Positions 1-64,000 of a stretch of DNA of 64,000 nt are shown one piece after another. Position numbers and translations under genes: made by a program. Source of the stretch: Methanobrevibacter sp. TLL-48-HuF1. GTDB lineage: Archaea > Methanobacteriota > Methanobacteria > Methanobacteriales > Methanobacteriaceae. Numbering within the stretch: position 1 is the stretch's first letter; each line of letters opens with the position of its first letter. Below the pieces are notes generated by a model. That model had not been told where the DNA came from. It made no database searches and saw only the letters and a program-made list of their open reading frames with translations. The stretch lies in NCBI RefSeq assembly GCF_023617305.1, contig NZ_CP081485.1, forward strand, positions 1,788,501 through 1,852,500. Direction: 5' to 3'.

Positions 1-597
1 ATGGATTCAATTAAAACAGCATATTCAACTGCTTATAACAGATTGTTGTTACTTGCTAAAAAAGGAAAAATTGGAGATGTAATATCAGTTGATGCAACCT
101 GTACCAGTTTAGCAGATAGGTCTGGTGATGACTGGAACAGTATAACTGCATGGGGTCCAACAGCTTTATTGCCGGTTTTCCAATTGCTTGGAACTGACTA
201 TAAAAATAAAAACATTAATTCTCTTTTGTTAGACAGTGCAGAGAATTTTGATTTATTTACAAAAATAGATTTCACATATCAAAATGCAGTAGCTTCTATA
301 AAAGTTGGAAAAGGAGTTAAATCTGAAGGGGAATTAATAATATCTGGAACAAAAGGATATATTTATGTTCCTGCTCCATGGTGGAAAACAGACTATTTTG
401 AAGTACGTTTTGAAAATCAAAATGAAAATAAGAAATATTTCTACCAGTTAGATGGTGAAGGAATAAGATATGAACTTGTAGCATTTATAAAATCAATTGA
501 ATTAAATAAAACAGGTTCATATATTGATATTAATATTTCTAAGGAAATATCTTCAGTAATGGAAGCTTTTGATAATAATAAATTTAATAATTTATGA
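1..597 (+). CDS. Gfo/Idh/MocA family oxidoreductase, C-terminal part (5' truncated by window edge)
   Basis: This is the C-terminal substrate-binding/oligomerisation part of a Gfo/Idh/MocA-type NAD(P)-dependent sugar oxidoreductase. The visible 198 residues start directly with the helix and strand that follow the Rossmann domain (KTAYSTAYNRLLLLAKKGKIGDV, in which the AxxRLxxLAxxGxIGxV pattern is typical). The alpha/beta domain follows, with GTKGYIYVPAPWWK near residues 115-128. Family members are about 320-350 residues long, so roughly 120-150 N-terminal residues, including the nucleotide-binding glycines, should lie upstream of the window. The ATG at position 1 is therefore probably an internal methionine. 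The gene converges on licD with a 5-nt gap. The licD/gpsA neighbourhood suggests a role in modifying a surface sugar; the substrate cannot be read from the sequence. Confidence 0.75.
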   Translation: MDSIKTAYSTAYNRLLLLAKKGKIGDVISVDATCTSLADRSGDDWNSITAWGPTALLPVFQLLGTDYKNKNINSLLLDSAENFDLFTKIDFTYQNAVASIKVGKGVKSEGELIISGTKGYIYVPAPWWKTDYFEVRFENQNENKKYFYQLDGEGIRYELVAFIKSIELNKTGSYIDINISKEISSVMEAFDNNKFNNL

Positions 598-602
598 TGG
601 AA

Positions 603-1466
603 TTATTTGTAAGGTCCAAAATCGACAGTATTATAAATATGATTGTATCTATCCTCTTTTGGAGGTATTTCCATATAATTATCTCCGTATATTATTTTTA
701 GGTATTTATCATAATCATTTGGGATGTTAACTTCAACATCTTCAAATTTGACTTTTTTTGGAGGGTGGAATATATTTTTTGGAATTGAAACTAATTCATA
801 GGTTGTACTTAAGTTACAAACATTTTCGCAATTTTCATTCCGGTATTTTTCTATAAAATTATTGTTGATTTTTATAATTTTTGTAAAATTTATTCTAAGA
901 ATTTTGAAAATAATTTTTAATATTTTCCCCAGTCTTTCTTTGTTTTTGGAGATGTATGCTTCACTATTTGTTATTTCATAACTCCAAATTAATTTCCTTA
1001 TTAATGTTTGTTTTATTGAAAATATTTTTTTTCTTAATCCGTCATTGGGAATGTTATCCAATACAAAAATATCTAAGCATATTCCTAATGTGAAATCAGT
1101 ATTCATGTCGTAATATGCTTCTGTTTTTGTTCCTTTTAAATTCCATTGGGAATGGAGCCTACAATAACATTTTTTATTTTTTGAACTTAATAATTCATAT
1201 TTATCTTGAGGTAATTTTTCTAATATTTCTATTAATCGTTCGTATTCATCTCGGAATAGTATAATATCTATATCATCATCCCATGGAATGAATCCTTGAT
1301 GTCTTACAGCACCGAGTGCACTGCCTCCATCAAGAAAATATTCTATCTGATTTTCATCACAAACTTTGATGAAATCTTTTAACATCATCAAATAAACATC
1401 TTGTAAATGTTTTAAAGTTTTAGGATCATATTCATTGAATTTCTTAGGTAGTTTTATTATAGTCAT
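603..1466 (-). CDS. LicD family phosphotransferase (surface glycan decoration)
   Basis: This 287-residue protein belongs to the LicD family, a nucleotidyltransferase fold whose members transfer phosphocholine or related phospho-alcohols from a CDP-linked donor to cell-surface glycans. The diagnostic block lies at about residues 45-69: DGGSALGAVRHQGF followed by IPWDDDIDI, where the aspartate cluster binds metal. A conserved tail motif (PPKEDRYNH, then DFGPYK) is shared with the second LicD at 36997-37830. The start is supported by an upstream AAGGTG ribosome binding site. It lies 14 nt after gpsA on the same strand, so the two are probably co-transcribed. Pairing with a glycerol-3-phosphate dehydrogenase suggests glycerophosphate rather than choline as the moiety, which is inference. 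No membrane segment is apparent, consistent with a cytoplasmic enzyme. Confidence 0.85.
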   Translation of the reverse strand: MTIIKLPKKFNEYDPKTLKHLQDVYLMMLKDFIKVCDENQIEYFLDGGSALGAVRHQGFIPWDDDIDIILFRDEYERLIEILEKLPQDKYELLSSKNKKCYCRLHSQWNLKGTKTEAYYDMNTDFTLGICLDIFVLDNIPNDGLRKKIFSIKQTLIRKLIWSYEITNSEAYISKNKERLGKILKIIFKILRINFTKIIKINNNFIEKYRNENCENVCNLSTTYELVSIPKNIFHPPKKVKFEDVEVNIPNDYDKYLKIIYGDNYMEIPPKEDRYNHIYNTVDFGPYK

Positions 1467-1480
1467 TTTACACCTTTTAA

Positions 1481-2443
1481 TTACAATTCATTCCAAATCT
1501 TATTAAACTCGATTTTAGGATTTTTATTTTCAATTACTGTATGGTAAACAAAGTCAACAGTTGGACTGTGAATATTATGTTCATCACATATTTTTTTAAA
1601 CACTTTGGATGTGTTTTTACCTTCAAAAAGCACTCCTGTTGCCTGTTCATCAATTACTATATTTTGTCCAGCTAGAACTCCTAATGTATGATTTCTACTA
1701 ACTGGGAATAATGATGCAGTAATAATATCTCCAAATCCACAGTATTGATCCACAGTATCTCTTTTTCCACCTAATTTTTCAATAATGTCTTTAGCTTCAA
1801 GGAAACTTTTAGTGAAAAATGCTAATTTTGCATTGTAATTAATGTCCATTCCTTCTAAAATCCCCTGTGAAATAGCTATTATGTTTTTAATAATTCCACA
1901 AAATTCAGTACCTATAATATCATCATTATAATCTACTTTCATATTGCTTCCATCAAAAACAGATTTAACTAACTCAAAATCGCCTTTTCCTGCAATGGAA
2001 GTAGCTGCTGGAAAATTATTCATAATCTCCTTTGCAATATTAGGACCGGACAGTACATAAGTTGCATTATCAACATATTCATTGATAATCTGGCTCATTG
2101 TTTTATGGCTGGATAATTCAATACCTTTTATGGTTGTTATAATTGCACAGTCTGGAGATATTATTTTAGCTAATTTTTCCATCATTTCACGAATGACTGA
2201 TGATGGAATGGCTAGTATAATAACATCACAATTATGTAATTTTTCTAAATCATCAATTCCGGTTATATTTTCATTTAATTGAAAATTAGGATAATATTTG
2301 CTATTTGTATGTTCCTTATTGATTTCATTTATTAATTCTGGGTTCCTGCCCCATAATAAAATGTTATCATTGTTTTTTGAAATGGATTGTGCTAAAGCAG
2401 TTCCAAGTGCACCAGCACTAATAATCCCAACTTTAGGTTTCAT
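1481..2443 (-). CDS. gpsA: NAD(P)-dependent glycerol-3-phosphate dehydrogenase-like protein (GpsA family)
   Basis: This 320-residue GpsA-type dehydrogenase interconverts dihydroxyacetone phosphate and sn-glycerol 3-phosphate in the family's standard reaction. An N-terminal Rossmann domain (residues 5-18) is followed by a helical C-terminal domain with IIKNIIAISQG near 186-196. The family signature GGKRDTVDQYCGFGDIIT follows and ends in SRNHTLG. The first glycine of the dinucleotide motif is replaced: residues 9-14 read S-A-G-A-L-G, whereas the paralogue at 32513-33478 has G-A-G-A-M-G. Archaeal lipids are built on glycerol-1-phosphate, so this enzyme more probably feeds a CDP-glycerol or glycerophosphate surface decoration with the downstream licD. 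A TATA-like AGATATTATACT on the minus strand about 30 nt upstream suggests a nearly leaderless mRNA. Confidence 0.82.
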   Translation of the reverse strand: MKPKVGIISAGALGTALAQSISKNNDNILLWGRNPELINEINKEHTNSKYYPNFQLNENITGIDDLEKLHNCDVIILAIPSSVIREMMEKLAKIISPDCAIITTIKGIELSSHKTMSQIINEYVDNATYVLSGPNIAKEIMNNFPAATSIAGKGDFELVKSVFDGSNMKVDYNDDIIGTEFCGIIKNIIAISQGILEGMDINYNAKLAFFTKSFLEAKDIIEKLGGKRDTVDQYCGFGDIITASLFPVSRNHTLGVLAGQNIVIDEQATGVLFEGKNTSKVFKKICDEHNIHSPTVDFVYHTVIENKNPKIEFNKIWNEL

Positions 2444-3126
2444 ATACTTTCATTTGATTTTTTTTAGTATAATATCTTTTTGTAAAAGTCGGGAAATATT
2501 GTTCAATAATATTATTGTTCATTTTTTTTTTAAAACAAAACAAGCTTTTTTAGACGTTTTCAATTTTTAGTTGATAAAGTATAGAAATCTTCAAATAAAT
2601 AAAAAACTCATTATCCATTAGCTAATCCATAAAATAAGAATAAGTGGACGGGGCTACACAACCTATCATTTTTACAAAACCCCGTCCAACATAGAAAAGG
2701 TGGAGAAATTTCCTACACAATTATCCACCTAATCAATACAAAGCTTTTATAAAATATTTTTTTGAAGCAGTTCAGAATTTAACTTCAATTGTATATATTT
2801 TACTATTACTTAATATATTTTACCTTTTTATTTTCATAAAATCCTTTAATATGCAATACATTATAAAAAATCAGTAAATTATTCCAGGTGATTTTACATA
2901 ATTTAATATGATTGAAATAAATTAGATGTAATTAAAAAGCATTGTCTGTTGTTAGTATGTGTTGTCTTGGTTTGTTACTTAAATTATAGTATTTTCATCA
3001 CTTATTTTATTCTTATTTTAATATTTTATCTTTAAATCAATTTTTCGGTTAGTTATTAGAAAGAATTATATGATGATTTGGTTTAAATTATTAAATAAGT
3101 GTTACTTAAGTTGTGAGGCAGATAAT
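2444..3126. other. Intergenic region, divergent promoters plus a GC-rich hairpin element
   Basis: This 683-nt gap separates the divergent gpsA and ATPase genes. It contains a perfect 14-bp palindrome (CAATAATATTATTG, 2504-2517) just upstream of the probable gpsA promoter, and the GC-rich double hairpin at about 2640-2730 described separately. The remainder is AT-rich, and I see no convincing coding sequence in it. The short open frames at 2082-2282 and 2298-2570 are antisense to gpsA or run out of it. Confidence 0.6.
2640..2730 (-). ncRNA. Candidate structured small RNA with two GC-rich hairpins
   Basis: Two strong stems stand out from AT-rich surroundings. One pairs 2645-2653 with 2680-2688 (9 bp, TGGACGGGG/CCCCGTCCA). 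The other pairs 2698-2704 with 2724-2730 (7 bp, AGGTGGA/TCCACCT). Read on the minus strand, both loops carry UUGUGUAG just before the 3' side of the stem, so the two hairpins resemble each other. A minus-strand TATA-like TTTTATAAAA (2745-2754) would place the transcription start near the outer edge of the first hairpin. After the second hairpin the minus strand reads CUUAUUCUUAUUUU, a possible U-rich terminator. Strand choice rests on these two signals. GC-rich islands in AT-rich archaea often mark structured RNAs. I do not recognise the family; it could instead be a long gpsA leader. Confidence 0.4.
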
Positions 3127-4541
3127 ATGGGGAATATAAAAAATTTAAAAATAGAAAATTTCGGATCTATAAAACAGGCAAATATTGATATATCTCCATT
3201 AACTATTTTTATTGGCCCTAATAGTTCTGGTAAATCATTCATTGCTCATATTATCCAATGTTTCAACAGTCGTTTTGATAATTATGGGGATATGTTTAAT
3301 GAGGCTTTAAATTCAACGAAATATTTTGATAAAAGAGCTGAGGAATTATTTTCTAAATTTTCTAATCAAATAAGCAAATATATTAAGGATAATCCTTCTT
3401 TATCTTCAGATCCTCTCAAAATTCCTGTTTCAGAATTAAAATATTTAATTGAAAATGGGATTTTAAAATATTTTTCAGAATTATTCGGGGATAAAATTAA
3501 AAAGCAATTTGATGTTAAAAACTTAGATGAGTTAATTCAATTTAAAAAAATTACTTTAAAATTGAAATAAATGATGATATATTAGTTAAAGAAGCTAATA
3601 AAAACTTTAAAATGGAAAGTTCACTTATGGAAGTTCCATCTTCTGAAGAACCGATGATTAATGATGAAATTGTTTTAAAATTTGATAAAAATGATGAAAA
3701 TATATTAATTAATATGAATTCCTTTTTAATTAATAAACGCTTTGATGATGATGATGAAATGATTCATTATATGATTTATGCTCTTTTTGGAGTGTCAATA
3801 TTTGAAGATACACTTTTGAAAAATTCTTATTATATTCCAGCTGAACGATCAATTTTTACTAAAGATAAAACAATAATTTCTAAAAGGATTCAAAATAAGA
3901 TTGCTTTTTCAAAAAATCAGGAAGATTTTGCACTATCTTTATTTAATTTAAAAGGGGATGAAAAAGGCCAATTTTATGATTTGGCGTGTAGTTTTGAAAA
4001 AGAACTTTCTGGAGGTCATATTGTTTTAGAAAAAGATGGATTATTTAATAATGTAAAATATTTAGATTTTAATGAAAACATTAAAGTATCTCCGAAATTA
4101 TTGTCTACTTCTTTAAATGAAATGGCTGCAATTATACTTTATTTGAAATATATATTAAAAGAAGATGATTTATTGATTATTGAAGAACCTGAAGCTCATT
4201 TGCATCCAAAAAATCAACGTATTTTAGTTAAGTATTTGGCTGAGGCTATTAATAAGGGGTTAAATGTATTGATTACAACTCATAGTGATTATGTTATCCA
4301 TCAATTTAATAATCTTATCCGTTTGGGAAATTTAACATCTGATGAAATATTTAAATTAAATTATGATGAAAATAATGTTTTGAATTTTAAGGATGTTAGT
4401 ATATATCACTTTAAAGAACAGTCAAAATATTCATTTGTTCCAGAAAAAATTGAAGTTAATAATACGGGTTTTACAGAAGATAATTTCTCAAAAATCACAG
4501 AAGAATTATATGAAGAGTCTATAGATATAATTAATTTTTAA
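3127..4541 (+). pseudogene. AAA family ATPase (AAA_15/OLD-like), reading frame split by a -1 shift
   Basis: Two adjacent open frames (3127-3570 and, with its first ATG, 3612-4541) form one ABC-like AAA ATPase. The first carries KIENFGSIKQANIDISPLT and Walker A GPNSSGKS (residues 30-37). The second carries the signature-like region LLSTSLNEMAAIILY, Walker B LLIIEEPEAHLHP and the switch histidine ITTHSDYV. A -1 shift at 3555-3561 joins them into 471 residues, a normal length for the family, with no gap. The second frame is open from 3561, well before its first ATG. No TOPRIM domain is present. The start at 3127 is preferred over the upstream ATG at 3070 because homology begins there. The partner gene starts 12 nt downstream. 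This may be a disabled gene, a sequencing error in a homopolymer, or recoding. A role in phage defence is inferred from the architecture. Confidence 0.75.
3555..3561 (+). promoter_or_regulatory. Possible -1 ribosomal frameshift heptamer T TTA AAA
   Basis: In the zero frame the codons read act-tta-aaa-ttg-aaa-taa, so the heptamer T TTA AAA has the X XXY YYZ phase of a classic -1 slippery site. The zero-frame stop lies two sense codons later. Slipping here continues the protein directly into the downstream ATPase frame. A 7-A run at 3544-3550 is an alternative position for a simple one-base deletion. I see no strong stem-loop just downstream. Confidence 0.35.
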
Positions 4542-4553
4542 AAAGGTGATTTT

Positions 4554-5036
4554 TTGGGATTTAAACAACATTTTATAAATGAATATGGTGAAAATTACAT
4601 ATTGGATAAATGTAGGGAAAAAGGATGCTTTTTTAAAGATATTAAAAAAGAAGATTATGTAATTCTTGATGGTGATGGTCTAGAAAAAAGAAATGGGAGA
4701 AGTTCTGTTGATTGTATTATTATTAAACTAAAAACTAATTTGGATAATAAGTATGATATAATTTTATGTGAATTGACTTCTGGTTCAAGGGATTTGAAAA
4801 AAGTCAGACAAAAATTTGAAGATAGTGGAAGTTTAGTTGTAAATGTCATGAAAAATATGGGGGAAGAAATAAATAATATTTCTTGTTTGCTTTTAGGTAA
4901 AATAAAAGATAATGGTCAAAGAATAACTTATAAAAATTTGTTGAATCCGGTTTTTATCAAAGGATTTAAAAGGAATGATATTTTTATTAGGAAAGAAAGT
5001 TGTGAATATAGTATAAATAATTTTAAATTTAATTAA
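4554..5036 (+). CDS. PD-(D/E)xK-like partner protein of the AAA ATPase, unrecognised family
   Basis: This is a 160-residue soluble protein of no family I can name. It starts at TTG (4554), positioned by a good AAGGTGAT site 4-5 nt upstream, 12 nt after the ATPase stop, so the two are translated as a pair. Residues 51-75 resemble a PD-(D/E)xK nuclease core: SSVDCIIIK (Asp53), a turn, then YDIILCELTSG (Glu73), followed by a helix with LKKVRQKFEDSG. The usual lysine of E-x-K is threonine here (E-L-T), so catalysis is uncertain. The gene beside the second ATPase (41068-41808) has the same arrangement with an intact E-F-K. The C-terminal third is basic and contains RITYKNLLNPVF. Nuclease function is inference from motif spacing and context. 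Confidence 0.55.
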   Translation: MGFKQHFINEYGENYILDKCREKGCFFKDIKKEDYVILDGDGLEKRNGRSSVDCIIIKLKTNLDNKYDIILCELTSGSRDLKKVRQKFEDSGSLVVNVMKNMGEEINNISCLLLGKIKDNGQRITYKNLLNPVFIKGFKRNDIFIRKESCEYSINNFKFN

Positions 5037-5086
5037 TATTTTTTCAATGTATAAACTACATAAACATAAAAATCAAATATTAGAAT

Positions 5087-5755
5087 ATGGAAATTAACAG
5101 ATATTTTTCAATAGCTAAAAGAGAAGTTAAAAGTTCCATTGTGGATAATAAGCGTCTGATTTGTTTGATGTTTTCATTATATGTTATTTCAGCGGTTCTG
5201 GCCTGGATTTTTCATGCTCAGTTACTTGAAATTTTAAATCCTTTTTTAGGTGAAATTAAAGCAGAGATGTCAAGGGAGTTTACAATGGATCCTGCTTTGG
5301 AACTGTTTATTAACAATGAAACCGCCGGTCTTACAACATATTTTTCATCTGTTTTCTTTGGAATAATGTCATTTGTCAGTGTTATTGTTAATGGAATAGC
5401 TATAGGTATTGTTGGCGGAAAAGTAGTAAGTATGGATCCTTTTCGCATGAGTCTGATGTTTATTGCTTTAATTGTTCCTCATGGAATCTTTGAAATTCCT
5501 GCTTTGATTTTTGAATCAGCAGCGGGTGTTTTGCTGTTTCTGTTTATATGGAGATTTTTAAAAACAATTGACACTACCAGAAATGAGGTTCCGGGTTTTA
5601 AATTAAGGGCTAAAAATTCCTGGAAGTTAAACAGGATTTATTTAAAACAGTCCATTGTTCTTATGGTATTTTCCTGTTTTTTGCTGATTATTGCAGCACT
5701 TATTGAAGGTCATGTTACTGAACATGTAGGTATGTGGGTTGATTCATTTTTCTGA
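5087..5755 (+). CDS. Stage II sporulation protein M (SpoIIM/DUF95) family integral membrane protein
   Basis: This is a 222-residue membrane protein of the SpoIIM/DUF95 family, recognised by PHGIFEIPAL at residues 131-140 and by the arrangement of hydrophobic segments at about 24-43, 88-112, 121-130, 137-156 and 190-210. Archaea do not sporulate. Family members here are of unknown role, and those in bacteria are tied to envelope remodelling. The N-terminus (EINRYFSIAKREVKSSIVDNKR) is basic and probably cytoplasmic. A TATA-like GTATAAAC at about 5049-5056 lies some 30 nt upstream of the ATG, with no clear ribosome binding site, so the mRNA may be nearly leaderless and the gene probably has its own promoter. 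No partner gene is adjacent. Confidence 0.8.
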   Translation: MEINRYFSIAKREVKSSIVDNKRLICLMFSLYVISAVLAWIFHAQLLEILNPFLGEIKAEMSREFTMDPALELFINNETAGLTTYFSSVFFGIMSFVSVIVNGIAIGIVGGKVVSMDPFRMSLMFIALIVPHGIFEIPALIFESAAGVLLFLFIWRFLKTIDTTRNEVPGFKLRAKNSWKLNRIYLKQSIVLMVFSCFLLIIAALIEGHVTEHVGMWVDSFF

Positions 5756-6313
5756 TTGACCTTATGTTTTAAATTAGCTAAAAACTTTTATATAGTGTTA
5801 CATTTTGTCTAAAATGATTTTATTGGGCAAATTGCTTATTTTAAATTATCATAAGTTTCACAGTTTAATGTGTATTGATGAAAAGTATAAAATAAATTAG
5901 GTGAAAAGTATAAAAAAATGAATTGTAATGAAAAATATTTGATGATGTAAATACCAGCAGAAACTAAAAGAACAAATTTTAGAGTTATGTGTAAATAGCT
6001 AACTATAATATTATCTTGCAGTTATTTTATATGATTGTTTCAAAAGTATATGGGAAGTTGAAAATACAAAATCGTTATTTAATCATTATCTTAAACTTTT
6101 TTTATTAAAATTTCCAGAATCATATTTTCCAAATTCTTTTTATATAATCTGTTATTTTTTTCATAAAATTTTATTCAACTTATTTTAAATTTTAACTAAT
6201 TTTTATTCACTTAATCTCTGAATTAAATGTATATAATTAATATAGTATTTTCTACTAAAGTAATAATGTTGAATTAATAACAATAAATTTAATTTTATCG
6301 CAGTTGATTTTTT
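5756..6313. other. AT-rich intergenic region upstream of the NSS transporters
   Basis: This 558-nt stretch has no convincing gene. A 17-codon open frame at 5949-6002 (KYQQKLKEQILELC) resembles the start of a transposase OrfA but is too short to call. A TATA-like TATATAAT near 6229-6238 probably drives the first transporter, whose start at 6314 follows a weak GTTGAT site. Confidence 0.5.
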
Positions 6314-7810
6314 ATGGCGAAAACGAAAGATAAAAACGAATGGGGAAGTAACCTGTCATTTCTGTTGGCTATGATAGGTTCGGCAGTTGGACTTGGAAAT
6401 ATTTGGCGATATCCTTATGTTTTGTACAGTAATGGTGGTGGAGCATTTTTCATACCATATATTGTTGCAATTTTGATTATGGGGATTCCCTTTTTAATTT
6501 TGGAATATGGTGTGGGATATAATTTCAAATCTTCTTTTCCAAAAGCGGTTAAAAGCATTTCAAATAAATGGGAGTATTTAGGTTGGTTTTTACCAGTAGC
6601 TGTTTTCATGATTCTTATTTATTATTCAGCTATTCTTGGTTGGGACGGATTTTATGTAATTATCTCAGCATTTAAAGGCTGGGGAGCTGATCCAAATGCC
6701 TATTTCACAGGCAGTTTCCTTCAGGCAAATGATACTTTAGGAGGTCTTGGTACTTTTGTGCCTTTTGTAGCTATTGCAATGCTTGTAGGATGGGTTATAA
6801 TGTGGGTTATTTCCCATACTGACTTGGAAAAAGGTTTAGGTAGGGTTTCTAAAGTTTTAGTACCTTTATTATTTGCTATAATGATTTTTATTGTACTTTT
6901 CTCTTTAACATTACCTGGTGCAGGTATTGGACTTGCAGAGCTGTACAATCCTGACTGGAGTTTGTTGCTTAACTTCAATATTTGGATGGCTGCATTTGGT
7001 CAGATGATATTTTCATTAAGTTTAGGTATGTCTATTGCATTTACCTATGCAAGCTATACCAAGGATGATTCAGATTTGGTTTCCAATGCATTGTGGGTAA
7101 CTGTAGCTAACTGCGGTTTTGAAAACTTTGCAGCTATTGGTGTGTTTTCAATTCTCGGATATATGTCACTTCAAAGCGGTGTGGCAGTGCCTGATTTGGT
7201 AACTCAGGGAACAGGTTTGGTATTTATTGTATATCCTACTGTATTTAATGTACTTGGAGATTGGGCTTCTGTAATTGGACCGTTATTCTTCTTTACAGTA
7301 TATTTAGCTGGTCTGACAAGTATTTTATCAACAATTGAACCTTTATCATTTTCCATCCAAAACAAATTTGGCTGGTCACGTAATAAAACCATGACTGTTT
7401 TATGTGTCTTCGGTGCAGCGGTTTCAATGATTTATGCAACAGCTATGGGTTCATATATTCTGGGAATAGCCGATACATTTGTTAATCAGATAGCTATTTT
7501 AATTGGTGTTATATTTGAATGTATTGTATTTGCTTGGATATTTAAAGCAGAAAACATTATTCCTAAACTTAATGCAAAAAGCAAATCAATTAAATTAGGT
7601 AAATGGTGGCTTGTTGTAGTTAAATATGTATTGCCGATTTTCATTGCAATTGTATGGGTTGGAGGAATTTTAGAAGTTATCTCCTCAGGATCCATGTTGG
7701 AATTGGCTATTCTGGTTATTTTAACTGTAATCTTACTTGGTGCCACATTTATATTTACTAAACTGCCTGCAAAATCCGGCGAATGGGATGAAGTCAAACA
7801 GAGACTTTAA
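6314..7810 (+). CDS. Sodium-dependent transporter, NSS (SNF) family
   Basis: This 498-residue protein is a neurotransmitter:sodium symporter family member (LeuT fold), expected to bring an amino acid or related solute into the cell with sodium. The signature lies at the start of TM1 (residues 22-36, GSAVGLGNIWRYPYV), where the helix is unwound and binds sodium and substrate, followed by NGGGAFFIPY. About eleven to twelve hydrophobic segments cover the chain, and the C-terminal tail is short and charged. Other conserved pieces are MFSLSLGM-like TM6 residues (MIFSLSLGMSIAFTYASY) and the downstream GFENFAAIGVFS. It is followed after 31 nt by a close paralogue, and the two are probably co-transcribed. 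The substrate cannot be told from the sequence. Confidence 0.93.
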   Translation: MAKTKDKNEWGSNLSFLLAMIGSAVGLGNIWRYPYVLYSNGGGAFFIPYIVAILIMGIPFLILEYGVGYNFKSSFPKAVKSISNKWEYLGWFLPVAVFMILIYYSAILGWDGFYVIISAFKGWGADPNAYFTGSFLQANDTLGGLGTFVPFVAIAMLVGWVIMWVISHTDLEKGLGRVSKVLVPLLFAIMIFIVLFSLTLPGAGIGLAELYNPDWSLLLNFNIWMAAFGQMIFSLSLGMSIAFTYASYTKDDSDLVSNALWVTVANCGFENFAAIGVFSILGYMSLQSGVAVPDLVTQGTGLVFIVYPTVFNVLGDWASVIGPLFFFTVYLAGLTSILSTIEPLSFSIQNKFGWSRNKTMTVLCVFGAAVSMIYATAMGSYILGIADTFVNQIAILIGVIFECIVFAWIFKAENIIPKLNAKSKSIKLGKWWLVVVKYVLPIFIAIVWVGGILEVISSGSMLELAILVILTVILLGATFIFTKLPAKSGEWDEVKQRL

Positions 7811-7841
7811 TCCTATTTTAATTTTTTATTGAAGTGATATT

Positions 7842-9332
7842 ATGGCAAATGAAAAAAATGAATGGGGAAGCAATATCTCATTTCTGCTGGCTATGATAGG
7901 TTCTGCAGTTGGACTTGGTAATATCTGGAGATTTCCTTATGTTCTCTATAGCAATGGTGGAGGAGCATTTTACATTCCATATATTACAGCAGTACTGATT
8001 TTAGGTATTCCATTTCTGATTTTGGAATATGGTGTTGGATATAATTTCAAATCTTCTTTTCCAAAGGCAATTAGAAGCATTTCAAAGAAATGGGAATATT
8101 TAGGCTGGTTTTTACCGGTAGCTATTTTTATGATTCTGGTTTATTATATTTCCATTCTCGGATGGGACGGATTTTATGTAATTATCTCTGCATTTAAGGG
8201 ATGGGGAGCAGATCCCAACAATTACTTTACAAATACCTTTTTGCAATCAACAGAATCTGTCAGTGGTATTGCAACGATTGTGCCGATAATAGCTATATCA
8301 ATTCTTGCAGGATGGTTTATATTGTGGTTTATTTCACACAGAAACCTGGAAGACGGAATAGGCAGGGTTTCAAAAGCACTGGTACCTCTGTTATTTATAA
8401 TAATGATTGGTATCGTAATATTTTCATTGACATTACCTGGAGCAGGTATCGGACTTTCACAGCTCTTTAATCCTGACTGGAGTTTGTTAGGGGACTTCAA
8501 TATTTGGATGGCTGCATTTGGTCAGATTATATTCTCCCTAAGTTTGGGAATGTGTATTGCATTTACCTATGCCAGCTATGCTCAGGATGACTCTGATCTG
8601 GTTTCAAATGTTTTGTATGTTGCAGTGGCAAACTGCGGTTTTGAAAACTTTGCAGCTATTGGTGTGTTTTCAATTCTCGGATATATGTCACTTCAAAGCG
8701 GTGTGGCAGTACCTGATTTGGTAACTCAGGGGACAGGTTTGGTATTTATTGTATATCCTGAAGTATTTAATGTGCTTGGTGGTATAGCTAATATTATCGG
8801 ACCGTTATTCTTCTTTACAGTATATTTGGCTGGTATAACAAGTGTTTTAGCATTGCTTGAACCGGTATCTGTATCTATTCAAAATAAGTTTGGCTGGTCA
8901 CGTAATAAAACAGTAACTGTTTTATGTATTATTGGTGGAGCCTGTTCAATGATTTATGCAACAGCTATGGGTTCATATATTCTGGGAATAGCCGATACAT
9001 TTTTAAATCAGATAGCTCTGCTAATTGGTGTTATATTTGAATGTATATTGTTTGCATGGATATTTGATGCAAGTAAAATCATTCCATCACTTAATAAAAA
9101 TAGTAAAACCTTAAAAATTGGTAAATGGTGGATAGTTGCAATTAAATATATCATTCCGATTGTTTTAGGATTTGTATGGATTGGTGGGTTGTTTGGAGTT
9201 ATATCTTCAGGTTCAATTGTAGAATTAAGTATTTTAGCTATTTTAGCTATTCTTTTAGTTAGTTTCACTATTATACTTAAGAAATTACCTGCAAAATCCA
9301 AAGATTGGGATGAAACACAGCAAAGACTTTAA
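7842..9332 (+). CDS. Sodium-dependent transporter, NSS (SNF) family, tandem paralogue
   Basis: This 496-residue NSS symporter is a close relative of the preceding gene along its whole length. TM1 reads GSAVGLGNIWRFPYV (residues 20-34) and TM6 reads IIFSLSLGMCIAFTYASY. The start has a clear GAAGTGAT ribosome binding site. Differences between the copies cluster in the loop after TM3 (residues about 125-150) and in the C-terminal two helices. Stretches such as 8633-8710 are identical in DNA to 7111-7188, which points to a tandem duplication with later gene conversion. Two transporters might differ in affinity or work as alternates; nothing in the sequence decides this. A T-rich tract after the stop (9333-9361) is a plausible terminator. 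Confidence 0.93.
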   Translation: MANEKNEWGSNISFLLAMIGSAVGLGNIWRFPYVLYSNGGGAFYIPYITAVLILGIPFLILEYGVGYNFKSSFPKAIRSISKKWEYLGWFLPVAIFMILVYYISILGWDGFYVIISAFKGWGADPNNYFTNTFLQSTESVSGIATIVPIIAISILAGWFILWFISHRNLEDGIGRVSKALVPLLFIIMIGIVIFSLTLPGAGIGLSQLFNPDWSLLGDFNIWMAAFGQIIFSLSLGMCIAFTYASYAQDDSDLVSNVLYVAVANCGFENFAAIGVFSILGYMSLQSGVAVPDLVTQGTGLVFIVYPEVFNVLGGIANIIGPLFFFTVYLAGITSVLALLEPVSVSIQNKFGWSRNKTVTVLCIIGGACSMIYATAMGSYILGIADTFLNQIALLIGVIFECILFAWIFDASKIIPSLNKNSKTLKIGKWWIVAIKYIIPIVLGFVWIGGLFGVISSGSIVELSILAILAILLVSFTIILKKLPAKSKDWDETQQRL

Positions 9333-9725
9333 TGTCTTTTTCTTTTTATTTTATTTTTTTAAACTTCCTGTTTTATAAATTAAAGAGTTATTTTTTAACT
9401 TTATATAATTTTTAATAATTAATAATTCTAATTTTTTAAAATTAACTAATTAAGCTTTGTTTTATAAGTTATTGGAAGTGGATTATTATTTTGGTATTTT
9501 AAACTTCTATATTTTCCTATTTTGTATAAATTGAATGAATAGCTAAAATGTCAATTTTGACATGTAAAATAATGAACATTAATTAAAATTATCTTTAATT
9601 TTTGTACAGTTAACTATAAATAAAACAAAGTCATTAAATAATTATTGTGAAATTATGATAGTGATTTTACTGGAGTTTCACAAAAATCTAAACATTTAAA
9701 AAATCTATTATTGGAGGCAAATTCA

Positions 9726-9794
9726 ATGGATGTAGAATTTGAATTTAGCTTTGAAGAGGATGGATTTATGATTTATGTTAAACAAATCAATTAA
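9726..9794 (+). CDS. Possible 22-residue acidic microprotein or gene remnant
   Basis: A 22-codon frame (MDVEFEFSFEEDGFMIYVKQ plus IN) is preceded 8 nt upstream by GGAGG, one of the strongest ribosome binding sites in the window. A TATA-like AACTATAAATA lies near 9612-9622. The same frame is open upstream to the stop at 9648-9650 and reads like ordinary protein (SQKSKHLKNLLLEAN), so it could equally be the tail of a decayed gene. I do not recognise it. Confidence 0.25.
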   Translation: MDVEFEFSFEEDGFMIYVKQIN

Positions 9795-9950
9795 TTAATT
9801 TACTGGCTGTTTAAAATAATTAAATATCAAATTCACCTGTTGTGTTTAGTTATATGATGATGGTAATATGTTTACCATTATTATCTTTCTCTTATTTTTC
9901 TTTTTGGTGCTGTTTAAAAAATTTATTTTTCAGGTTAATAAAATATAGAA

Positions 9951-9963
9951 GTTATATATATAT
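9951..9963 (+). promoter_or_regulatory. Probable TATA box of the giant adhesin gene
   Basis: GTTATATATATAT matches the AAGTTATATA form seen upstream of several other genes in the window. It predicts a start of transcription near 9983 and a leader of about 45 nt. Confidence 0.4.
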
Positions 9964-10028
9964 CTTAAAAGACATATATAATTGTATAATTTTAGATTTA
10001 TTGTTTAAATTAGTATATTGGTGTTAAA

Positions 10029-13000
10029 ATGAATTTTTTAAAAGTATTAGTAATAGCTAGTCTATTATTCATCTTTTGTGGTTCAGTTTATGGTGTTAAT
10101 GAAGCAGATTCTTTAGATATTCAGGGAGTGGATGTTGATGGGAATTCAGATACAGTTATTGTTGAAAATGCTAATTTAACTTACGATAAACTTATCATAA
10201 ATGATAATGGTGAAGAAGTCGTTATTGGAGATAATTCTATTTGGGATATTCCAATTAAAGAAGGTCCTATTGTAGAAAATGATAATACGTCTGTTCCAGA
10301 TATTAGTTTAAAAGACGAAAATGGTAATGATATGTCTTTTAATAATCCTGCAGATGTATTTATCAATGAATCCTTTAACTTTCAAATGGTATTTAAGAAT
10401 TTAGGAGATGCTACTGGATTTCAGCCTTATGTTCAGCTAATAGCTCCTGAAGAATTAACACAATTTACCGTTTCATTTTCTAATAGAAATATAGTTCCGA
10501 TAAAAGTTGGAGTATTTGATGAAAGTACTTATAATAATGCAACAGGTTTATATACATTAATTGATCCATTTACTAAAAAAGAAGTACATGGTCCTGTAAA
10601 CAGTACTTTTTATATTCTTCAGTATCCTTTAGGTAGTTTCCCGGTTGATGCTCCAGATGCTGTTTTAAATGTTACTTCAAGTATTGGGGCTTTGGAGATA
10701 GGAAAATTACTTAATTTCACTGTTACTCCTGTATTTAGATATGGGAACGGTCATATTGATGATCCGGTGAATTATCCTCCAATTTATGGAGAAACTGTCA
10801 CAGGCTGGGTAAATCCGGTTGTTGTTAAAATAGATAAAGATTCAAACCTTCATGAAGATGAAACTGCTACAGGTTCAAATTTCCCATTTGAGTATTATGT
10901 AAATATTAACATAGCTAATGGTGCAAAAATTGAAAATATCACTATTGCAGATGTACTTCCATCTAATATAATGTATTTGGGCAGTCTGGTTTTATATGAC
11001 TCCAAAGGAAAAATCATAGATTTCAGTTTATATACTGTTGAAAAACCTGACGGTAATAAAACTGGCGGAAAAATAATTTTAAAATTAAAAGAAGCTACTG
11101 GAGATTTAAGTGGTACAAGTCTTAGTTTAAGGTATAAAGCATATGCTCCGGAATTTGATAATAGTACAGATGATAATATAACCATTATTGATTCTGAAAC
11201 TGGTGTAAGTACTGTTGCTAAAAATACTGTAAATATGGATTATACTTATGATAATAATACTTATGATGTATCTGATAGTTATAATGTATATTTAAAATCA
11301 TTAGCTACTCAAAAATATGCAGAAATTTTAAGCACACCTATTGATGGAACATATACTGTTGTTCCTCATAATTCAATTAATTATAAAGTTGATTTTGAGA
11401 TTTCTGATTACTTTGCTTTTGATAATTTAGTAATTTATGATAAATTTGACACTCATAAAGTAGGTTCAGCTCAAAAGTTCTTAACTGAGAATAAACCTGT
11501 TTTATCAGTTTATGGAAAAACATATGAATTAAATGAAAGTTATTACAATGTTGTTTCTTTAGGAAGCATTGATAAATCAGTTACATTTTACATTTCAAAA
11601 TTCCTGAAAGATAACAATATAAGTACAAGCTTAACAGGCGGATATTATACAAACAGAAGTATTAATGAAGGTGCAATGGTAGGATCTTTGAATTTTGCTA
11701 CAAAAGTTATTATTTATTATTCAAACGGATCTTCTGTTGTATCAAATGATTTAGTTATTAATCATATTAAAACATCAGCTGATGTTTTAAATACAACCAA
11801 TACGGTTTCTGATAGCAGTTATACACAATTAAAAGTTCCAAGTGTCACACTTAAGAAAGATATTGTTGCAGTCAATGGTGAAATCATAAGTCCTGCTGAT
11901 TTTTATAAAGTTTATCCTGGTCAGAACATAACTTTTGCATTGGATATTTATTTCCCTACAGGTTCTGTACATGATTTTGCTGTTACTGATTATTTACCAA
12001 TTCCATTATTTAACTTAAAAGGATTTAATTTAGTTAATTCTACTACTGGAGTAATTCCTGAAGGTGGATACTGGGCTTATGCAAACAATAGTGGATTTTT
12101 ATATGATGAAAACACCGGCAAAGTTATTATTCCTAAAATTAATATAGATAATTTCAATAATGCAATTTCATTTAGTTTTGGAAATACTTTGGATAACCTG
12201 GCTAATCCGGTGAATGTTAAATTATGGCTGACAGTTCAGGTATCCTCAGAACCTATGGCGGATCAGCTTAATTTAGCTAATCTTGCTGAAATGAAATTTA
12301 AAGATTCTGTTGATGTAATATATGCAAGTTCAAATATTGTACTGATGCTTACTAATGAACCTGAATTGGAAATTACAAAGCATGTAAATGATACAAAAAT
12401 TTTAGAAAATATTGAAAATGCAACTGATGTTAAATATAATATAACTATAACTAACACAGGTCATTCTACTGCTTATGATATAATTGTAGCTGATGATTTT
12501 GTTAACAAAACAACTTCAAATGGAATTACAAAAGCAGATGTCAAAGCTGTTAGTTTAGTTTACTCAAATGGAACTGTTGTTGATATTACTGCATTTAAAG
12601 ATGACTTATTTACAAAAGGATATATGATATCTCAATTAGCTCAAAACACTTCTTGCAGTATTATATATACTGTCAGGTTTAGTGAATATTTAATCCCAAA
12701 GGAAAGTATTGTTAACAATGTATGGATTACAAACTTTGCAGCATATCCTAATAGTACAAACTTTGCAAATAACAAAGATAAGTATAGGGATAATGCAACT
12801 ATTATAGCTAAAGGATTAGAAATTACAAAAGACTTCATTGGATCTAATGTTACTGACAATACTAATATGCTATTTGTTGGTGAAATAGGTATTTATAGAA
12901 TAACCGTAAACTTCCCAGACTTAAGGATTCCAAACTTAGTTATTAAAGATACTTCATATGGAATTAAGTATACTAACTTTACAATAACTACTAGTGAGGG

Positions 13001-16000
13001 TGTGGTTATTCCTGAATATGCATATACAGTAACTTATACTCCAAGTACTACTCATCCTGAAAAAAGTTATTTAACCATTAACTTTAATGGTGATATTATA
13101 CCAGATTATACTAAAAATAATCAATTAATTATTAATGCATATTATACTGTTGTTAATAATGAAAATGTTATTCCGATTGGTGCAGATAGTGCAACAACTA
13201 GTAACTATGCAAGTATTACTTGGACAAATAATACATTAACTTCTAACACTGTTTATGTTAATGTATATCAACCTAAAATAGACATAAGTAAAATATTTGA
13301 ACCTAATATAGTTCAAGGTAATGATGAAGCTAGTTTCACAATTACTATAACTAACACTGGTAAAGGTACTGCTCATAATACTACTATTACAGATGATTTA
13401 ACAGAATTTATCAAAACCTTTGTAAATAGTAGAAGTGATATAGGTGTAACTATACTAAAAGGCAATGAAACAGGTAAAATTATTTTCAGTTGGAATAATG
13501 ATATAGCTGTTGGAAAATACGACATTTTAAAAGTTACTGATACTCTTCCAGAGGGTTTAAAATACATTGATGGTTCAATTGTAGTTTACAAAGGAAATAC
13601 TCAAAATAAAGCTATTGAAGGTAAGGATTATACTGTAACTGTAAATGGAAATATTGTGGAATTAACATTTGCTTCTGAATTTGCAGATGAAATTATTAAA
13701 GAATATGGCGGTCAATTCCATGCATTTTTAAATGCTACTGTTTTGAATGTTAACAATAACAAAGCAGGTGCTGTTAAAACTAATAAAGCAGTACTTACTT
13801 GGAATGATCATGAATCTGTATCTAATGCAGCTGTTAGTGTTGTTGAACCGGTCATAGATATTACTAAAAACTTCAATGTAGATAATGTTATTGGTGGAGA
13901 TGTACTATACTTTGATATTACTGTAACTAACAATGGTCAGTCCCCATTATTTAATGTAACACTTAGTGATGATTTAAGTGATCTGATTAACAAGTTTGTC
14001 AGTGGCAGTGTCAATGTTACATCTGGTGGTGTTATTGTAACTCCAACATGGGATAACAATATTGTAAGCATAAATATTGCTGAACTTGGTATAGGCAAAT
14101 CATTAACTTATAGATTTACATTTAAAGTAAGGGAAGATGTAGTCATAGGCAGTACTTATACTAACATAGCTAATGTTATCGGTTACTCTGCACTTTCTAA
14201 TGGTAGAAATTATACTGATACTGCAAAAGACAGTTTCACTACTGAACTTCCTGTAATTACTAAATGGGTTGTTGATTCATCTATTGATAATGGTAGGGAT
14301 AATGTAACTATCGGTGAAAAGGTAATTTATGGTGTTAATGTATCTTTGCCTGTTGGTAATTATACTAAATTGGTGATTAAGGATACTTTGCCTCAGGGAT
14401 TTGAGTATATTGGTGCAGATGCATTTTATGCAAATGGTACAAAATTAGTAAATGGCAAAGATTGGACTGTAAATGTAAATAATTATGATATAACTATTAC
14501 AGTCAATAATGTTCATTCTAGTGATTTTGCAAATGGTATTTTATCTATTAATTTAACTGCCAGACCTACAATATTTGATCCGTCCAATAAGGCAGGTGCT
14601 GTAAAAGTCAATAATGTGGAATTGTTCTTAAATGATAAGACTATGGGTAAGTCTAGTGCAAAGGTTACAATTGTAGAACCTACAGCAGACATTACTAAAA
14701 AATTCAATGTAACTGAAGTTGAAGGTTTAGATCATGTTTCATTTGATGTAATTGTTAAAAACAACGGTAAAACTCCATTATTTAATGTAACTATCTTTGA
14801 TGGGTTAGATGACTTTGATTTATTTATTGGTCAGACACCGGGTGAAGATAATGTGGTTATTAAAGTAACTGATGCTGATGGAAATCCAATTGATGCTAAA
14901 ATCAAATGGATTGGTTCTCATGTTGAAATTGATGTGGCTCAGTTAAATCCTGGAGATATAATTCATGCAAAATATTCATTTGTTATAAGGTCAGATATCC
15001 AAATTGGAAGTCAATATGTAAATATGGCTAATGTTGTCGGATATTCCGCACCTGATCACGGTAGAAATTACTATAATTATGATGAAGACACTTTAAAAAC
15101 TAAACTTCCTGTAATTACTAAATGGGTTGTTGATTCATCTATTGATAATGGTAGGGATAAGGTAACTATCGGTGAAAAGGTAATTTATGGTGTTAATGTA
15201 TCTTTGCCTGTTGGTAATTATACTAAATTGGTGATTAAGGATACTTTGCCTCAGGGATTTGAGTATATTGGTGCAGATGCATTTTATGCAAATGGTACAA
15301 AATTAGTAAATGGCAAAGATTGGACTGTAAATGTAAATAATTATGATATAACTATTACAGTCAATAATGTTCATTCTAGTAGCTTTGCAAATGGTATTTT
15401 ATCTATTAATTTAACTGCCAGACCTACAATATTTGATCCGTCCAATAAGGCAGGTGCTGTAAAAGTCAATAATGTGGAATTGTTCTTAAATGATGAAACT
15501 ATGGGTAAGTCTAGTGCAAAGGTTACAATTGTAGAACCTACAGCAGACATTACTAAAAAATTCAATGTAACTGAAGTTGAAGGTTTAGATCATGTTTCAT
15601 TTGATGTAATTGTTAAAAACAACGGTAAAACTCCATTATTTGAAGTGACTATTATTGATGATTTGGAAGACCTTGCTTCATTTATTGGTCAGACACCGGG
15701 TGAAGATAATGTGGTTGTCAAAGTAACTGATGCTGATGGAAATCCAATTGATGCTAAAATCAAATGGATTGGTTCTCATGTTGAAATTGATGTGGCTCAG
15801 TTAAATCCTGGAGATATAATTCATGCAAAATATTCATTTGTTATAAGGTCAGATATCCAAATTGGAAGTCAATATGTAAATATGGCTTATGCTGTCGGAT
15901 ATTCCGCACCTGATCACGGTAGAATTTACTATAATGAAAGTAAAGATACTTTAAAAACTAAAATGCCGACTATTACTAAATTAGTAATTGGAACCACACT

Positions 16001-19000
16001 TGGCAATAAAGACGGCAACATATTTACACCAACTATTGGTGAAAATGTAACTTATCAAATTATGGTAAAGTTACCTAAAGGTAATTACACTAATTTGCAG
16101 GTTAAAGATATCCTTCCACAAGGATTTGAATATCTTGAAAATTCAGTTATTTTATCAAATGGTACTTTAATCAGTGATGTCAGTGTAAATGGAAACCTTG
16201 TAACTATAAACTTTGGAAATACTACATCTTACAAATATTCTGACAACATTATATTTAATTTATCTGCTGTTGTCTTAAATGATCAATCTAACAAAGCACA
16301 ATCTATTAAATCTAATAATGTTGAATTATATTTAAATGATAATAAAATAGATAATTCTAATGCACAAGTTAAAATAGCTGAACCTAATATAAGTGTTGTT
16401 AAAACATCAGATAAACAAAAATATGAATACTATGAAAATGCAACTTATTCAATTGTAATTACAAATAATGGAAATGGAATGGCATATAATATTACAATTA
16501 AAGATGTGCTGCCATTAGGTTTAAAATACTCTGGTATTAATTCAACTTCTAAATCAAATGGATGGGTTGTTAAATTCGATGAAAATACACGAACATTTAC
16601 AATTACTGGTCTTAATTTAACTGTTGGTGACAAATTCACTTTTACATATCAAGTTTCATTTGCTGAATGGGAGATAGATGGAGTAAAATACTCACCAATT
16701 GGCCAAAACTTTATAAACTCAGTTGATGTAGCTTATGTTTCAATTAATGGAACAAATCCAAATAATAGGACATACACTACTCAAACAACCAAAGAAGTTC
16801 ATGTTACTGAAGCTGATCTTAGTGTAGTTAAAAACTGTAATAATGAAGTAGTTATAGCTGGTGAAGATATTTACTACACAATTATAATTACAAATAACGG
16901 ACTAGACACTGCTCAAAATGTTAAATTAAATGAATATTATCATTCAGAATATTTAACTAATTTAGAATACTCTTTAGATGGTAAAACTTGGAATGTTTAC
17001 ACTAATCCTATTGATTTAGGAAGTATCAATTCTAAAGCTTCTAAAACTGTTTATATTAGAGGATATTTAGATGGAAGTATTGTTGATGATACAATATTAA
17101 ACAATACTGTCAGAGTCAACACAACCACTGGTGAATTAAAACTTGATGATAATGAAGCTACAAACATTAAAAATGTTACTACATTAGCTGAATTACATAT
17201 TACTAAAATCAATATTACTGAAGCAATTGCTGGTAAAATTATTAAATACGAAATAGTAATTACTAATAATGGACCTTCATATGCACGTGATATTATTTTA
17301 ACAGATATTTATAATAATTCCGAATTAACTAATATGTTGTATTCTTTAGATGGTCAATCATGGACTCGTTATGATGCTTCTATTAATATTGGAACATTAG
17401 CTAATGGTCAAAGTAAAACAATATTATTTGAAGGATTTATTAAAACAACTATTCGTGGAAATATAGTAAATAAAGCTATTATTAATTCTACAACAAAATT
17501 AAGAGAAAACAGTACTTTAGAAGATGATGTTACTGTAAATGTTAAAGGAGACACTACATTAGATATCACAAAAGTAGTTAATACTGCTCTTGTAAATCCT
17601 GGAGATGTAATTAAATATACTGTTCAAATAACTGCTGGAGGATTGTCAGATTCTTTAGATGTTATTTTAACTGATAAATTAAGTGAAATATTCTTTGATG
17701 TTAATAAGGCAACTTACTCTATAAATGGAATAGATAAAGGTGTTTGGATAGGAAGTGTAAACTTAGGAACTCTCTCTTCTGGAACGACTGTTAATGTGGT
17801 AATTACAGTTCCAGTCAAAGCATATGTTGATGTTGGAAAATTAAACAGCATTACAAACTTTGCATCTGTAATTAATTCAGATAACAAAACAGCTAATGAT
17901 ACAAACATTGTTCCAATTAATGTAATTGATTTAGCAATTAACAAAACAGCTAATCATCAAAATAAAACATATAATTATGGAGATAATGTTGAGTATGTTA
18001 TTGAAATTATTAACAATGGTCCTGGAATAGCTACTAATATTATAGCTACTGACAACTTACCAGAAGGATTGGAATTTATTAATGCTAATGTTCCTGGTGG
18101 ATGGACTCTTAGTATATCCAATAATAAAATCACAATAAATGGTGAAAAACTAGCTAATGGCGAAAAAGTTTTAATTACTCTTATAGCAAAAGCTGCAAAA
18201 TCAAATGTAACTATTATAAACGATATTAAAGTTAATGGTACTGGATTTGATTCAAACATCTCAAATAATAATGATTCTGAAACAATTAAAGTAACTCCTT
18301 TAGTTGATTTGGCTATTACAAAAGTAGTTGATAATGCAAATCCATTATATGGCTCAATAATAACTTACACAATCACTGTTGTTAATAATGGTCCTGATGC
18401 ATCTACAGATGTTGTTGTTAAAGATATTTGGCCGGCAAATGGTTTAAAATTCATAACATCAACAGGTACATATGATTCCGCTACTGGAATTTGGAATGTT
18501 GGTGAATTAGGTTCTAATGAAATAGCTACTCTTACAATTACTGCTGAAACAATAGCTATTGGCAAATTTGAAAACAATGTATCAGTTAATGGCACTGGTT
18601 ATGACAGTAACCTTTCAAATAACAATGCAAGTGTTAATATAACTGTTCCGGATTGTGTAATCTTAAATATTACTAAAGTAGTTACTGATGGAGTAATATC
18701 TGAAAAACCATATAAAGAGGTTATTGCTGGTGAAAAAATAACTTATACTGTAATTGTATCTAATTATGGTCCTTCTGTAGCAACTAATGTTTATTTAACT
18801 GATTTATTCAATGCTGATGAATTGCTTAACATGGAATATAATTCAAACGGCAACTGGGTAAAATATAATAATGGAATTGCACTAGGTGACATTGATGTAA
18901 ATGAAGCAGTAATGATTCTGTTTAGAGCAACTGTAAATCACTCTACAAGAGGATTAATTAACAACACTGTTAGAATCACAACTGACATAAAAGATGCAAG

Positions 19001-22000
19001 AGGTAACTTTGAAGCTAATGAAACAGTCAAAGCTATTGATAACTCAACTTTAGTTATTAATAAAACTTCAAATGTTGATGCTATTAATCCTGGAGATTTA
19101 TTCAATTATACAATTGTAATTACTGCTGAAGGTTCATCTGATTCATTAGGAGTTATTTTAACTGATAAATTAGATCAAAGCTTATTGGATGCTCAAAATG
19201 CTGTTTTCTATGTAAATGGAAATTATGTAGGAAAATGGAACGGTTCATATAATATTGGAACTTTAAAAACAGGAAATTCAGTAACTGTAACTATTGAAGT
19301 TAAAGCATTAAACAGTGCAAATAAAGATATATTTAACAAAGCTATTGTTGAAAATGAGGAAGGATTCATTAATGAATCTAATAAAACAGTTCATGTAAAT
19401 ACTGTTGATTTAGCTATTAACAAAACATCAGATAAAGTGATTTACAAATATTTAGACAATGTAATTTATACAATTGTTGTAACAAATCATGGTCCAGATG
19501 ATTCATTTAATGTTACTGTTCGTGATATGTTGCCAAATACTTTAAGATTTATTAGTGCAAGTGGAAATTATAATCCTGTAACTGGAATTTGGTTTATTGG
19601 TCATTTAGCTAAAGGTCAAAGTGCAACTTTAACTATAACAGCACAAGCAATCTTCCCTGGAATTATTACAAATAATGCAAATGTAACTGGTAGCGGTTAT
19701 GATGTAAATTTAACTAATAACCATGATAATATTACAATAACAGTTCCGGATTGTGTAATATTAAATGTAAACAAAGTAGCTATTGGCGGTGTTATTAACA
19801 TTACTGGCGGTATTAAAAATGTAGTTGCTGGAGAAGAAGTTATTTATCAGGTACTTGTATCAAACCAGGGTCCTTCAACTGCAGCTAATGTGGTTTTAAC
19901 TGATAATTATCAAACTAAAGATTTAACTGTTGTAGCATACTCTTTAGATAATATTACGTGGATTCCATATACTAAAGGAGCTAAAATTAATTTAGGTGAT
20001 ATGAATTCTGGAAGCAGCATAATTGTTTACTTTAAAGCAATGGTGAATGCTTCTACAAGAGGAATTGTGCACAATATAGTAAATATTACAACAGACACAG
20101 ATGATGCAAGAGGAATATTTAGTGCTGAAGAACATGTAAATGTAATATCTAACAGTACTTTAAAAGTTGATAAAACAGCTGAAATTAAGGAGTTAAACCC
20201 GGGAGACACTATACATTATATAATAACTGTAACTGCTGGCGGATCTTCAGATTCATTAAATGTTGTTTTAAAAGATATATTGGATTCAACTCTATTGGAT
20301 GTTAATGGTGCTACATATGCTATTAATGGTATAAACAAAGGTATGTGGACTGGAAGTGTGAGTTTAGGTACAATAGCTACTGGAAATAGTGTAACTGTTG
20401 ATATTTGGGCTAAAGTATTGGATACTGCTGATAGTGATGTTTTCAATTTGGTTAATGTTACTAGTGATGAGCATCCTGAAGGAAATACTTCCAATATTAC
20501 TGTTCATGTGAGAATTGTTGATTTAGCTGTTGATAAGCTGGTAAATAATTCTGTTCCTAAGTATTTGGATATGATTGAGTATACTATTGTTGTTGTTAAT
20601 AATGGTCCTGATAAGTCATTTAATGTTACTGTTGGTGATTTATTACCTGATGGTGTAAAATTCCTCAGCTCTAATGGTCAGTACAACCCAGATACTAGTG
20701 TTTGGTTTGTTGGTGATTTGGATAATCATGAATCTGCAACTTTGAAAATTGTTGTTCAGGTTATTAAGGTTGGAAACATTACCAATAATGTTAATGTCAC
20801 AGGTACTGGTCATGACAGTAATTTAACTAATAATAATGATTCTGTTAGTGTTAATGTTCCTGAATCAGTATTGTTAAACATTACAAAAGTTGCAAATTCA
20901 ACAATAATTGTTGCTGGTGAAAATGTAGGTTATACTGTTGTTATAAACAATTACGGTCCTTCTGTTGCCAGTGATGTTGTTCTAAAAGATATATTCAACA
21001 GTAATGAATTGCTTAACTTACAATATTCATTAAATGGTGTAGATTGGTTAGATTACAATGGGGCTATTAATTTAGGTAATATTGATGTTGGTGTTAGTGT
21101 AACTGTTTACTTTAGGGCTAAAGTTAATGCTTCTGTTCGTGGGGATGTTTTAAACACTGTTAATATTACTACTGGTGTTGATGATGCTAGAGGTAATTTC
21201 TCTGATAATGAAACAGTTAATGTAATTGCTAACACTACTTTGGTTGTAATTAAGGATGCTGAAATTAAGGAGTTAAATCCTGGTGATACAGCTCATTTCA
21301 TTGTTACTGTTATTGCTGGAGGATCTTCAGATTCATTGAATGTTAACTTAAATGATATTTTGGATAATAAGTTGTTAGATATTAATTTAGCTAAATACTC
21401 TATTAACGGTGGTATTTTAAGTGACTTTAATGGAAATATTTATTTAGGCAATATGCTTACAGGAACTACTGTCACTGTTGATATTTGGGCTAAAATATTG
21501 GATACTGCTGATAAGGATATTTTCAATTTGGTTAATGTTACTAGTGATGAACATCCTGAAGGAAATACCTCTAATACTACTGTTCATGTGAGGATTGTTG
21601 ATTTGGCTGTTGATAAGCTGGTAAATAATTCTGTTCCTAAGTATTTGGATATGATTGAGTATACTATTGTTGTTGTTAATAATGGTCCTGATAAGTCATT
21701 TAATGTTACTGTTGGTGATTTATTGCCTGATGGTGTAAAATTCATCAGCTCTAATGGTCAGTACAACCTAGATACTGGTGTTTGGTTTGTTGGTGATTTA
21801 GATGCTAATGAAAGTGTAACTTTGAAAATTGTTGTTCAGGTTATTAAGGTTGGAAATATTACCAATAATGTTAATGTCACAGGTACTGGTCATGATACTA
21901 ATTTAACTAATAATAATGATTCTGTTACTGTTAGTGTTCCAGATTGTGTTATTTTGGATATTTCTAAAGTAGCTAATTCCACTGTTATTGTAGCTGGTGA

Positions 22001-25000
22001 AAATGTAGGTTATACTGTTGTTATAAACAATTACGGTCCTTCTGTTGCCAGTGATGTTGTATTAAAGGACATATTCAACAGTAATGAATTGCTTAACTTA
22101 CAATATTCATTAAATGGTGTAGATTGGTTAGATTACAATGGGGCTATTAATTTAGGCAATATTGATGTTGGTGCTAGTGTAACGGTTTACTTTAGGGCTA
22201 AAGTTAATGGTTCTGTTCGTGGGGATGTTTTAAATACTGTTAATATTACTACCAGTGTTGATGATGCTAGGGGTAACTTTACAGATAATGAAACAGTTGA
22301 TGTAATTGCTAATACTACTTTGGTTGTGATTAAGGATGCTGAAATTAAGGAGTTAAATCCTGGTGATACAGCTCATTTCATTGTTACTGTTATTGCTGGT
22401 GGATCTTCAGATTCATTGAATGTCAATTTAGAAGATATTTTAAATGCTAAATTGTTAGATGTTGCTGGTGCTACATATGCTGTTGATGGTGTAAATAAAG
22501 GTTCATGGACTGGAAGCATAGATTTAGGTAATATGCTTACTGGTACTACTGTTACTGTTGATATTTGGGTTAAAGTGTTAAGTACTGCTGATAGGGATGT
22601 TTTCAATTTGGTTAATGTTACTAGTGATGAGCATCCTGAAGGAAATACTTCTAATGTTAGTGTTCATGTGAGGATTGTTGATTTGGCTGTTGATAAGCTG
22701 GTAAATAATTCTGTTCCTAAGTATTTGGATATGATTGAGTATACTATTGTTGTTGTTAATAATGGTCCTGATAAGTCATTTAATGTTACTGTTGGTGATT
22801 TATTACCTGACGGTGTAAAATTCATTTCATCTAACGGTCAGTACGACCCGGTTACTGGTGTTTGGTTTGTTGGTGATTTGGATAATCATGAATCTGCAAC
22901 TTTGAAAATTGTTGTTCAGGTTATTAAGGTTGGAAATATTACCAATAATGTTAATGTCACAGGTACTGGTCATGATACCAATTTAACTAATAATAATGAT
23001 TCTGTTAGTGTTAATGTTCCTGAATCAGTATTGTTAAACATTACAAAAGTTGCAAACTCAACAATAATTGTAGCTGGTGAAAATGTAGGTTACACAGTTG
23101 TTATAAACAATTATGGTCCTTCTGTTGCCAGTGATGTTGTATTAAAAGATATTTATAATGCTAAAGAGTTACTTGGATTACAATATTCATTAAACGGTAA
23201 TGATTGGTTTAATTACAATGAGGCTATTAATTTGGGTAATATTGATGTTGGTGCTAGTGTAACGGTTTACTTTAGGGCTAAAGTTAATGGTTCTGTTCGT
23301 GGTGATGTTTTAAATACTGTTAATATTACTACTAGTGTTGATGATGCTAGAGGTAACTTTACAGATAATGAAACAGTTAATGTTATAGCTAATACTACTT
23401 TGGTTGTAATTAAGGATGCTGAAATTAAGGAGTTAAACCCAGGAGACACTATACATTATATAATAACTGTAACTGCTGGTGGATCATCTGATTCATTGAA
23501 TGTTAACTTGAGAGATATTTTGGATAATAAGTTGTTAGATATTAATTCAGCTAAATACTCTATAAATGGAGGTGGCTTAGCAGATTATAATGGTAATGTT
23601 TATTTAGGCAATATGCTTACTGGTACTACTGTTACTGTTGATATTTGGGCTAGAGTGTTGGATACTGCTGATAGTGATGTTTTCAATTTGGTTAATGTTA
23701 CTAGTGATGAGCATCCTGATGGAAATAACTCTAATACTACTGTTCATGTGAGGATTGTTGATTTGGCTGTTGATAAGTTAGTAAATAATTCTGTTCCTAA
23801 GTATTTGGATATGATTGAGTATACTATTGTTGTTGTTAATAATGGTCCTGATAAGTCATTTAATGTTACTGTTGGTGATTTATTACCTGATGGTGTTAAA
23901 TTCATTAGCTCTAATGGTCAGTACAATCCAGATACTGGTGTTTGGTTTGTTGGTGATTTGGGTGCTAATGAAAGTGTAACTTTGAAAATTGTTGTTCAGG
24001 TTATTAAGGTTGGAAATATTACTAATAATGTTAATGTTACTGGTACTGGTCATGATACTAATTTAACTAACAATAATGATTCTGTTAGTGTTAGTGTTCC
24101 TGATTGTGTTATTTTGGATATTTCTAAAGTAGCTAATTCCACTGTTATTGTAGCTGGTGAAAATGTAGGTTATACTGTTGTTATAAACAATTATGGTCCT
24201 TCTGTTGCTAGTGATGTTGTTCTAAAAGACATATTCAACAGTAATGAATTGCTTAACTTACAATATTCATTAAACGGTAAAGATTGGTTCAATTACAATG
24301 AATCTGTCAGTTTAGGTGATATTAATGCAGGTGCTAATATAACTGTGTATTTCAGAGCTAAAGTTAATGCTTCTGTTCGTGGGGATGTTTTAAACATTGT
24401 TAATATTACTACTGGTGTTGATGATGCTAGAGGTAATTTCTCTGATAATGAAACAGTTAATGTAATGGCTAATACTACTTTGGTTGTGATTAAGGATGCT
24501 GAAATTAAGGAGTTAAATCCTGATGATACAGCTCATTTCATTGTTACTGTTATTGCTGGTGGATCTTCAGATTCATTGAATGTAAACTTGAGAGATATCT
24601 TGGATAATAAATTATTGGATGTTGATGGTGCTACATATGCTGTTGATGGTGTAAACAAAGGTATGTGGACTGGAAGTCTAGATTTAGGTAATATGCTTAC
24701 AGGAACTGTTGTTACTGTTGATATTTGGGCTAAAGTGTTAAGTACTGCTGATAGGGATGTTTTCAATTTAGTTAATGTTACTAGTGATGAGCATCCTGAA
24801 GGAAATAACTCTAATACTACTGTTCATGTGAGAATTGTTGATTTAGCTGTTGATAAATTGGTAAATAATTCTGTTCCTAAGTATTTGGATATGATTGAGT
24901 ATACTATTGTTGTTGTTAATAATGGTCCTGATAAGTCATTTAATGTTACTGTTGGTGATTTATTACCTGACGGTGTTAAATTCATCAGCTCTAATGGTCA

Positions 25001-26807
25001 GTACAACCCAGATACTGGTGTTTGGTTTGTTGGTGATTTGGATGCTAATGAAAGTGTAACTTTGAAAATTGTTGTTCAGGTTATTAAGATTGGAAACATT
25101 ACCAATGCCGTCAATGTTACCGGTACTGGTCATGATACTAATTTAACTAACAATAATGATTCTGTTACTGTTAATGTTCCTGAATCAGTATTGTTAAACA
25201 TTGTAAAAGTTGCAAACTCAACAATAATTGTTGCAGGTGAAAATGTAGGTTACACAGTTGTTATAAACAATTACGGTCCTTCTGTTGCCAGTGATGTTGT
25301 TCTAAAAGATATATTCAACAGTAATGAATTGCTTAACTTACAATATTCATTAAACGGTAAAGATTGGTTCAATTACAATGAATCTGTCAGTTTAGGTGAT
25401 ATTAATGCAGGTGCTAATATAACTGTGTATTTCAGAGCTAAAGTTAATGCTTCTGTTCGCGGTAATGTTTTAAACACTGTTAATATTATTACTGGTGTTG
25501 ATGATGCTAGAGGTAATTTCTCTGATAATGAAACAGTTAATGTAATGGCAAATACTACTTTGGTTGTAATTAAGGATGCTGAAATCAAAGCACTTAACCC
25601 TGGAGACACAGCACACTTTGTCATTACTGTAATTGCTGGAGGGTCTTCAGATTCATTGAATGTCAATTTAGAAGATATTTTGGATGCTGAATTGTTGGAT
25701 GTTAAATCTGCAACCTACAGAATAAATGGAGGTAATTTAACTGATTACACTCAAATTATTTCATTAGGAAATATGTATACTGGCAGTAAGATAGTTGTAG
25801 ATATTTATGCTGTAATATTAGGTACAACCGGTCAGGATATCTTCAATTGTGTAAATGTCACTAGTGATGAACATCCTGAAGGAAACACTTCAAATACTAC
25901 AATACATGTAAATATCGCTGATTTAGAAATTATTAAAATAGTAGATAATCTTACTCCAAATTATGGTGATGAAATAACCTACACAATAATTGTAAGAAAC
26001 AACGGTCCGGATAACTCAACTAACATTAAAGTATCTGAAATATTGGCAGATAATTTCAAATTCATTTCAGCTAATGCTTCTAAAGGATATTACAATTTAA
26101 CAAATGGTATTTGGGCAGTCGGTAATTTAACTAATAATGAAACAGCTAAATTAGTTATTACTGTAAAAATAATTAAAACAGGATTTATCCAAAACAATGT
26201 AAGTGTAAATGGAACTGGTTATGATCCTAACTTAACTAACAACAATGCTACTGTTAATATTACTGTTCCTCAAACAGCAGATTTATCTGTTATAAAAATA
26301 GTAAATGTTAATGTAGTAACTGTTGGAGATAAAATCATATACACTATTATTGTTAAAAACAATGGTCCTGACACAGCATTAGATATTTATGTAGTAGATA
26401 AATTATCAGATGCTCTTAAATTTGTTTCATATAAAGCAAGCGTAGGAATATATAATCCGACAACAGGTATTTGGACAATTGGCAATTTAACTAACAAAAG
26501 CAATGCTACATTGGAAATTACATGTATTGTTTTAAAAACAGGTATAATATCTAATGAAGTATTTGTAAATGGAAGTACAGTTGACTTGAATATGTCTAAC
26601 AATTATGATAATATTTCAGTTACTGTAAATCCACTTCCAACTCCTGTTCCTACTCCTGTAGGTCCGGCTGATAAAGATATTATGATTTCTGATGAAGTTA
26701 CAATGGATATTGCTGCAATGGCAAAAACAGGAAATCCATTATTTGCTTTATTGGTTGTTTTAATCTTTGGAATATTCGGTTTTGGAGTTTCCAGAAGGAA
26801 AAAATAA
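10029..26807 (+). CDS. Giant adhesin-like surface protein with DUF11 repeats (5592 residues)
   Basis: This is a secreted, wall- or membrane-anchored adhesin-like protein. It has a signal peptide (MNFLKVLVIASLLFIFCGSVYG, cut near residue 22), a non-repetitive N-terminal region of about 750 residues, then a long array of DUF11-type beta-sandwich domains of about 115-125 residues marked by YTIVVTNNGPD...NVTVxDxLP. The C-terminus has a proline-threonine linker (PTPVPTPVGP), KTGNPL, one hydrophobic helix and a basic end (SRRKK), like a sorting or membrane-anchor signal. N-x-S/T sequons are extremely frequent, so heavy N-glycosylation is likely. Two high-identity duplications lie inside (14251-15966 and 20161-25920). 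The start has a GGTG site, and a hairpin terminator follows the stop. The adjacent pse operon may supply sugars for its glycans, which is inference. The ligand is unknown. Confidence 0.9.
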   Translation: MNFLKVLVIASLLFIFCGSVYGVNEADSLDIQGVDVDGNSDTVIVENANLTYDKLIINDNGEEVVIGDNSIWDIPIKEGPIVENDNTSVPDISLKDENGNDMSFNNPADVFINESFNFQMVFKNLGDATGFQPYVQLIAPEELTQFTVSFSNRNIVPIKVGVFDESTYNNATGLYTLIDPFTKKEVHGPVNSTFYILQYPLGSFPVDAPDAVLNVTSSIGALEIGKLLNFTVTPVFRYGNGHIDDPVNYPPIYGETVTGWVNPVVVKIDKDSNLHEDETATGSNFPFEYYVNINIANGAKIENITIADVLPSNIMYLGSLVLYDSKGKIIDFSLYTVEKPDGNKTGGKIILKLKEATGDLSGTSLSLRYKAYAPEFDNSTDDNITIIDSETGVSTVAKNTVNMDYTYDNNTYDVSDSYNVYLKSLATQKYAEILSTPIDGTYTVVPHNSINYKVDFEISDYFAFDNLVIYDKFDTHKVGSAQKFLTENKPVLSVYGKTYELNESYYNVVSLGSIDKSVTFYISKFLKDNNISTSLTGGYYTNRSINEGAMVGSLNFATKVIIYYSNGSSVVSNDLVINHIKTSADVLNTTNTVSDSSYTQLKVPSVTLKKDIVAVNGEIISPADFYKVYPGQNITFALDIYFPTGSVHDFAVTDYLPIPLFNLKGFNLVNSTTGVIPEGGYWAYANNSGFLYDENTGKVIIPKINIDNFNNAISFSFGNTLDNLANPVNVKLWLTVQVSSEPMADQLNLANLAEMKFKDSVDVIYASSNIVLMLTNEPELEITKHVNDTKILENIENATDVKYNITITNTGHSTAYDIIVADDFVNKTTSNGITKADVKAVSLVYSNGTVVDITAFKDDLFTKGYMISQLAQNTSCSIIYTVRFSEYLIPKESIVNNVWITNFAAYPNSTNFANNKDKYRDNATIIAKGLEITKDFIGSNVTDNTNMLFVGEIGIYRITVNFPDLRIPNLVIKDTSYGIKYTNFTITTSEGVVIPEYAYTVTYTPSTTHPEKSYLTINFNGDIIPDYTKNNQLIINAYYTVVNNENVIPIGADSATTSNYASITWTNNTLTSNTVYVNVYQPKIDISKIFEPNIVQGNDEASFTITITNTGKGTAHNTTITDDLTEFIKTFVNSRSDIGVTILKGNETGKIIFSWNNDIAVGKYDILKVTDTLPEGLKYIDGSIVVYKGNTQNKAIEGKDYTVTVNGNIVELTFASEFADEIIKEYGGQFHAFLNATVLNVNNNKAGAVKTNKAVLTWNDHESVSNAAVSVVEPVIDITKNFNVDNVIGGDVLYFDITVTNNGQSPLFNVTLSDDLSDLINKFVSGSVNVTSGGVIVTPTWDNNIVSINIAELGIGKSLTYRFTFKVREDVVIGSTYTNIANVIGYSALSNGRNYTDTAKDSFTTELPVITKWVVDSSIDNGRDNVTIGEKVIYGVNVSLPVGNYTKLVIKDTLPQGFEYIGADAFYANGTKLVNGKDWTVNVNNYDITITVNNVHSSDFANGILSINLTARPTIFDPSNKAGAVKVNNVELFLNDKTMGKSSAKVTIVEPTADITKKFNVTEVEGLDHVSFDVIVKNNGKTPLFNVTIFDGLDDFDLFIGQTPGEDNVVIKVTDADGNPIDAKIKWIGSHVEIDVAQLNPGDIIHAKYSFVIRSDIQIGSQYVNMANVVGYSAPDHGRNYYNYDEDTLKTKLPVITKWVVDSSIDNGRDKVTIGEKVIYGVNVSLPVGNYTKLVIKDTLPQGFEYIGADAFYANGTKLVNGKDWTVNVNNYDITITVNNVHSSSFANGILSINLTARPTIFDPSNKAGAVKVNNVELFLNDETMGKSSAKVTIVEPTADITKKFNVTEVEGLDHVSFDVIVKNNGKTPLFEVTIIDDLEDLASFIGQTPGEDNVVVKVTDADGNPIDAKIKWIGSHVEIDVAQLNPGDIIHAKYSFVIRSDIQIGSQYVNMAYAVGYSAPDHGRIYYNESKDTLKTKMPTITKLVIGTTLGNKDGNIFTPTIGENVTYQIMVKLPKGNYTNLQVKDILPQGFEYLENSVILSNGTLISDVSVNGNLVTINFGNTTSYKYSDNIIFNLSAVVLNDQSNKAQSIKSNNVELYLNDNKIDNSNAQVKIAEPNISVVKTSDKQKYEYYENATYSIVITNNGNGMAYNITIKDVLPLGLKYSGINSTSKSNGWVVKFDENTRTFTITGLNLTVGDKFTFTYQVSFAEWEIDGVKYSPIGQNFINSVDVAYVSINGTNPNNRTYTTQTTKEVHVTEADLSVVKNCNNEVVIAGEDIYYTIIITNNGLDTAQNVKLNEYYHSEYLTNLEYSLDGKTWNVYTNPIDLGSINSKASKTVYIRGYLDGSIVDDTILNNTVRVNTTTGELKLDDNEATNIKNVTTLAELHITKINITEAIAGKIIKYEIVITNNGPSYARDIILTDIYNNSELTNMLYSLDGQSWTRYDASINIGTLANGQSKTILFEGFIKTTIRGNIVNKAIINSTTKLRENSTLEDDVTVNVKGDTTLDITKVVNTALVNPGDVIKYTVQITAGGLSDSLDVILTDKLSEIFFDVNKATYSINGIDKGVWIGSVNLGTLSSGTTVNVVITVPVKAYVDVGKLNSITNFASVINSDNKTANDTNIVPINVIDLAINKTANHQNKTYNYGDNVEYVIEIINNGPGIATNIIATDNLPEGLEFINANVPGGWTLSISNNKITINGEKLANGEKVLITLIAKAAKSNVTIINDIKVNGTGFDSNISNNNDSETIKVTPLVDLAITKVVDNANPLYGSIITYTITVVNNGPDASTDVVVKDIWPANGLKFITSTGTYDSATGIWNVGELGSNEIATLTITAETIAIGKFENNVSVNGTGYDSNLSNNNASVNITVPDCVILNITKVVTDGVISEKPYKEVIAGEKITYTVIVSNYGPSVATNVYLTDLFNADELLNMEYNSNGNWVKYNNGIALGDIDVNEAVMILFRATVNHSTRGLINNTVRITTDIKDARGNFEANETVKAIDNSTLVINKTSNVDAINPGDLFNYTIVITAEGSSDSLGVILTDKLDQSLLDAQNAVFYVNGNYVGKWNGSYNIGTLKTGNSVTVTIEVKALNSANKDIFNKAIVENEEGFINESNKTVHVNTVDLAINKTSDKVIYKYLDNVIYTIVVTNHGPDDSFNVTVRDMLPNTLRFISASGNYNPVTGIWFIGHLAKGQSATLTITAQAIFPGIITNNANVTGSGYDVNLTNNHDNITITVPDCVILNVNKVAIGGVINITGGIKNVVAGEEVIYQVLVSNQGPSTAANVVLTDNYQTKDLTVVAYSLDNITWIPYTKGAKINLGDMNSGSSIIVYFKAMVNASTRGIVHNIVNITTDTDDARGIFSAEEHVNVISNSTLKVDKTAEIKELNPGDTIHYIITVTAGGSSDSLNVVLKDILDSTLLDVNGATYAINGINKGMWTGSVSLGTIATGNSVTVDIWAKVLDTADSDVFNLVNVTSDEHPEGNTSNITVHVRIVDLAVDKLVNNSVPKYLDMIEYTIVVVNNGPDKSFNVTVGDLLPDGVKFLSSNGQYNPDTSVWFVGDLDNHESATLKIVVQVIKVGNITNNVNVTGTGHDSNLTNNNDSVSVNVPESVLLNITKVANSTIIVAGENVGYTVVINNYGPSVASDVVLKDIFNSNELLNLQYSLNGVDWLDYNGAINLGNIDVGVSVTVYFRAKVNASVRGDVLNTVNITTGVDDARGNFSDNETVNVIANTTLVVIKDAEIKELNPGDTAHFIVTVIAGGSSDSLNVNLNDILDNKLLDINLAKYSINGGILSDFNGNIYLGNMLTGTTVTVDIWAKILDTADKDIFNLVNVTSDEHPEGNTSNTTVHVRIVDLAVDKLVNNSVPKYLDMIEYTIVVVNNGPDKSFNVTVGDLLPDGVKFISSNGQYNLDTGVWFVGDLDANESVTLKIVVQVIKVGNITNNVNVTGTGHDTNLTNNNDSVTVSVPDCVILDISKVANSTVIVAGENVGYTVVINNYGPSVASDVVLKDIFNSNELLNLQYSLNGVDWLDYNGAINLGNIDVGASVTVYFRAKVNGSVRGDVLNTVNITTSVDDARGNFTDNETVDVIANTTLVVIKDAEIKELNPGDTAHFIVTVIAGGSSDSLNVNLEDILNAKLLDVAGATYAVDGVNKGSWTGSIDLGNMLTGTTVTVDIWVKVLSTADRDVFNLVNVTSDEHPEGNTSNVSVHVRIVDLAVDKLVNNSVPKYLDMIEYTIVVVNNGPDKSFNVTVGDLLPDGVKFISSNGQYDPVTGVWFVGDLDNHESATLKIVVQVIKVGNITNNVNVTGTGHDTNLTNNNDSVSVNVPESVLLNITKVANSTIIVAGENVGYTVVINNYGPSVASDVVLKDIYNAKELLGLQYSLNGNDWFNYNEAINLGNIDVGASVTVYFRAKVNGSVRGDVLNTVNITTSVDDARGNFTDNETVNVIANTTLVVIKDAEIKELNPGDTIHYIITVTAGGSSDSLNVNLRDILDNKLLDINSAKYSINGGGLADYNGNVYLGNMLTGTTVTVDIWARVLDTADSDVFNLVNVTSDEHPDGNNSNTTVHVRIVDLAVDKLVNNSVPKYLDMIEYTIVVVNNGPDKSFNVTVGDLLPDGVKFISSNGQYNPDTGVWFVGDLGANESVTLKIVVQVIKVGNITNNVNVTGTGHDTNLTNNNDSVSVSVPDCVILDISKVANSTVIVAGENVGYTVVINNYGPSVASDVVLKDIFNSNELLNLQYSLNGKDWFNYNESVSLGDINAGANITVYFRAKVNASVRGDVLNIVNITTGVDDARGNFSDNETVNVMANTTLVVIKDAEIKELNPDDTAHFIVTVIAGGSSDSLNVNLRDILDNKLLDVDGATYAVDGVNKGMWTGSLDLGNMLTGTVVTVDIWAKVLSTADRDVFNLVNVTSDEHPEGNNSNTTVHVRIVDLAVDKLVNNSVPKYLDMIEYTIVVVNNGPDKSFNVTVGDLLPDGVKFISSNGQYNPDTGVWFVGDLDANESVTLKIVVQVIKIGNITNAVNVTGTGHDTNLTNNNDSVTVNVPESVLLNIVKVANSTIIVAGENVGYTVVINNYGPSVASDVVLKDIFNSNELLNLQYSLNGKDWFNYNESVSLGDINAGANITVYFRAKVNASVRGNVLNTVNIITGVDDARGNFSDNETVNVMANTTLVVIKDAEIKALNPGDTAHFVITVIAGGSSDSLNVNLEDILDAELLDVKSATYRINGGNLTDYTQIISLGNMYTGSKIVVDIYAVILGTTGQDIFNCVNVTSDEHPEGNTSNTTIHVNIADLEIIKIVDNLTPNYGDEITYTIIVRNNGPDNSTNIKVSEILADNFKFISANASKGYYNLTNGIWAVGNLTNNETAKLVITVKIIKTGFIQNNVSVNGTGYDPNLTNNNATVNITVPQTADLSVIKIVNVNVVTVGDKIIYTIIVKNNGPDTALDIYVVDKLSDALKFVSYKASVGIYNPTTGIWTIGNLTNKSNATLEITCIVLKTGIISNEVFVNGSTVDLNMSNNYDNISVTVNPLPTPVPTPVGPADKDIMISDEVTMDIAAMAKTGNPLFALLVVLIFGIFGFGVSRRKK
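14251..15966 (+). repeat. 858-bp tandem duplication inside the adhesin gene
   Basis: The segment at 14251-15108 recurs at 15109-15966 with an offset of 858 bp (286 residues), keeping the frame. The first ~600 bp of the two copies are nearly identical in DNA, including synonymous positions, and the copies diverge mainly near VTIIDDLEDLA and at their ends. Each unit encodes two DUF11-like domains. This points to a recent unequal crossover or gene conversion. Confidence 0.85.
20161..25920 (+). repeat. Tandem 1080-bp repeat (five copies plus a partial) in the adhesin gene
   Basis: Units of exactly 1080 bp (360 residues, three DUF11 domains) start at about 20161, 21241, 22321, 23401 and 24481, with a partial sixth from 25561. 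Blocks such as VDLAVDKLVNNSVPKYLDMI recur at 20518, 21598, 22678, 23758 and 24838 with almost no synonymous change. Other blocks alternate between two versions (VPESVLLNI against VPDCVILDI), as expected for mosaic exchange between units. Confidence 0.92.
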
Positions 26808-26812
26808 ATTTA

Positions 26813-26850
26813 AAGGATTTTCATAAATCCTTATTTTTTCTTTTTTTTAT
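26813..26850 (+). terminator. Hairpin plus T-tract terminator after the adhesin gene
   Basis: An 8-bp stem pairs AAGGATTT (26813-26820) with AAATCCTT (26825-26832) around a TCAT loop and is followed by a T-rich tract to about 26850. It begins 6 nt after the adhesin stop codon. Confidence 0.6.
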
Positions 26851-26984
26851 TTTAAACTAATTTTAAATAGTTATTTTTTCATTTTAAACTAATTTTATCA
26901 TTAAATAAAAAATTAACAATACTATACTCTTTTATTTATCAAATACAATTTTATTATAAAGATAGAAACTTGCTTCTAATAATC

Positions 26985-26996
26985 TTTATATATTTT
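26985..26996 (+). promoter_or_regulatory. Probable TATA box of the pse operon
   Basis: TTTATATATTTT lies about 45-50 nt upstream of the pseB ATG, predicting a start of transcription near 27015 and a short leader that includes the TTGGAG ribosome binding site. Confidence 0.5.
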
Positions 26997-27037
26997 CAAA
27001 AATAAACCTATAAATAATTTAATATTGGAGTTTCGTT

Positions 27038-28033
27038 ATGTTAAATGATAAAACTATTTTAATTACTGGAGGGACTGGTTCTTTCGGTAAAAAGTTTACA
27101 AAAAGAGTATTAGAACAGTATAATCCTAAAAAAATTATTATATACTCAAGAGATGAATACAAGCAATATTTGATGCAAAGACAATTTGCCCAACATAAAA
27201 AAGTAATGCGTTACTTTATTGGGGATGTTAGAGATAAAGAAAGATTTGCACGTGCTTGTGATGGTGTAGATATTATTGTTCATGCAGCTGCATTAAAACA
27301 AGTTCCTGCAGCTGAATACAATCCTTTAGAAGCTATTAAAACCAATATTGATGGAGCCAGAAACATTGTGGATGTAGCTATTGACAAACATGTTGAAAAG
27401 GTAGTGGCATTATCTACTGATAAGGCAGTTAATCCGGTTAACTTATATGGTGCTACTAAAATGGTTTCAGATAAACTATTTATAGCAGCTAATGCTTATG
27501 TTGGAGCTAAAAACACTCAATTTTCAGTAGTTCGTTATGGAAATGTTTCAGGCAGTCGCGGATCTGTAATTCCATTTTTCAAAACTTTAATTGATGAAGG
27601 TCAAACTAAAATACCAATTACTGATATGAGAATGACCAGATTTTGGATTACTCTTGATGAAGCAGTTGATTTAGTAATTAAAGCTATTGGTGATGCTAAA
27701 GGTGGAGAATTATTTATCCATAAATGCCCTTCATTTAAAGTAACTGATTTGGCAAAAGCCATGCTTCCTGATTGTGAATTTGAAGATGTCGGTATTAGAC
27801 CTGGTGAAAAACTCCATGAAGTAATGATAACTAAGGAAGATTCAAGATCTGCTTATGAATATGATGATTATTATATAATTTATCCGGATTTGGAATGGTG
27901 GGAAGATGTTAATATAAAAGAAGGTGGAAAAAAAGTAGAAGACAGATTCTACTATGCATCTGACAATAATCCGGTTTGGTTATCTGTTGAAGAAATTAGA
28001 GAAGCTTTAAAAGATATAGATATTGTATACTAG
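27038..28033 (+). CDS. pseB: UDP-N-acetylglucosamine 4,6-dehydratase (inverting)
   Basis: PseB catalyses the first step of pseudaminic acid synthesis, converting UDP-GlcNAc to the 4-keto-6-deoxy-L-arabino sugar by C4 oxidation, C6 dehydration and C5 inversion. The 331-residue protein is a short-chain dehydrogenase-fold enzyme with the NAD(P) motif TGGTGSFGKKF at residues 10-20. The catalytic group STDKAVNPVNLYGATK contains T127, D128, K129, Y137 and K141. The D-K pair is typical of the FlaA1/PseB type rather than the retaining capsule-type dehydratases. It opens a five-gene run ending at pseI and has its own TATA box and a TTGGAG site. The stop codon directly abuts the first codon of pseC. 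Length and motifs are normal and the assignment is firm given the full set of partners. Confidence 0.93.
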   Translation: MLNDKTILITGGTGSFGKKFTKRVLEQYNPKKIIIYSRDEYKQYLMQRQFAQHKKVMRYFIGDVRDKERFARACDGVDIIVHAAALKQVPAAEYNPLEAIKTNIDGARNIVDVAIDKHVEKVVALSTDKAVNPVNLYGATKMVSDKLFIAANAYVGAKNTQFSVVRYGNVSGSRGSVIPFFKTLIDEGQTKIPITDMRMTRFWITLDEAVDLVIKAIGDAKGGELFIHKCPSFKVTDLAKAMLPDCEFEDVGIRPGEKLHEVMITKEDSRSAYEYDDYYIIYPDLEWWEDVNIKEGGKKVEDRFYYASDNNPVWLSVEEIREALKDIDIVY

Positions 28034-29185
28034 GTGATTTCTATTTCTAAATTTTTACCTTATGGAAAACAGTGTATAGACCAGGAAGACATTGATGCAG
28101 TCACAAAAGTATTAAGTGAAGATTTCATTACTCAGGGACCAAAAATAACTGAGTTTGAAGAGGAAATAGCTAATTATGTCGGAGCTAAATATGGAGTTGC
28201 TTTTAATTCAGGAACCTCTGCACTGCACGGTGCTTATTTTGCATTAGGTCTTGAAAAGGGAGATGAAATGATTACAACTCCTAATACTTTTGTAGCTACT
28301 GCTAATGCAGGATTATATTTAGGGGCTAAAGTAAACTTCTGTGATGTGGAAAAACAAACCGGAAACATTGATGCATCTAAACTGGAAGTCAGTAAAAATA
28401 CTAAGTTAATAGCTCCTGTACATTATAGCGGTAATCCTGTTAACTTAAAGGAAATAGCTGATATTGCTGAAGATAATAATGCTAAGATTATTGAAGACGG
28501 TGCACATGCACTTGGTGCAAAATATGACGGTAAAAAAATAGGCTCTTTAAAATACTCTGAAATGACAATGTTCAGTTTTCATCCTGTTAAACACATTACA
28601 ACCGGTGAAGGCGGAATTATTGTTACAAATGATGAAGAGTATTATGAAAGACTTCAGTTATTCAGATCTCATGGAATCACTAAAAATAATTTAGTAAATC
28701 CTCGTGACGGTGACTGGTATTATGAAATGCAGCACTTAGGATTCAATTACAGAATAACAGACATTCAATGTGCTTTAGGTTTATCACAACTTAAAAAATT
28801 AGATTCTTTTGTTGAAAACAGAAGAAAAATAGCTGAAAAATATGATGAGATGTTTGAAGACAATCCATATTTTGACGTTGTTAAAGAAAATCCGGACGGT
28901 GAGTCTGCATATCATTTATATCCGATTTTGTTAAAAGAAAAATATGCAAATCATAAAAAGGAAATATTTTCAAAATTACGCTCTGAAGGATTAGGTGTTC
29001 AGGTGCATTATATACCTGTTTATTTACAACCTTACTATCAAAACCTTGGATTTAATAAAGGACTTTGTCCAGTAGATGAAGAGTTTTACAAAAGAGAACT
29101 TAGTATACCAATGTACCCTACATTAACTGATGAAGATTTAGAGTTTGTACAAGAAAAACTTTACAAAGTATTTAGTGAGTATTAA
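28034..29185 (+). CDS. pseC: UDP-4-amino-4,6-dideoxy-N-acetyl-beta-L-altrosamine transaminase
   Basis: PseC is a PLP-dependent aminotransferase of the DegT/DnrJ/EryC1/StrS family that adds the 4-amino group to the PseB product, using glutamate. Residues SGTSALHG (59-66), EDGAHALGA (154-162) and FHPVKHITTGEGG with the PLP lysine K186 are all present. The N-terminus reads FLPYGKQCIDQEDIDAV, matching the family (PYGKQxIxxxDI). The start is odd: the GTG at 28034 follows the pseB stop without a spacer and lies inside AGGTGAT, a good ribosome binding site. Initiation could therefore be at the in-frame ATT at 28043 instead. The length (383 residues) is normal either way. Confidence 0.93.
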   Translation: MISISKFLPYGKQCIDQEDIDAVTKVLSEDFITQGPKITEFEEEIANYVGAKYGVAFNSGTSALHGAYFALGLEKGDEMITTPNTFVATANAGLYLGAKVNFCDVEKQTGNIDASKLEVSKNTKLIAPVHYSGNPVNLKEIADIAEDNNAKIIEDGAHALGAKYDGKKIGSLKYSEMTMFSFHPVKHITTGEGGIIVTNDEEYYERLQLFRSHGITKNNLVNPRDGDWYYEMQHLGFNYRITDIQCALGLSQLKKLDSFVENRRKIAEKYDEMFEDNPYFDVVKENPDGESAYHLYPILLKEKYANHKKEIFSKLRSEGLGVQVHYIPVYLQPYYQNLGFNKGLCPVDEEFYKRELSIPMYPTLTDEDLEFVQEKLYKVFSEY

Positions 29186-29189
29186 AAAA

Positions 29190-30020
29190 ATGAAAATTGG
29201 AGCAATTATTCAGGCCAGAACCTCTTCAACAAGACTTCCGCAAAAAGTTTTAAAACCGCTACCTTTCAATAGCAAAATAAATGTACTGCAACAGGTTATT
29301 AGAAGAGTAGCCAAATCTGAACTTATTGATGAAATAATAATAGCTACAACAACACATGATGAAGATGAAAAAATAGTTGAAGTAGCTAAAAAAGAAAACA
29401 TTAAGTTTTACAAAGGCAGTCTGGAAAATGTTCTGGAACGATATTATAATGCTGCTTTGGAAAACAGCTTGGATGTTATTGTCAGGATAACCAGTGACTG
29501 TCCATGTGCCGATGCAAATATAATTGATGAAATTGTCAAAAAACATATAGACTCCAATGCAGATTATACTTCAAATACATTAACCAGAGGATTTCCAAGA
29601 GGAATTGATGCTGAGGTAATTAACTTCAATGTTTTGGAAAATGTATATGAAAATGCCACTGATAAATTTGAAAAGGAACATGTAACTCCATTTATCTATA
29701 AAACACATCCTGAAGACTTTAAAATAGTGCAATATGAAACAAAAAACGACAACTCTGATATTAGGATTACACTAGATACTCCTCAGGATTATGCTCTGCT
29801 CTGCAGTGTTTATGATAATTTATATGATAAAAATGAATTCTTCTCTCTGGATGATATTTTGGAATTATTTAGCAGTAAACCTTATTTAAAAGATATAAAC
29901 TCTGAAATAACTCAAAAAAAGGTTTGCAATAGTTTAGAAGAAGAATTGGATGAAGTTCTTAATTTATGCGAAAAACAGGATTTGGATAGAGCTAAACTGT
30001 ATATTGAAAAGATAATATGA
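29190..30020 (+). CDS. pseF: Cytidylyltransferase (SpsF/PseF-like), CMP-pseudaminic acid synthesis
   Basis: This protein of 276 residues resembles SpsF-type (COG1861) cytidylyltransferases and by context activates pseudaminic acid with CTP. The nucleotide-binding N-terminus is IGAIIQARTSSTRLPQKVL, with the ARxxSxRLPxK motif. Other family positions are VRITSDCPCADANIID and RGFPRGIDAEV. I take the ATG at 29190, 4 nt after the pseC stop, because homology begins there; the longer frame from 29145 would overlap pseC. Its last codons overlap the start of pseG/H by 4 nt (ATGA), indicating coupled translation. It is related to, but not the same as, the NeuA-type PseF of Campylobacter, so the exact substrate rests on the operon. 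Confidence 0.8.
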   Translation: MKIGAIIQARTSSTRLPQKVLKPLPFNSKINVLQQVIRRVAKSELIDEIIIATTTHDEDEKIVEVAKKENIKFYKGSLENVLERYYNAALENSLDVIVRITSDCPCADANIIDEIVKKHIDSNADYTSNTLTRGFPRGIDAEVINFNVLENVYENATDKFEKEHVTPFIYKTHPEDFKIVQYETKNDNSDIRITLDTPQDYALLCSVYDNLYDKNEFFSLDDILELFSSKPYLKDINSEITQKKVCNSLEEELDEVLNLCEKQDLDRAKLYIEKII

Positions 30021-31414
30021 ATGTAATAATATTGACTGAAGGCGGAAAAAACTATGGATTCGGGCATGTAGCCAGATGCAGCTCAATATATCAGGCTTTT
30101 AGAAAATTCTGCATAACACCTCAATTTATTGTTAATGGGGACAAATCAATTGATGCAATTTTGCAAAATATTAACTATGCTATTTATGACTGGCAGAATA
30201 TGGAATTTGCTGATGATGATATTGTTATTATAGATTCATATCATGCACCACTTGAATTTTACCGAAAAATAGCTAAAACAGCAGCATTAGCTATTTATGT
30301 TGATGATAATGATCGTTTAGATTATCCTGAGGGGATAGTTGTAAACGGAACAATCCTTGCAACAACTAAAAGAAAAGATGCGCTGTACGGATCAAAATAC
30401 ATTCCCCTTAGAGAGGACTTCTGGAATGCAAAGATAACTGATGTTAATGATGAAATAAAAAATGTTTTAATTACTTTAGGCGGAAATGATTTAAGAAATC
30501 TGACTCCTAAAATCCTGAATTTGCTGAAAAATGAGGATTTTGCAAAAAAGGTCATCATAGGAAACAGCTTTGATAATGTTGGTGAAATCGAGGAGTTTGA
30601 TGATGAACTGATTTATTCTCCAGACAGCAGACAAATGCTTGATGCTATGGAAAGCACAGATTTGGCTATTTCATCAGCAGGCCAAACATTATATGAACTT
30701 GCAAGAGTAGGTGTTCCGACAATTGCTGTTGGAGTTGTTGACAATCAGATAAACAATATTCAAAACTGGCAAAAGCAGGGTTTCATTGAGTTTGCAGGAT
30801 TCTGGGATGATGATAATTTAGAAGAAAATATTTTAGCTAAACTGGAGCTGCTTAAAGATTCTGCTTTAAGAAAAGAAAAGCAAAATATGGGCATCAGTGC
30901 AGTTGATGGTAAAGGTTCTATAAGAATAGCTAAAACAGCTCTAAACAGTTATTACAGGAAAAATTCTGTTTTCAGAGAAATTAAAAAAGAGGACTGTCTT
31001 AAAATATTTGAAATAGCTAATGATGAAGAAGTAAGAAAAAGCTCTTTTAATTGCGATAAAATAGATTTGGAAACTCATAAAAAATGGTTTAATGGGATAT
31101 TAAATGATAATACAACAGAATTTCTGGTTTTGGAATATGACTCAGATATTATTGGTCAGTTAAGATTTGATTTTGATGAAAAGTATCCTGTTATTAGCAT
31201 TAGCTTAAATAAAAAGTATAGGGGATTAGGATTGTCTAAATACTTGTTAAATAAGGGAATAACTTATATTAAGGAAAATTATAATCAGGATACTTTAGTT
31301 GCAGATATTAAAAAAAGCAATGCAAGGTCAGTTTCATTTTTTGAGGCTATGGGATTTAAAAAAGAATGTGAAATCAGAAACGGCAGTGCTTTAAGATTTA
31401 TTTACAGAGGCTGA
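30017..31414 (+). CDS. pseG: PseG-PseH fusion: UDP-sugar hydrolase and GNAT N-acetyltransferase
   Basis: This 465-residue protein joins two pathway steps. Residues 1 to about 305 are a PseG-type GT-B-fold hydrolase that removes UDP from 2,4-diacetamido-2,4,6-trideoxy-beta-L-altropyranose. It has GFGHVARCSS with the catalytic-type His17, LGGNDLRNLTPK and SSAGQTLYELARVGVPT. Residues about 313-465 form a GNAT acetyltransferase like PseH, which acetylates the 4-amino group (FREIKKEDCLKIFEIAND, then NKKYRGLGLSKYLLNKG as the acetyl-CoA loop). PseH acts before PseG, so the fusion links consecutive reactions. The start overlaps pseF by 4 nt. Separate PseG and PseH proteins are known in bacteria; the fused form is also found in some genomes. 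Confidence 0.88.
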   Translation: MNVIILTEGGKNYGFGHVARCSSIYQAFRKFCITPQFIVNGDKSIDAILQNINYAIYDWQNMEFADDDIVIIDSYHAPLEFYRKIAKTAALAIYVDDNDRLDYPEGIVVNGTILATTKRKDALYGSKYIPLREDFWNAKITDVNDEIKNVLITLGGNDLRNLTPKILNLLKNEDFAKKVIIGNSFDNVGEIEEFDDELIYSPDSRQMLDAMESTDLAISSAGQTLYELARVGVPTIAVGVVDNQINNIQNWQKQGFIEFAGFWDDDNLEENILAKLELLKDSALRKEKQNMGISAVDGKGSIRIAKTALNSYYRKNSVFREIKKEDCLKIFEIANDEEVRKSSFNCDKIDLETHKKWFNGILNDNTTEFLVLEYDSDIIGQLRFDFDEKYPVISISLNKKYRGLGLSKYLLNKGITYIKENYNQDTLVADIKKSNARSVSFFEAMGFKKECEIRNGSALRFIYRG

Positions 31415-31417
31415 ATT

Positions 31418-32467
31418 ATGGAATTTAAAATTGAAAATAAAATGATTGGGGATGGACATCCGGCTTTTATAATAGCTGAGCTTTCAGCAAATCATATGAA
31501 TGATTATGATATAGCTGTTAAAACTATAGAGGCAATGGCAAAATCTGGTGCAGATGCAGTTAAATTTCAGACCTATACTCCGGATACCATAACTTTAGAC
31601 TGTGACAATGAGTATTTTCAGATAAAACAGGGAACAATATGGGACGGTCAGGTATTGTATAACCTCTATGAGGATGCATTTATGCCATGGGATTGGCAGC
31701 CTAAACTAAAAAAGGTAGCTGAAGATTTGGGGTTAATTGTATTTTCTTCACCATTTGATGAAACTTCAGTTGATTTTTTAGAAGATATGAATGTAGGTGC
31801 TTATAAAATCGCTTCTTTTGAAATTACAGACATTCCGTTAATTGAATATGTAGCAGGAAAAAACAAACCGGTTATAATCTCAACAGGAATAGCTTCAAAA
31901 GAAGACATTGATTTGGCCATTAAAACATGCAAGGATGCAGGTAATGATAAAATAGCTGTTTTAAAGTGCACTTCAGCTTATCCCGCCCCATTGGAAGAAA
32001 TAAATCTTAAGACAATTCCTGATTTAAAAGAAAACTTCAAAACAGTTGTCGGACTTTCAGACCATACTTTAGGCAGTGATGTTGCTGTTGCATCTGTAGC
32101 TATGGGAGCTAAAATAATTGAAAAACACTTTATTTTAGACAGAACTATGGAAGGGCCGGATTCAGACTTTTCTATGGAACCTGATGAATTTAAGCAGATG
32201 GTTGATTCAATAAGAAATGTTGAAAAAGCTCTGGGCAAAGTTAGTTATGAATTATCTGATAAAATGAAGGCAAACAGGGAGTTTTCAAGATCATTATTTG
32301 CAGTTAAAGACATCAAAAAAGGGGAAATCATAACAAAAGACAATGTCAAATCAATCAGGCCAGGTTTTGGCTTGCATCCTAAATATTTAACAGAAATTAT
32401 CGGATGCAAGGCTGCTGAAGATATTGACAGAGGAACTCCTTTTAAACTGGAATTTGTAAACAAATAA
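31418..32467 (+). CDS. pseI: Pseudaminic acid synthase (NeuB family)
   Basis: PseI condenses the free 6-deoxy-AltdiNAc sugar with phosphoenolpyruvate to form pseudaminic acid. The 349-residue protein has the NeuB TIM-barrel domain (residues about 1-260), with IAELSANHMNDYDIAV, AVKFQTYTPDT, SSPFDETSVDFL and HFILDRTMEGPDSDFSM. A C-terminal SAF (antifreeze-like) domain from about 283 follows (SRSLFAVKDIKKGEII, then RPGFGLHPKYL). It begins 3 nt after pseG/H and is the last gene of the run, giving a complete pathway from UDP-GlcNAc to the nonulosonic acid. Family resemblance alone would also allow a legionaminic or sialic acid synthase; the inverting PseB and the PseC neighbour favour pseudaminic acid. 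Confidence 0.9.
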   Translation: MEFKIENKMIGDGHPAFIIAELSANHMNDYDIAVKTIEAMAKSGADAVKFQTYTPDTITLDCDNEYFQIKQGTIWDGQVLYNLYEDAFMPWDWQPKLKKVAEDLGLIVFSSPFDETSVDFLEDMNVGAYKIASFEITDIPLIEYVAGKNKPVIISTGIASKEDIDLAIKTCKDAGNDKIAVLKCTSAYPAPLEEINLKTIPDLKENFKTVVGLSDHTLGSDVAVASVAMGAKIIEKHFILDRTMEGPDSDFSMEPDEFKQMVDSIRNVEKALGKVSYELSDKMKANREFSRSLFAVKDIKKGEIITKDNVKSIRPGFGLHPKYLTEIIGCKAAEDIDRGTPFKLEFVNK

Positions 32468-32512
32468 ATTTAAATTAAAAAAGGATTAATATATAATTTT
32501 AAGAGGTGCTTA

Positions 32513-33478
32513 ATGTCATTGAATGTTGGAGTTATAGGTGCTGGAGCAATGGGAACAGCTATTTCTCAGTGTATTGCACCAAATACTAATAAATTGTTAT
32601 TGTATGCCAGAAGAAAAGAAATCTGTGATGATATAAATGAAGGTCATATTAACTGCGAGTATCATCCAAGTGTTAAACTGCATAAAAATATTATGGCTGT
32701 CAATGATTTATGTGACCTGAAGGATGTTGATGTTATATTTTTATGTATTCCTTCATCAGTTATGCGCCAGACAATGGTTCAGTTAAATGACATAGTTTCA
32801 GATAAGTGTATTTTTGTAAGCACAGCTAAAGGAATTGAAAACAAGACAAATAAAAGAATGAGTGAAGTTATTGAAGAGGAAACCGGAAGATCTGCAGTAG
32901 TGTTATCCGGACCGAACATAGCTTCTGAAATGATGAAAAACCTGCCTTCTGCAACTACAATAGCCAGTATAAAGAAAAAAGATCTGGAAATAGTCAAAAA
33001 TGTATTGTCAACTCCCAAACTTAAAGTTAACACTAATCATGATGTTATTGGAACTGAATTTTGCGGTATCATTAAAAATATTTTAGCTATTTCTCAGGGA
33101 ATCTGTAAAGGAATGGGCATTAATGACAATGCTAAATTTGCAGTTTTCACCAAAAGTTATAATGAAACTAAATGTATTATTGAGAAATTAGGTGGAAACA
33201 GATCAACAGTAGATGATTATTGCGGATTTGGAGATATTATAACAGCATCTACATTAAATGTAAGTAGAAATCATACTTTGGGTATCTGGTACGGTCAGGG
33301 AGTGTACCTGGATGAGCAGACAGGAGTGCTTTTTGAAGGAAAAAACACGACTATTGTTCTTAAGGAAATCTGTGATAAGTTAAATATTGAATGTTTAACT
33401 GTTAATTTTGTTTATGATGTTATTATTTTGAAAAAAAGTCCTAAAAAAGCATTTTATGTATTATGGGAAAAATTATAA
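32513..33478 (+). CDS. gpsA: NAD(P)-dependent glycerol-3-phosphate dehydrogenase-like protein, second copy
   Basis: This 321-residue GpsA-family enzyme is a paralogue of the gene at 1481-2443 and is alignable throughout. It has the intact dinucleotide motif (GAGAMG, residues 9-14), FCGIIKNILAISQG and the active-site region GGNRSTVDDYCGFGDIITAS ending in SRNHTLG. A short AGAGGTG ribosome binding site precedes the ATG. It follows the pse operon after 45 nt and may be transcribed with it or from its own start. Downstream, beyond the GNAT pair, lie a TarI-like cytidylyltransferase and a surface-carbohydrate gene, so its product is probably glycerol-3-phosphate (or a related reduced phosphate) for glycan decoration. 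Other substrates are possible, because both copies depart from the bacterial GpsA consensus. Confidence 0.82.
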   Translation: MSLNVGVIGAGAMGTAISQCIAPNTNKLLLYARRKEICDDINEGHINCEYHPSVKLHKNIMAVNDLCDLKDVDVIFLCIPSSVMRQTMVQLNDIVSDKCIFVSTAKGIENKTNKRMSEVIEEETGRSAVVLSGPNIASEMMKNLPSATTIASIKKKDLEIVKNVLSTPKLKVNTNHDVIGTEFCGIIKNILAISQGICKGMGINDNAKFAVFTKSYNETKCIIEKLGGNRSTVDDYCGFGDIITASTLNVSRNHTLGIWYGQGVYLDEQTGVLFEGKNTTIVLKEICDKLNIECLTVNFVYDVIILKKSPKKAFYVLWEKL

Positions 33479-33510
33479 TTAATCTTATAATATATCTATT
33501 TTATCTTTAT

Positions 33511-33640
33511 TTTTTCAGTTTCAAAGCAATTTTTCTATTTTAAATCAATTTAAGGTTAAACAGTTTTTTATAGCTATTTTTAATGTGTAATCAACAGATT
33601 TATATATTTTAAAGCTTAATAATATTGATTGTAGAACATA
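33511..33640 (+). repeat. Direct repeat, left copy, bracketing the GNAT pair
   Basis: This segment matches about 34833-34965 in the same orientation. The best-conserved part is TTTTTTCAGTTTCA followed by CAATTTTTCTATTTTAAATC, and the two also share TATTTTAAAGCTTAAT. One copy follows the gpsA-like gene and the other precedes the TarI-like gene. Confidence 0.7.
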
Positions 33641-33818
33641 TTTTTATATGTGTTCTTTTTGGTTTAAACAGAATATTTTATTATTTACTTATCTAAGTTA
33701 ATAGTATTGAAAATAGTTTAAATTTAAGAGTTTTGTTTGTAAATCTAATTTTACAGACTTTTTAGATAATTTGAGCATTTTTGATGAATTTAAATCAAAT
33801 TTGAAAATGTAATACAAA

Positions 33819-33828
33819 AGTTATATAT
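33819..33828 (+). promoter_or_regulatory. TATA box of the 46-residue gene
   Basis: AGTTATATAT within AAAAGTTATATATGTAA closely matches the minus-strand element ahead of the second licD (plus 37874-37890). The palindrome at 33841-33854 lies near the predicted transcription start. Confidence 0.5.
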
Positions 33829-33902
33829 GTAACACCAGTAATTATTTAAATAATAATTAATAAAAAGGTTATTACATATTATATTTTTAAGGAGTGATTA
33901 GT

Positions 33903-34043
33903 ATGGCTAAACCTATTGGAAAAACTCCCGTTTTTGAAGGTAAAGATGCTATTGCTGTTTTAAAAAAGATGCAACAACCGCCTACTGAAAAAGATAGGGA
34001 GTTTGCAAAAAAAATTAGGAATCAAAGAACTGTTTTATTTTAA
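33903..34043 (+). CDS. 46-residue basic protein, candidate antitoxin of a GNAT pair
   Basis: This short gene encodes MAKPIGKTPVFEGKDAIAVL, then a KKMQQPPTEKDREF segment and a basic end (RNQRTVLF). The start is supported by GGAGTGAT 6 nt upstream, a TATA box and a palindrome. The N-terminal K-P-x-x-x-T-P-x-x-x-G-x-D-A pattern followed by a PPT-containing helix reminds me of small archaeal antitoxin-like proteins encoded beside PIN or GNAT genes; I cannot confirm this without a search. Its stop overlaps the stop of the opposite-strand GNAT gene by 4 nt in a shared TTAA. Convergent overlap is unusual for a toxin-antitoxin pair, so the antitoxin label is inference. Confidence 0.65.
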   Translation: MAKPIGKTPVFEGKDAIAVLKKMQQPPTEKDREFAKKIRNQRTVLF

Positions 34044-34633
34044 TTTTTTGGTTCCTCTTTTATATCTTTTAAATCTAAATATATGTTAAAACACCTTGTT
34101 GGGTCTTGTTTTTTTATCATATCTATTTTTTTAAGGATTTCCTTATCACTTTCACGTGTGTAAAAATTATTTTTAATATAAAAATCTAATGCTATTGCAT
34201 ATGCTTCAACAATAATGACTCTAAATCCTATTTTAGTTTTTGATAGTTTAAGCATTGAAAGTAATACATTAGCAAGTATATGTGAACCTAATCCTTTTTT
34301 GGCATATTTTTTATCTATTGCAAATCTTCCAATTTTAATTGCAGGCAATTCATTGTTTTCACTAATGTTTAACTCATTGCATATTTCTTTTTTAGTTTCT
34401 TCATCTTCTAAGATTTTTAATTTCATTGAATCTGTTAGAATTGATACATATCCAACTATAATTTCATCACATATTACTAATTGTGTTAAGTTTAAATTCA
34501 TATTCTGCTGATTTAATGCATCATTTTTTAAGAAATCTGTTAAATCCTGTGACTCGCACTCAAAATCATTTAGGTCATGATGTTGGTTTAATGTTTCGAA
34601 AATATAATTTTCTTTAATATACTCTATATTCAT
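34040..34633 (-). CDS. GNAT family N-acetyltransferase, candidate toxin
   Basis: This is a 197-residue GNAT acetyltransferase. The N-terminus (FECESQDLTDFLKNDALNQQ) fits the pattern of TacT-like GNAT toxins, in which a cysteine-containing stretch is followed by LxxFLxxxA. The central part has LVICDEIIVGYVSIL, and the acetyl-CoA loop is at about residues 109-120 (KYAKKGLGSHIL). C-terminally, VEAYAIALDFYIKNNF is typical of the group. TacT-like enzymes acetylate the amino group of aminoacyl-tRNAs; applying that here is inference. A minus-strand TATA-like element in plus 34653-34669 sits about 27 nt from the ATG with no ribosome binding site, so the mRNA is probably leaderless. It converges on the 46-residue gene. 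Confidence 0.78.
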   Translation of the reverse strand: MNIEYIKENYIFETLNQHHDLNDFECESQDLTDFLKNDALNQQNMNLNLTQLVICDEIIVGYVSILTDSMKLKILEDEETKKEICNELNISENNELPAIKIGRFAIDKKYAKKGLGSHILANVLLSMLKLSKTKIGFRVIIVEAYAIALDFYIKNNFYTRESDKEILKKIDMIKKQDPTRCFNIYLDLKDIKEEPKN

Positions 34634-34832
34634 GTTTATTATCTTTATTATTCATAATATTAATATAATGTGGTTGGATAAGGTTATTAAATATAAATTA
34701 ATTAAATTTAGTTTTTTAAAGGTTGTATATTGTGTTTTAAGCTATTCTGCTCTTTTATTTCCATTTAAAAAATTTATCAATGTGCATTATGTTTTTCAGC
34801 AATTTTTAAATTTTATTTCTTAATAACTCATT

Positions 34833-34965
34833 ATTATCTTTCTTTTTTCAGTTTCAATGCAATTTTTCTATTTTAAATCAATTTTAAGATTAGGCACTGA
34901 TTTTTAGATAGAATTTATAGTTTTGCATATTTTAAAGCTTAATTTTAGTAATTGCAGAATGAATG
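34833..34965 (+). repeat. Direct repeat, right copy, bracketing the GNAT pair
   Basis: This is the second copy of the 33511-33640 segment, with the centres about 1.3 kb apart. It differs by scattered substitutions and small indels. The unique DNA between the copies is essentially the 46-residue gene, the GNAT gene and their promoters. Confidence 0.7.
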
Positions 34966-34980
34966 TTTGGAAATACATTA

Positions 34981-34990
34981 TTATAAATAT
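34981..34990 (+). promoter_or_regulatory. TATA box giving a probable leaderless mRNA for the TarI-like gene
   Basis: TTATAAATAT is centred about 29 nt before the ATG at 35015. Transcription would start within a few bases of the start codon. No ribosome binding site is present, in keeping with leaderless translation. Confidence 0.5.
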
Positions 34991-35014
34991 AAAAAATAAC
35001 AAAATCTAACTTTA

Positions 35015-35710
35015 ATGATATGTGCTGCACTACTTGCTGGAGGTATAGGAACCCGTTTGGATGTTGGAATGCCTAAGCAATTTTATTTAATAGCTGATAA
35101 ACCAATTTTAATACATTCCTTGGAAGCTTTCTTAAAAGTTGAAGAAATGGATGAAATTATAGTATCTTCACCAAAAGAATGCATTAATAAAACTAAAGAT
35201 GTAATAAAAGAATATGAATTAACAGACCCCAGAATCACTGTTATAGAAGGTGGAAAAAGACGTAGTGATACAATTTTAAATTCCATTAACTACACTCTTG
35301 AAAATGATTATCCTAAAGATTCAATAATGGTTACTCATGATGCTGCAAGGATATTTGTAACTCCTCAGTTAATTAAAGACAGTGTCAGGTATGCAAAACA
35401 GTATGGAGCAGCCAGTGCAGTTATTCCAGCTACAGATGTAATATTTGAATCTAAAAAACAGGGAATATTAACTGATGTTCCGGACAGGCAGTATTTGCTG
35501 CAGTCTCAGACGCCACAGTCATTTAATATAAATCATTACCTTGAAATTTACAGTGATTTGTCCGATGAAGAAATTGACAAATTAGATGAAGCTATGATTT
35601 TGTTTCACATGAGAGGTCATGAAATTGGTTTATTTGAAGGGGATAGAACCAATTTTAAAGTTACAAGACCATCAGATATTAAAATAGCTAATGCGATGTT
35701 AAGGGGATAA
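35015..35710 (+). CDS. IspD/TarI family cytidylyltransferase (probable polyol-phosphate cytidylyltransferase)
   Basis: This 231-residue protein belongs to the IspD/TarI family, transferring CMP from CTP to a phosphorylated alcohol. The motifs are LLAGGIGTRLDVGMPKQF (residues 6-23), THDAARIFV (107-115) and SQTPQSF (164-170). Archaea make isoprenoids by the mevalonate route, whose genes occur at 58610-60816, so an IspD role is unlikely. CDP-ribitol or a similar CDP-polyol for surface glycan decoration fits the neighbours: a gpsA-like gene upstream, a surface-carbohydrate gene 3 nt downstream, and LicD. The start is probably leaderless. Its exact substrate (ribitol-5-phosphate, glycerol-3-phosphate or another) cannot be read from sequence. 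Confidence 0.82.
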   Translation: MICAALLAGGIGTRLDVGMPKQFYLIADKPILIHSLEAFLKVEEMDEIIVSSPKECINKTKDVIKEYELTDPRITVIEGGKRRSDTILNSINYTLENDYPKDSIMVTHDAARIFVTPQLIKDSVRYAKQYGAASAVIPATDVIFESKKQGILTDVPDRQYLLQSQTPQSFNINHYLEIYSDLSDEEIDKLDEAMILFHMRGHEIGLFEGDRTNFKVTRPSDIKIANAMLRG

Positions 35711-35713
35711 ATA

Positions 35714-37009
35714 ATGGCAGATATTGTAATCTTTTATGAACTTCCGGAAAGGGAATTAAATAATGCTAATCTTTTAAAAGCAGAATTTGAAAAAAGAGGA
35801 TATTCTGTTGATATATTGGGGTATTATAATTACAGGGAACTTATTTTTCCAAAAGAATATAAACCGAAACTACTGATTGGTCAGGCAGGTTATAACAATA
35901 ATGACATTGAAAGATATACTGTCAGATTCAAACCTAAAATAGATAAAATACTTAATTTAAGGTATGAACAGGTAATAGCTAAAAGAATTCTTGATTCCAA
36001 GGCCCATTATCCTAAGGAGTATATGAAAAAAGCCAGTCATGTTTGCTGGAGTGAAAAGATAAAACAGGATATGATGGCTGAAGGAATTGAGGAAAAGAAT
36101 TTACCTGTTACCGGAGATATTAAAACTGATTTTTCAAATCACAGATTTGATTCATTTTTCAAAACTAAGAATCAGCTGGCCAGTGAATTTAATTTGGATT
36201 CATCCAAGGAATGGATTTTATTTATTTCAAGTTTCACATTTAATGAAAAAGACTCTAAACGTTTAATGAGTATGAATCATAATCTGGATGACGGTAAATA
36301 TATGCAAAAATGGAATGTTGAATCAAAAGCTATTGTAATGGAATGGTTTGAGAAATTCCTAAAGACACATCCTGAAAAGGAATTTATTTACCGCCCTCAT
36401 CCTGTTGAATTTAATGTACTTGATGAAGATTCTACAATCAGTATTTTAGATGAAAAATATCCTAATTTCCATTATATCAATAAATATGCAATTCAGGAAT
36501 GGATCAGGCCATGCGATTACTTAAACACTGTTATAAGTACTTCTATTATTGATGTTTACTTGCTGGAAAAACAGTGTAATATTTTAAGGCCCGTTGAGCT
36601 GAATCCTGATTTTGATAATCCATTGCTTGTTGGAGCTAAAACAATCAGCACTTACGAGGAATTTGAAAAGTTAAACACCCTTAAAAACACTGAAGAATTC
36701 CCGGTTTCTCGTGAAATGATTGATCAGTATTATGATTTTGGAGATAAGCTGGCTTATGAGCGAATTTGTGATTATGCAGAAAAAATGATTAATGATGATT
36801 CGTTTAAGCAGGATTTCTATCCGAATCCGTCAAGATTCCACAGATTAAAGTTCATTATTAAAAGATCTCTTGATGTTCCGAAATTAATTCCTGCAGTTAT
36901 CAAATCAGCTATTAAAAACAAATCATCAACATCCAAAACTAAAGATAACAGGTCAATTTATGAAAAAAATGCTAAGAAAATAAGAGAAATTATTAATCAG
37001 TCCTCATAG
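35714..37009 (+). CDS. Surface carbohydrate biosynthesis protein (CDP-glycerol glycerophosphotransferase-like)
   Basis: This 431-residue protein looks like the surface-polysaccharide biosynthesis family with a GT-B-like fold. Its N-terminal half begins IVIFYELPERELNNANLL, and the central region has ILFISSFTFNEKDSKRL. Near residue 225 is EFIYRPHPVEFN, where R-P-H-P is also found in CDP-glycerol glycerophosphotransferases, followed by DYLNTVISTSIIDVYLLEK. It starts 3 nt after the TarI-like gene, so the two are translationally linked and the cytidylyltransferase product is a plausible donor. The basic C-terminus (PAVIKSAIKNKSSTSKTKD) could touch the membrane. The 3' end overlaps the opposite-strand licD by 13 nt. 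The acceptor and donor are unknown. Confidence 0.7.
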   Translation: MADIVIFYELPERELNNANLLKAEFEKRGYSVDILGYYNYRELIFPKEYKPKLLIGQAGYNNNDIERYTVRFKPKIDKILNLRYEQVIAKRILDSKAHYPKEYMKKASHVCWSEKIKQDMMAEGIEEKNLPVTGDIKTDFSNHRFDSFFKTKNQLASEFNLDSSKEWILFISSFTFNEKDSKRLMSMNHNLDDGKYMQKWNVESKAIVMEWFEKFLKTHPEKEFIYRPHPVEFNVLDEDSTISILDEKYPNFHYINKYAIQEWIRPCDYLNTVISTSIIDVYLLEKQCNILRPVELNPDFDNPLLVGAKTISTYEEFEKLNTLKNTEEFPVSREMIDQYYDFGDKLAYERICDYAEKMINDDSFKQDFYPNPSRFHRLKFIIKRSLDVPKLIPAVIKSAIKNKSSTSKTKDNRSIYEKNAKKIREIINQSS

Positions 37010-37830
37010 GGGCCAAAATCTATTTTTTGAGTTATATGATTATATCTTTCAGATTCTGGAGGTAACTTCATATAATCTCCATAAATTTGTGTAAGAATGC
37101 TGTCAAGATTATTTGGACAGTGAACTTCAACATCTTCAAACATTATTGTTTTTCCAGGTTTGAAATCACTTATTTTATAAATTTGCGGATGGTGAAGAGC
37201 TGAAATATCACAAACATATTTGCAGTCTTTATCATTATATTTATCCAATAATTTATGAGTTTTATCAAATAAGGATTCTCTTGAAATATTAAATAGTTTT
37301 AAAAAGCCATGTCCTGCATTAGCTAATGTCTGAACTAAAATAGGATATCCTTTAAATTTTATAACACTCATTGCAAGTAATCTGTCCAAAACACGGCAAC
37401 GTTTTACATGGATGAATCTTTTTAATTTGTTGTCCGGAACTTTGTCCAATACAAATATGTCAATATCAATTCCCAAATCAAAATCTACCTGATCAACCCA
37501 CCATTCTTCAAAAATAGTATCTTTTAACATGATTTTTGAAAATAAAAAGAAATAATCTTTTGTTTTACTTGTTAAAAAGTTATATTTATTATTTGATTTG
37601 GATAATGCTACTTTTTTAAACTTTTCATAGTCTTTTCTAAACATAATAATGTCTATATCATCATCCCAGGGAATAAAACCCCCATGCCTAACAGCACCTA
37701 ATGCACTACCTCCGTAAATAAAATACTCAATGTTGTTCTCTTCACAAATAGCTATAAAATCCTTTAGAATCATAAGCTCTAACTTTTGCAGTTTGTGAAT
37801 AGTTTCGCTAGAATAATCAGTATAGTGCAT
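36997..37830 (-). CDS. LicD family phosphotransferase, second copy
   Basis: This 277-residue LicD protein is a paralogue of that at 603-1466. The motif block is at residues 39-62: YGGSALGAVRHGGF, then IPWDDDIDII. The tail PPESERYNH and KIDFGPYED also match. An additional common feature is DFDLGIDIDIFVLDKVPDN. A minus-strand TATA box (plus 37874-37890) and an AAAGGT site support the start. The gene converges on the surface-carbohydrate gene with a 13-nt overlap. Two LicD copies at either end of the glycan region suggest two separate acceptors or two donors. LicD proteins in bacteria attach phosphocholine; here glycerophosphate or polyol phosphate is more consistent with the neighbours, which is inference. 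Confidence 0.85.
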   Translation of the reverse strand: MHYTDYSSETIHKLQKLELMILKDFIAICEENNIEYFIYGGSALGAVRHGGFIPWDDDIDIIMFRKDYEKFKKVALSKSNNKYNFLTSKTKDYFFLFSKIMLKDTIFEEWWVDQVDFDLGIDIDIFVLDKVPDNKLKRFIHVKRCRVLDRLLAMSVIKFKGYPILVQTLANAGHGFLKLFNISRESLFDKTHKLLDKYNDKDCKYVCDISALHHPQIYKISDFKPGKTIMFEDVEVHCPNNLDSILTQIYGDYMKLPPESERYNHITQKIDFGPYED

Positions 37831-37873
37831 TTTTTTACCTTTAAAAAACTTGTTAAATATATTTTATTTAAAT

Positions 37874-37890
37874 TTACATATATAACTTTT
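37874..37890 (-). promoter_or_regulatory. TATA box of the second licD gene
   Basis: On the minus strand this reads AAAAGTTATATATGTAA, identical to 33816-33832 on the plus strand. It predicts a transcription start about 20-25 nt before the licD ATG. Confidence 0.55.
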
Positions 37891-37944
37891 CTAATGGAAA
37901 TTTTTATTAATTATGTTTAGTATACTTTTAGTTATATAGAGGAT

Positions 37945-38997
37945 ATGAAAAATATGACTTTTAAAATTAGTGTAATAATGCCTGTTTATAATGCTGAAGA
38001 TGAATTAAACACAGCTATTGATTCAATAATAAATCAGTCTTTCGGTTTTGAAAATATTGAGTTAATAATAGTTGATGACTGTTCAACAGATAATTCCAGA
38101 AACATTATAACTGATTATGCTAATGAATATGAGAATATTATTCCTGTTTTTTTAGATGAAAACTCCGGACTTCCAGGTAAGCCACGCAGTTTAGGTATTA
38201 AATATGCCAGTGCTGATTATATCTCCTTTTTGGATTCTGATGATGAATATCTTAAAGATGGTCTTAAAAATCTTTATGATACTATTTTAAGTGAAGACTC
38301 TGATTTTGTAATCGGATCACATGTCATTAATCTTGATGGGGACAAAGTTAAAGTTAAATTTCTGCAAAGTGATGAAAAATTAGTGAACTTAAATCCTTTG
38401 GAATCTCAGGAAATCTTTGACAGCTTAAGTTTAAATTATTTTGTGGCTCCTTGGGGTAAAATGTTTAAAAAAGAATTGATTTTAGATAATAATATAACAT
38501 TTCCGGAAGATACTTTATGTGAAGACACTTATTTTTATTTTAAAGCACTGATAAATTCAAACAAGATTTCTGTTTTACCTAATACTCAGGTTTACATGTA
38601 TAATACTTTTGAACATAAAAAAACAGCTATACATGGTCATGATGTTAAAAAATTCAACAGATTCTTAAAAGGTATGTATAAAGTTAATAATCTTTTAGAA
38701 CCAGTTAAATTATCTCAATATGTAACAATAGGGGAGAATATTGGGAGTTTACTTTTAATCTTTTCTAATTTGGATAAAAAACATAAAATGTCTGCAGTTA
38801 AAGAAATTTACAAGTTTGAAAAACATTTAAATTGTAAAATTGATATTCATAGAAAAGAAATAGCTGTTTTAAATAATAAAGTTTTAAATAAACAGTTTAA
38901 ACAGGCTATTTTTATTTCTAAGCTTTATACTTCCCTTTATAATAATCAGACAATAAAAAATCTTTATAGAAAGTTTAATATTAGGAAAAATAACTGA
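37945..38997 (+). CDS. Family 2 glycosyltransferase
   Basis: This 350-residue GT-A glycosyltransferase has a catalytic domain over residues 1 to about 230. ISVIMPVYNAEDELNTAIDS is followed by IELIIVDDCSTDNSRNII (the nucleotide-binding aspartates) and ADYISFLDSDDEYL (the DxD-type metal motif). EDTYFYFKALIN follows near residue 190 and provides the usual catalytic acidic residue. The C-terminal 120 residues are helical and basic without membrane segments. The enzyme adds a nucleotide-activated sugar to a surface glycan; donor and acceptor are unknown. It is transcribed divergently from licD, with a 114-nt shared promoter region, and is followed 24 nt later by a small basic protein gene. Confidence 0.88.
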   Translation: MKNMTFKISVIMPVYNAEDELNTAIDSIINQSFGFENIELIIVDDCSTDNSRNIITDYANEYENIIPVFLDENSGLPGKPRSLGIKYASADYISFLDSDDEYLKDGLKNLYDTILSEDSDFVIGSHVINLDGDKVKVKFLQSDEKLVNLNPLESQEIFDSLSLNYFVAPWGKMFKKELILDNNITFPEDTLCEDTYFYFKALINSNKISVLPNTQVYMYNTFEHKKTAIHGHDVKKFNRFLKGMYKVNNLLEPVKLSQYVTIGENIGSLLLIFSNLDKKHKMSAVKEIYKFEKHLNCKIDIHRKEIAVLNNKVLNKQFKQAIFISKLYTSLYNNQTIKNLYRKFNIRKNN

Positions 38998-39021
38998 GTT
39001 TTTTGTTTATTGGTGTTGGTA

Positions 39022-39471
39022 ATGGGTAAAAAAACCAAAAAGAAGTTTTGGACTATGCCAAAAACTAGAAAGTTCAAATCTTTTAAAAAAAGGCAAGATA
39101 ATGAATATTATTTAACTGAAGTTCAGCTTAATAAAGAAATTAAAGAATTTAGAGAAATATTCAATAATTTATCTTATCCATTATCTGTTGGCGAATATGA
39201 TGATATGAATTCCCGTAGACTGAAAATCAAATTTTTATTTTCCAAACAGGAGAAAAAAGTCTGGAATAAATCCAATAATCGACGCCGCATTTATCTGGAA
39301 CAGTTATCTTTTTTTAAACATGTTTATGTTAAATGGAAACATATAACTTATCCGATTTATCTGGAAAGACACTACGGGGTTCCTCACCATACTACATTTT
39401 TTGTCCCGTGGTTTTTGAAAAAGAAAGATAAAAAGAAATTTATTTCTGTTGTAGCTAATGGTTTAGTTTAA
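39022..39471 (+). CDS. Unrecognised basic, aromatic-rich protein (149 residues)
   Basis: I do not recognise this protein. It begins GKKTKKKFWTMPKTRKFKSF, which is strongly basic. A helical segment follows (TEVQLNKEIKEFREIFNNL), and then an aromatic-rich C-terminus with HVYVKWKHITYPIYLERHYG, VPHHTTFFVPWFLKKK and a hydrophobic end. The start is taken at the ATG at 39022 rather than the upstream TTG in the same frame. It lies just downstream of the glycosyltransferase and may be in the same transcript. The basic N-terminus would suit nucleic acid or membrane-surface binding, but there is no motif to support a function. Confidence 0.6.
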   Translation: MGKKTKKKFWTMPKTRKFKSFKKRQDNEYYLTEVQLNKEIKEFREIFNNLSYPLSVGEYDDMNSRRLKIKFLFSKQEKKVWNKSNNRRRIYLEQLSFFKHVYVKWKHITYPIYLERHYGVPHHTTFFVPWFLKKKDKKKFISVVANGLV

Positions 39472-39782
39472 GATAATTGGACTATTTATGTAATTTAAAG
39501 TTTTTACAACATTTATAGGTTAACACAAATTTAGTTATTTTTGGTGTAATTTGAAGTGGCACTGATTTAGTTTTATGGTGTTTATTTAAAATATCTATTC
39601 GATTTTATAAAATGAATATTTTATCAAATTCTTTTTAAAGTTGCTTTAACTTCGTAAAATTGCTTTTAATATAAAAATACACTTACATATATTGGATTTT
39701 TAAGTTTTAAGATTTTAAATAAGTTTATATATACCTTAGTTTATACTATTTAATAAAGAAATCAATCAATGGAGACAATATT
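39472..39782. other. Intergenic region with promoter of the ATPase/nuclease cassette
   Basis: This 311-nt AT-rich gap has no coding sequence. The last 60 nt contain the TATA box at 39724-39733 and a GGAGAC ribosome binding site 7 nt before the ATG at 39783. Confidence 0.5.
39724..39733 (+). promoter_or_regulatory. TATA box of the ATPase cassette
   Basis: TTTATATATA lies about 55 nt before the ATPase start codon and predicts a transcript beginning near 39755 with a leader of roughly 28 nt. Confidence 0.5.
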
Positions 39783-41066
39783 ATGGCTGCTGAAATGTTA
39801 CTTGAAATTGAAAATTTGGGGCTGATTAATAAAGCAAATTTAGAAATTGGAAAGATAAATGTTATTGTAGGTAAAAATAGCACAGGTAAATCTACTTCAA
39901 GTAAGTTTCTATTTTCACTTCTAACAGCAGCATCTAGTGAAGGAACTCAATTGGCAAATATGGATATTCATTCAAAACTTTTAAATTTTGTTCTATATTG
40001 GGGGACTAAAGGATCACAGGAAATGGATGATAAATTTAAACAAATTAGAAATTCTTTGATGCGTCATTCTGTTTCTTCAGAGCTATTTGATGATATTTAT
40101 AGTAATATTGCACTTACCTTAGAAAATTATGATTTTAAAGATAAAGAGTTGTGTATTAATGATTTAAATGATTTATTTAGAATAATTAAACTGAATAAGG
40201 ATGAATATTCTAGGTATATTACAGTTTTCAATGCTCTTATTGAATCAGAGTATGGTAGTTCATTAAATAGATTTAGTAATGCTCATATTAAGTTTCATGG
40301 AAATTATAATGGTGTTGAATTTAATCAAGATATTAAAATTGGGGTTGAAAAAAGGAAAAGTAACATCAGTAAAGATTTTTTGAATTATTTTAATTTTCAA
40401 AATGTTATTTATCTTGATTCTCCTTCAATTTTAGAAAATAATCCTCGCAGTTCTCAATATCATTTGCGAGTACTTGAGAGGAAACTTAAAAAAATTAAAA
40501 ATCCTGATGAAATTTATAGTGATGAATTTTTTAAAGATTTAAATGATTTTAAAAGAAGAATTGATGAGTTAATTGGGGGAAATTTTGAATATGTTCATTC
40601 AGAAGATGTATTTATATTTAAAAAAGATGATGAAACTTTTTCCATGGAAAATACTGCTTCTGGACTAAAACAATTAGCAACTATTCAACTATTGCTTGAT
40701 AATAATGAATTAACAAAAAATAGTTTTTTAATTTTAGATGAACCTGAAATTAATTTACATCCTGGCTTTCAGGTAGAATTTGCAGAAATCTTAGTTTTAG
40801 CTGCTAGGGATTTGAATATTACATTATATATTAATACTCACAGTCCATTTTTTGCAGAAGCAATAGAAGCATATTCAAGATATTATAATTTAATTGATGA
40901 TACCAATTTTTACTTAACAGAAAAAGTAGATGGTATTGATAAATATAATTATAATTTACTTGATAATGATGAAATAATTGAGGTTTATGATAATTTAGGA
41001 AATCCATTTGACATTATTCATAAAATTAAAGTTCAGGCAGATTTAAAAGATGATTTGAGGGATTAA
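39783..41066 (+). CDS. AAA family ATPase (AAA_21/OLD-like), first gene of a putative defence cassette
   Basis: This 427-residue ABC-like ATPase has an N-terminal strand LLEIENLGLINKANLEIGK, Walker A GKNSTGKS (residues 30-37) and a long helical insertion (about 50-205). The signature-like block is MENTASGLKQLATIQLL (288-304), Walker B is FLILDEPEINLHP (315-327) and the switch histidine is TLYINTHSPFFAEAI (H353). No TOPRIM nuclease domain follows, unlike full OLD or Gabija GajA proteins. The next gene, a PD-(D/E)xK-like protein, starts 1 nt after the stop, so the nuclease is likely supplied in trans. It is analogous to the pair at 3127-5036. A role in defence against phages or plasmids is inferred from architecture and location. 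Confidence 0.82.
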   Translation: MAAEMLLEIENLGLINKANLEIGKINVIVGKNSTGKSTSSKFLFSLLTAASSEGTQLANMDIHSKLLNFVLYWGTKGSQEMDDKFKQIRNSLMRHSVSSELFDDIYSNIALTLENYDFKDKELCINDLNDLFRIIKLNKDEYSRYITVFNALIESEYGSSLNRFSNAHIKFHGNYNGVEFNQDIKIGVEKRKSNISKDFLNYFNFQNVIYLDSPSILENNPRSSQYHLRVLERKLKKIKNPDEIYSDEFFKDLNDFKRRIDELIGGNFEYVHSEDVFIFKKDDETFSMENTASGLKQLATIQLLLDNNELTKNSFLILDEPEINLHPGFQVEFAEILVLAARDLNITLYINTHSPFFAEAIEAYSRYYNLIDDTNFYLTEKVDGIDKYNYNLLDNDEIIEVYDNLGNPFDIIHKIKVQADLKDDLRD

Positions 41067-41067
41067 C

Positions 41068-41808
41068 ATGGCTTTTGACAATAGTGATTTTGTTAATCTA
41101 TTAAATTTTTATAAAGAGAATGATAATTTTCATGATAATGCTAGGAAATCTTTTAATAAATTTAGTGAAGTATCTAAATCAGACAATGATGCAGGAGCAT
41201 TTAAAAATCCATTAATTATTGATGATAATTGTATTTTTGATTTAGATAATATGTGTTGGAATAGTCATTTGAAGAATAATGGCTCTGTTAAAAGCAATCG
41301 CCCATTATCTGTAGATGCTTTGCATTTCAAAAATGGTAGGCTTTATTTAATTGAATTTAAAGGAACTTTTAATTCTACTTTGAATTTAGAAGAAATCATG
41401 GATAAATGTATTGAAAAAGTGGATGATAGTGATTTGGCTGGTGCTCTTGAGAGTATTAAAAATAGGTATGATGATGAGATATTATGTAATTTGAAAATCA
41501 AACCTTCTGATTCATTGTTTTTAACATTACCTCAAATTTACAAATATTATTGTGAAAAAAAGGATATAAAATATAATAAAGAAGAATTCCTTTCATGGTT
41601 GTTAAATGTTCCAAAAAGATTATATGTTGTATTTTTGAATGATATTCATGATAGTAAAAGAAATGAAAGTAAAAATTATAAATATTTGAGAATGGATAAA
41701 AAACTAAAGAAAAGATATGCTCCATTTAAAAAACTTGCAAATATGGAAAATTCAATTGTTACTCAAGATGAGTTTAGAGAGGGATTTATGAGAGAGTTTT
41801 TTAATTAA
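41068..41808 (+). CDS. PD-(D/E)xK-like nuclease-domain protein, partner of the AAA ATPase
   Basis: This 246-residue protein has a recognisable PD-(D/E)xK arrangement. PLSVDALHFKNGRLYLIEFK (residues 79-98) gives Asp83 and E96-F-K98, followed by the helix LEEIMDKCIEKV that usually closes the core. An upstream acidic helix and DNDAGAFKNPLIIDDNCIFDLD may supply further core elements. The C-terminal part is basic (KLKKRYAPFKKLANMEN). It begins 1 nt after the ATPase stop, so translation is coupled. I cannot name a family; nuclease activity is a prediction from the motif. The partner of the first ATPase (4554-5036) shows the same SVD and E-x-(K/T) layout in a smaller protein. Confidence 0.65.
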   Translation: MAFDNSDFVNLLNFYKENDNFHDNARKSFNKFSEVSKSDNDAGAFKNPLIIDDNCIFDLDNMCWNSHLKNNGSVKSNRPLSVDALHFKNGRLYLIEFKGTFNSTLNLEEIMDKCIEKVDDSDLAGALESIKNRYDDEILCNLKIKPSDSLFLTLPQIYKYYCEKKDIKYNKEEFLSWLLNVPKRLYVVFLNDIHDSKRNESKNYKYLRMDKKLKKRYAPFKKLANMENSIVTQDEFREGFMREFFN

Positions 41809-41838
41809 TTTGTATATTTTTTGATAATGGGTTTAATT

Positions 41839-42036
41839 ATGAATTTTAAATTAAAAAATTACTTTTTACATAATGTTTTAACTCCTCAGATGTATCTAGA
41901 TATTTATCTTAATAATAATCATCCTGAGCATCAAAATCTTAAAGAAGATTTGGATATCTTAAAAGAAGAAGATCTTTTAAAATATTATAAAAAGCATGAA
42001 ACACAAATTAATTTTTTAAACAAAAAAAATTCCTGA
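41839..42036 (+). CDS. Unrecognised small protein (65 residues) in the ATPase cassette
   Basis: This short gene starts MNFKLKNYFLHNVLTPQMYL and continues with an acidic-basic helical stretch (LKEDLDILKEEDLLKYYKKH). The ATG at 41839 is chosen as the most internal good start; ATG 41827 and TTG 41821 are alternatives in the same frame. It lies 30 nt after the nuclease-like gene and its stop is 4 nt before the next start, which supports a four-gene operon. The predicted long helix suits an adaptor or regulatory role, but nothing in the sequence shows one. Confidence 0.5.
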   Translation: MNFKLKNYFLHNVLTPQMYLDIYLNNNHPEHQNLKEDLDILKEEDLLKYYKKHETQINFLNKKNS

Positions 42037-42040
42037 TGTT

Positions 42041-42826
42041 ATGGTATATTCAAGGATATTGTTATTAGGTGAATTAATTGCTGATTCAATATTTGAAGAT
42101 AGACTTAATGCATTATTAAATAATAAACCTTATGATTTAAAAGAATTTAATGATATTTGTGATGATGAATTTTTAATTGATGTGAAGAAATCAAATATTA
42201 AATTTTCAGATTCTATAATTATTAACAATAATAAATATGGATTATGTTTGCCAATTAATGCATTTAATTCATCATATTGGATAACTCAAGAATTAAATAA
42301 GTTAAACTTAAATAAAGTAGATTTAAAAATTAGAGTAGATCCTTTTTTAAGAAATTTTGATAATATGTTCTATTCAAGCACTGTTTTTTCAAAACCATTA
42401 AATTGGAATGATATTATTAATTTAAGAAATGAAGATAAAGGTTCGTTTCAAAATTATCAAACCAACGAATTAACCGAATATTTATGGAAACCTAGAAAAG
42501 AAAATGAAGTTGTTTTCACATGTGAGGAATTGCCCTCAAAAGAAAATATACATTTAAGGGGGAGTAGATATTTTCATGCAATTTTTGAAAAAGATACGGG
42601 CAAATTTAAACATTGTGATGGTTCGATTATCATTTATGATAAGAAAAAATTTGACAAAAGGTCTAAGTTATCCATTAATAATAAAGTTAATGATATTGGT
42701 AAAGAAATTAAATTATTTAGAGTTGATGGTGTTATTCCAAAAGAACAATTCATGCCATTAGTAACTAGTTATTTTTATTGGAATTATGATTTATTATGTT
42801 ATTTTTGTAAAAATTTGGTAAAGTAG
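42041..42826 (+). CDS. Unrecognised protein (261 residues), last gene of the ATPase cassette
   Basis: I do not recognise this protein. It begins MVYSRILLLGELIADSIFED, contains a central region with TEYLWKPRKENEVVFTCEEL and HLRGSRYFHAIFEKDTG, and then alternating hydrophobic and charged strands (FKHCDGSIIIYDKKKF) before an aromatic end with SYFYWNYDLLCYF. It is soluble with mixed alpha and beta character. No catalytic motif is obvious, although HLRGSRYFH and the following acidic strand are candidates for a conserved core. It is 4 nt from the 65-residue gene and closes the run that begins with the AAA ATPase, so it is plausibly a component of the same system. Membership is inferred from spacing. 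Confidence 0.6.
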   Translation: MVYSRILLLGELIADSIFEDRLNALLNNKPYDLKEFNDICDDEFLIDVKKSNIKFSDSIIINNNKYGLCLPINAFNSSYWITQELNKLNLNKVDLKIRVDPFLRNFDNMFYSSTVFSKPLNWNDIINLRNEDKGSFQNYQTNELTEYLWKPRKENEVVFTCEELPSKENIHLRGSRYFHAIFEKDTGKFKHCDGSIIIYDKKKFDKRSKLSINNKVNDIGKEIKLFRVDGVIPKEQFMPLVTSYFYWNYDLLCYFCKNLVK

Positions 42827-43285
42827 TTTATAGAAATAATGTATGTTGATTATTGATTCTATCTATAAAAATTATGTTCAAGAAATTCAAGTTTTTTTAA
42901 AATAAAACATCTATATTTATCTTTTAAATAGAAAATTAAGAACAAATGCCTATAAAATAAGCAAAATAAGGAAAAATATCAAATCTAATTTATTGATAAA
43001 GCCATTTCAATAGATATTTTTTATCTGAAACTTTTCTGTGAGGGTATCTTATGGATTTAATGGCCTCTTTTTAAAAAATATTCAAAATAACCATAGAGAA
43101 AATAAAAAAGAGTTTTTTAATTTTTTATCTAAGTTAAAAATTTATTTTCAGTTAACACAAATACATTCCAACATTTTATTAATAAATATAAATAATAGTA
43201 GTTAACTTGAATTTAACCAATAAGTTATATAGTATTTTAATCAAAATTATACATAATATAAATTTAAAAATTATTTGTTGATATC
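42827..43285. other. Intergenic region between the ATPase cassette and the purine genes
   Basis: This 459-nt AT-rich region shows no gene. A TATA-like AAGTTATATAGTATTT (43222-43237) lies about 55 nt before purC and is the likely operon promoter. A 7-codon frame at 43051-43074 after GAGGGT is too short to call. Confidence 0.5.
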
Positions 43286-44017
43286 ATGGATAAAAAAGAG
43301 TTAATTAATAATGGTAAAGTAAAAAGTGTATATACTACTGATGATGAAGATGCAGTTATCATTGAGTTTAGAGATGATATGACTGCAGGTGACGGTGCAA
43401 GAAAAGAAGTCATGAATAAAAAAGGTTCTTATAATGCACTTATTTCCACTAAACTTTTTAAAGTATTGGAAGAAAACGGTATTAAAACACAATTTATTGA
43501 TTTGCCTGAAACTAATGTTATGGTAGCTAAAAAATTAGACATGATTCCTATTGAGGTTATTGTTAGAAATATAGCTACAGGTAGTTTAATTCGTAAATAT
43601 CCAATAGCTGACGGTACTAAATTAAACCCGCCTATTGTTCAAATGGATTTTAAAGCAGATGAATTCCATGATCCTATGCTTAATGATTCTATTATTAAAG
43701 CTTTAGGATTAGCTACTCAGGAAGAAATCGATGAATTAACTCAAAAAGCATTAAAAATTAATGAAATTTTATCCAAATTCCTTTTGGAAGCCGGAATTAT
43801 CTTAGTTGATTTTAAAGTTGAATTTGGTAAAGATAAAAATGGTGAAATTATTTTAGGTGATGAAATTAGCCCGGACGGATGCAGATTATGGGATAGTGAA
43901 ACCTTAGATATGTTAGATAAGGAATTGTTCAGAAAAGGTAAAGATAATGAAGTTATGGATGCTTATGTAGAAGTTTATAATAGAATTATCCCTGATGATG
44001 AGAAAATAGAATTATAA
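43286..44017 (+). CDS. purC: Phosphoribosylaminoimidazolesuccinocarboxamide synthase (SAICAR synthetase)
   Basis: PurC joins CAIR and aspartate using ATP in de novo purine synthesis. The 243-residue protein shows GKVKSVYTTDDEDAVIIEF at its N-terminus (nucleotide site), the SAICAR synthetase signature IPIEVIVRNIATGS near residue 90, and LGDEISPDGCRLWD near 190-205. The length is normal. It is the first of five closely spaced genes (12 nt to purS), all on the plus strand. The TATA box upstream at 43222-43237 probably drives the set, and no riboswitch-like structure is seen. The identification is firm. Confidence 0.96.
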   Translation: MDKKELINNGKVKSVYTTDDEDAVIIEFRDDMTAGDGARKEVMNKKGSYNALISTKLFKVLEENGIKTQFIDLPETNVMVAKKLDMIPIEVIVRNIATGSLIRKYPIADGTKLNPPIVQMDFKADEFHDPMLNDSIIKALGLATQEEIDELTQKALKINEILSKFLLEAGIILVDFKVEFGKDKNGEIILGDEISPDGCRLWDSETLDMLDKELFRKGKDNEVMDAYVEVYNRIIPDDEKIEL

Positions 44018-44029
44018 GGAGTTTTTGAA

Positions 44030-44296
44030 ATGATTTTTGATATTGAAGTTAAAGTATCTCTTAAGGAAGGTATGTTAAACCCAGAAGCTACAACTATTGA
44101 AAGATCTCTTGCTTTACTTGGTTATGATGTTAAAAATGCTAAAACTGTAGACATCATTAAATTCCAAATGGAAGGGGAAGACAGGGAATCTATAAGGGAA
44201 GATGTTGTAGATATGTGTGAAAGATTACTCTGTAATCCTGTAATTCATAATTATAAAATTACTGTTATTCCGCAAAACTCTGCTTGCGGGGCTTAA
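44030..44296 (+). CDS. purS: Phosphoribosylformylglycinamidine synthase subunit PurS
   Basis: PurS is the small subunit that bridges PurL and PurQ in the FGAM synthetase complex of archaea and Gram-positive bacteria. The 88-residue protein has the family's N-terminus (VKVSLKEGMLNPEATTIERS) and GYDVKNAKTVDIIKF, and ends with CERLLCNPVIHNYKI, all typical. An AAGGAG site precedes the ATG. It sits between purC and purQ with 12-nt spacers. The large subunit purL is not in this window. Confidence 0.95.
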   Translation: MIFDIEVKVSLKEGMLNPEATTIERSLALLGYDVKNAKTVDIIKFQMEGEDRESIREDVVDMCERLLCNPVIHNYKITVIPQNSACGA

Positions 44297-44308
44297 GGAG
44301 TTTTTATA

Positions 44309-44953
44309 ATGAAAATTGGAGTAATTAGATTTCCGGGAACCAACTGTGACAGGGATGTAGCTAGAGCTATTGAACTTGCAGGATTAACTCCTGAATATAT
44401 CTGGTGGAATCAGGAGGATTTAACAGATTTTGACGGTATTGTAATTCCTGGAGGATTTTCTTATGGTGATTATTTAAGAGCAGGAGCTATGGCTTCTATT
44501 ACTCCTGTTATTGATGGTATTAAATCATTAGTTAAGGAAGAAAAACCTGTTTTAGGAATATGTAACGGTGCTCAGATTCTTGGTGAAATAGGTCTTGTTC
44601 CAGGTGTTTTCATAACTAATGAAAATCCTAAATTTAACTGTGAATGGGTTGATTTAAAAGTTGGAACTACCAGAACACCTTTTACCAAATCATTTAAAAA
44701 AGGTCAGACTTTACAAATTCCAATAGCTCATGCAGAAGGAAGGTTTTACACAGAGGATATTGATTTATTAAAAGATCAAGATCAGATAGTTTTACAATTT
44801 AAAGACAGAAATCCTAATGGTTCTATGGAAGCCATTACCAGTGTTTGTGATGAGTCAGGTCTTGTTTGTGCAATGATGCCTCATCCTGAACGTGCCTGTG
44901 AAGAAATATTAGGTTCTAGCGATGGATTAAACTTTTTTAAAGGATTTTTATAA
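44309..44953 (+). CDS. purQ: Phosphoribosylformylglycinamidine synthase, glutaminase subunit PurQ
   Basis: PurQ releases ammonia from glutamine for PurL. The 214-residue class I amidotransferase has the oxyanion loop [15 protein letters not shown], the nucleophile Cys85 in [10 protein letters not shown], and the catalytic His/Glu in MMPHPERAC near residue 195. An AAGGAG site lies before the ATG. The N-terminus ([15 protein letters not shown]) is typical of the family. It is followed 9 nt later by cobA, so the purine genes run directly into the cobalamin gene. Confidence 0.96.
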
Positions 44954-44962
44954 GTGATTTAG

Positions 44963-45673
44963 ATGGTAGTTTATTTAGTGGGTGCAGGTCCGGGAGATGC
45001 TGATTTAATAACTCTTAAAGCTATAAAAGCTCTAAATAAAGCAGATGTTGTTTTATATGATTATTTGGCTAATGATGAAATTTTAGAGCATGCTCCGGAG
45101 GATGCCGAAAAAATATATGTTGGTAAAAAAGCTGGGGAACATTATAAAACACAAGATCAGATTAATGAATTGATTGTCAAACAGGCTAAAGAAAATGACA
45201 ATGTGGTTCGTCTTAAAGGTGGCGATCCTTTTGTTTTTGGTCGTGGAGGAGAAGAAATATTAGCTTTAATGGAAAATGATATCAAATTTGAAGTAATCCC
45301 TGGTGTAACATCAGCTATTGGAGCACCAACATCACTTGGGCTGCCTGTAACTCATAGAGCTATAGCTACCTCTGTAACATTAGTAACTGGTCATGAAGAC
45401 CCTACTAAAAAAGAAAGTCAGGTTAAGTGGGATTATACTGCTGATACATTAGTTATATTAATGGGTATAGGTAATATTAAAGAGAACACAACTGAAATCA
45501 TGAAATACCGTTCTGGAGATACACCAGTCTGTGTTATAGAAAGCGGTACTCTTCCAGATGAAAATGTGATTTTTGGAACTCTTGAAAATATAGCTGATAA
45601 AAAAATTAACACTCCAGCTATTTTGATTATTGGAGATGTAGTAAGTCTTTATAAAGACATTTATAATTATTGA
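44963..45673 (+). CDS. cobA: Uroporphyrinogen-III C-methyltransferase
   Basis: This SUMT-type enzyme methylates uroporphyrinogen III at C2 and C7 with SAM to make precorrin-2, the branch point to cobalamin, factor F430 and sirohaem. The 236-residue protein shows [18 protein letters not shown] at the N-terminus, DYLANDEIL near residue 32, and the central [16 protein letters not shown] loop. [22 protein letters not shown] follows. The length fits a stand-alone enzyme without a HemD or siroheme domain. It sits between purQ and glmS with 9-nt spacers, an association more of position than of pathway. Confidence 0.94.
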
Positions 45674-45682
45674 GGTGTAACA

Positions 45683-47464
45683 ATGTGTGGAATTGTAGGT
45701 TGCATATTAAAAAACAATAAAAATGCAGCTCCTGTTCTTTTAGATTGCATATCTAAATTAGAATATAGAGGTTATGATTCAATAGGTATCGCTACAGTTA
45801 GTGATGGTATTAACATTAAAAAAGATAAAGGAAAAATTAAAGAGGTTGATTCTAAATTAGATTTAGCTGACATGCCTGGTCATTATGGTATTGCACATGT
45901 TCGTTGGGCTACTCATGGTGATCCGAATAAAATTAATGCACATCCGCATACTGATGAAACTGAGTCAGTGGCTGTAGTTCACAATGGTATTATTGAAAAT
46001 TATTTGGATATTAAATCTCAACTTGAAGAAGAAGGTCATGTATTTAAATCTGATACCGATACGGAAGTTATTCCTCATTTAATACAAAAATACATGGATA
46101 AGGGATTTGATTTGGAAGATGCCTTACGTGAAACAATTGGAATAATTCATGGGGCTTATGCAATAGCAGCTATCAGTAAAAATGAACCGGGTAAGATAAT
46201 AGCTACCCGTAAAGACAGTCCTTTAATTGTTGGTATTGGTAAAGACGGATATTATCTGGCTTCTGATTCTCCAGCTATCTTGGAATATGCAAGGGATATA
46301 ATTTATCCTGAAAAAGGTGAACTGGTTATTATTGATGAAAATGAAGTAATAGTTAAGGATGAATTTGACAATGTTGTAGAAAAAGAAATTGAAACTATTG
46401 ACTGGACTCCAGAAATGGCTGAAAAGGAAGGTTATGACTATTTCATGATTAAAGAAATCAATGAACAGGCTACAGCAGTTAGAAACACTTTAACTGAAAA
46501 AAGTACTATTCAGGAAATTATTGATGATTTAGGGGATATTTCAAGAATCTGTTTTGTAGCATGCGGTACTTCTTTTCATGCTTCAATAACTGGTAAATAT
46601 CTTTTAGAATCTATAGCTGGCATTCCAACAGATGTTATTTTAGCTTCTGAATTTAAATATTCTGCAAATACATTAAATGAAGATACTTTAGTTATTTTCA
46701 TATCTCAATCTGGTGAAACAGCAGACAGTCTTAAAGCACTGGATTTGGCTAACAAAACATCTAAAACTTTAGGTATAGTTAATGTAGCAGGTTCAGCTAT
46801 TACAAGACGTGCCGATTATGTGATACAAACTCAGGCAGGTCCTGAAATTGGAGTGGCTGCAACCAAGACTTATGTAAGTCAGTTAACTGCCATTTATTTA
46901 TTTGCAGCATTGATAGCTGATGATGAAAAATTACTTGAAGATGTTTATAAAGTTCCTGATTTCATTGAAGAGTTATTAAAAGAAGTAGATTCAATTAAAG
47001 CAATGTCTAAAAAATATAAGTTTGCCCGTGACTTTTTCTTTATTGGAAGAGGTTATTCTTATCCGATAGCTTTGGAAGGAGCCCTAAAACTTAAGGAAAT
47101 TACTTATATTCATGGTGAAGGTTATGCAGCTGGTGAACTTAAACACGGACCGCTTGCACTTATTGATGAAGGAATTCCAGTTGTTGTAATATTGCCTCCT
47201 GGAGAAAACCATAGAAAAACAATGAGTAATTTAGAAGAGGTTAAAGCCCGTGGTGCAGATATTTTAGCTATCGGTTCTAAAGATGATGAAAGATTAAAAT
47301 TAAAATCTGATGATTTATTTGCTATAAATGATGATGTTAATGAAATTATCGCTCCTTTAGTGTATATTGTACCGTTGCAGTTACTTGCGTATTATGTGGC
47401 TGTTGAAAAAGGTTTGGATCCGGATAAACCTAAAAACTTAGCTAAATGTGTAACTGTGGAGTAA
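45683..47464 (+). CDS. glmS: Glutamine--fructose-6-phosphate aminotransferase (isomerizing)
   Basis: GlmS makes glucosamine-6-phosphate from fructose-6-phosphate and glutamine, the entry to UDP-GlcNAc and hence to the pse pathway and cell-wall amino sugars. The 593-residue enzyme begins MCGIVGCI with the glutaminase Cys (residue 2 before Met removal), followed by [19 protein letters not shown] and [10 protein letters not shown]. Two SIS domains follow ([11 protein letters not shown], then SQSGETADS; later [19 protein letters not shown]), and it ends with NLAKCVTVE, the conserved tail. A GAGGTG site precedes the ATG. It is the last long gene of the purine-cobA run; the following short gene starts 5 nt after its stop. 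Confidence 0.96.
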
Positions 47465-47469
47465 AATTC

Positions 47470-47778
47470 ATGATTTCAATTTTTAAACTTGATGGGGAAG
47501 AATCCAAAGCCATTTTCGCTTTGGAATTTAATAAAAACCCATATTTATTTTTATATTTTAATCAGGAGTGGGTTAATGAAACAGACCCTGAAGTTAAAGC
47601 TTTAAAAGAAGAATATTCCGAATTAATGGATTTAAATAATTTAAAAGAGTTGGAATTAGGGGAAAGTATTGATTTTAACGATGGTGCAATAGTCTGCTTA
47701 TCTAAATTTGAAAATCCAAAATCCGGAATTAAAGATATTTTATATTCTTATTCAGAACTTATGCTTGTAGATGATTAA
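47470..47778 (+). CDS. Unrecognised small acidic protein (102 residues) downstream of glmS
   Basis: I do not recognise this protein. It starts MISIFKLDGEESKAIFALEF, then NPYLFLYFNQEWVNETDPEV, and continues with an acidic helix and GESIDFNDGAIVCLSKF. The ATG at 47470, 5 nt after the glmS stop, is preferred; a longer in-frame ATG at 47446 lies inside glmS. It is soluble and acidic with mixed alpha/beta character. Position alone suggests co-transcription with glmS, and nothing shows a functional link. Confidence 0.65.
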   Translation: MISIFKLDGEESKAIFALEFNKNPYLFLYFNQEWVNETDPEVKALKEEYSELMDLNNLKELELGESIDFNDGAIVCLSKFENPKSGIKDILYSYSELMLVDD

Positions 47779-48453
47779 AAAATATATTTTTGAAGTAGCT
47801 ATTGATTATATTAATTAAATAGCTATTATTTTGCTATTTATTGTATTATACTATTATTTTAATTGACTTTCTTTTGGATTATTTTGATAGTTAATTGAAA
47901 AGCAATTTTTTCCACAATTATTTTCAAAACTTAGTTTAACTTTTCTGTTTAGCTTAATTAGTTTAAATATTTGATATAATCTAATTTTACATTTTATTTG
48001 TCTGTTTTTTATAAATTGCTTTGCAGCAGTATTAAGTCTAATTTAACCATGATGATTTATAGTTTTTTAGCTGATTTTAAATTTAATTTTTACTATATTT
48101 TAATTTAGCTAGTTAATTAAGTGTTGATTATTAAAATAGGTGACTAGCTATTGTTGATTATTAAAATAGGTTTTTAAATTAATTTAAATTTATGATTATT
48201 TATTTATTTGATTTTCATAGCTTTATTTGACTAAATACCTTGGGAAAACTCTTCAGGGATTTTTAATTATTACTTATTAACAATTTTTAAATACTCACAA
48301 TTATTCGTATTTTTTTTAAGCTTTAAATTACTTATTTTAGCTATTTTAACTCTATTTATGCTTATTTTGAAATTCAAAAGCTTTTTATAAGAAAAACTAG
48401 AAAGTGTATCTACACAAGAAAAAAATATTTCTTGATTCATAAGAGGTTAACTT
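47779..48453. other. Intergenic region with a 30-nt-period repeat and adhesin promoter
   Basis: This 675-nt region carries no gene. It contains a duplicated 20-mer (48122-48171) and a TATA-like TTTTTATAAG (about 48382-48391). The latter lies 62 nt before the ATG of the secreted protein gene, which has an AGAGGTTAA ribosome binding site. Confidence 0.5.
48122..48171 (+). repeat. Two copies of a 20-mer spaced at 30 nt, framed by an inverted repeat
   Basis: TGTTGATTATTAAAATAGGT occurs at 48122-48141 and 48152-48171, with the 10-nt spacer GACTAGCTAT between. An 8-bp inverted repeat TAGCTAGT/ACTAGCTA (48106-48113 and 48143-48150) spans the first copy. With two units and a short spacer it is not a CRISPR; a protein-binding site is possible. 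Confidence 0.7.
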
Positions 48454-50085
48454 ATGTTTGGTAATAAAATGAAAATATTTTTAATAACGCTTTGTTTCAT
48501 GTTGTCTGTATCTGCAGTTAATGCAGCTTCAGATGCTGAAAATATAACAGCAGTTGATGATACTGAAACAGGTGATGTGGATATTGATCCTCCATCGGGG
48601 ATTAATAATACGAATATTGTAACTTATTCCAAATCTTCAGATACTCAAGAACCGATTATTTCCAGCAAAGATTTATCAATGTATTATGGAAATGGAAGCA
48701 GGTATGAAGTATCTGTATATAATAATGATGGAATTATAAAATATCAGGACAATGCTAAATCTTTAGTAATTTTTAATATTAATGGTATGAATTACACAAA
48801 AGAATTAGTAAACGGTAAAGCTTCTATTGGAATTAATTTAAATCCTGGAAATTACACAATAACTACATTTTATCCTTATGCAGATAAAATAACTACTAAA
48901 ATTAATAATATTGAAGTATTATCAACTATTCAAGCTAATGATGTTGTTAAATTCTTCAGAAATGGTACTCAGTATTATGCTAAGTTTTTAGATGGTTCAG
49001 GTAATCCTTTAGTTAATGGTAATGTTACTTTTAATATTAATGGTGTTTTCTATAAAAAACAAACTAATGCAAGCGGTATAGCTAAATTAAACATTGCATT
49101 ACTTCCAAATGAATATATATTAACTGCAATTCATCCAAGTGGTTTGATGTATGGAAGCAATATCACTGTATTGTCTACTGTTTTTGGTGAAGATATTGTT
49201 AAATTCTTCAGGAATGGTACTCAGTATTATGCTAAGTTTTTAGATGATTTTGGCAATCCTTTAGTTAATGGTAATGTTACTTTTAATATTAATGGAGTGC
49301 TTTATGAAAAACAAACAGATTCTGAAGGTATAGCTAAATTAAATATTAATTTGCTTCCGGGAGAGTATATTTTAACTGCTATGCATTTAAATAGTGAAGC
49401 AAAATCAAATATTATTAAAGTATTAACTACTATTTCAGCTGAGGATATTTCATTAATTGAAAATAAAACTGGAACATTAGTAATTAAAACTTATGATGGT
49501 GCAGCTAATGTATCAGTAATAATTGATGGTGTTAAATATATTGTTAAAACCAATAAAGAAGGTATTGCTACTTTAAATCTTTCTTTATCAAAAGGAGATC
49601 ATGCTGTATTTTCTAAAAACTTAAATTCAGGAGAAGAAGCATTTAATACAATTCATGTAGAAGAAGACCCTGCTTTAATTAAATACTACAGCAATTATGG
49701 TATCTCTCCTGATGGGAAATATGTCATGTCTATTGGAAGGCCTTCAGCTGCTGGAGAATTAAGTAAATATGGTTATAAATTCTATAAATCAGTATTTGAA
49801 AGGATATGTCCATGTTGTGGAAGTGACAAACTTTACTGGGGAATATTCTGGGCAGGCAGTGAAACAGCAAATTGGGGAATTTTCCCAGTTACCGGTTTAA
49901 AAGAATCCGGAAGTGCAGAAGGCCATATATTCTGTGCTAAATGTGATGCCGATTTCTCAGCTATTGATGGTAAAAATCATGGCGGAGGTTCTAAAAATCT
50001 GAAAAAAGTTACTTCAACTATTAGTTCATCTAAAGCTGAAGCATATGTATTAAAAAATGGACAGATGCTTTATTTGGCATTATAA
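48454..50085 (+). CDS. Secreted Ig-like repeat protein with C-terminal zinc-ribbon-like region
   Basis: This 543-residue exported protein has a signal peptide (MFGNKMKIFLITLCFMLSVS, cut after AVNA near residue 24). Four Ig-like beta-sandwich repeats of about 84 residues follow (roughly 70-400), the middle two marked by VKFFRNGTQYYAKFLD and GNVTFNINGV. These two are duplicated in DNA with a 252-bp period (48946 and 49198). The C-terminal 140 residues differ: YYSNYGISPDGKYVMSIGRP, then CPCCGSDKLYWGIFWAG and FCAKCDADFSAIDGK, two C-x-x-C pairs that would bind one zinc. There is no C-terminal membrane anchor, so it is either released or held by the Ig-like part. It is related to adhesin-like proteins of the genus; the tail's function is unknown. 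The 3' end overlaps the opposite-strand gene by 16 nt. Confidence 0.72.
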   Translation: MFGNKMKIFLITLCFMLSVSAVNAASDAENITAVDDTETGDVDIDPPSGINNTNIVTYSKSSDTQEPIISSKDLSMYYGNGSRYEVSVYNNDGIIKYQDNAKSLVIFNINGMNYTKELVNGKASIGINLNPGNYTITTFYPYADKITTKINNIEVLSTIQANDVVKFFRNGTQYYAKFLDGSGNPLVNGNVTFNINGVFYKKQTNASGIAKLNIALLPNEYILTAIHPSGLMYGSNITVLSTVFGEDIVKFFRNGTQYYAKFLDDFGNPLVNGNVTFNINGVLYEKQTDSEGIAKLNINLLPGEYILTAMHLNSEAKSNIIKVLTTISAEDISLIENKTGTLVIKTYDGAANVSVIIDGVKYIVKTNKEGIATLNLSLSKGDHAVFSKNLNSGEEAFNTIHVEEDPALIKYYSNYGISPDGKYVMSIGRPSAAGELSKYGYKFYKSVFERICPCCGSDKLYWGIFWAGSETANWGIFPVTGLKESGSAEGHIFCAKCDADFSAIDGKNHGGGSKNLKKVTSTISSSKAEAYVLKNGQMLYLAL

Positions 50086-51293
50086 TCTCCATTTTTTACT
50101 TTTTCTAATTTTTTAATCATATCAAGTATTCTGTTTCTTGAATTGTTTTTTAAATCCTGTTTTTCTTTATAATTTTCTTCACATTCCAAAATATAGAAAG
50201 CTTCTTTGGATGTAGTTGATGGAATGTTCATTTTAGCTAAGTTACGTTCAACACGTCTTTTTAATTTTTCATCATCCATTTTTTTAGTTAAAAAGATTGG
50301 TGTTTTAACAGCAGAAGATATTTTAGTGTTATGTCGTGCATTATGTCTGACTTCACTTCGTTTATCTAAAATAAAATCACTATTATTGTTTAGATTAGGA
50401 TCTCTAAATGGGATGCCTACATCTGATAAAGCTATTCTAATTTCATCGTTTTTTGGAAGGGATTTATCTAGAACTTCCGGATTTGGACTGGCTAAGGTTC
50501 CACCTTGTTTTCTTCCAAAAATAGGACCTTGTCCAACATGAAATCCTGATTCTATAAAACCTGCTCTAACTGGTGCAGAAGAAGTGTAAGTAGCTATTAT
50601 GCCGTTGTCTTTAATTACACGTCTGAACTGTCTGAAAAAATCTAGAGAAAACAATTCTGGAGCCATATTTTGACTAAATGGATCTAAAAATATTGCATCG
50701 TAATAGTTATCTTCTAAATTTTGAATAGTTTGTCTTGCATCTTCAATATAAACATTAATATCAATATTTTCAGGAATTTCGCATTTTTCATAGCTGATGC
50801 TGGCATAATCCTTTTTTATTAATTCATTTTCAATAGCCTTTTTTGTAATGTCATGTTCTGGAATGGGTGAGGGAACTAAAAGACCACATGCAAGAGTAGC
50901 TTTTGAAATTTCAACCATATCTATTTGTAAATTAGAATCAGAGCTGTTTTTAATAAAATCAGCTATTGCTGCAGATGAATTATATCCAAGTCCTGCACAA
51001 ATATCTAAAATAGCTATGTCTTCATTATAATTAAATTTCATAGGTTTAATAAATTTTTCAAATGATTCACTTATTGCACCAGTAGATGTATGTAGGGTTT
51101 CAACTTTGTGATTTATCTCTTTTGATTTAATAGAATATGATCCATCATCAGTTAAAACAAAATAATCCTTGTATTCATCAAAAAAATTACATCTTGAATT
51201 AATATTTCTGCTATTTCTTTCTTTTTCAAAACAGCTGTTGATTAAATCAAAAATATCATCGTTAATTACTCTAGCATTTTTTTCATAACTCAT
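50070..51293 (-). CDS. MnmC-like (Methyltransf_30/DUF752) SAM-dependent methyltransferase
   Basis: This 407-residue protein has the fold and motifs of the methyltransferase domain of MnmC, which completes 5-methylaminomethyl-2-thiouridine at tRNA position 34 in bacteria. HTSTGAISESFEKFIKP is followed by AILDICAGLGYNSSA (motif I), MVEISKATLACGLL, YDAIFLDPFSQNMAPELFS and GIIATYTSSAPVRAGFIESGF, all typical, then GPIFGRKQGGTLAS. The oxidoreductase domain of bacterial MnmC is absent. The C-terminal 130 residues contain basic helices (RRVERNLAKMN) of unknown role. Homologues are common in methanogens, where a tRNA target is assumed rather than shown. The gene converges on the Ig-like protein gene with a 16-nt overlap. 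Confidence 0.78.
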   Translation of the reverse strand: MSYEKNARVINDDIFDLINSCFEKERNSRNINSRCNFFDEYKDYFVLTDDGSYSIKSKEINHKVETLHTSTGAISESFEKFIKPMKFNYNEDIAILDICAGLGYNSSAAIADFIKNSSDSNLQIDMVEISKATLACGLLVPSPIPEHDITKKAIENELIKKDYASISYEKCEIPENIDINVYIEDARQTIQNLEDNYYDAIFLDPFSQNMAPELFSLDFFRQFRRVIKDNGIIATYTSSAPVRAGFIESGFHVGQGPIFGRKQGGTLASPNPEVLDKSLPKNDEIRIALSDVGIPFRDPNLNNNSDFILDKRSEVRHNARHNTKISSAVKTPIFLTKKMDDEKLKRRVERNLAKMNIPSTTSKEAFYILECEENYKEKQDLKNNSRNRILDMIKKLEKVKNGDYNAK

Positions 51294-51482
51294 TTTAATC
51301 TATTTAAATAATTAATTTTTGATTAATATAAATCTATTATAAAATATAGGTATTTTATTTAAAAATCATGATTTTTGCCGAATTTCTTTTTATGATAATT
51401 TACTTAATTTGATATAATTTAAATTTAAATTACTATAATTTTAAATACTGTTATAATACAATTTATTATATGGTGACTTCTT

Positions 51483-52541
51483 TTGGAATTTTTTAATTTT
51501 AATGTTAGTAAAAATCGCATATATTGGGTTGATTGGTTGAAAACTATTGCAATACTTGCTGTATTGTTATTGCACTGTTCTTCAAAATATTTACTTCCGG
51601 AATGTGTGTTTCAGCCAAATTGGTATTGGGGAGTATTTTTTGAATCAATTTCCAGATTTGGTGTTCCTTTATTTATCATGGTTTCAGGATTTCTTATTTT
51701 AAGAAAAGACCAACCAATTTCATCTGTTCCTCGAAGAATTAAACGGATTTTAATTCCTTTTATTTTTTGGCTGGTAATTTATGTAATAGCTAAATTTGTA
51801 ATGATTAACCATTCATTTGATTTATTTCAATTTGGATACTTTTTAATTCAAGCATTTTTAGACCCTACTATTGCTTCAATTGAATTCTGGTTTGTTTACA
51901 TGATTTTAGGACTCTATGTATTTTCACCAATTATTACTACATGGCTGCATAATGCTGAAATTTATGAAATTGAATATTTTTTAATTGTATGGGCTTTATT
52001 TTCCTTTGTAGGATTTTCAAATGTGGATTTTTTATTGTATGATTATTTAAAATATTTCACAGGAAGTATTGGTTATTTTATATTGGGATATTATTTGTAT
52101 ATTAAACAGAAATCTATTTTAAAAAATAGAAATTTCGGACTATTGCTGTTTGTAGCTGGAACTTTAGTGTCATTTTTAGGAACAATATTGTCTTCTATGG
52201 CTATTGGGGGACAATCTTTATTATTCTTTAATTTAGGTGATGTAACTCCAAATGCCTGTCTTCAGGCTATTGGTATATTTATAATGGTATCAAACACAGA
52301 TTGGGAAAAATATTCCAAATCAATTAATAATGCCGCTGTTTGTTTTGGTATTGGAAGTTATGGAGTTTATTTAGCTAATGTTTTATTTATCAATATTTTA
52401 GATAAAATTATTTCATTTGATATTATGAGAAATGCTGCATTAACTATAATTTTAGAATGGATTATCGTATTTATAGTATGTAATATTTTCATCAGACTGA
52501 TGAGTAAAATTCCGGTTTTAGACAAATTTTCCGGAATTTAA
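51483..52541 (+). CDS. Membrane acyltransferase (acyltransferase 3 family)
   Basis: This 352-residue polytopic protein belongs to the acyltransferase 3 group, which acetylates or otherwise acylates surface polysaccharides. The N-terminus reads KNRIYWVDWLKTIAILAVLLLHCSS; the W-x-D-W-L-K...H arrangement places the conserved histidine in the first membrane helix (R-x-x-x-D...H pattern of the family). It continues with FFESISRFGVPLFIMVSGFLIL and RRIKRILIPFIFW, and about ten hydrophobic segments in all. Translation starts at TTG (51483), set by a GGTGAC site 5 nt upstream; the ATG at 51472 in another frame stops at once. The protein is expected to act in surface glycan modification, in line with the flippases and glycosyltransferase nearby. 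Confidence 0.85.
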   Translation: MEFFNFNVSKNRIYWVDWLKTIAILAVLLLHCSSKYLLPECVFQPNWYWGVFFESISRFGVPLFIMVSGFLILRKDQPISSVPRRIKRILIPFIFWLVIYVIAKFVMINHSFDLFQFGYFLIQAFLDPTIASIEFWFVYMILGLYVFSPIITTWLHNAEIYEIEYFLIVWALFSFVGFSNVDFLLYDYLKYFTGSIGYFILGYYLYIKQKSILKNRNFGLLLFVAGTLVSFLGTILSSMAIGGQSLLFFNLGDVTPNACLQAIGIFIMVSNTDWEKYSKSINNAAVCFGIGSYGVYLANVLFINILDKIISFDIMRNAALTIILEWIIVFIVCNIFIRLMSKIPVLDKFSGI

Positions 52542-52634
52542 TATTTTCAATTCAATTTTTATTTTAAAAATGAGGAAAATTTATATAATTTCTAATTTAA
52601 ATTTTATTTTAACTAATAAAATAAGGTTAATTAA

Positions 52635-54614
52635 ATGTTTGAGATTAAAGCTAAAGATAATAGAGGCAGAGTTGGTGTTTTGAAAACTAACTCTGGTGAT
52701 GTAAAAACCCCTAATTTAATGCCAGTTATCCATCCTCGTAAACAAACTATTGATGTTAAAAAATATGGGGCAGATATAGTTATTACCAATGCTTATTTAA
52801 TTTACAAAGATGAGGATTTAAAAAAGAAAGCTGCAGAAATAGGGCTTCATAAGTTAATTAATTTTGACGGTCCGATTATGACGGATTCAGGTTCGTTCCA
52901 ACTGTCTGTTTACGGGGATGTTGATATTACAAATAAAGAGGTTATTGAGTTTCAGGAATTGATTAAAACAGACATTGGAACTAGTTTGGATATTCCAACA
53001 GCACCTTTTGTAACTCGTGAAAAGGCTGAAGCAGATTTGGAAGTTACTTTGGAAAGGGCTAAGGAAGCTGTTGATTACAGAAATTCCCAAAATATGGAAA
53101 TGAAATTGAATTCTGTAGTTCAGGGTTCAACTTTCCCTGATTTGAGAAGAAAATGTGCAGATGAACTGACTAAATTAGATGCGGATTTGTATCCTATAGG
53201 TGCAGTAGTTCCGTTAATGGAATCATATCATTATAAGGAGCTTGTTGATGTTGTAATGAACAGTGTAGCACATCTTCCGGACAGTAAGCCCCGTCACTTG
53301 ATGGGTGCAGGCCATCCGATGATTTTTGCCTTGGCTGTAGCTATGGGCTGTGATTTATTTGATTCAGCAGCTTATATTTTATATGCTGAAGATGACCGTT
53401 TATTATCTGTAAGAGGAACTTACAAACTTGAAAACCTACAGGAAATGCCATGTTCCTGTGAAGTTTGCTGTAACTACACTCCAGATGACTTAAGAGCTAT
53501 GCCTAAAGAAAAAAGAAGGGATTTAATAGCTCAACATAATTTAAATGTTTCATTTGCCGAGTTAAGATTAATTAGACAGGCAATTTATGAAGGTTCATTA
53601 ATGGAACTTGTTGAAGAACGCTGCAGAGCACATCCTAATCTGCTGGAAGCTCTTCGCCAGTTAGGTAATTATAGTGATGATTTGGAAAAATATGATCCGA
53701 GAAGTAAAAAATCAGCATTTTTCTATACAGGTTCAGAATCATTATACAGAAGTGAAGTTTTAAGACATATTCAAAAGCTAAGGGCGATGCCCAGAAAACG
53801 TGATTTGGTAATATTGCCTCCTTCACGTAAACCTTACAGCAAATATGTTTCCGGTAAACTTGGAAAATTCTATATTTATGGAAGTGAACAGGAATTGGAT
53901 TTGGATAATACTGATTTTATGGTATTGGATATTCCCTTTGGCCTTATTCCGCTTGAAATTGATGAAATATATCCCTTAAGTCAAAATGAATCTCCAAGAA
54001 CCTGGGATGTAAGCAGCCTGGAATTTATTGAAGATTTCATTTCAGAATTTGTAGAATACTATGATCAGGTATTGATTCATTCTAATGTTATTAAAAAATT
54101 AGATATTGGACTATATAATGTTCATTCACAGTCTGATGAAATCAGATATAAAAAAGATGACCTTAAAAAGGTTAAGGCAATAGCTGACTATCAGTTTGGT
54201 GTTGGAGCAGGGGATGCTTTATTTAGGGGAAATATAAACATTGAAAAAAGTAAAAAAACAGGTAAGATAAGACATATTTATGATGGAAAAACATTAATTG
54301 TAAATATGAGAGCTTCTGACAGCTTTTTAATCCTTTCAAAAGAAGGGGCAAAAAGACTCCATGCAGCTACAAAATATCCTAAAAACAGAGTTGTAGTTAA
54401 TAAGGACTCAGAACCATTTTCACTTGAAGGAAAAAGTGTCTTTGCCAAATTTGTTATTGAGTGTGATGATGATATAAGAGCTAAAGATGAAGTTCTAATT
54501 GTAAATGAAGAGGATAAATTACTTGCTTATGGTAAAGCATTACTTGGAGCCTGTGAAATTATGGATTTCCAAACAGGACAAGCTATTAAAACACGTAAAG
54601 GAATGAAAAAATAA
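52635..54614 (+). CDS. tgtA: Archaeal tRNA-guanine(15) transglycosylase (archaeosine synthesis)
   Basis: TgtA exchanges guanine at tRNA position 15 for preQ0, the first committed step to archaeosine. The 659-residue protein has an N-terminal TIM-barrel with MTDSGSFQ (Asp84) and the nucleophile region GCDLFDSAAY (Asp243, by family alignment). A zinc cluster follows in PCSCEVCCNY, and the arm domains run to a C-terminal PUA domain near residues 585-655 (SLEGKSVFAKFVIECDDDI to TRKGMKK). Length and order match archaeal TgtA rather than bacterial Tgt. A TATA box at about 52578-52589 lies 50 nt upstream. The methyltransferase gene follows after 15 nt. The identification is firm. Confidence 0.94.
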   Translation: MFEIKAKDNRGRVGVLKTNSGDVKTPNLMPVIHPRKQTIDVKKYGADIVITNAYLIYKDEDLKKKAAEIGLHKLINFDGPIMTDSGSFQLSVYGDVDITNKEVIEFQELIKTDIGTSLDIPTAPFVTREKAEADLEVTLERAKEAVDYRNSQNMEMKLNSVVQGSTFPDLRRKCADELTKLDADLYPIGAVVPLMESYHYKELVDVVMNSVAHLPDSKPRHLMGAGHPMIFALAVAMGCDLFDSAAYILYAEDDRLLSVRGTYKLENLQEMPCSCEVCCNYTPDDLRAMPKEKRRDLIAQHNLNVSFAELRLIRQAIYEGSLMELVEERCRAHPNLLEALRQLGNYSDDLEKYDPRSKKSAFFYTGSESLYRSEVLRHIQKLRAMPRKRDLVILPPSRKPYSKYVSGKLGKFYIYGSEQELDLDNTDFMVLDIPFGLIPLEIDEIYPLSQNESPRTWDVSSLEFIEDFISEFVEYYDQVLIHSNVIKKLDIGLYNVHSQSDEIRYKKDDLKKVKAIADYQFGVGAGDALFRGNINIEKSKKTGKIRHIYDGKTLIVNMRASDSFLILSKEGAKRLHAATKYPKNRVVVNKDSEPFSLEGKSVFAKFVIECDDDIRAKDEVLIVNEEDKLLAYGKALLGACEIMDFQTGQAIKTRKGMKK

Positions 54615-54629
54615 GGAGGAATATAAAAC

Positions 54630-55292
54630 ATGTCTGATAAAGTAAATACCGGCAATAATGTGGAAGATAAAAAACTTATTAAAAATGCAAGAAAACCTGA
54701 AGGAAAATTAGGTCATGAAATACTTGACAGAATGAACAAATCTCATGAAACAATGGCAAGATGGGGTGTCAGTCATTTTAACATTAATGAAGCAGATAAA
54801 ATCTTAGATATTGGATGTGGTGGTGGAAGAAACCTTGAACGCTTCGCCAAACAGATATGTGATGATGGCTGTGTTGTAGGAATTGATTATTCTGAAGTAA
54901 GTGTTGAAAAATCTTCTGATTTAAATAAACAGGCTATAAATGAAGGTAAAGTTAAAGTCTTACAGGGTTCAGTATCTGAAATGCCGTTTGAAGATGAAAG
55001 CTTTGATATTGTAACAGGATTTGAAACAATTTATTTCTGGCCGGATTTTATAAATGACTTAAAAGAAGTAAATAGGATTCTTAAAAAAGATGGATTAGTC
55101 TTTTTCTGTAATGAAGCAGTTTACAGGGAAGGTGAAATGGATAAATATGAAGATTTAATAGAATTATTGGATATGAAGATTTATTCTGAAGATGTTTTAG
55201 AATCAGCTCTTAAAAAAGCAGGTTTTAAAGATTTTCAGGCATTTATCAATGATGAAAATGACTGGATTTGTGTAACTGCAAGAAAAGCTTAA
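54630..55292 (+). CDS. Class I SAM-dependent methyltransferase, target unknown
   Basis: This 220-residue methyltransferase has motif I ILDIGCGGGRNLERFAKQ near residues 55-72, GIDYSEVSVEKS (motif II), GSVSEMPFEDESFDIVTG and FETIYFWPDF, with GLVFFCNEAV following. It resembles the UbiE/arsenic methyltransferase-like group of small soluble enzymes. AAGGAGGAATATAAAAC before the ATG is one of the strongest ribosome binding sites in the window. It starts 15 nt after tgtA and is probably co-transcribed with it. A tRNA or small-molecule target is possible; the sequence does not decide. Confidence 0.82.
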   Translation: MSDKVNTGNNVEDKKLIKNARKPEGKLGHEILDRMNKSHETMARWGVSHFNINEADKILDIGCGGGRNLERFAKQICDDGCVVGIDYSEVSVEKSSDLNKQAINEGKVKVLQGSVSEMPFEDESFDIVTGFETIYFWPDFINDLKEVNRILKKDGLVFFCNEAVYREGEMDKYEDLIELLDMKIYSEDVLESALKKAGFKDFQAFINDENDWICVTARKA

Positions 55293-55342
55293 TTATTAAA
55301 AACAATATAATATCATTTTCCAAATACTTCTAAGGTTAAATT

Positions 55343-56773
55343 ATGAATAAAGTCCGAACAATTTTTGCAAATATGAGCTGGTTAATGGCTTCTCAAATCA
55401 TTACCAGTGTTTGTGCTTTTATTTGGACCATTTTAACTGCACGTTACTTAGGAGTATCTGATTATGGTATTTTAGGAACAGCAACTTCTTTTTCTGTTAT
55501 TATAATTGTTGTTGCTGATTTAGGAGTTACTACATATATTACAAGATCAATTTCCGTTGATTATGATGTAGAAGCAGAGTATTTGGGAAATGCTTTGTCT
55601 CTTAAATTAATATTATCTGTAATTTATTTGGCATTAGTTATTTTTATTTCATATTTGTTGGGATGGAATAATTTTACTATTTTAATAACTTTTTTATTTG
55701 CAATTGAAAGTTTAATTAAATCCTTTTATAATTTGCTTTTTGCTTCATTCCAAGCTCACGAACAAATGAAGTATCAGGCAATTACCAATACATTGCTTAA
55801 TGTTTTAACTTTAGTATTTATTGTAATAATTTGCTTCACTAATTTTGGTTTACTTGGAATTACATTTGCATATATTATAGCTAATTTAATTGGTTTAATT
55901 TATTGTATTGCTGCCTTAACAAAGCACATTATAGTTCCAAAATTATTATTTGATTTGAAATTTTTTAAGAAATTAATAATTGCCGGAATTCCTTTTGCTT
56001 TAACTACACTGTTTTATACATTATATTATTCAATTGACATGGTTATGATTACTCAATTTTCAACTACCTATGCAACAGGACTTTATAATTCCACCTACAA
56101 GCTAATTAATGTTTTGACATTGTTTTATACAATTTATTCAGCAGTTATCTTTCCGGTTATGAGTAAGCTATTTAAACAAGGACAAGACATGCTGCGTCTT
56201 AGTTTTGTTAAATCCATTAAGTATTTATCTATGATTACTATTCCAATAGCTGTAGCTACCTTTTTTTATGCAGGGGATGTGATTTATCTTTGTTATGGTA
56301 ATCAGTATGCTGATGCAGACAGTGTTTTAAAAATACTGGTGTGGACTGTCTGTTTCCTGTTTATTAATGGTGCATGTTCTATGATTTTAAATGCATCTCA
56401 TAAAGAAACTTCCGTTACAAAGATTTATTCTTTAGCTGCAGTTTTTAATGCTGGTTTAAATTTATTTTTAATACCTTATTTCTCAGCACATGGGGCTGCA
56501 TTTGCAACAGTATTAACTGATGTTTTAATTTTAATTTTAGAAATGTATATGGTTGGTAAAATAAATCAGCTTCCTGACAGACATCTGATTTTTGATTTAA
56601 TTAAAATAATCATTGCATCTGCTGTAATGGGCGGAGTATTTTACTTGGTTCACATGTCATTATGGTTAGCTATTCCAGTTGGTGTTATTGTTTACTTGGT
56701 AGTTATTACTCTTATAAAATTCTTTGATAAAGAGGATAAGCTCATAATTAAACAAATTTTAGGTAAAGCTTAA
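55343..56773 (+). CDS. Polysaccharide flippase (Wzx/RfbX-like, MOP superfamily)
   Basis: This 476-residue protein with about 12-14 membrane helices is a polysaccharide-exporter-type flippase of the MATE-like MOP superfamily. It would flip lipid-linked glycans across the membrane for surface assembly or protein glycosylation. The N-terminus reads NKVRTIFANMSWLMASQIIT, followed by LTARYLGVSDYGILGTATSF, which is typical of RfbX/Wzx. LYYSIDMVMITQFSTTYATG and YGNQYADADSVLKILVW follow. It is the first of a tandem pair (49 nt to the next) and may be transcribed from a promoter in the short gap after the methyltransferase gene. Confidence 0.9.
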   Translation: MNKVRTIFANMSWLMASQIITSVCAFIWTILTARYLGVSDYGILGTATSFSVIIIVVADLGVTTYITRSISVDYDVEAEYLGNALSLKLILSVIYLALVIFISYLLGWNNFTILITFLFAIESLIKSFYNLLFASFQAHEQMKYQAITNTLLNVLTLVFIVIICFTNFGLLGITFAYIIANLIGLIYCIAALTKHIIVPKLLFDLKFFKKLIIAGIPFALTTLFYTLYYSIDMVMITQFSTTYATGLYNSTYKLINVLTLFYTIYSAVIFPVMSKLFKQGQDMLRLSFVKSIKYLSMITIPIAVATFFYAGDVIYLCYGNQYADADSVLKILVWTVCFLFINGACSMILNASHKETSVTKIYSLAAVFNAGLNLFLIPYFSAHGAAFATVLTDVLILILEMYMVGKINQLPDRHLIFDLIKIIIASAVMGGVFYLVHMSLWLAIPVGVIVYLVVITLIKFFDKEDKLIIKQILGKA

Positions 56774-56822
56774 TATAGAAAACTGATATATATTAATCCT
56801 AGTAATTTGTGAGTTTAATATT

Positions 56823-58250
56823 ATGAGTAGAGTAAGAACTGTTTTTGCAAATATGAGTTGGTTAATGTTTTCTCAAATCATAACAAGTGTCTGTGCTTTT
56901 GTTTGGACTATTTTAACTGCTCGTTATTTAGGTGTATCTGATTATGGTCTTTTAGGTACAGCTACTTCTTTTGCAACTATTTTTGGTGTTTGTGCTGATT
57001 TAGGAGTTACTACTTATATTGTCAGATCCATTTCTACAGATTTTGACTCTGAAAGGAAATATTTGGGAAATGCTATAGGTATTAAATTAATATTGTCAGT
57101 ATTTTACTTATCAGTTGTATCACTGGCTTTATTTATATTAGGCTGGGATAATTATACTGTTATAATCTGTTTCCTGTTTGCTGTAGAAAATGTAATTAAG
57201 TCATTTCAAACTGCAATGTATTCTTCATTCCAGGCTCATGAAATGATGAAGTATCAGGCTATTACAAATACTTTGCTCAATGTTTTAACATTTATATTTA
57301 TTGTAGCTGTTACATTTACAGATTATGGATTATGGGGAATTACTTTAGCATATATTGCAGCTAATGTAATAGGTTTAGTTTATGCAACTTTAGCTTTATC
57401 TAAAAAGATTATTGTTCCAAAACCTTTATTTGACAGGGCTTTTTGTAAAAAGTTAGTTATCGGAGGTCTTCCTTTTGCATTAACTAGCTTATTTTATATG
57501 ATTTATTATTCAATTGATATGGTTATGATTACTCAGTTTGCAAATACTTATGCTACAGGTCTTTATAATTCTTCTTATAAGTTAATCAATGTTTTAACTT
57601 TGTTTTATACAATTTACACTTCTGTTATTTTCCCGGTTATGAGTAAACTCTTTAAACAGGATGGAAATTTGCTGCAGTTTAGTTTTGTCAAGTCTATTAA
57701 GTATCTGTCCATGGTTACTATTCCAATAGCTATTGCTACCTTTTTCTACGGCGGAGATGTAATTTCATTATGTTACGGTAATCAATATGCAGAAGCAGGG
57801 GAAGTTTTAAAAATCCTGATCTGGACTGTCTGTTTCCTGTTTATTAACGGTGCCTGTTCCATGATTTTAAATGCATCTCACAGGGAAACTGCAGTTACTA
57901 AAATTTATTGTTTAGCTGCTCTGTTTAATGTTGTTTTAAATTTTATTTTAATACCTCATTTTTCAGTTTATGGTGCTTCAGTAGCTACTGTAATTAGTGA
58001 GATTTTAATTTTAGTTTTAGAGTTATATACTATCTATAAAATTAATCAGCTTCCTGATAAACATCTGTTATTTGATATTTTAAAAGTTATACTTTGTGCA
58101 GGTGTTATGGGTGTTGTTTTACATCTTCTTAATCTTAATTTATGGTTAGCTATTCTTGTAGGTGTTGTGGTTTATTTAATAGCTATTATTCTTACTAAAA
58201 CATTTGATAATCAGGATAAAATGATTTTTAAACAAATTATTGGAATGTAG
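56823..58250 (+). CDS. Polysaccharide flippase (Wzx/RfbX-like), tandem paralogue
   Basis: This 475-residue flippase is closely similar to the preceding one from end to end (SRVRTVFANMSWLMFSQIIT, then LTARYLGVSDYGLLGTATSF; later YYSIDMVMITQFANTYATG). The two probably arose by tandem duplication, and divergence is spread through loops and membrane helices. The start has a GAGTTTAAT context. Two copies suggest export of two different lipid-linked oligosaccharides, for example a pseudaminic-acid-bearing and another glycan, but this is inference. It ends 55 nt before the tRNA-Gly pair. Confidence 0.9.
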   Translation: MSRVRTVFANMSWLMFSQIITSVCAFVWTILTARYLGVSDYGLLGTATSFATIFGVCADLGVTTYIVRSISTDFDSERKYLGNAIGIKLILSVFYLSVVSLALFILGWDNYTVIICFLFAVENVIKSFQTAMYSSFQAHEMMKYQAITNTLLNVLTFIFIVAVTFTDYGLWGITLAYIAANVIGLVYATLALSKKIIVPKPLFDRAFCKKLVIGGLPFALTSLFYMIYYSIDMVMITQFANTYATGLYNSSYKLINVLTLFYTIYTSVIFPVMSKLFKQDGNLLQFSFVKSIKYLSMVTIPIAIATFFYGGDVISLCYGNQYAEAGEVLKILIWTVCFLFINGACSMILNASHRETAVTKIYCLAALFNVVLNFILIPHFSVYGASVATVISEILILVLELYTIYKINQLPDKHLLFDILKVILCAGVMGVVLHLLNLNLWLAILVGVVVYLIAIILTKTFDNQDKMIFKQIIGM

Positions 58251-58263
58251 ATTTACCCAAAAC

Positions 58264-58271
58264 TTTATATA
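58264..58271 (+). promoter_or_regulatory. TATA box of the tRNA-Gly pair
   Basis: TTTATATA lies 35-42 nt before the first tRNA, predicting a transcript that starts about 10 nt before the mature 5' end. Confidence 0.55.
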
Positions 58272-58305
58272 CTATCAAAACAAAAGTATAATTGTTGTTT
58301 GTTAT

Positions 58306-58379
58306 GCGGTGTTAGTCCAGCCTGGTTAAGACTCTAGCCTGCCACGTTAGAGACCCGGGTTCAAATCCCGGACGCCGCA
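58306..58379 (+). tRNA. tRNA-Gly (anticodon GCC)
   Basis: The cloverleaf is complete. The acceptor GCGGTGT pairs with ACGCCGC, with discriminator A. The anticodon stem CTAGC/GTTAG holds the loop CTGCCAC with anticodon GCC, and the T stem CCGGG/CCCGG encloses TTCAAAT. CCA is not encoded. A second glycine tRNA follows after 5 nt and shares the transcript. Confidence 0.95.
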
Positions 58380-58384
58380 TTTAT

Positions 58385-58458
58385 GCAGTTGTGGTATAGT
58401 CTGGTTATTACTTGGGCCTTCCAAGCCTACAACCCGGGTTCGAATCCCGGCAACTGCA
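58385..58458 (+). tRNA. tRNA-Gly (anticodon UCC)
   Basis: The acceptor GCAGTTG pairs with CAACTGC, with discriminator A. The anticodon stem TGGGC/GCCTA holds CTTCCAA with anticodon TCC, and the T arm CCGGG/CCCGG encloses TTCGAAT. CCA is not encoded. A T-rich tract (58459-58488) follows as a likely terminator. With the preceding gene it supplies two glycine isoacceptors from one promoter. Confidence 0.95.
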
Positions 58459-58524
58459 TTTGTTTTATCTAATTTTCTTATTTTTTTCTGAATTCTTATT
58501 ATACTGATTAGTTTTTTTAGTTAC

Positions 58525-58536
58525 TTTTATATAATA
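58525..58536 (+). promoter_or_regulatory. TATA box of the HMG-CoA synthase/thiolase operon
   Basis: TTTTATATAATA lies about 80 nt before the start codon, predicting a leader of about 50 nt. The start is set by a GGTGAT site at 58601-58606. Confidence 0.45.
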
Positions 58537-58609
58537 CTTTTTATAAAGATTAAATTACTAAAGTTAGTTTTCTAACTAAATTAAAAATTAAAAAAATCTT
58601 GGTGATTCT

Positions 58610-60816
<2,207 letters not shown>

Positions 60817-60890
60817 ATAATCATCTTCTCTTTTTAAATACTTTAAAGTATAATATATTAATTAGAAATATTTTTGGAGAGAGTATAAAA

Positions 60891-61160
60891 ATGAAATTTA
60901 AAATAACAGCAGTAAATACTAAAAATCCAAGTGAAAAATTCGAATATGAATTAGAAGGAGAATCTGTTGACAGTTTCAAATACTTTGACGAAGCTGAAGG
61001 TAAATTCTTCCATCCTAAAGAAGTATTAAATAACAAAATGAGAGAAATTAACAATAATTTAATGTTAAATGACTCACCAATATTCACCATTAAAAAAGTT
61101 GGTGAAAAAGCTAATATCAAAGCTATGACTTTTGACATTGAAATTGAATCCATTGAATAG
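60891..61160 (+). CDS. Unrecognised small protein (89 residues)
   Basis: I do not recognise this protein. It reads MKFKITAVNTKNPSEKFEYE, then ELEGESVDSFKYFDEAEGKF, and ends with KANIKAMTFDIEIESIE, suggesting a small beta-rich fold. It has a clear TTGGAGAG site before the ATG and an AGTATAATATATT promoter-like element at about 60847-60859. A hairpin terminator follows at 61186-61207. It is not a DUF35 protein: it has no C-x-x-C pairs and is too short. The antisense frame at 60821-61153 is a shadow. Confidence 0.7.
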   Translation: MKFKITAVNTKNPSEKFEYELEGESVDSFKYFDEAEGKFFHPKEVLNNKMREINNNLMLNDSPIFTIKKVGEKANIKAMTFDIEIESIE

Positions 61161-61185
61161 ATTTAATTTCACTCTTTTTTTATTT

Positions 61186-61207
61186 AAAAGAGAATTATTT
61201 CTCTTTT
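61186..61207 (+). terminator. Hairpin terminator after the 89-residue gene
   Basis: A 9-bp stem pairs AAAAGAGAA (61186-61194) with TTCTCTTTT (61199-61207) around TTAT, next to a T-run at 61175-61185. It precedes the methyltransferase start at 61218. Confidence 0.45.
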
Positions 61208-61217
61208 ATTGATTTTT

Positions 61218-61949
61218 ATGGATATTCCACTTTATTTTTATGCTGCTTTTAAGGATATGGACCGATTGGCTCCGGGAAGTGATAAGTCCACTTTAAAAGC
61301 TATTGACTATATTGATTTTAATAATGATTCACAATTAACTATTCTGGATATTGGCTGTGGAGCGGGAGCTTCAACTTTGCTGCTGGCTGATTATTTTAAA
61401 AATTCAACAATTGAAGCTATTGATTTATTTCCACATTATTTGAAGGTTTTGGATGAAAAAATAGCTGACAATGATTTGGATAATAGGGTTTACACCTGTC
61501 AGATGGACATGAATGATCTGGATTATCCCAACTGCGAATTTGACATTGTTTTTAGTGAAGCTTCAGCATATATCATGGGATTTGCTAAAGCACTTAAAAG
61601 TTGGAAACGTGTTTTAAAGCAAGACAGTTATCTGATTATTTCTGAGCTGACATGGATTCAAAAACCTTCAAAAGAATCTAAAAAGTTTTGGAAAACACAT
61701 TATCCTGAGATTGGCACGATTGAAAATAAAATAGCTAAAATAAAGGATGAAGGTTATGAATTTATAGATTATTTTATTTTACCAAAAAGTGATTTTGAAA
61801 GTTATTATAGTAATCTGGAAAGTAATCTTAAAAAATTGGAAGATAATGACTTTAAAAAGGATTTTAAAAAAGAAATTGAAGTTTATGGAAATAATAGTGA
61901 TGATTACAGCTATGTTTACTATATTATGAAAAAAGAAGTTTATCAATAA
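61218..61949 (+). CDS. Class I SAM-dependent methyltransferase, target unknown
   Basis: This protein of about 243 residues starts MDIPLYFYAAFKDMDRLAPG. Motif I is ILDIGCGAGASTLLLADYF near residues 40-58, then AIDLFPHYLKVLDE, MDMNDLDYPNCEFDIVFSEA and SYLIISELTW. It resembles small methyltransferases of the methyltransferase 11 group. The ATG at 61218 is preferred over a TTG at 61209 in the same frame, which lies beside the terminator of the previous gene. It converges on cobQ with a 26-nt overlap at the 3' ends. The substrate is unknown. Confidence 0.78.
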   Translation: MDIPLYFYAAFKDMDRLAPGSDKSTLKAIDYIDFNNDSQLTILDIGCGAGASTLLLADYFKNSTIEAIDLFPHYLKVLDEKIADNDLDNRVYTCQMDMNDLDYPNCEFDIVFSEASAYIMGFAKALKSWKRVLKQDSYLIISELTWIQKPSKESKKFWKTHYPEIGTIENKIAKIKDEGYEFIDYFILPKSDFESYYSNLESNLKKLEDNDFKKDFKKEIEVYGNNSDDYSYVYYIMKKEVYQ

Positions 61950-63465
61950 TTTCCATATCTATATTTTCTTCAACAATTTGTGCTAATTTATTTAATGAAT
62001 AATCCTTTTGTGTTTCATAAGGATCTTCACCATTTTTGGCTTCAATACCTTTTCTGACTCTTAGATAATTTAAAAATTCACGCCTGAAATTGTAGTTGTG
62101 AAATATTCCATGGAAATATGTTCCAAAGACATTTCCACTACATGCTCCGTCAAAGTTACCTTCATCATTATTTCCCTGTCCTTTTTGAACATTTAACAAT
62201 GGGTTTACTTCTTTACTTGGGTTCAGGTGTGATGTACCCTCATGGATTTCATAACCTGTTACTTTCTCTCCAGCTATCTTTGCAAATATGGCACCGGCTA
62301 TTCCGGTTAAATCTTCTTTTTCAGGTACGACAGCTTCAGACTGTGTTACGATTTTTTCTGTGCGTTGGAATTTTGATTCAATATCTAATAATTTCAGTCC
62401 TTCAATAGTTCCAACATCGGATTCTTTTTTATCATCATCATAAATTATATTTCCGAGAATTTGATATCCTCCGCAGATTCCAACAACAGGAATTTCATGG
62501 GATTTGGCTATTATTTTGGCGGCAAGTCCGCTGTCAAAGAGCTCCTTTGCATCTTTAGTTGAATTACGTGTTCCGGGAATGATTATAGCATCAACATCTC
62601 CAATTTCATCATTAAGATTAATCATTTTAATTCCGACATCCTCTTCAAACTCAAAGGGGTCAATATCTGTAAAATTGGAGATTTTAGGAAGTCTTATAAC
62701 TCCAATAATAATGTCCTTGTTTTCATTAAATACATGTGTTGTTAATGATGCTGAATCCTCTTCAGGTAATTTCAGTGTTTCATCATAAGGCAGGACACCT
62801 AAAACTGGAGCTTTGGTGATTTCTTCAATTCTGTCAAGTCCCGGTTTTAAAATATCTAAATTTCCTCTAAATTTATTAATAACTGTGGCTTTTAGTCTGG
62901 ATCTGTCATAATCATCTAAAAGAACATATGTTCCAGCAATAGCTGCAAAAACACCACCCATTTCAATATCAGCTATTAAAATAACATTTGCATCAGCCAT
63001 ATGTGCAATTTCCATATTGGCAAGATCTTCTTTACGCATGTTAATTTCTGCAGGTGATCCTGCTCCTTCAATGATTATAATGTCATAATTTTCTTTTAGG
63101 ATATTGAAACTTTCTTTAATGGCTTCAAAAGCCCTGTCATGATAGTCATGCTGGTATTGATAGAAATTCATATCTCCGATGGATTTTCCCTGGATAATTA
63201 CATTGGATGTAAAATCACCTTTTGGTTTTAAAAGAATCGGGTTCATATGTATGCTTGGTTCAATCATTGCAGCTTCTGCTTGTAACATTTGAGCTATTCC
63301 TATTTCTCCATTTTCTTTAGTTGTATATGAGTTTAAAGACATATTTTGAGATTTAAAAGGAGCTACTTTATAGCCTCTGTTTCTGTATATTCTGCATAAT
63401 GCAGCTACAAGCATACTTTTTCCAGCATTTGATGATGTTCCCTGAACCATTAAACATTTAACCAT
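61924..63465 (-). CDS. cobQ: Cobyric acid synthase
   Basis: CobQ amidates the carboxylates b, d, e and g of adenosyl-cobyrinic acid a,c-diamide using ATP and glutamine. The 513-residue protein has an N-terminal P-loop domain (LMVQGTSSNAGKSMLVAALC), then QNMSLNSYTTKENGEIGIAQ and EGAGSPAEINMRK. The C-terminal class I-like amidotransferase has VGICGGYQILG (nucleophile Cys) and GTYFHGIFHN. I take ATG 63465 as the start, because the alternative GTG at 63474 is the middle of GTGAT, a ribosome binding site. With cobA at 44963 it shows that this organism makes corrinoids, needed for methanogenesis methyltransferases. Confidence 0.94.
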   Translation of the reverse strand: MVKCLMVQGTSSNAGKSMLVAALCRIYRNRGYKVAPFKSQNMSLNSYTTKENGEIGIAQMLQAEAAMIEPSIHMNPILLKPKGDFTSNVIIQGKSIGDMNFYQYQHDYHDRAFEAIKESFNILKENYDIIIIEGAGSPAEINMRKEDLANMEIAHMADANVILIADIEMGGVFAAIAGTYVLLDDYDRSRLKATVINKFRGNLDILKPGLDRIEEITKAPVLGVLPYDETLKLPEEDSASLTTHVFNENKDIIIGVIRLPKISNFTDIDPFEFEEDVGIKMINLNDEIGDVDAIIIPGTRNSTKDAKELFDSGLAAKIIAKSHEIPVVGICGGYQILGNIIYDDDKKESDVGTIEGLKLLDIESKFQRTEKIVTQSEAVVPEKEDLTGIAGAIFAKIAGEKVTGYEIHEGTSHLNPSKEVNPLLNVQKGQGNNDEGNFDGACSGNVFGTYFHGIFHNYNFRREFLNYLRVRKGIEAKNGEDPYETQKDYSLNKLAQIVEENIDMEIIDKLLFS

Positions 63466-63637
63466 TAAAATCACTTTGTTTTTCTTTTAAAGATATTTTT
63501 GTTATTTATATTTTATAAATGTTGATTGGTTAATTTATCTATAATATTATATATTATTTAAACTAAAATTTATAAATATAAAAAAAATTTTATTAAATAT
63601 AAAATATATTTTAATTTGGTAAAAAGGTTGATTATTT

Positions 63638-64000
63638 ATGAAATTCAATAAACAATTCTTTTTAGGCATTATGCTACTTATTCTCCTTTTAGGAGTTAGT
63701 AGTGTAAGTGCGAACGATTTGAATGACGTTAATTCATCTGATATGGGATTGGATGACTCTTCAATGGGAATTATGGAGGATTCTGCTCAAGTTAACAGTA
63801 ATGTTGATATTCCGGTAGCCAATCCTTCTGATGATGTGATTATTGTAAATAATTGGGGTGAACTAAAAACATACTGTGAAAAAACAGATAAAAACTATGT
63901 GCTTCAATTAAAGGAAAATACTAATTTTTATCCGGGCGATGGAGTTGATGAATCTAATCAGATTATTATTCGAAATAATGTAACTATCCTAGGAAATAAT
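63638..64000 (+). CDS. Secreted adhesin-like protein, N-terminal part (cut by window edge)
   Basis: An open frame runs from the ATG at 63638 to the end of the window (121 codons). It begins with a signal peptide (MKFNKQFFLGIMLLILLLGV, cut near residue 26 after SVSA). A Ser/Asp-rich stretch (NDLNDVNSSDMGLDDSSMGI) follows, and then VIIVNNWGELKTYCEKTDKN, QIIIRNNVTILGN. The last part looks like the start of a right-handed beta-helix or parallel-repeat adhesin. AAAAAGGTTGAT precedes the start. It is transcribed divergently from cobQ with about 170 nt between the starts. Domain content beyond the edge is unknown. Confidence 0.8.
   Translation, partial: MKFNKQFFLGIMLLILLLGVSSVSANDLNDVNSSDMGLDDSSMGIMEDSAQVNSNVDIPVANPSDDVIIVNNWGELKTYCEKTDKNYVLQLKENTNFYPGDGVDESNQIIIRNNVTILGNN

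Follow-up and report, generated by a model that had tools for sequence, protein, structure and literature searches.

A conserved two-gene module of an OLD-like ATPase and a predicted PD-(D/E)xK nuclease, probably serving virus defence, in Methanobrevibacter sp. TLL-48-HuF1

WonAB is a two-gene anti-phage system in which an OLD-type ABC ATPase works with a distinct PD-(D/E)xK protein; both are needed (PMC12137116). Its outcome is translation shut-off and abortive infection, with tRNA or rRNA as the suspected target (PMC12137116). The WonAB nuclease was found to be toxic only in the presence of its ATPase, and inactivation of the ATPase abolished the toxicity (PMC12137116). An operon related to WonAB has been described as 'OLD-ABC ATPase + novel REase' (PMC12137116), and a later survey reported further OLD-ABC ATPases paired with PD-(D/E)xK nucleases (PMC12839542). 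Additionally, the system PD-T4-4, whose source is Vassallo et al. 2022 (PMC9519451), was placed by a review under both the AAA_15-type ATPases and the PD-(D/E)xK nucleases (PMC10952713). In gut- and rumen-type methanogens, only a small number of defence systems other than CRISPR have been tested.

The gut-type methanogen Methanobrevibacter sp. TLL-48-HuF1 carries four consecutive open reading frames, all on the + strand, within the 64,000-nucleotide stretch of DNA analysed here as a whole (the window). A sequence-only reading had proposed that these frames form one undescribed four-gene defence system, composed of an ATPase, a separate nuclease and two proteins that could be regulators or sensors. 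We correct this four-gene system to a two-gene module, A-B, followed by a broken passenger gene, D. The features, in window positions, are:

39472..43220, strand not applicable, inserted segment of 3,749 bp, recognised from the empty site in sister genome G041 (contig L164)
39724..39733, + strand, TATA box TTTATATATA of the module, its position kept upstream of the ATPase elsewhere
39783..41066, + strand, gene A, OLD-like ABC ATPase of 427 aa without TOPRIM (Pfam, PADLOC, motifs)
41068..41808, + strand, gene B, predicted PD-(D/E)xK nuclease effector of 246 aa (motif, strand order, synteny)
41839..42826, + strand, gene D, one broken gene of ~330 aa (intact homologues, profile A2 in two frames)
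41839-42036, + strand, ORF 3, 65 aa from its ATG, N-terminal part of gene D
42041-42826, + strand, ORF 4, 261 aa, C-terminal part of gene D

The coordinates and strand of the four frames, their spacers of 1, 30 and 4 nt and the single TATA box before the set are exactly as first reported. The genome with the closest relationship among those compared is G041, in which the product of the neighbouring purine gene is 98% identical. Window positions 34756-39471 correspond to L164 7091-11816 at 92.3%, and positions 43221-46998 to L164 11814-15592 at 94.2%. The two flanks are contiguous in G041, and therefore 39472-43220 is a precise insertion, gained or lost as a unit relative to that genome. Its GC content is 23.1%, compared with 29.4% across the window. 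The earlier remark that no recombinase was seen stands for the insertion itself, yet the segment was precisely gained or lost all the same. No convincing large repeats were found at the insertion boundaries. A 12-bp direct repeat, GTTAACACAAAT, lies close to both ends (39519-39530 and 43151-43162) and has no further copy within the window; it is a possible trace of recombination.

Gene A encodes a Walker A motif (GKNSTGKS, K36), an ABC signature-like motif (TASGLKQ), a Walker B motif (LILDEPE, D319/E320) and an H-loop at H353 (alignment A4), as well as a conserved C-terminal tail (Y402..L405..P408). The protein matches AAA_15 (2.9e-12) and AAA_21 (5.2e-12) in Pfam, and in PADLOC the ATPase models of many defence systems, of which HEC-02A is the best (1.7e-31) and PD-T4-4_A the next (4.2e-25). 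Its profile also matches the structures of PtuA, AriA and OLD. Pfam revealed no TOPRIM match in gene A and the protein ends ~70 aa past the H-loop, in agreement with the original description of an OLD-like ATPase without TOPRIM.

Gene B begins 1 nt after the stop of gene A, and its product contains the motif S81-V82-D83 ... E96-F97-K98. Across 23 diverged B homologues (alignment A1), P79, D83, E96 and K98 are invariant, including all three residues on which the earlier nuclease proposal was based (Asp83, Glu96 and Lys98). In the AlphaFold2 model (mean pLDDT 85), D83 opens one strand and E96-F-K98 lies in the next, a predicted strand order compatible with the PD-(D/E)xK expectation. No curated profile of Pfam, NCBIfam or PADLOC matches gene B significantly, and its modelled fold has no PDB or viral-library match at E <= 0.001. 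In the Foldseek comparison that had been suggested as a check, about half of the top 50 matches, all weak and with low TM-scores, are PD-(D/E)xK nucleases or polymerases that include such a nuclease. The pairing of the ATPase with a separate PD-(D/E)xK-type protein is upheld by motif and synteny, while the profile match anticipated for 41068-41808 did not appear. Taken together, the invariant residues, the strand order of the model and the synteny make the nuclease identity of gene B strong in our view, with the fold as a compatible prediction.

The A-B pair resembles the WonAB kind in several respects: it is a two-gene operon in which an OLD-type ABC ATPase without TOPRIM precedes a small, separate protein of predicted PD-(D/E)xK type, and the two share prophage carriage, patchy distribution and a C-terminal extension of the ATPase. 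Published counts of the WonAB kind refer to bacterial genomes, whereas the pair described here is found in methanogenic archaea. The archaeal B proteins are also larger (~245-320 aa, against ~170-220 aa for the bacterial partners) and contain, following the E-x-K strand, a helical insert that is missing from the bacterial partners. In profile-profile comparison the archaeal and bacterial B families match with a probability of 98.2% and an E-value of 3.7e-14, and by this measure they are homologous. A search for WonAB in viral contigs by means of the published primer found no match, and scanning the loci by the WonA residue numbering (K34/R182/E300/H333) produced no candidate. The best reading is that A-B would fit the WonAB or 'OLD-ABC + REase' kind, on layout and motifs. 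To call the system undescribed, as had been proposed, goes too far, since its kind is known from bacteria (PMC12137116) and the models PD-T4-4_A and HEC-02A match gene A.

Likeness to PD-T4-4 lies in that ATPase match. HEC-02 is alike both in its ATPase model and in its nuclease partners, which carry D...E-V-K/R, but true HEC-02 ATPases score ~1e-116 and 1e-125 where gene A scores 1.7e-31. As candidate identities for gene B, PD-T4-4_B was rejected because neither gene B nor 22 homologues matched the PADLOC PD-T4-4_B model at E <= 1, and HEC-02B because its models do not match gene B and one of the 23 homologues reaches 0.021. When archaeal B was compared by profile with two HEC-02B proteins, the result was insignificant. 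On a Polaromonas plasmid (L047:1425-3044), a HEC-02 pair stands immediately behind the pglX gene of a BREX-2 system. PARIS (AriAB), Gabija (GajAB) and the Septu/retron PtuAB pair share an OLD/Rad50-like ABC ATPase core with gene A and differ in their effectors. Those of PARIS and Gabija are TOPRIM domains (AriB and the GajA C-terminus), with the helicase GajB added in Gabija; no TOPRIM or helicase was found in any ORF of the set with Pfam, PADLOC or NCBIfam, and membership in either system is therefore not indicated. The PtuAB effector is an HNH protein (PtuB), in place of which gene B carries D...E-x-K, and the absence of an HNH match to gene B in the same three collections argues against membership there too. 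The layout is accordingly unlike Gabija, PARIS and retron systems, as the sequence-only reading had stated.

In the Methanobacteriaceae, gene A stands directly before gene B at every archaeal locus with a sufficiently long contig (30/30), and two further archaeal B loci lie at contig ends. With profile A1, B was detected in 45 of the 152 phylum genomes; its distribution is patchy within the genus and it is missing from the closest genome compared. The archaeal B family is therefore present in ~30% of the phylum genomes searched, yet automatic annotation misses it because no Pfam, NCBIfam or PADLOC profile matches. Several divergent A-B pairs occur in some genomes. For a search beyond the phylum, the ATPase alignment was scanned against a species-genome collection and 80 loci were kept, from other archaea, Firmicutes, Bacteroidota, Campylobacterota, Spirochaetes and others; the next gene could be scored in 72. 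The pattern D-x(8-24)-E-[FLYV]-K is present in 70 of these 72 partner ORFs downstream of A, mostly bacterial, compared with a background of 42 among 313 ORFs of the same loci. Together with the invariance in 23 homologues, this argues that the gene B motif is not due to chance. Partner genes elsewhere usually overlap A or lie within 20 nt of it, and the pairwise distances of A and B are correlated over 84 loci (r = 0.73; best of 2,000 permutations, 0.12). In L169 (genome G094) and L168 (genome G052), AAGTTTATATAT is retained at the same place before the ATPase in leaders that have otherwise diverged. Against G052, dN/dS is ~0.10 for gene A and likewise for gene B, with dS saturated in both comparisons, which points to purifying selection on both genes. 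A and B form a real, intact and conserved two-gene module.

Copies of the pair are found on plasmids and in predicted viral contigs, where B matches the bacterial profile. One archaeal copy (L171) has CRISPR/cas1-cas2 and a ResIII helicase near it, and another (L174) an FRG-domain gene and a provirus. HEPN-like genes, as judged by eye, were noticed near A-B in L168, L169 and L173. About 10 of 125 direct neighbours of bacterial copies match PADLOC at 1e-20, a raw count without a control set; these neighbours are mostly housekeeping genes, and for this reason we claim no defence-island enrichment for the bacterial copies.

The two remaining frames behave differently from the A-B pair. When 139 Methanobacteriaceae genomes were searched with ORF 4 (261 aa), three relatives were recovered, each within an open frame of 331-340 aa and intact at 327-332 aa; their N-terminal ~65 residues match ORF 3 and the remainder ORF 4. 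The profile of this family (A2) matches the window in separate pieces, each in its own frame (model positions 1-65 and 51-328), and the break lies in the A8 run at positions 42022-42029. ORFs 3 and 4 therefore belong to a single gene that is read in two frames and split by a frameshift; the suggested regulators or sensors are the halves of one broken passenger gene. Profile search found the gene D family in 4 of the 152 phylum genomes. Intact copies adjoin integrase-like genes in L037 and L039, and a third lies in a provirus-like region among terminase-type genes (L038:8913-9905). The L038 copy is near DUF4365- and DUF4145-domain genes, and similar provirus genes flank A-B in L174. Gene D was not beside A-B in the three genomes with intact copies, nor was it present in any of the other A-B loci read. 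Furthermore, the donor of DNA similarity changes just before the end of B, from G052 (39791-41775) to G028 (41782-42830). From this switch and the separate occurrence we infer that gene D is a separate passenger joined behind A-B, outside the module and now frameshifted. Its product is an orphan family: Pfam, PDB, phage, plasmid and viral-contig searches gave no relatives, and its structure model is poor (pLDDT 50).

The shared strand, short spacers, single conserved TATA box and location within one insertion would favour a four-gene defence system, but the frameshift and the occurrence of gene D apart from A-B refute that reading, with the donor switch as a further point against it, and it is almost certainly wrong. 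The sequence-only reading had itself named homologues of the last two genes occurring mostly alone as a refuting outcome. The gene-neighbourhood comparison that had been proposed for four-gene synteny likewise showed conservation of A-B only, with D homologues elsewhere. Whether the passenger is still functional here is a different matter. The break could be a sequencing error, as homopolymer runs are error-prone, or slippage on the A8 run could still yield one protein; neither half is interrupted by any other stop, and the family appears to be under purifying selection (dN/dS 0.15, window C-terminal part against G028). We judge this somewhat unlikely, as L037, the closest intact homologue, reads through the same place unsplit, and a conserved slippery site is for that reason not indicated.

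Our main reading, to which we assign a probability of roughly 0.8, is that A and B together defend against viruses and belong to the known two-gene kind 'OLD-ABC ATPase + PD-(D/E)xK nuclease', of which they would represent an archaeal branch with a nuclease larger than those of bacteria. It is based on the prophage and plasmid carriage, the patchiness, the insertion, the conserved pairing with its correlated divergence, the purifying selection, the complete ATPase motifs, the invariant nuclease triad, the neighbours of some archaeal copies and the WonAB layout. By analogy, the gene A product would dimerise and bind ATP, hold or stabilise B through its conserved C-terminal tail, act as the sensor of something arising in virus replication, and license B, the effector, to cut a nucleic acid; the outcome would probably be abortive infection. 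On this defence reading, gut- and rumen-type methanogens also have the ATPase-plus-nuclease design that was tested in bacteria as WonAB. A more specific version, in which the archaeal pair is a distinct system that senses methanogen viruses and uses an unusually large PD-(D/E)xK effector to shut the cell down, and the orphan passenger is possibly a second defence or counter-defence gene, is speculative and we hold it doubtful.

An overlapping two-gene layout, a B that is presumably toxic and the presence of copies on plasmids, in prophages and, here, within a discrete insertion would also suit a toxin-antitoxin or addiction pair, with B as toxic nuclease and A as antidote, kept for maintenance of the mobile element. 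This is improbable, since the WonAB nuclease without its ATPase is non-toxic and ATPase inactivation abolished toxicity, which speaks against simple sequestration (PMC12137116), and complete ATPase motifs like those of A are unusual for an antitoxin; moreover, addiction and antiviral roles may coexist. In repair, nucleases are the partners of Rad50/RecF-type ABC ATPases, and housekeeping genes surround many of the bacterial A-B copies; both points would suit a DNA-repair or genome-maintenance pair. Such a role is nevertheless very hard to reconcile with the patchy occurrence, an insertion of low GC whose site is empty in the sister, the plasmid and prophage carriage and the several divergent pairs found in some genomes.

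Further pairs were also observed. A second, diverged A-B pair without ORFs 3 and 4 lies in the same genome, ~8-10 kb to the left of where the window begins (L032:4160-6228); its A is 45% and its B ~41% identical to the window pair, with a transposase-like gene near and an ASCH-domain protein after it. Two different pairs stand on either side of a metK-like gene on one contig (L172:3706-5732 and L172:7252-9361). A subfamily whose ATPases are short (~260-320 aa) and lack the helical inserts, though the pairing with B persists, is common in the genus (L008-L013, L015, L016, L018-L024, L026 and L028). Within the window itself, a second OLD-like ATPase is split over two frames (3070-3570 and 3612-4541) and is followed at 4554-5036 by a 160-aa protein with SVD...CEL; the stretch 3070-5036 is probably what remains of a degraded ATPase-nuclease module from another subfamily.
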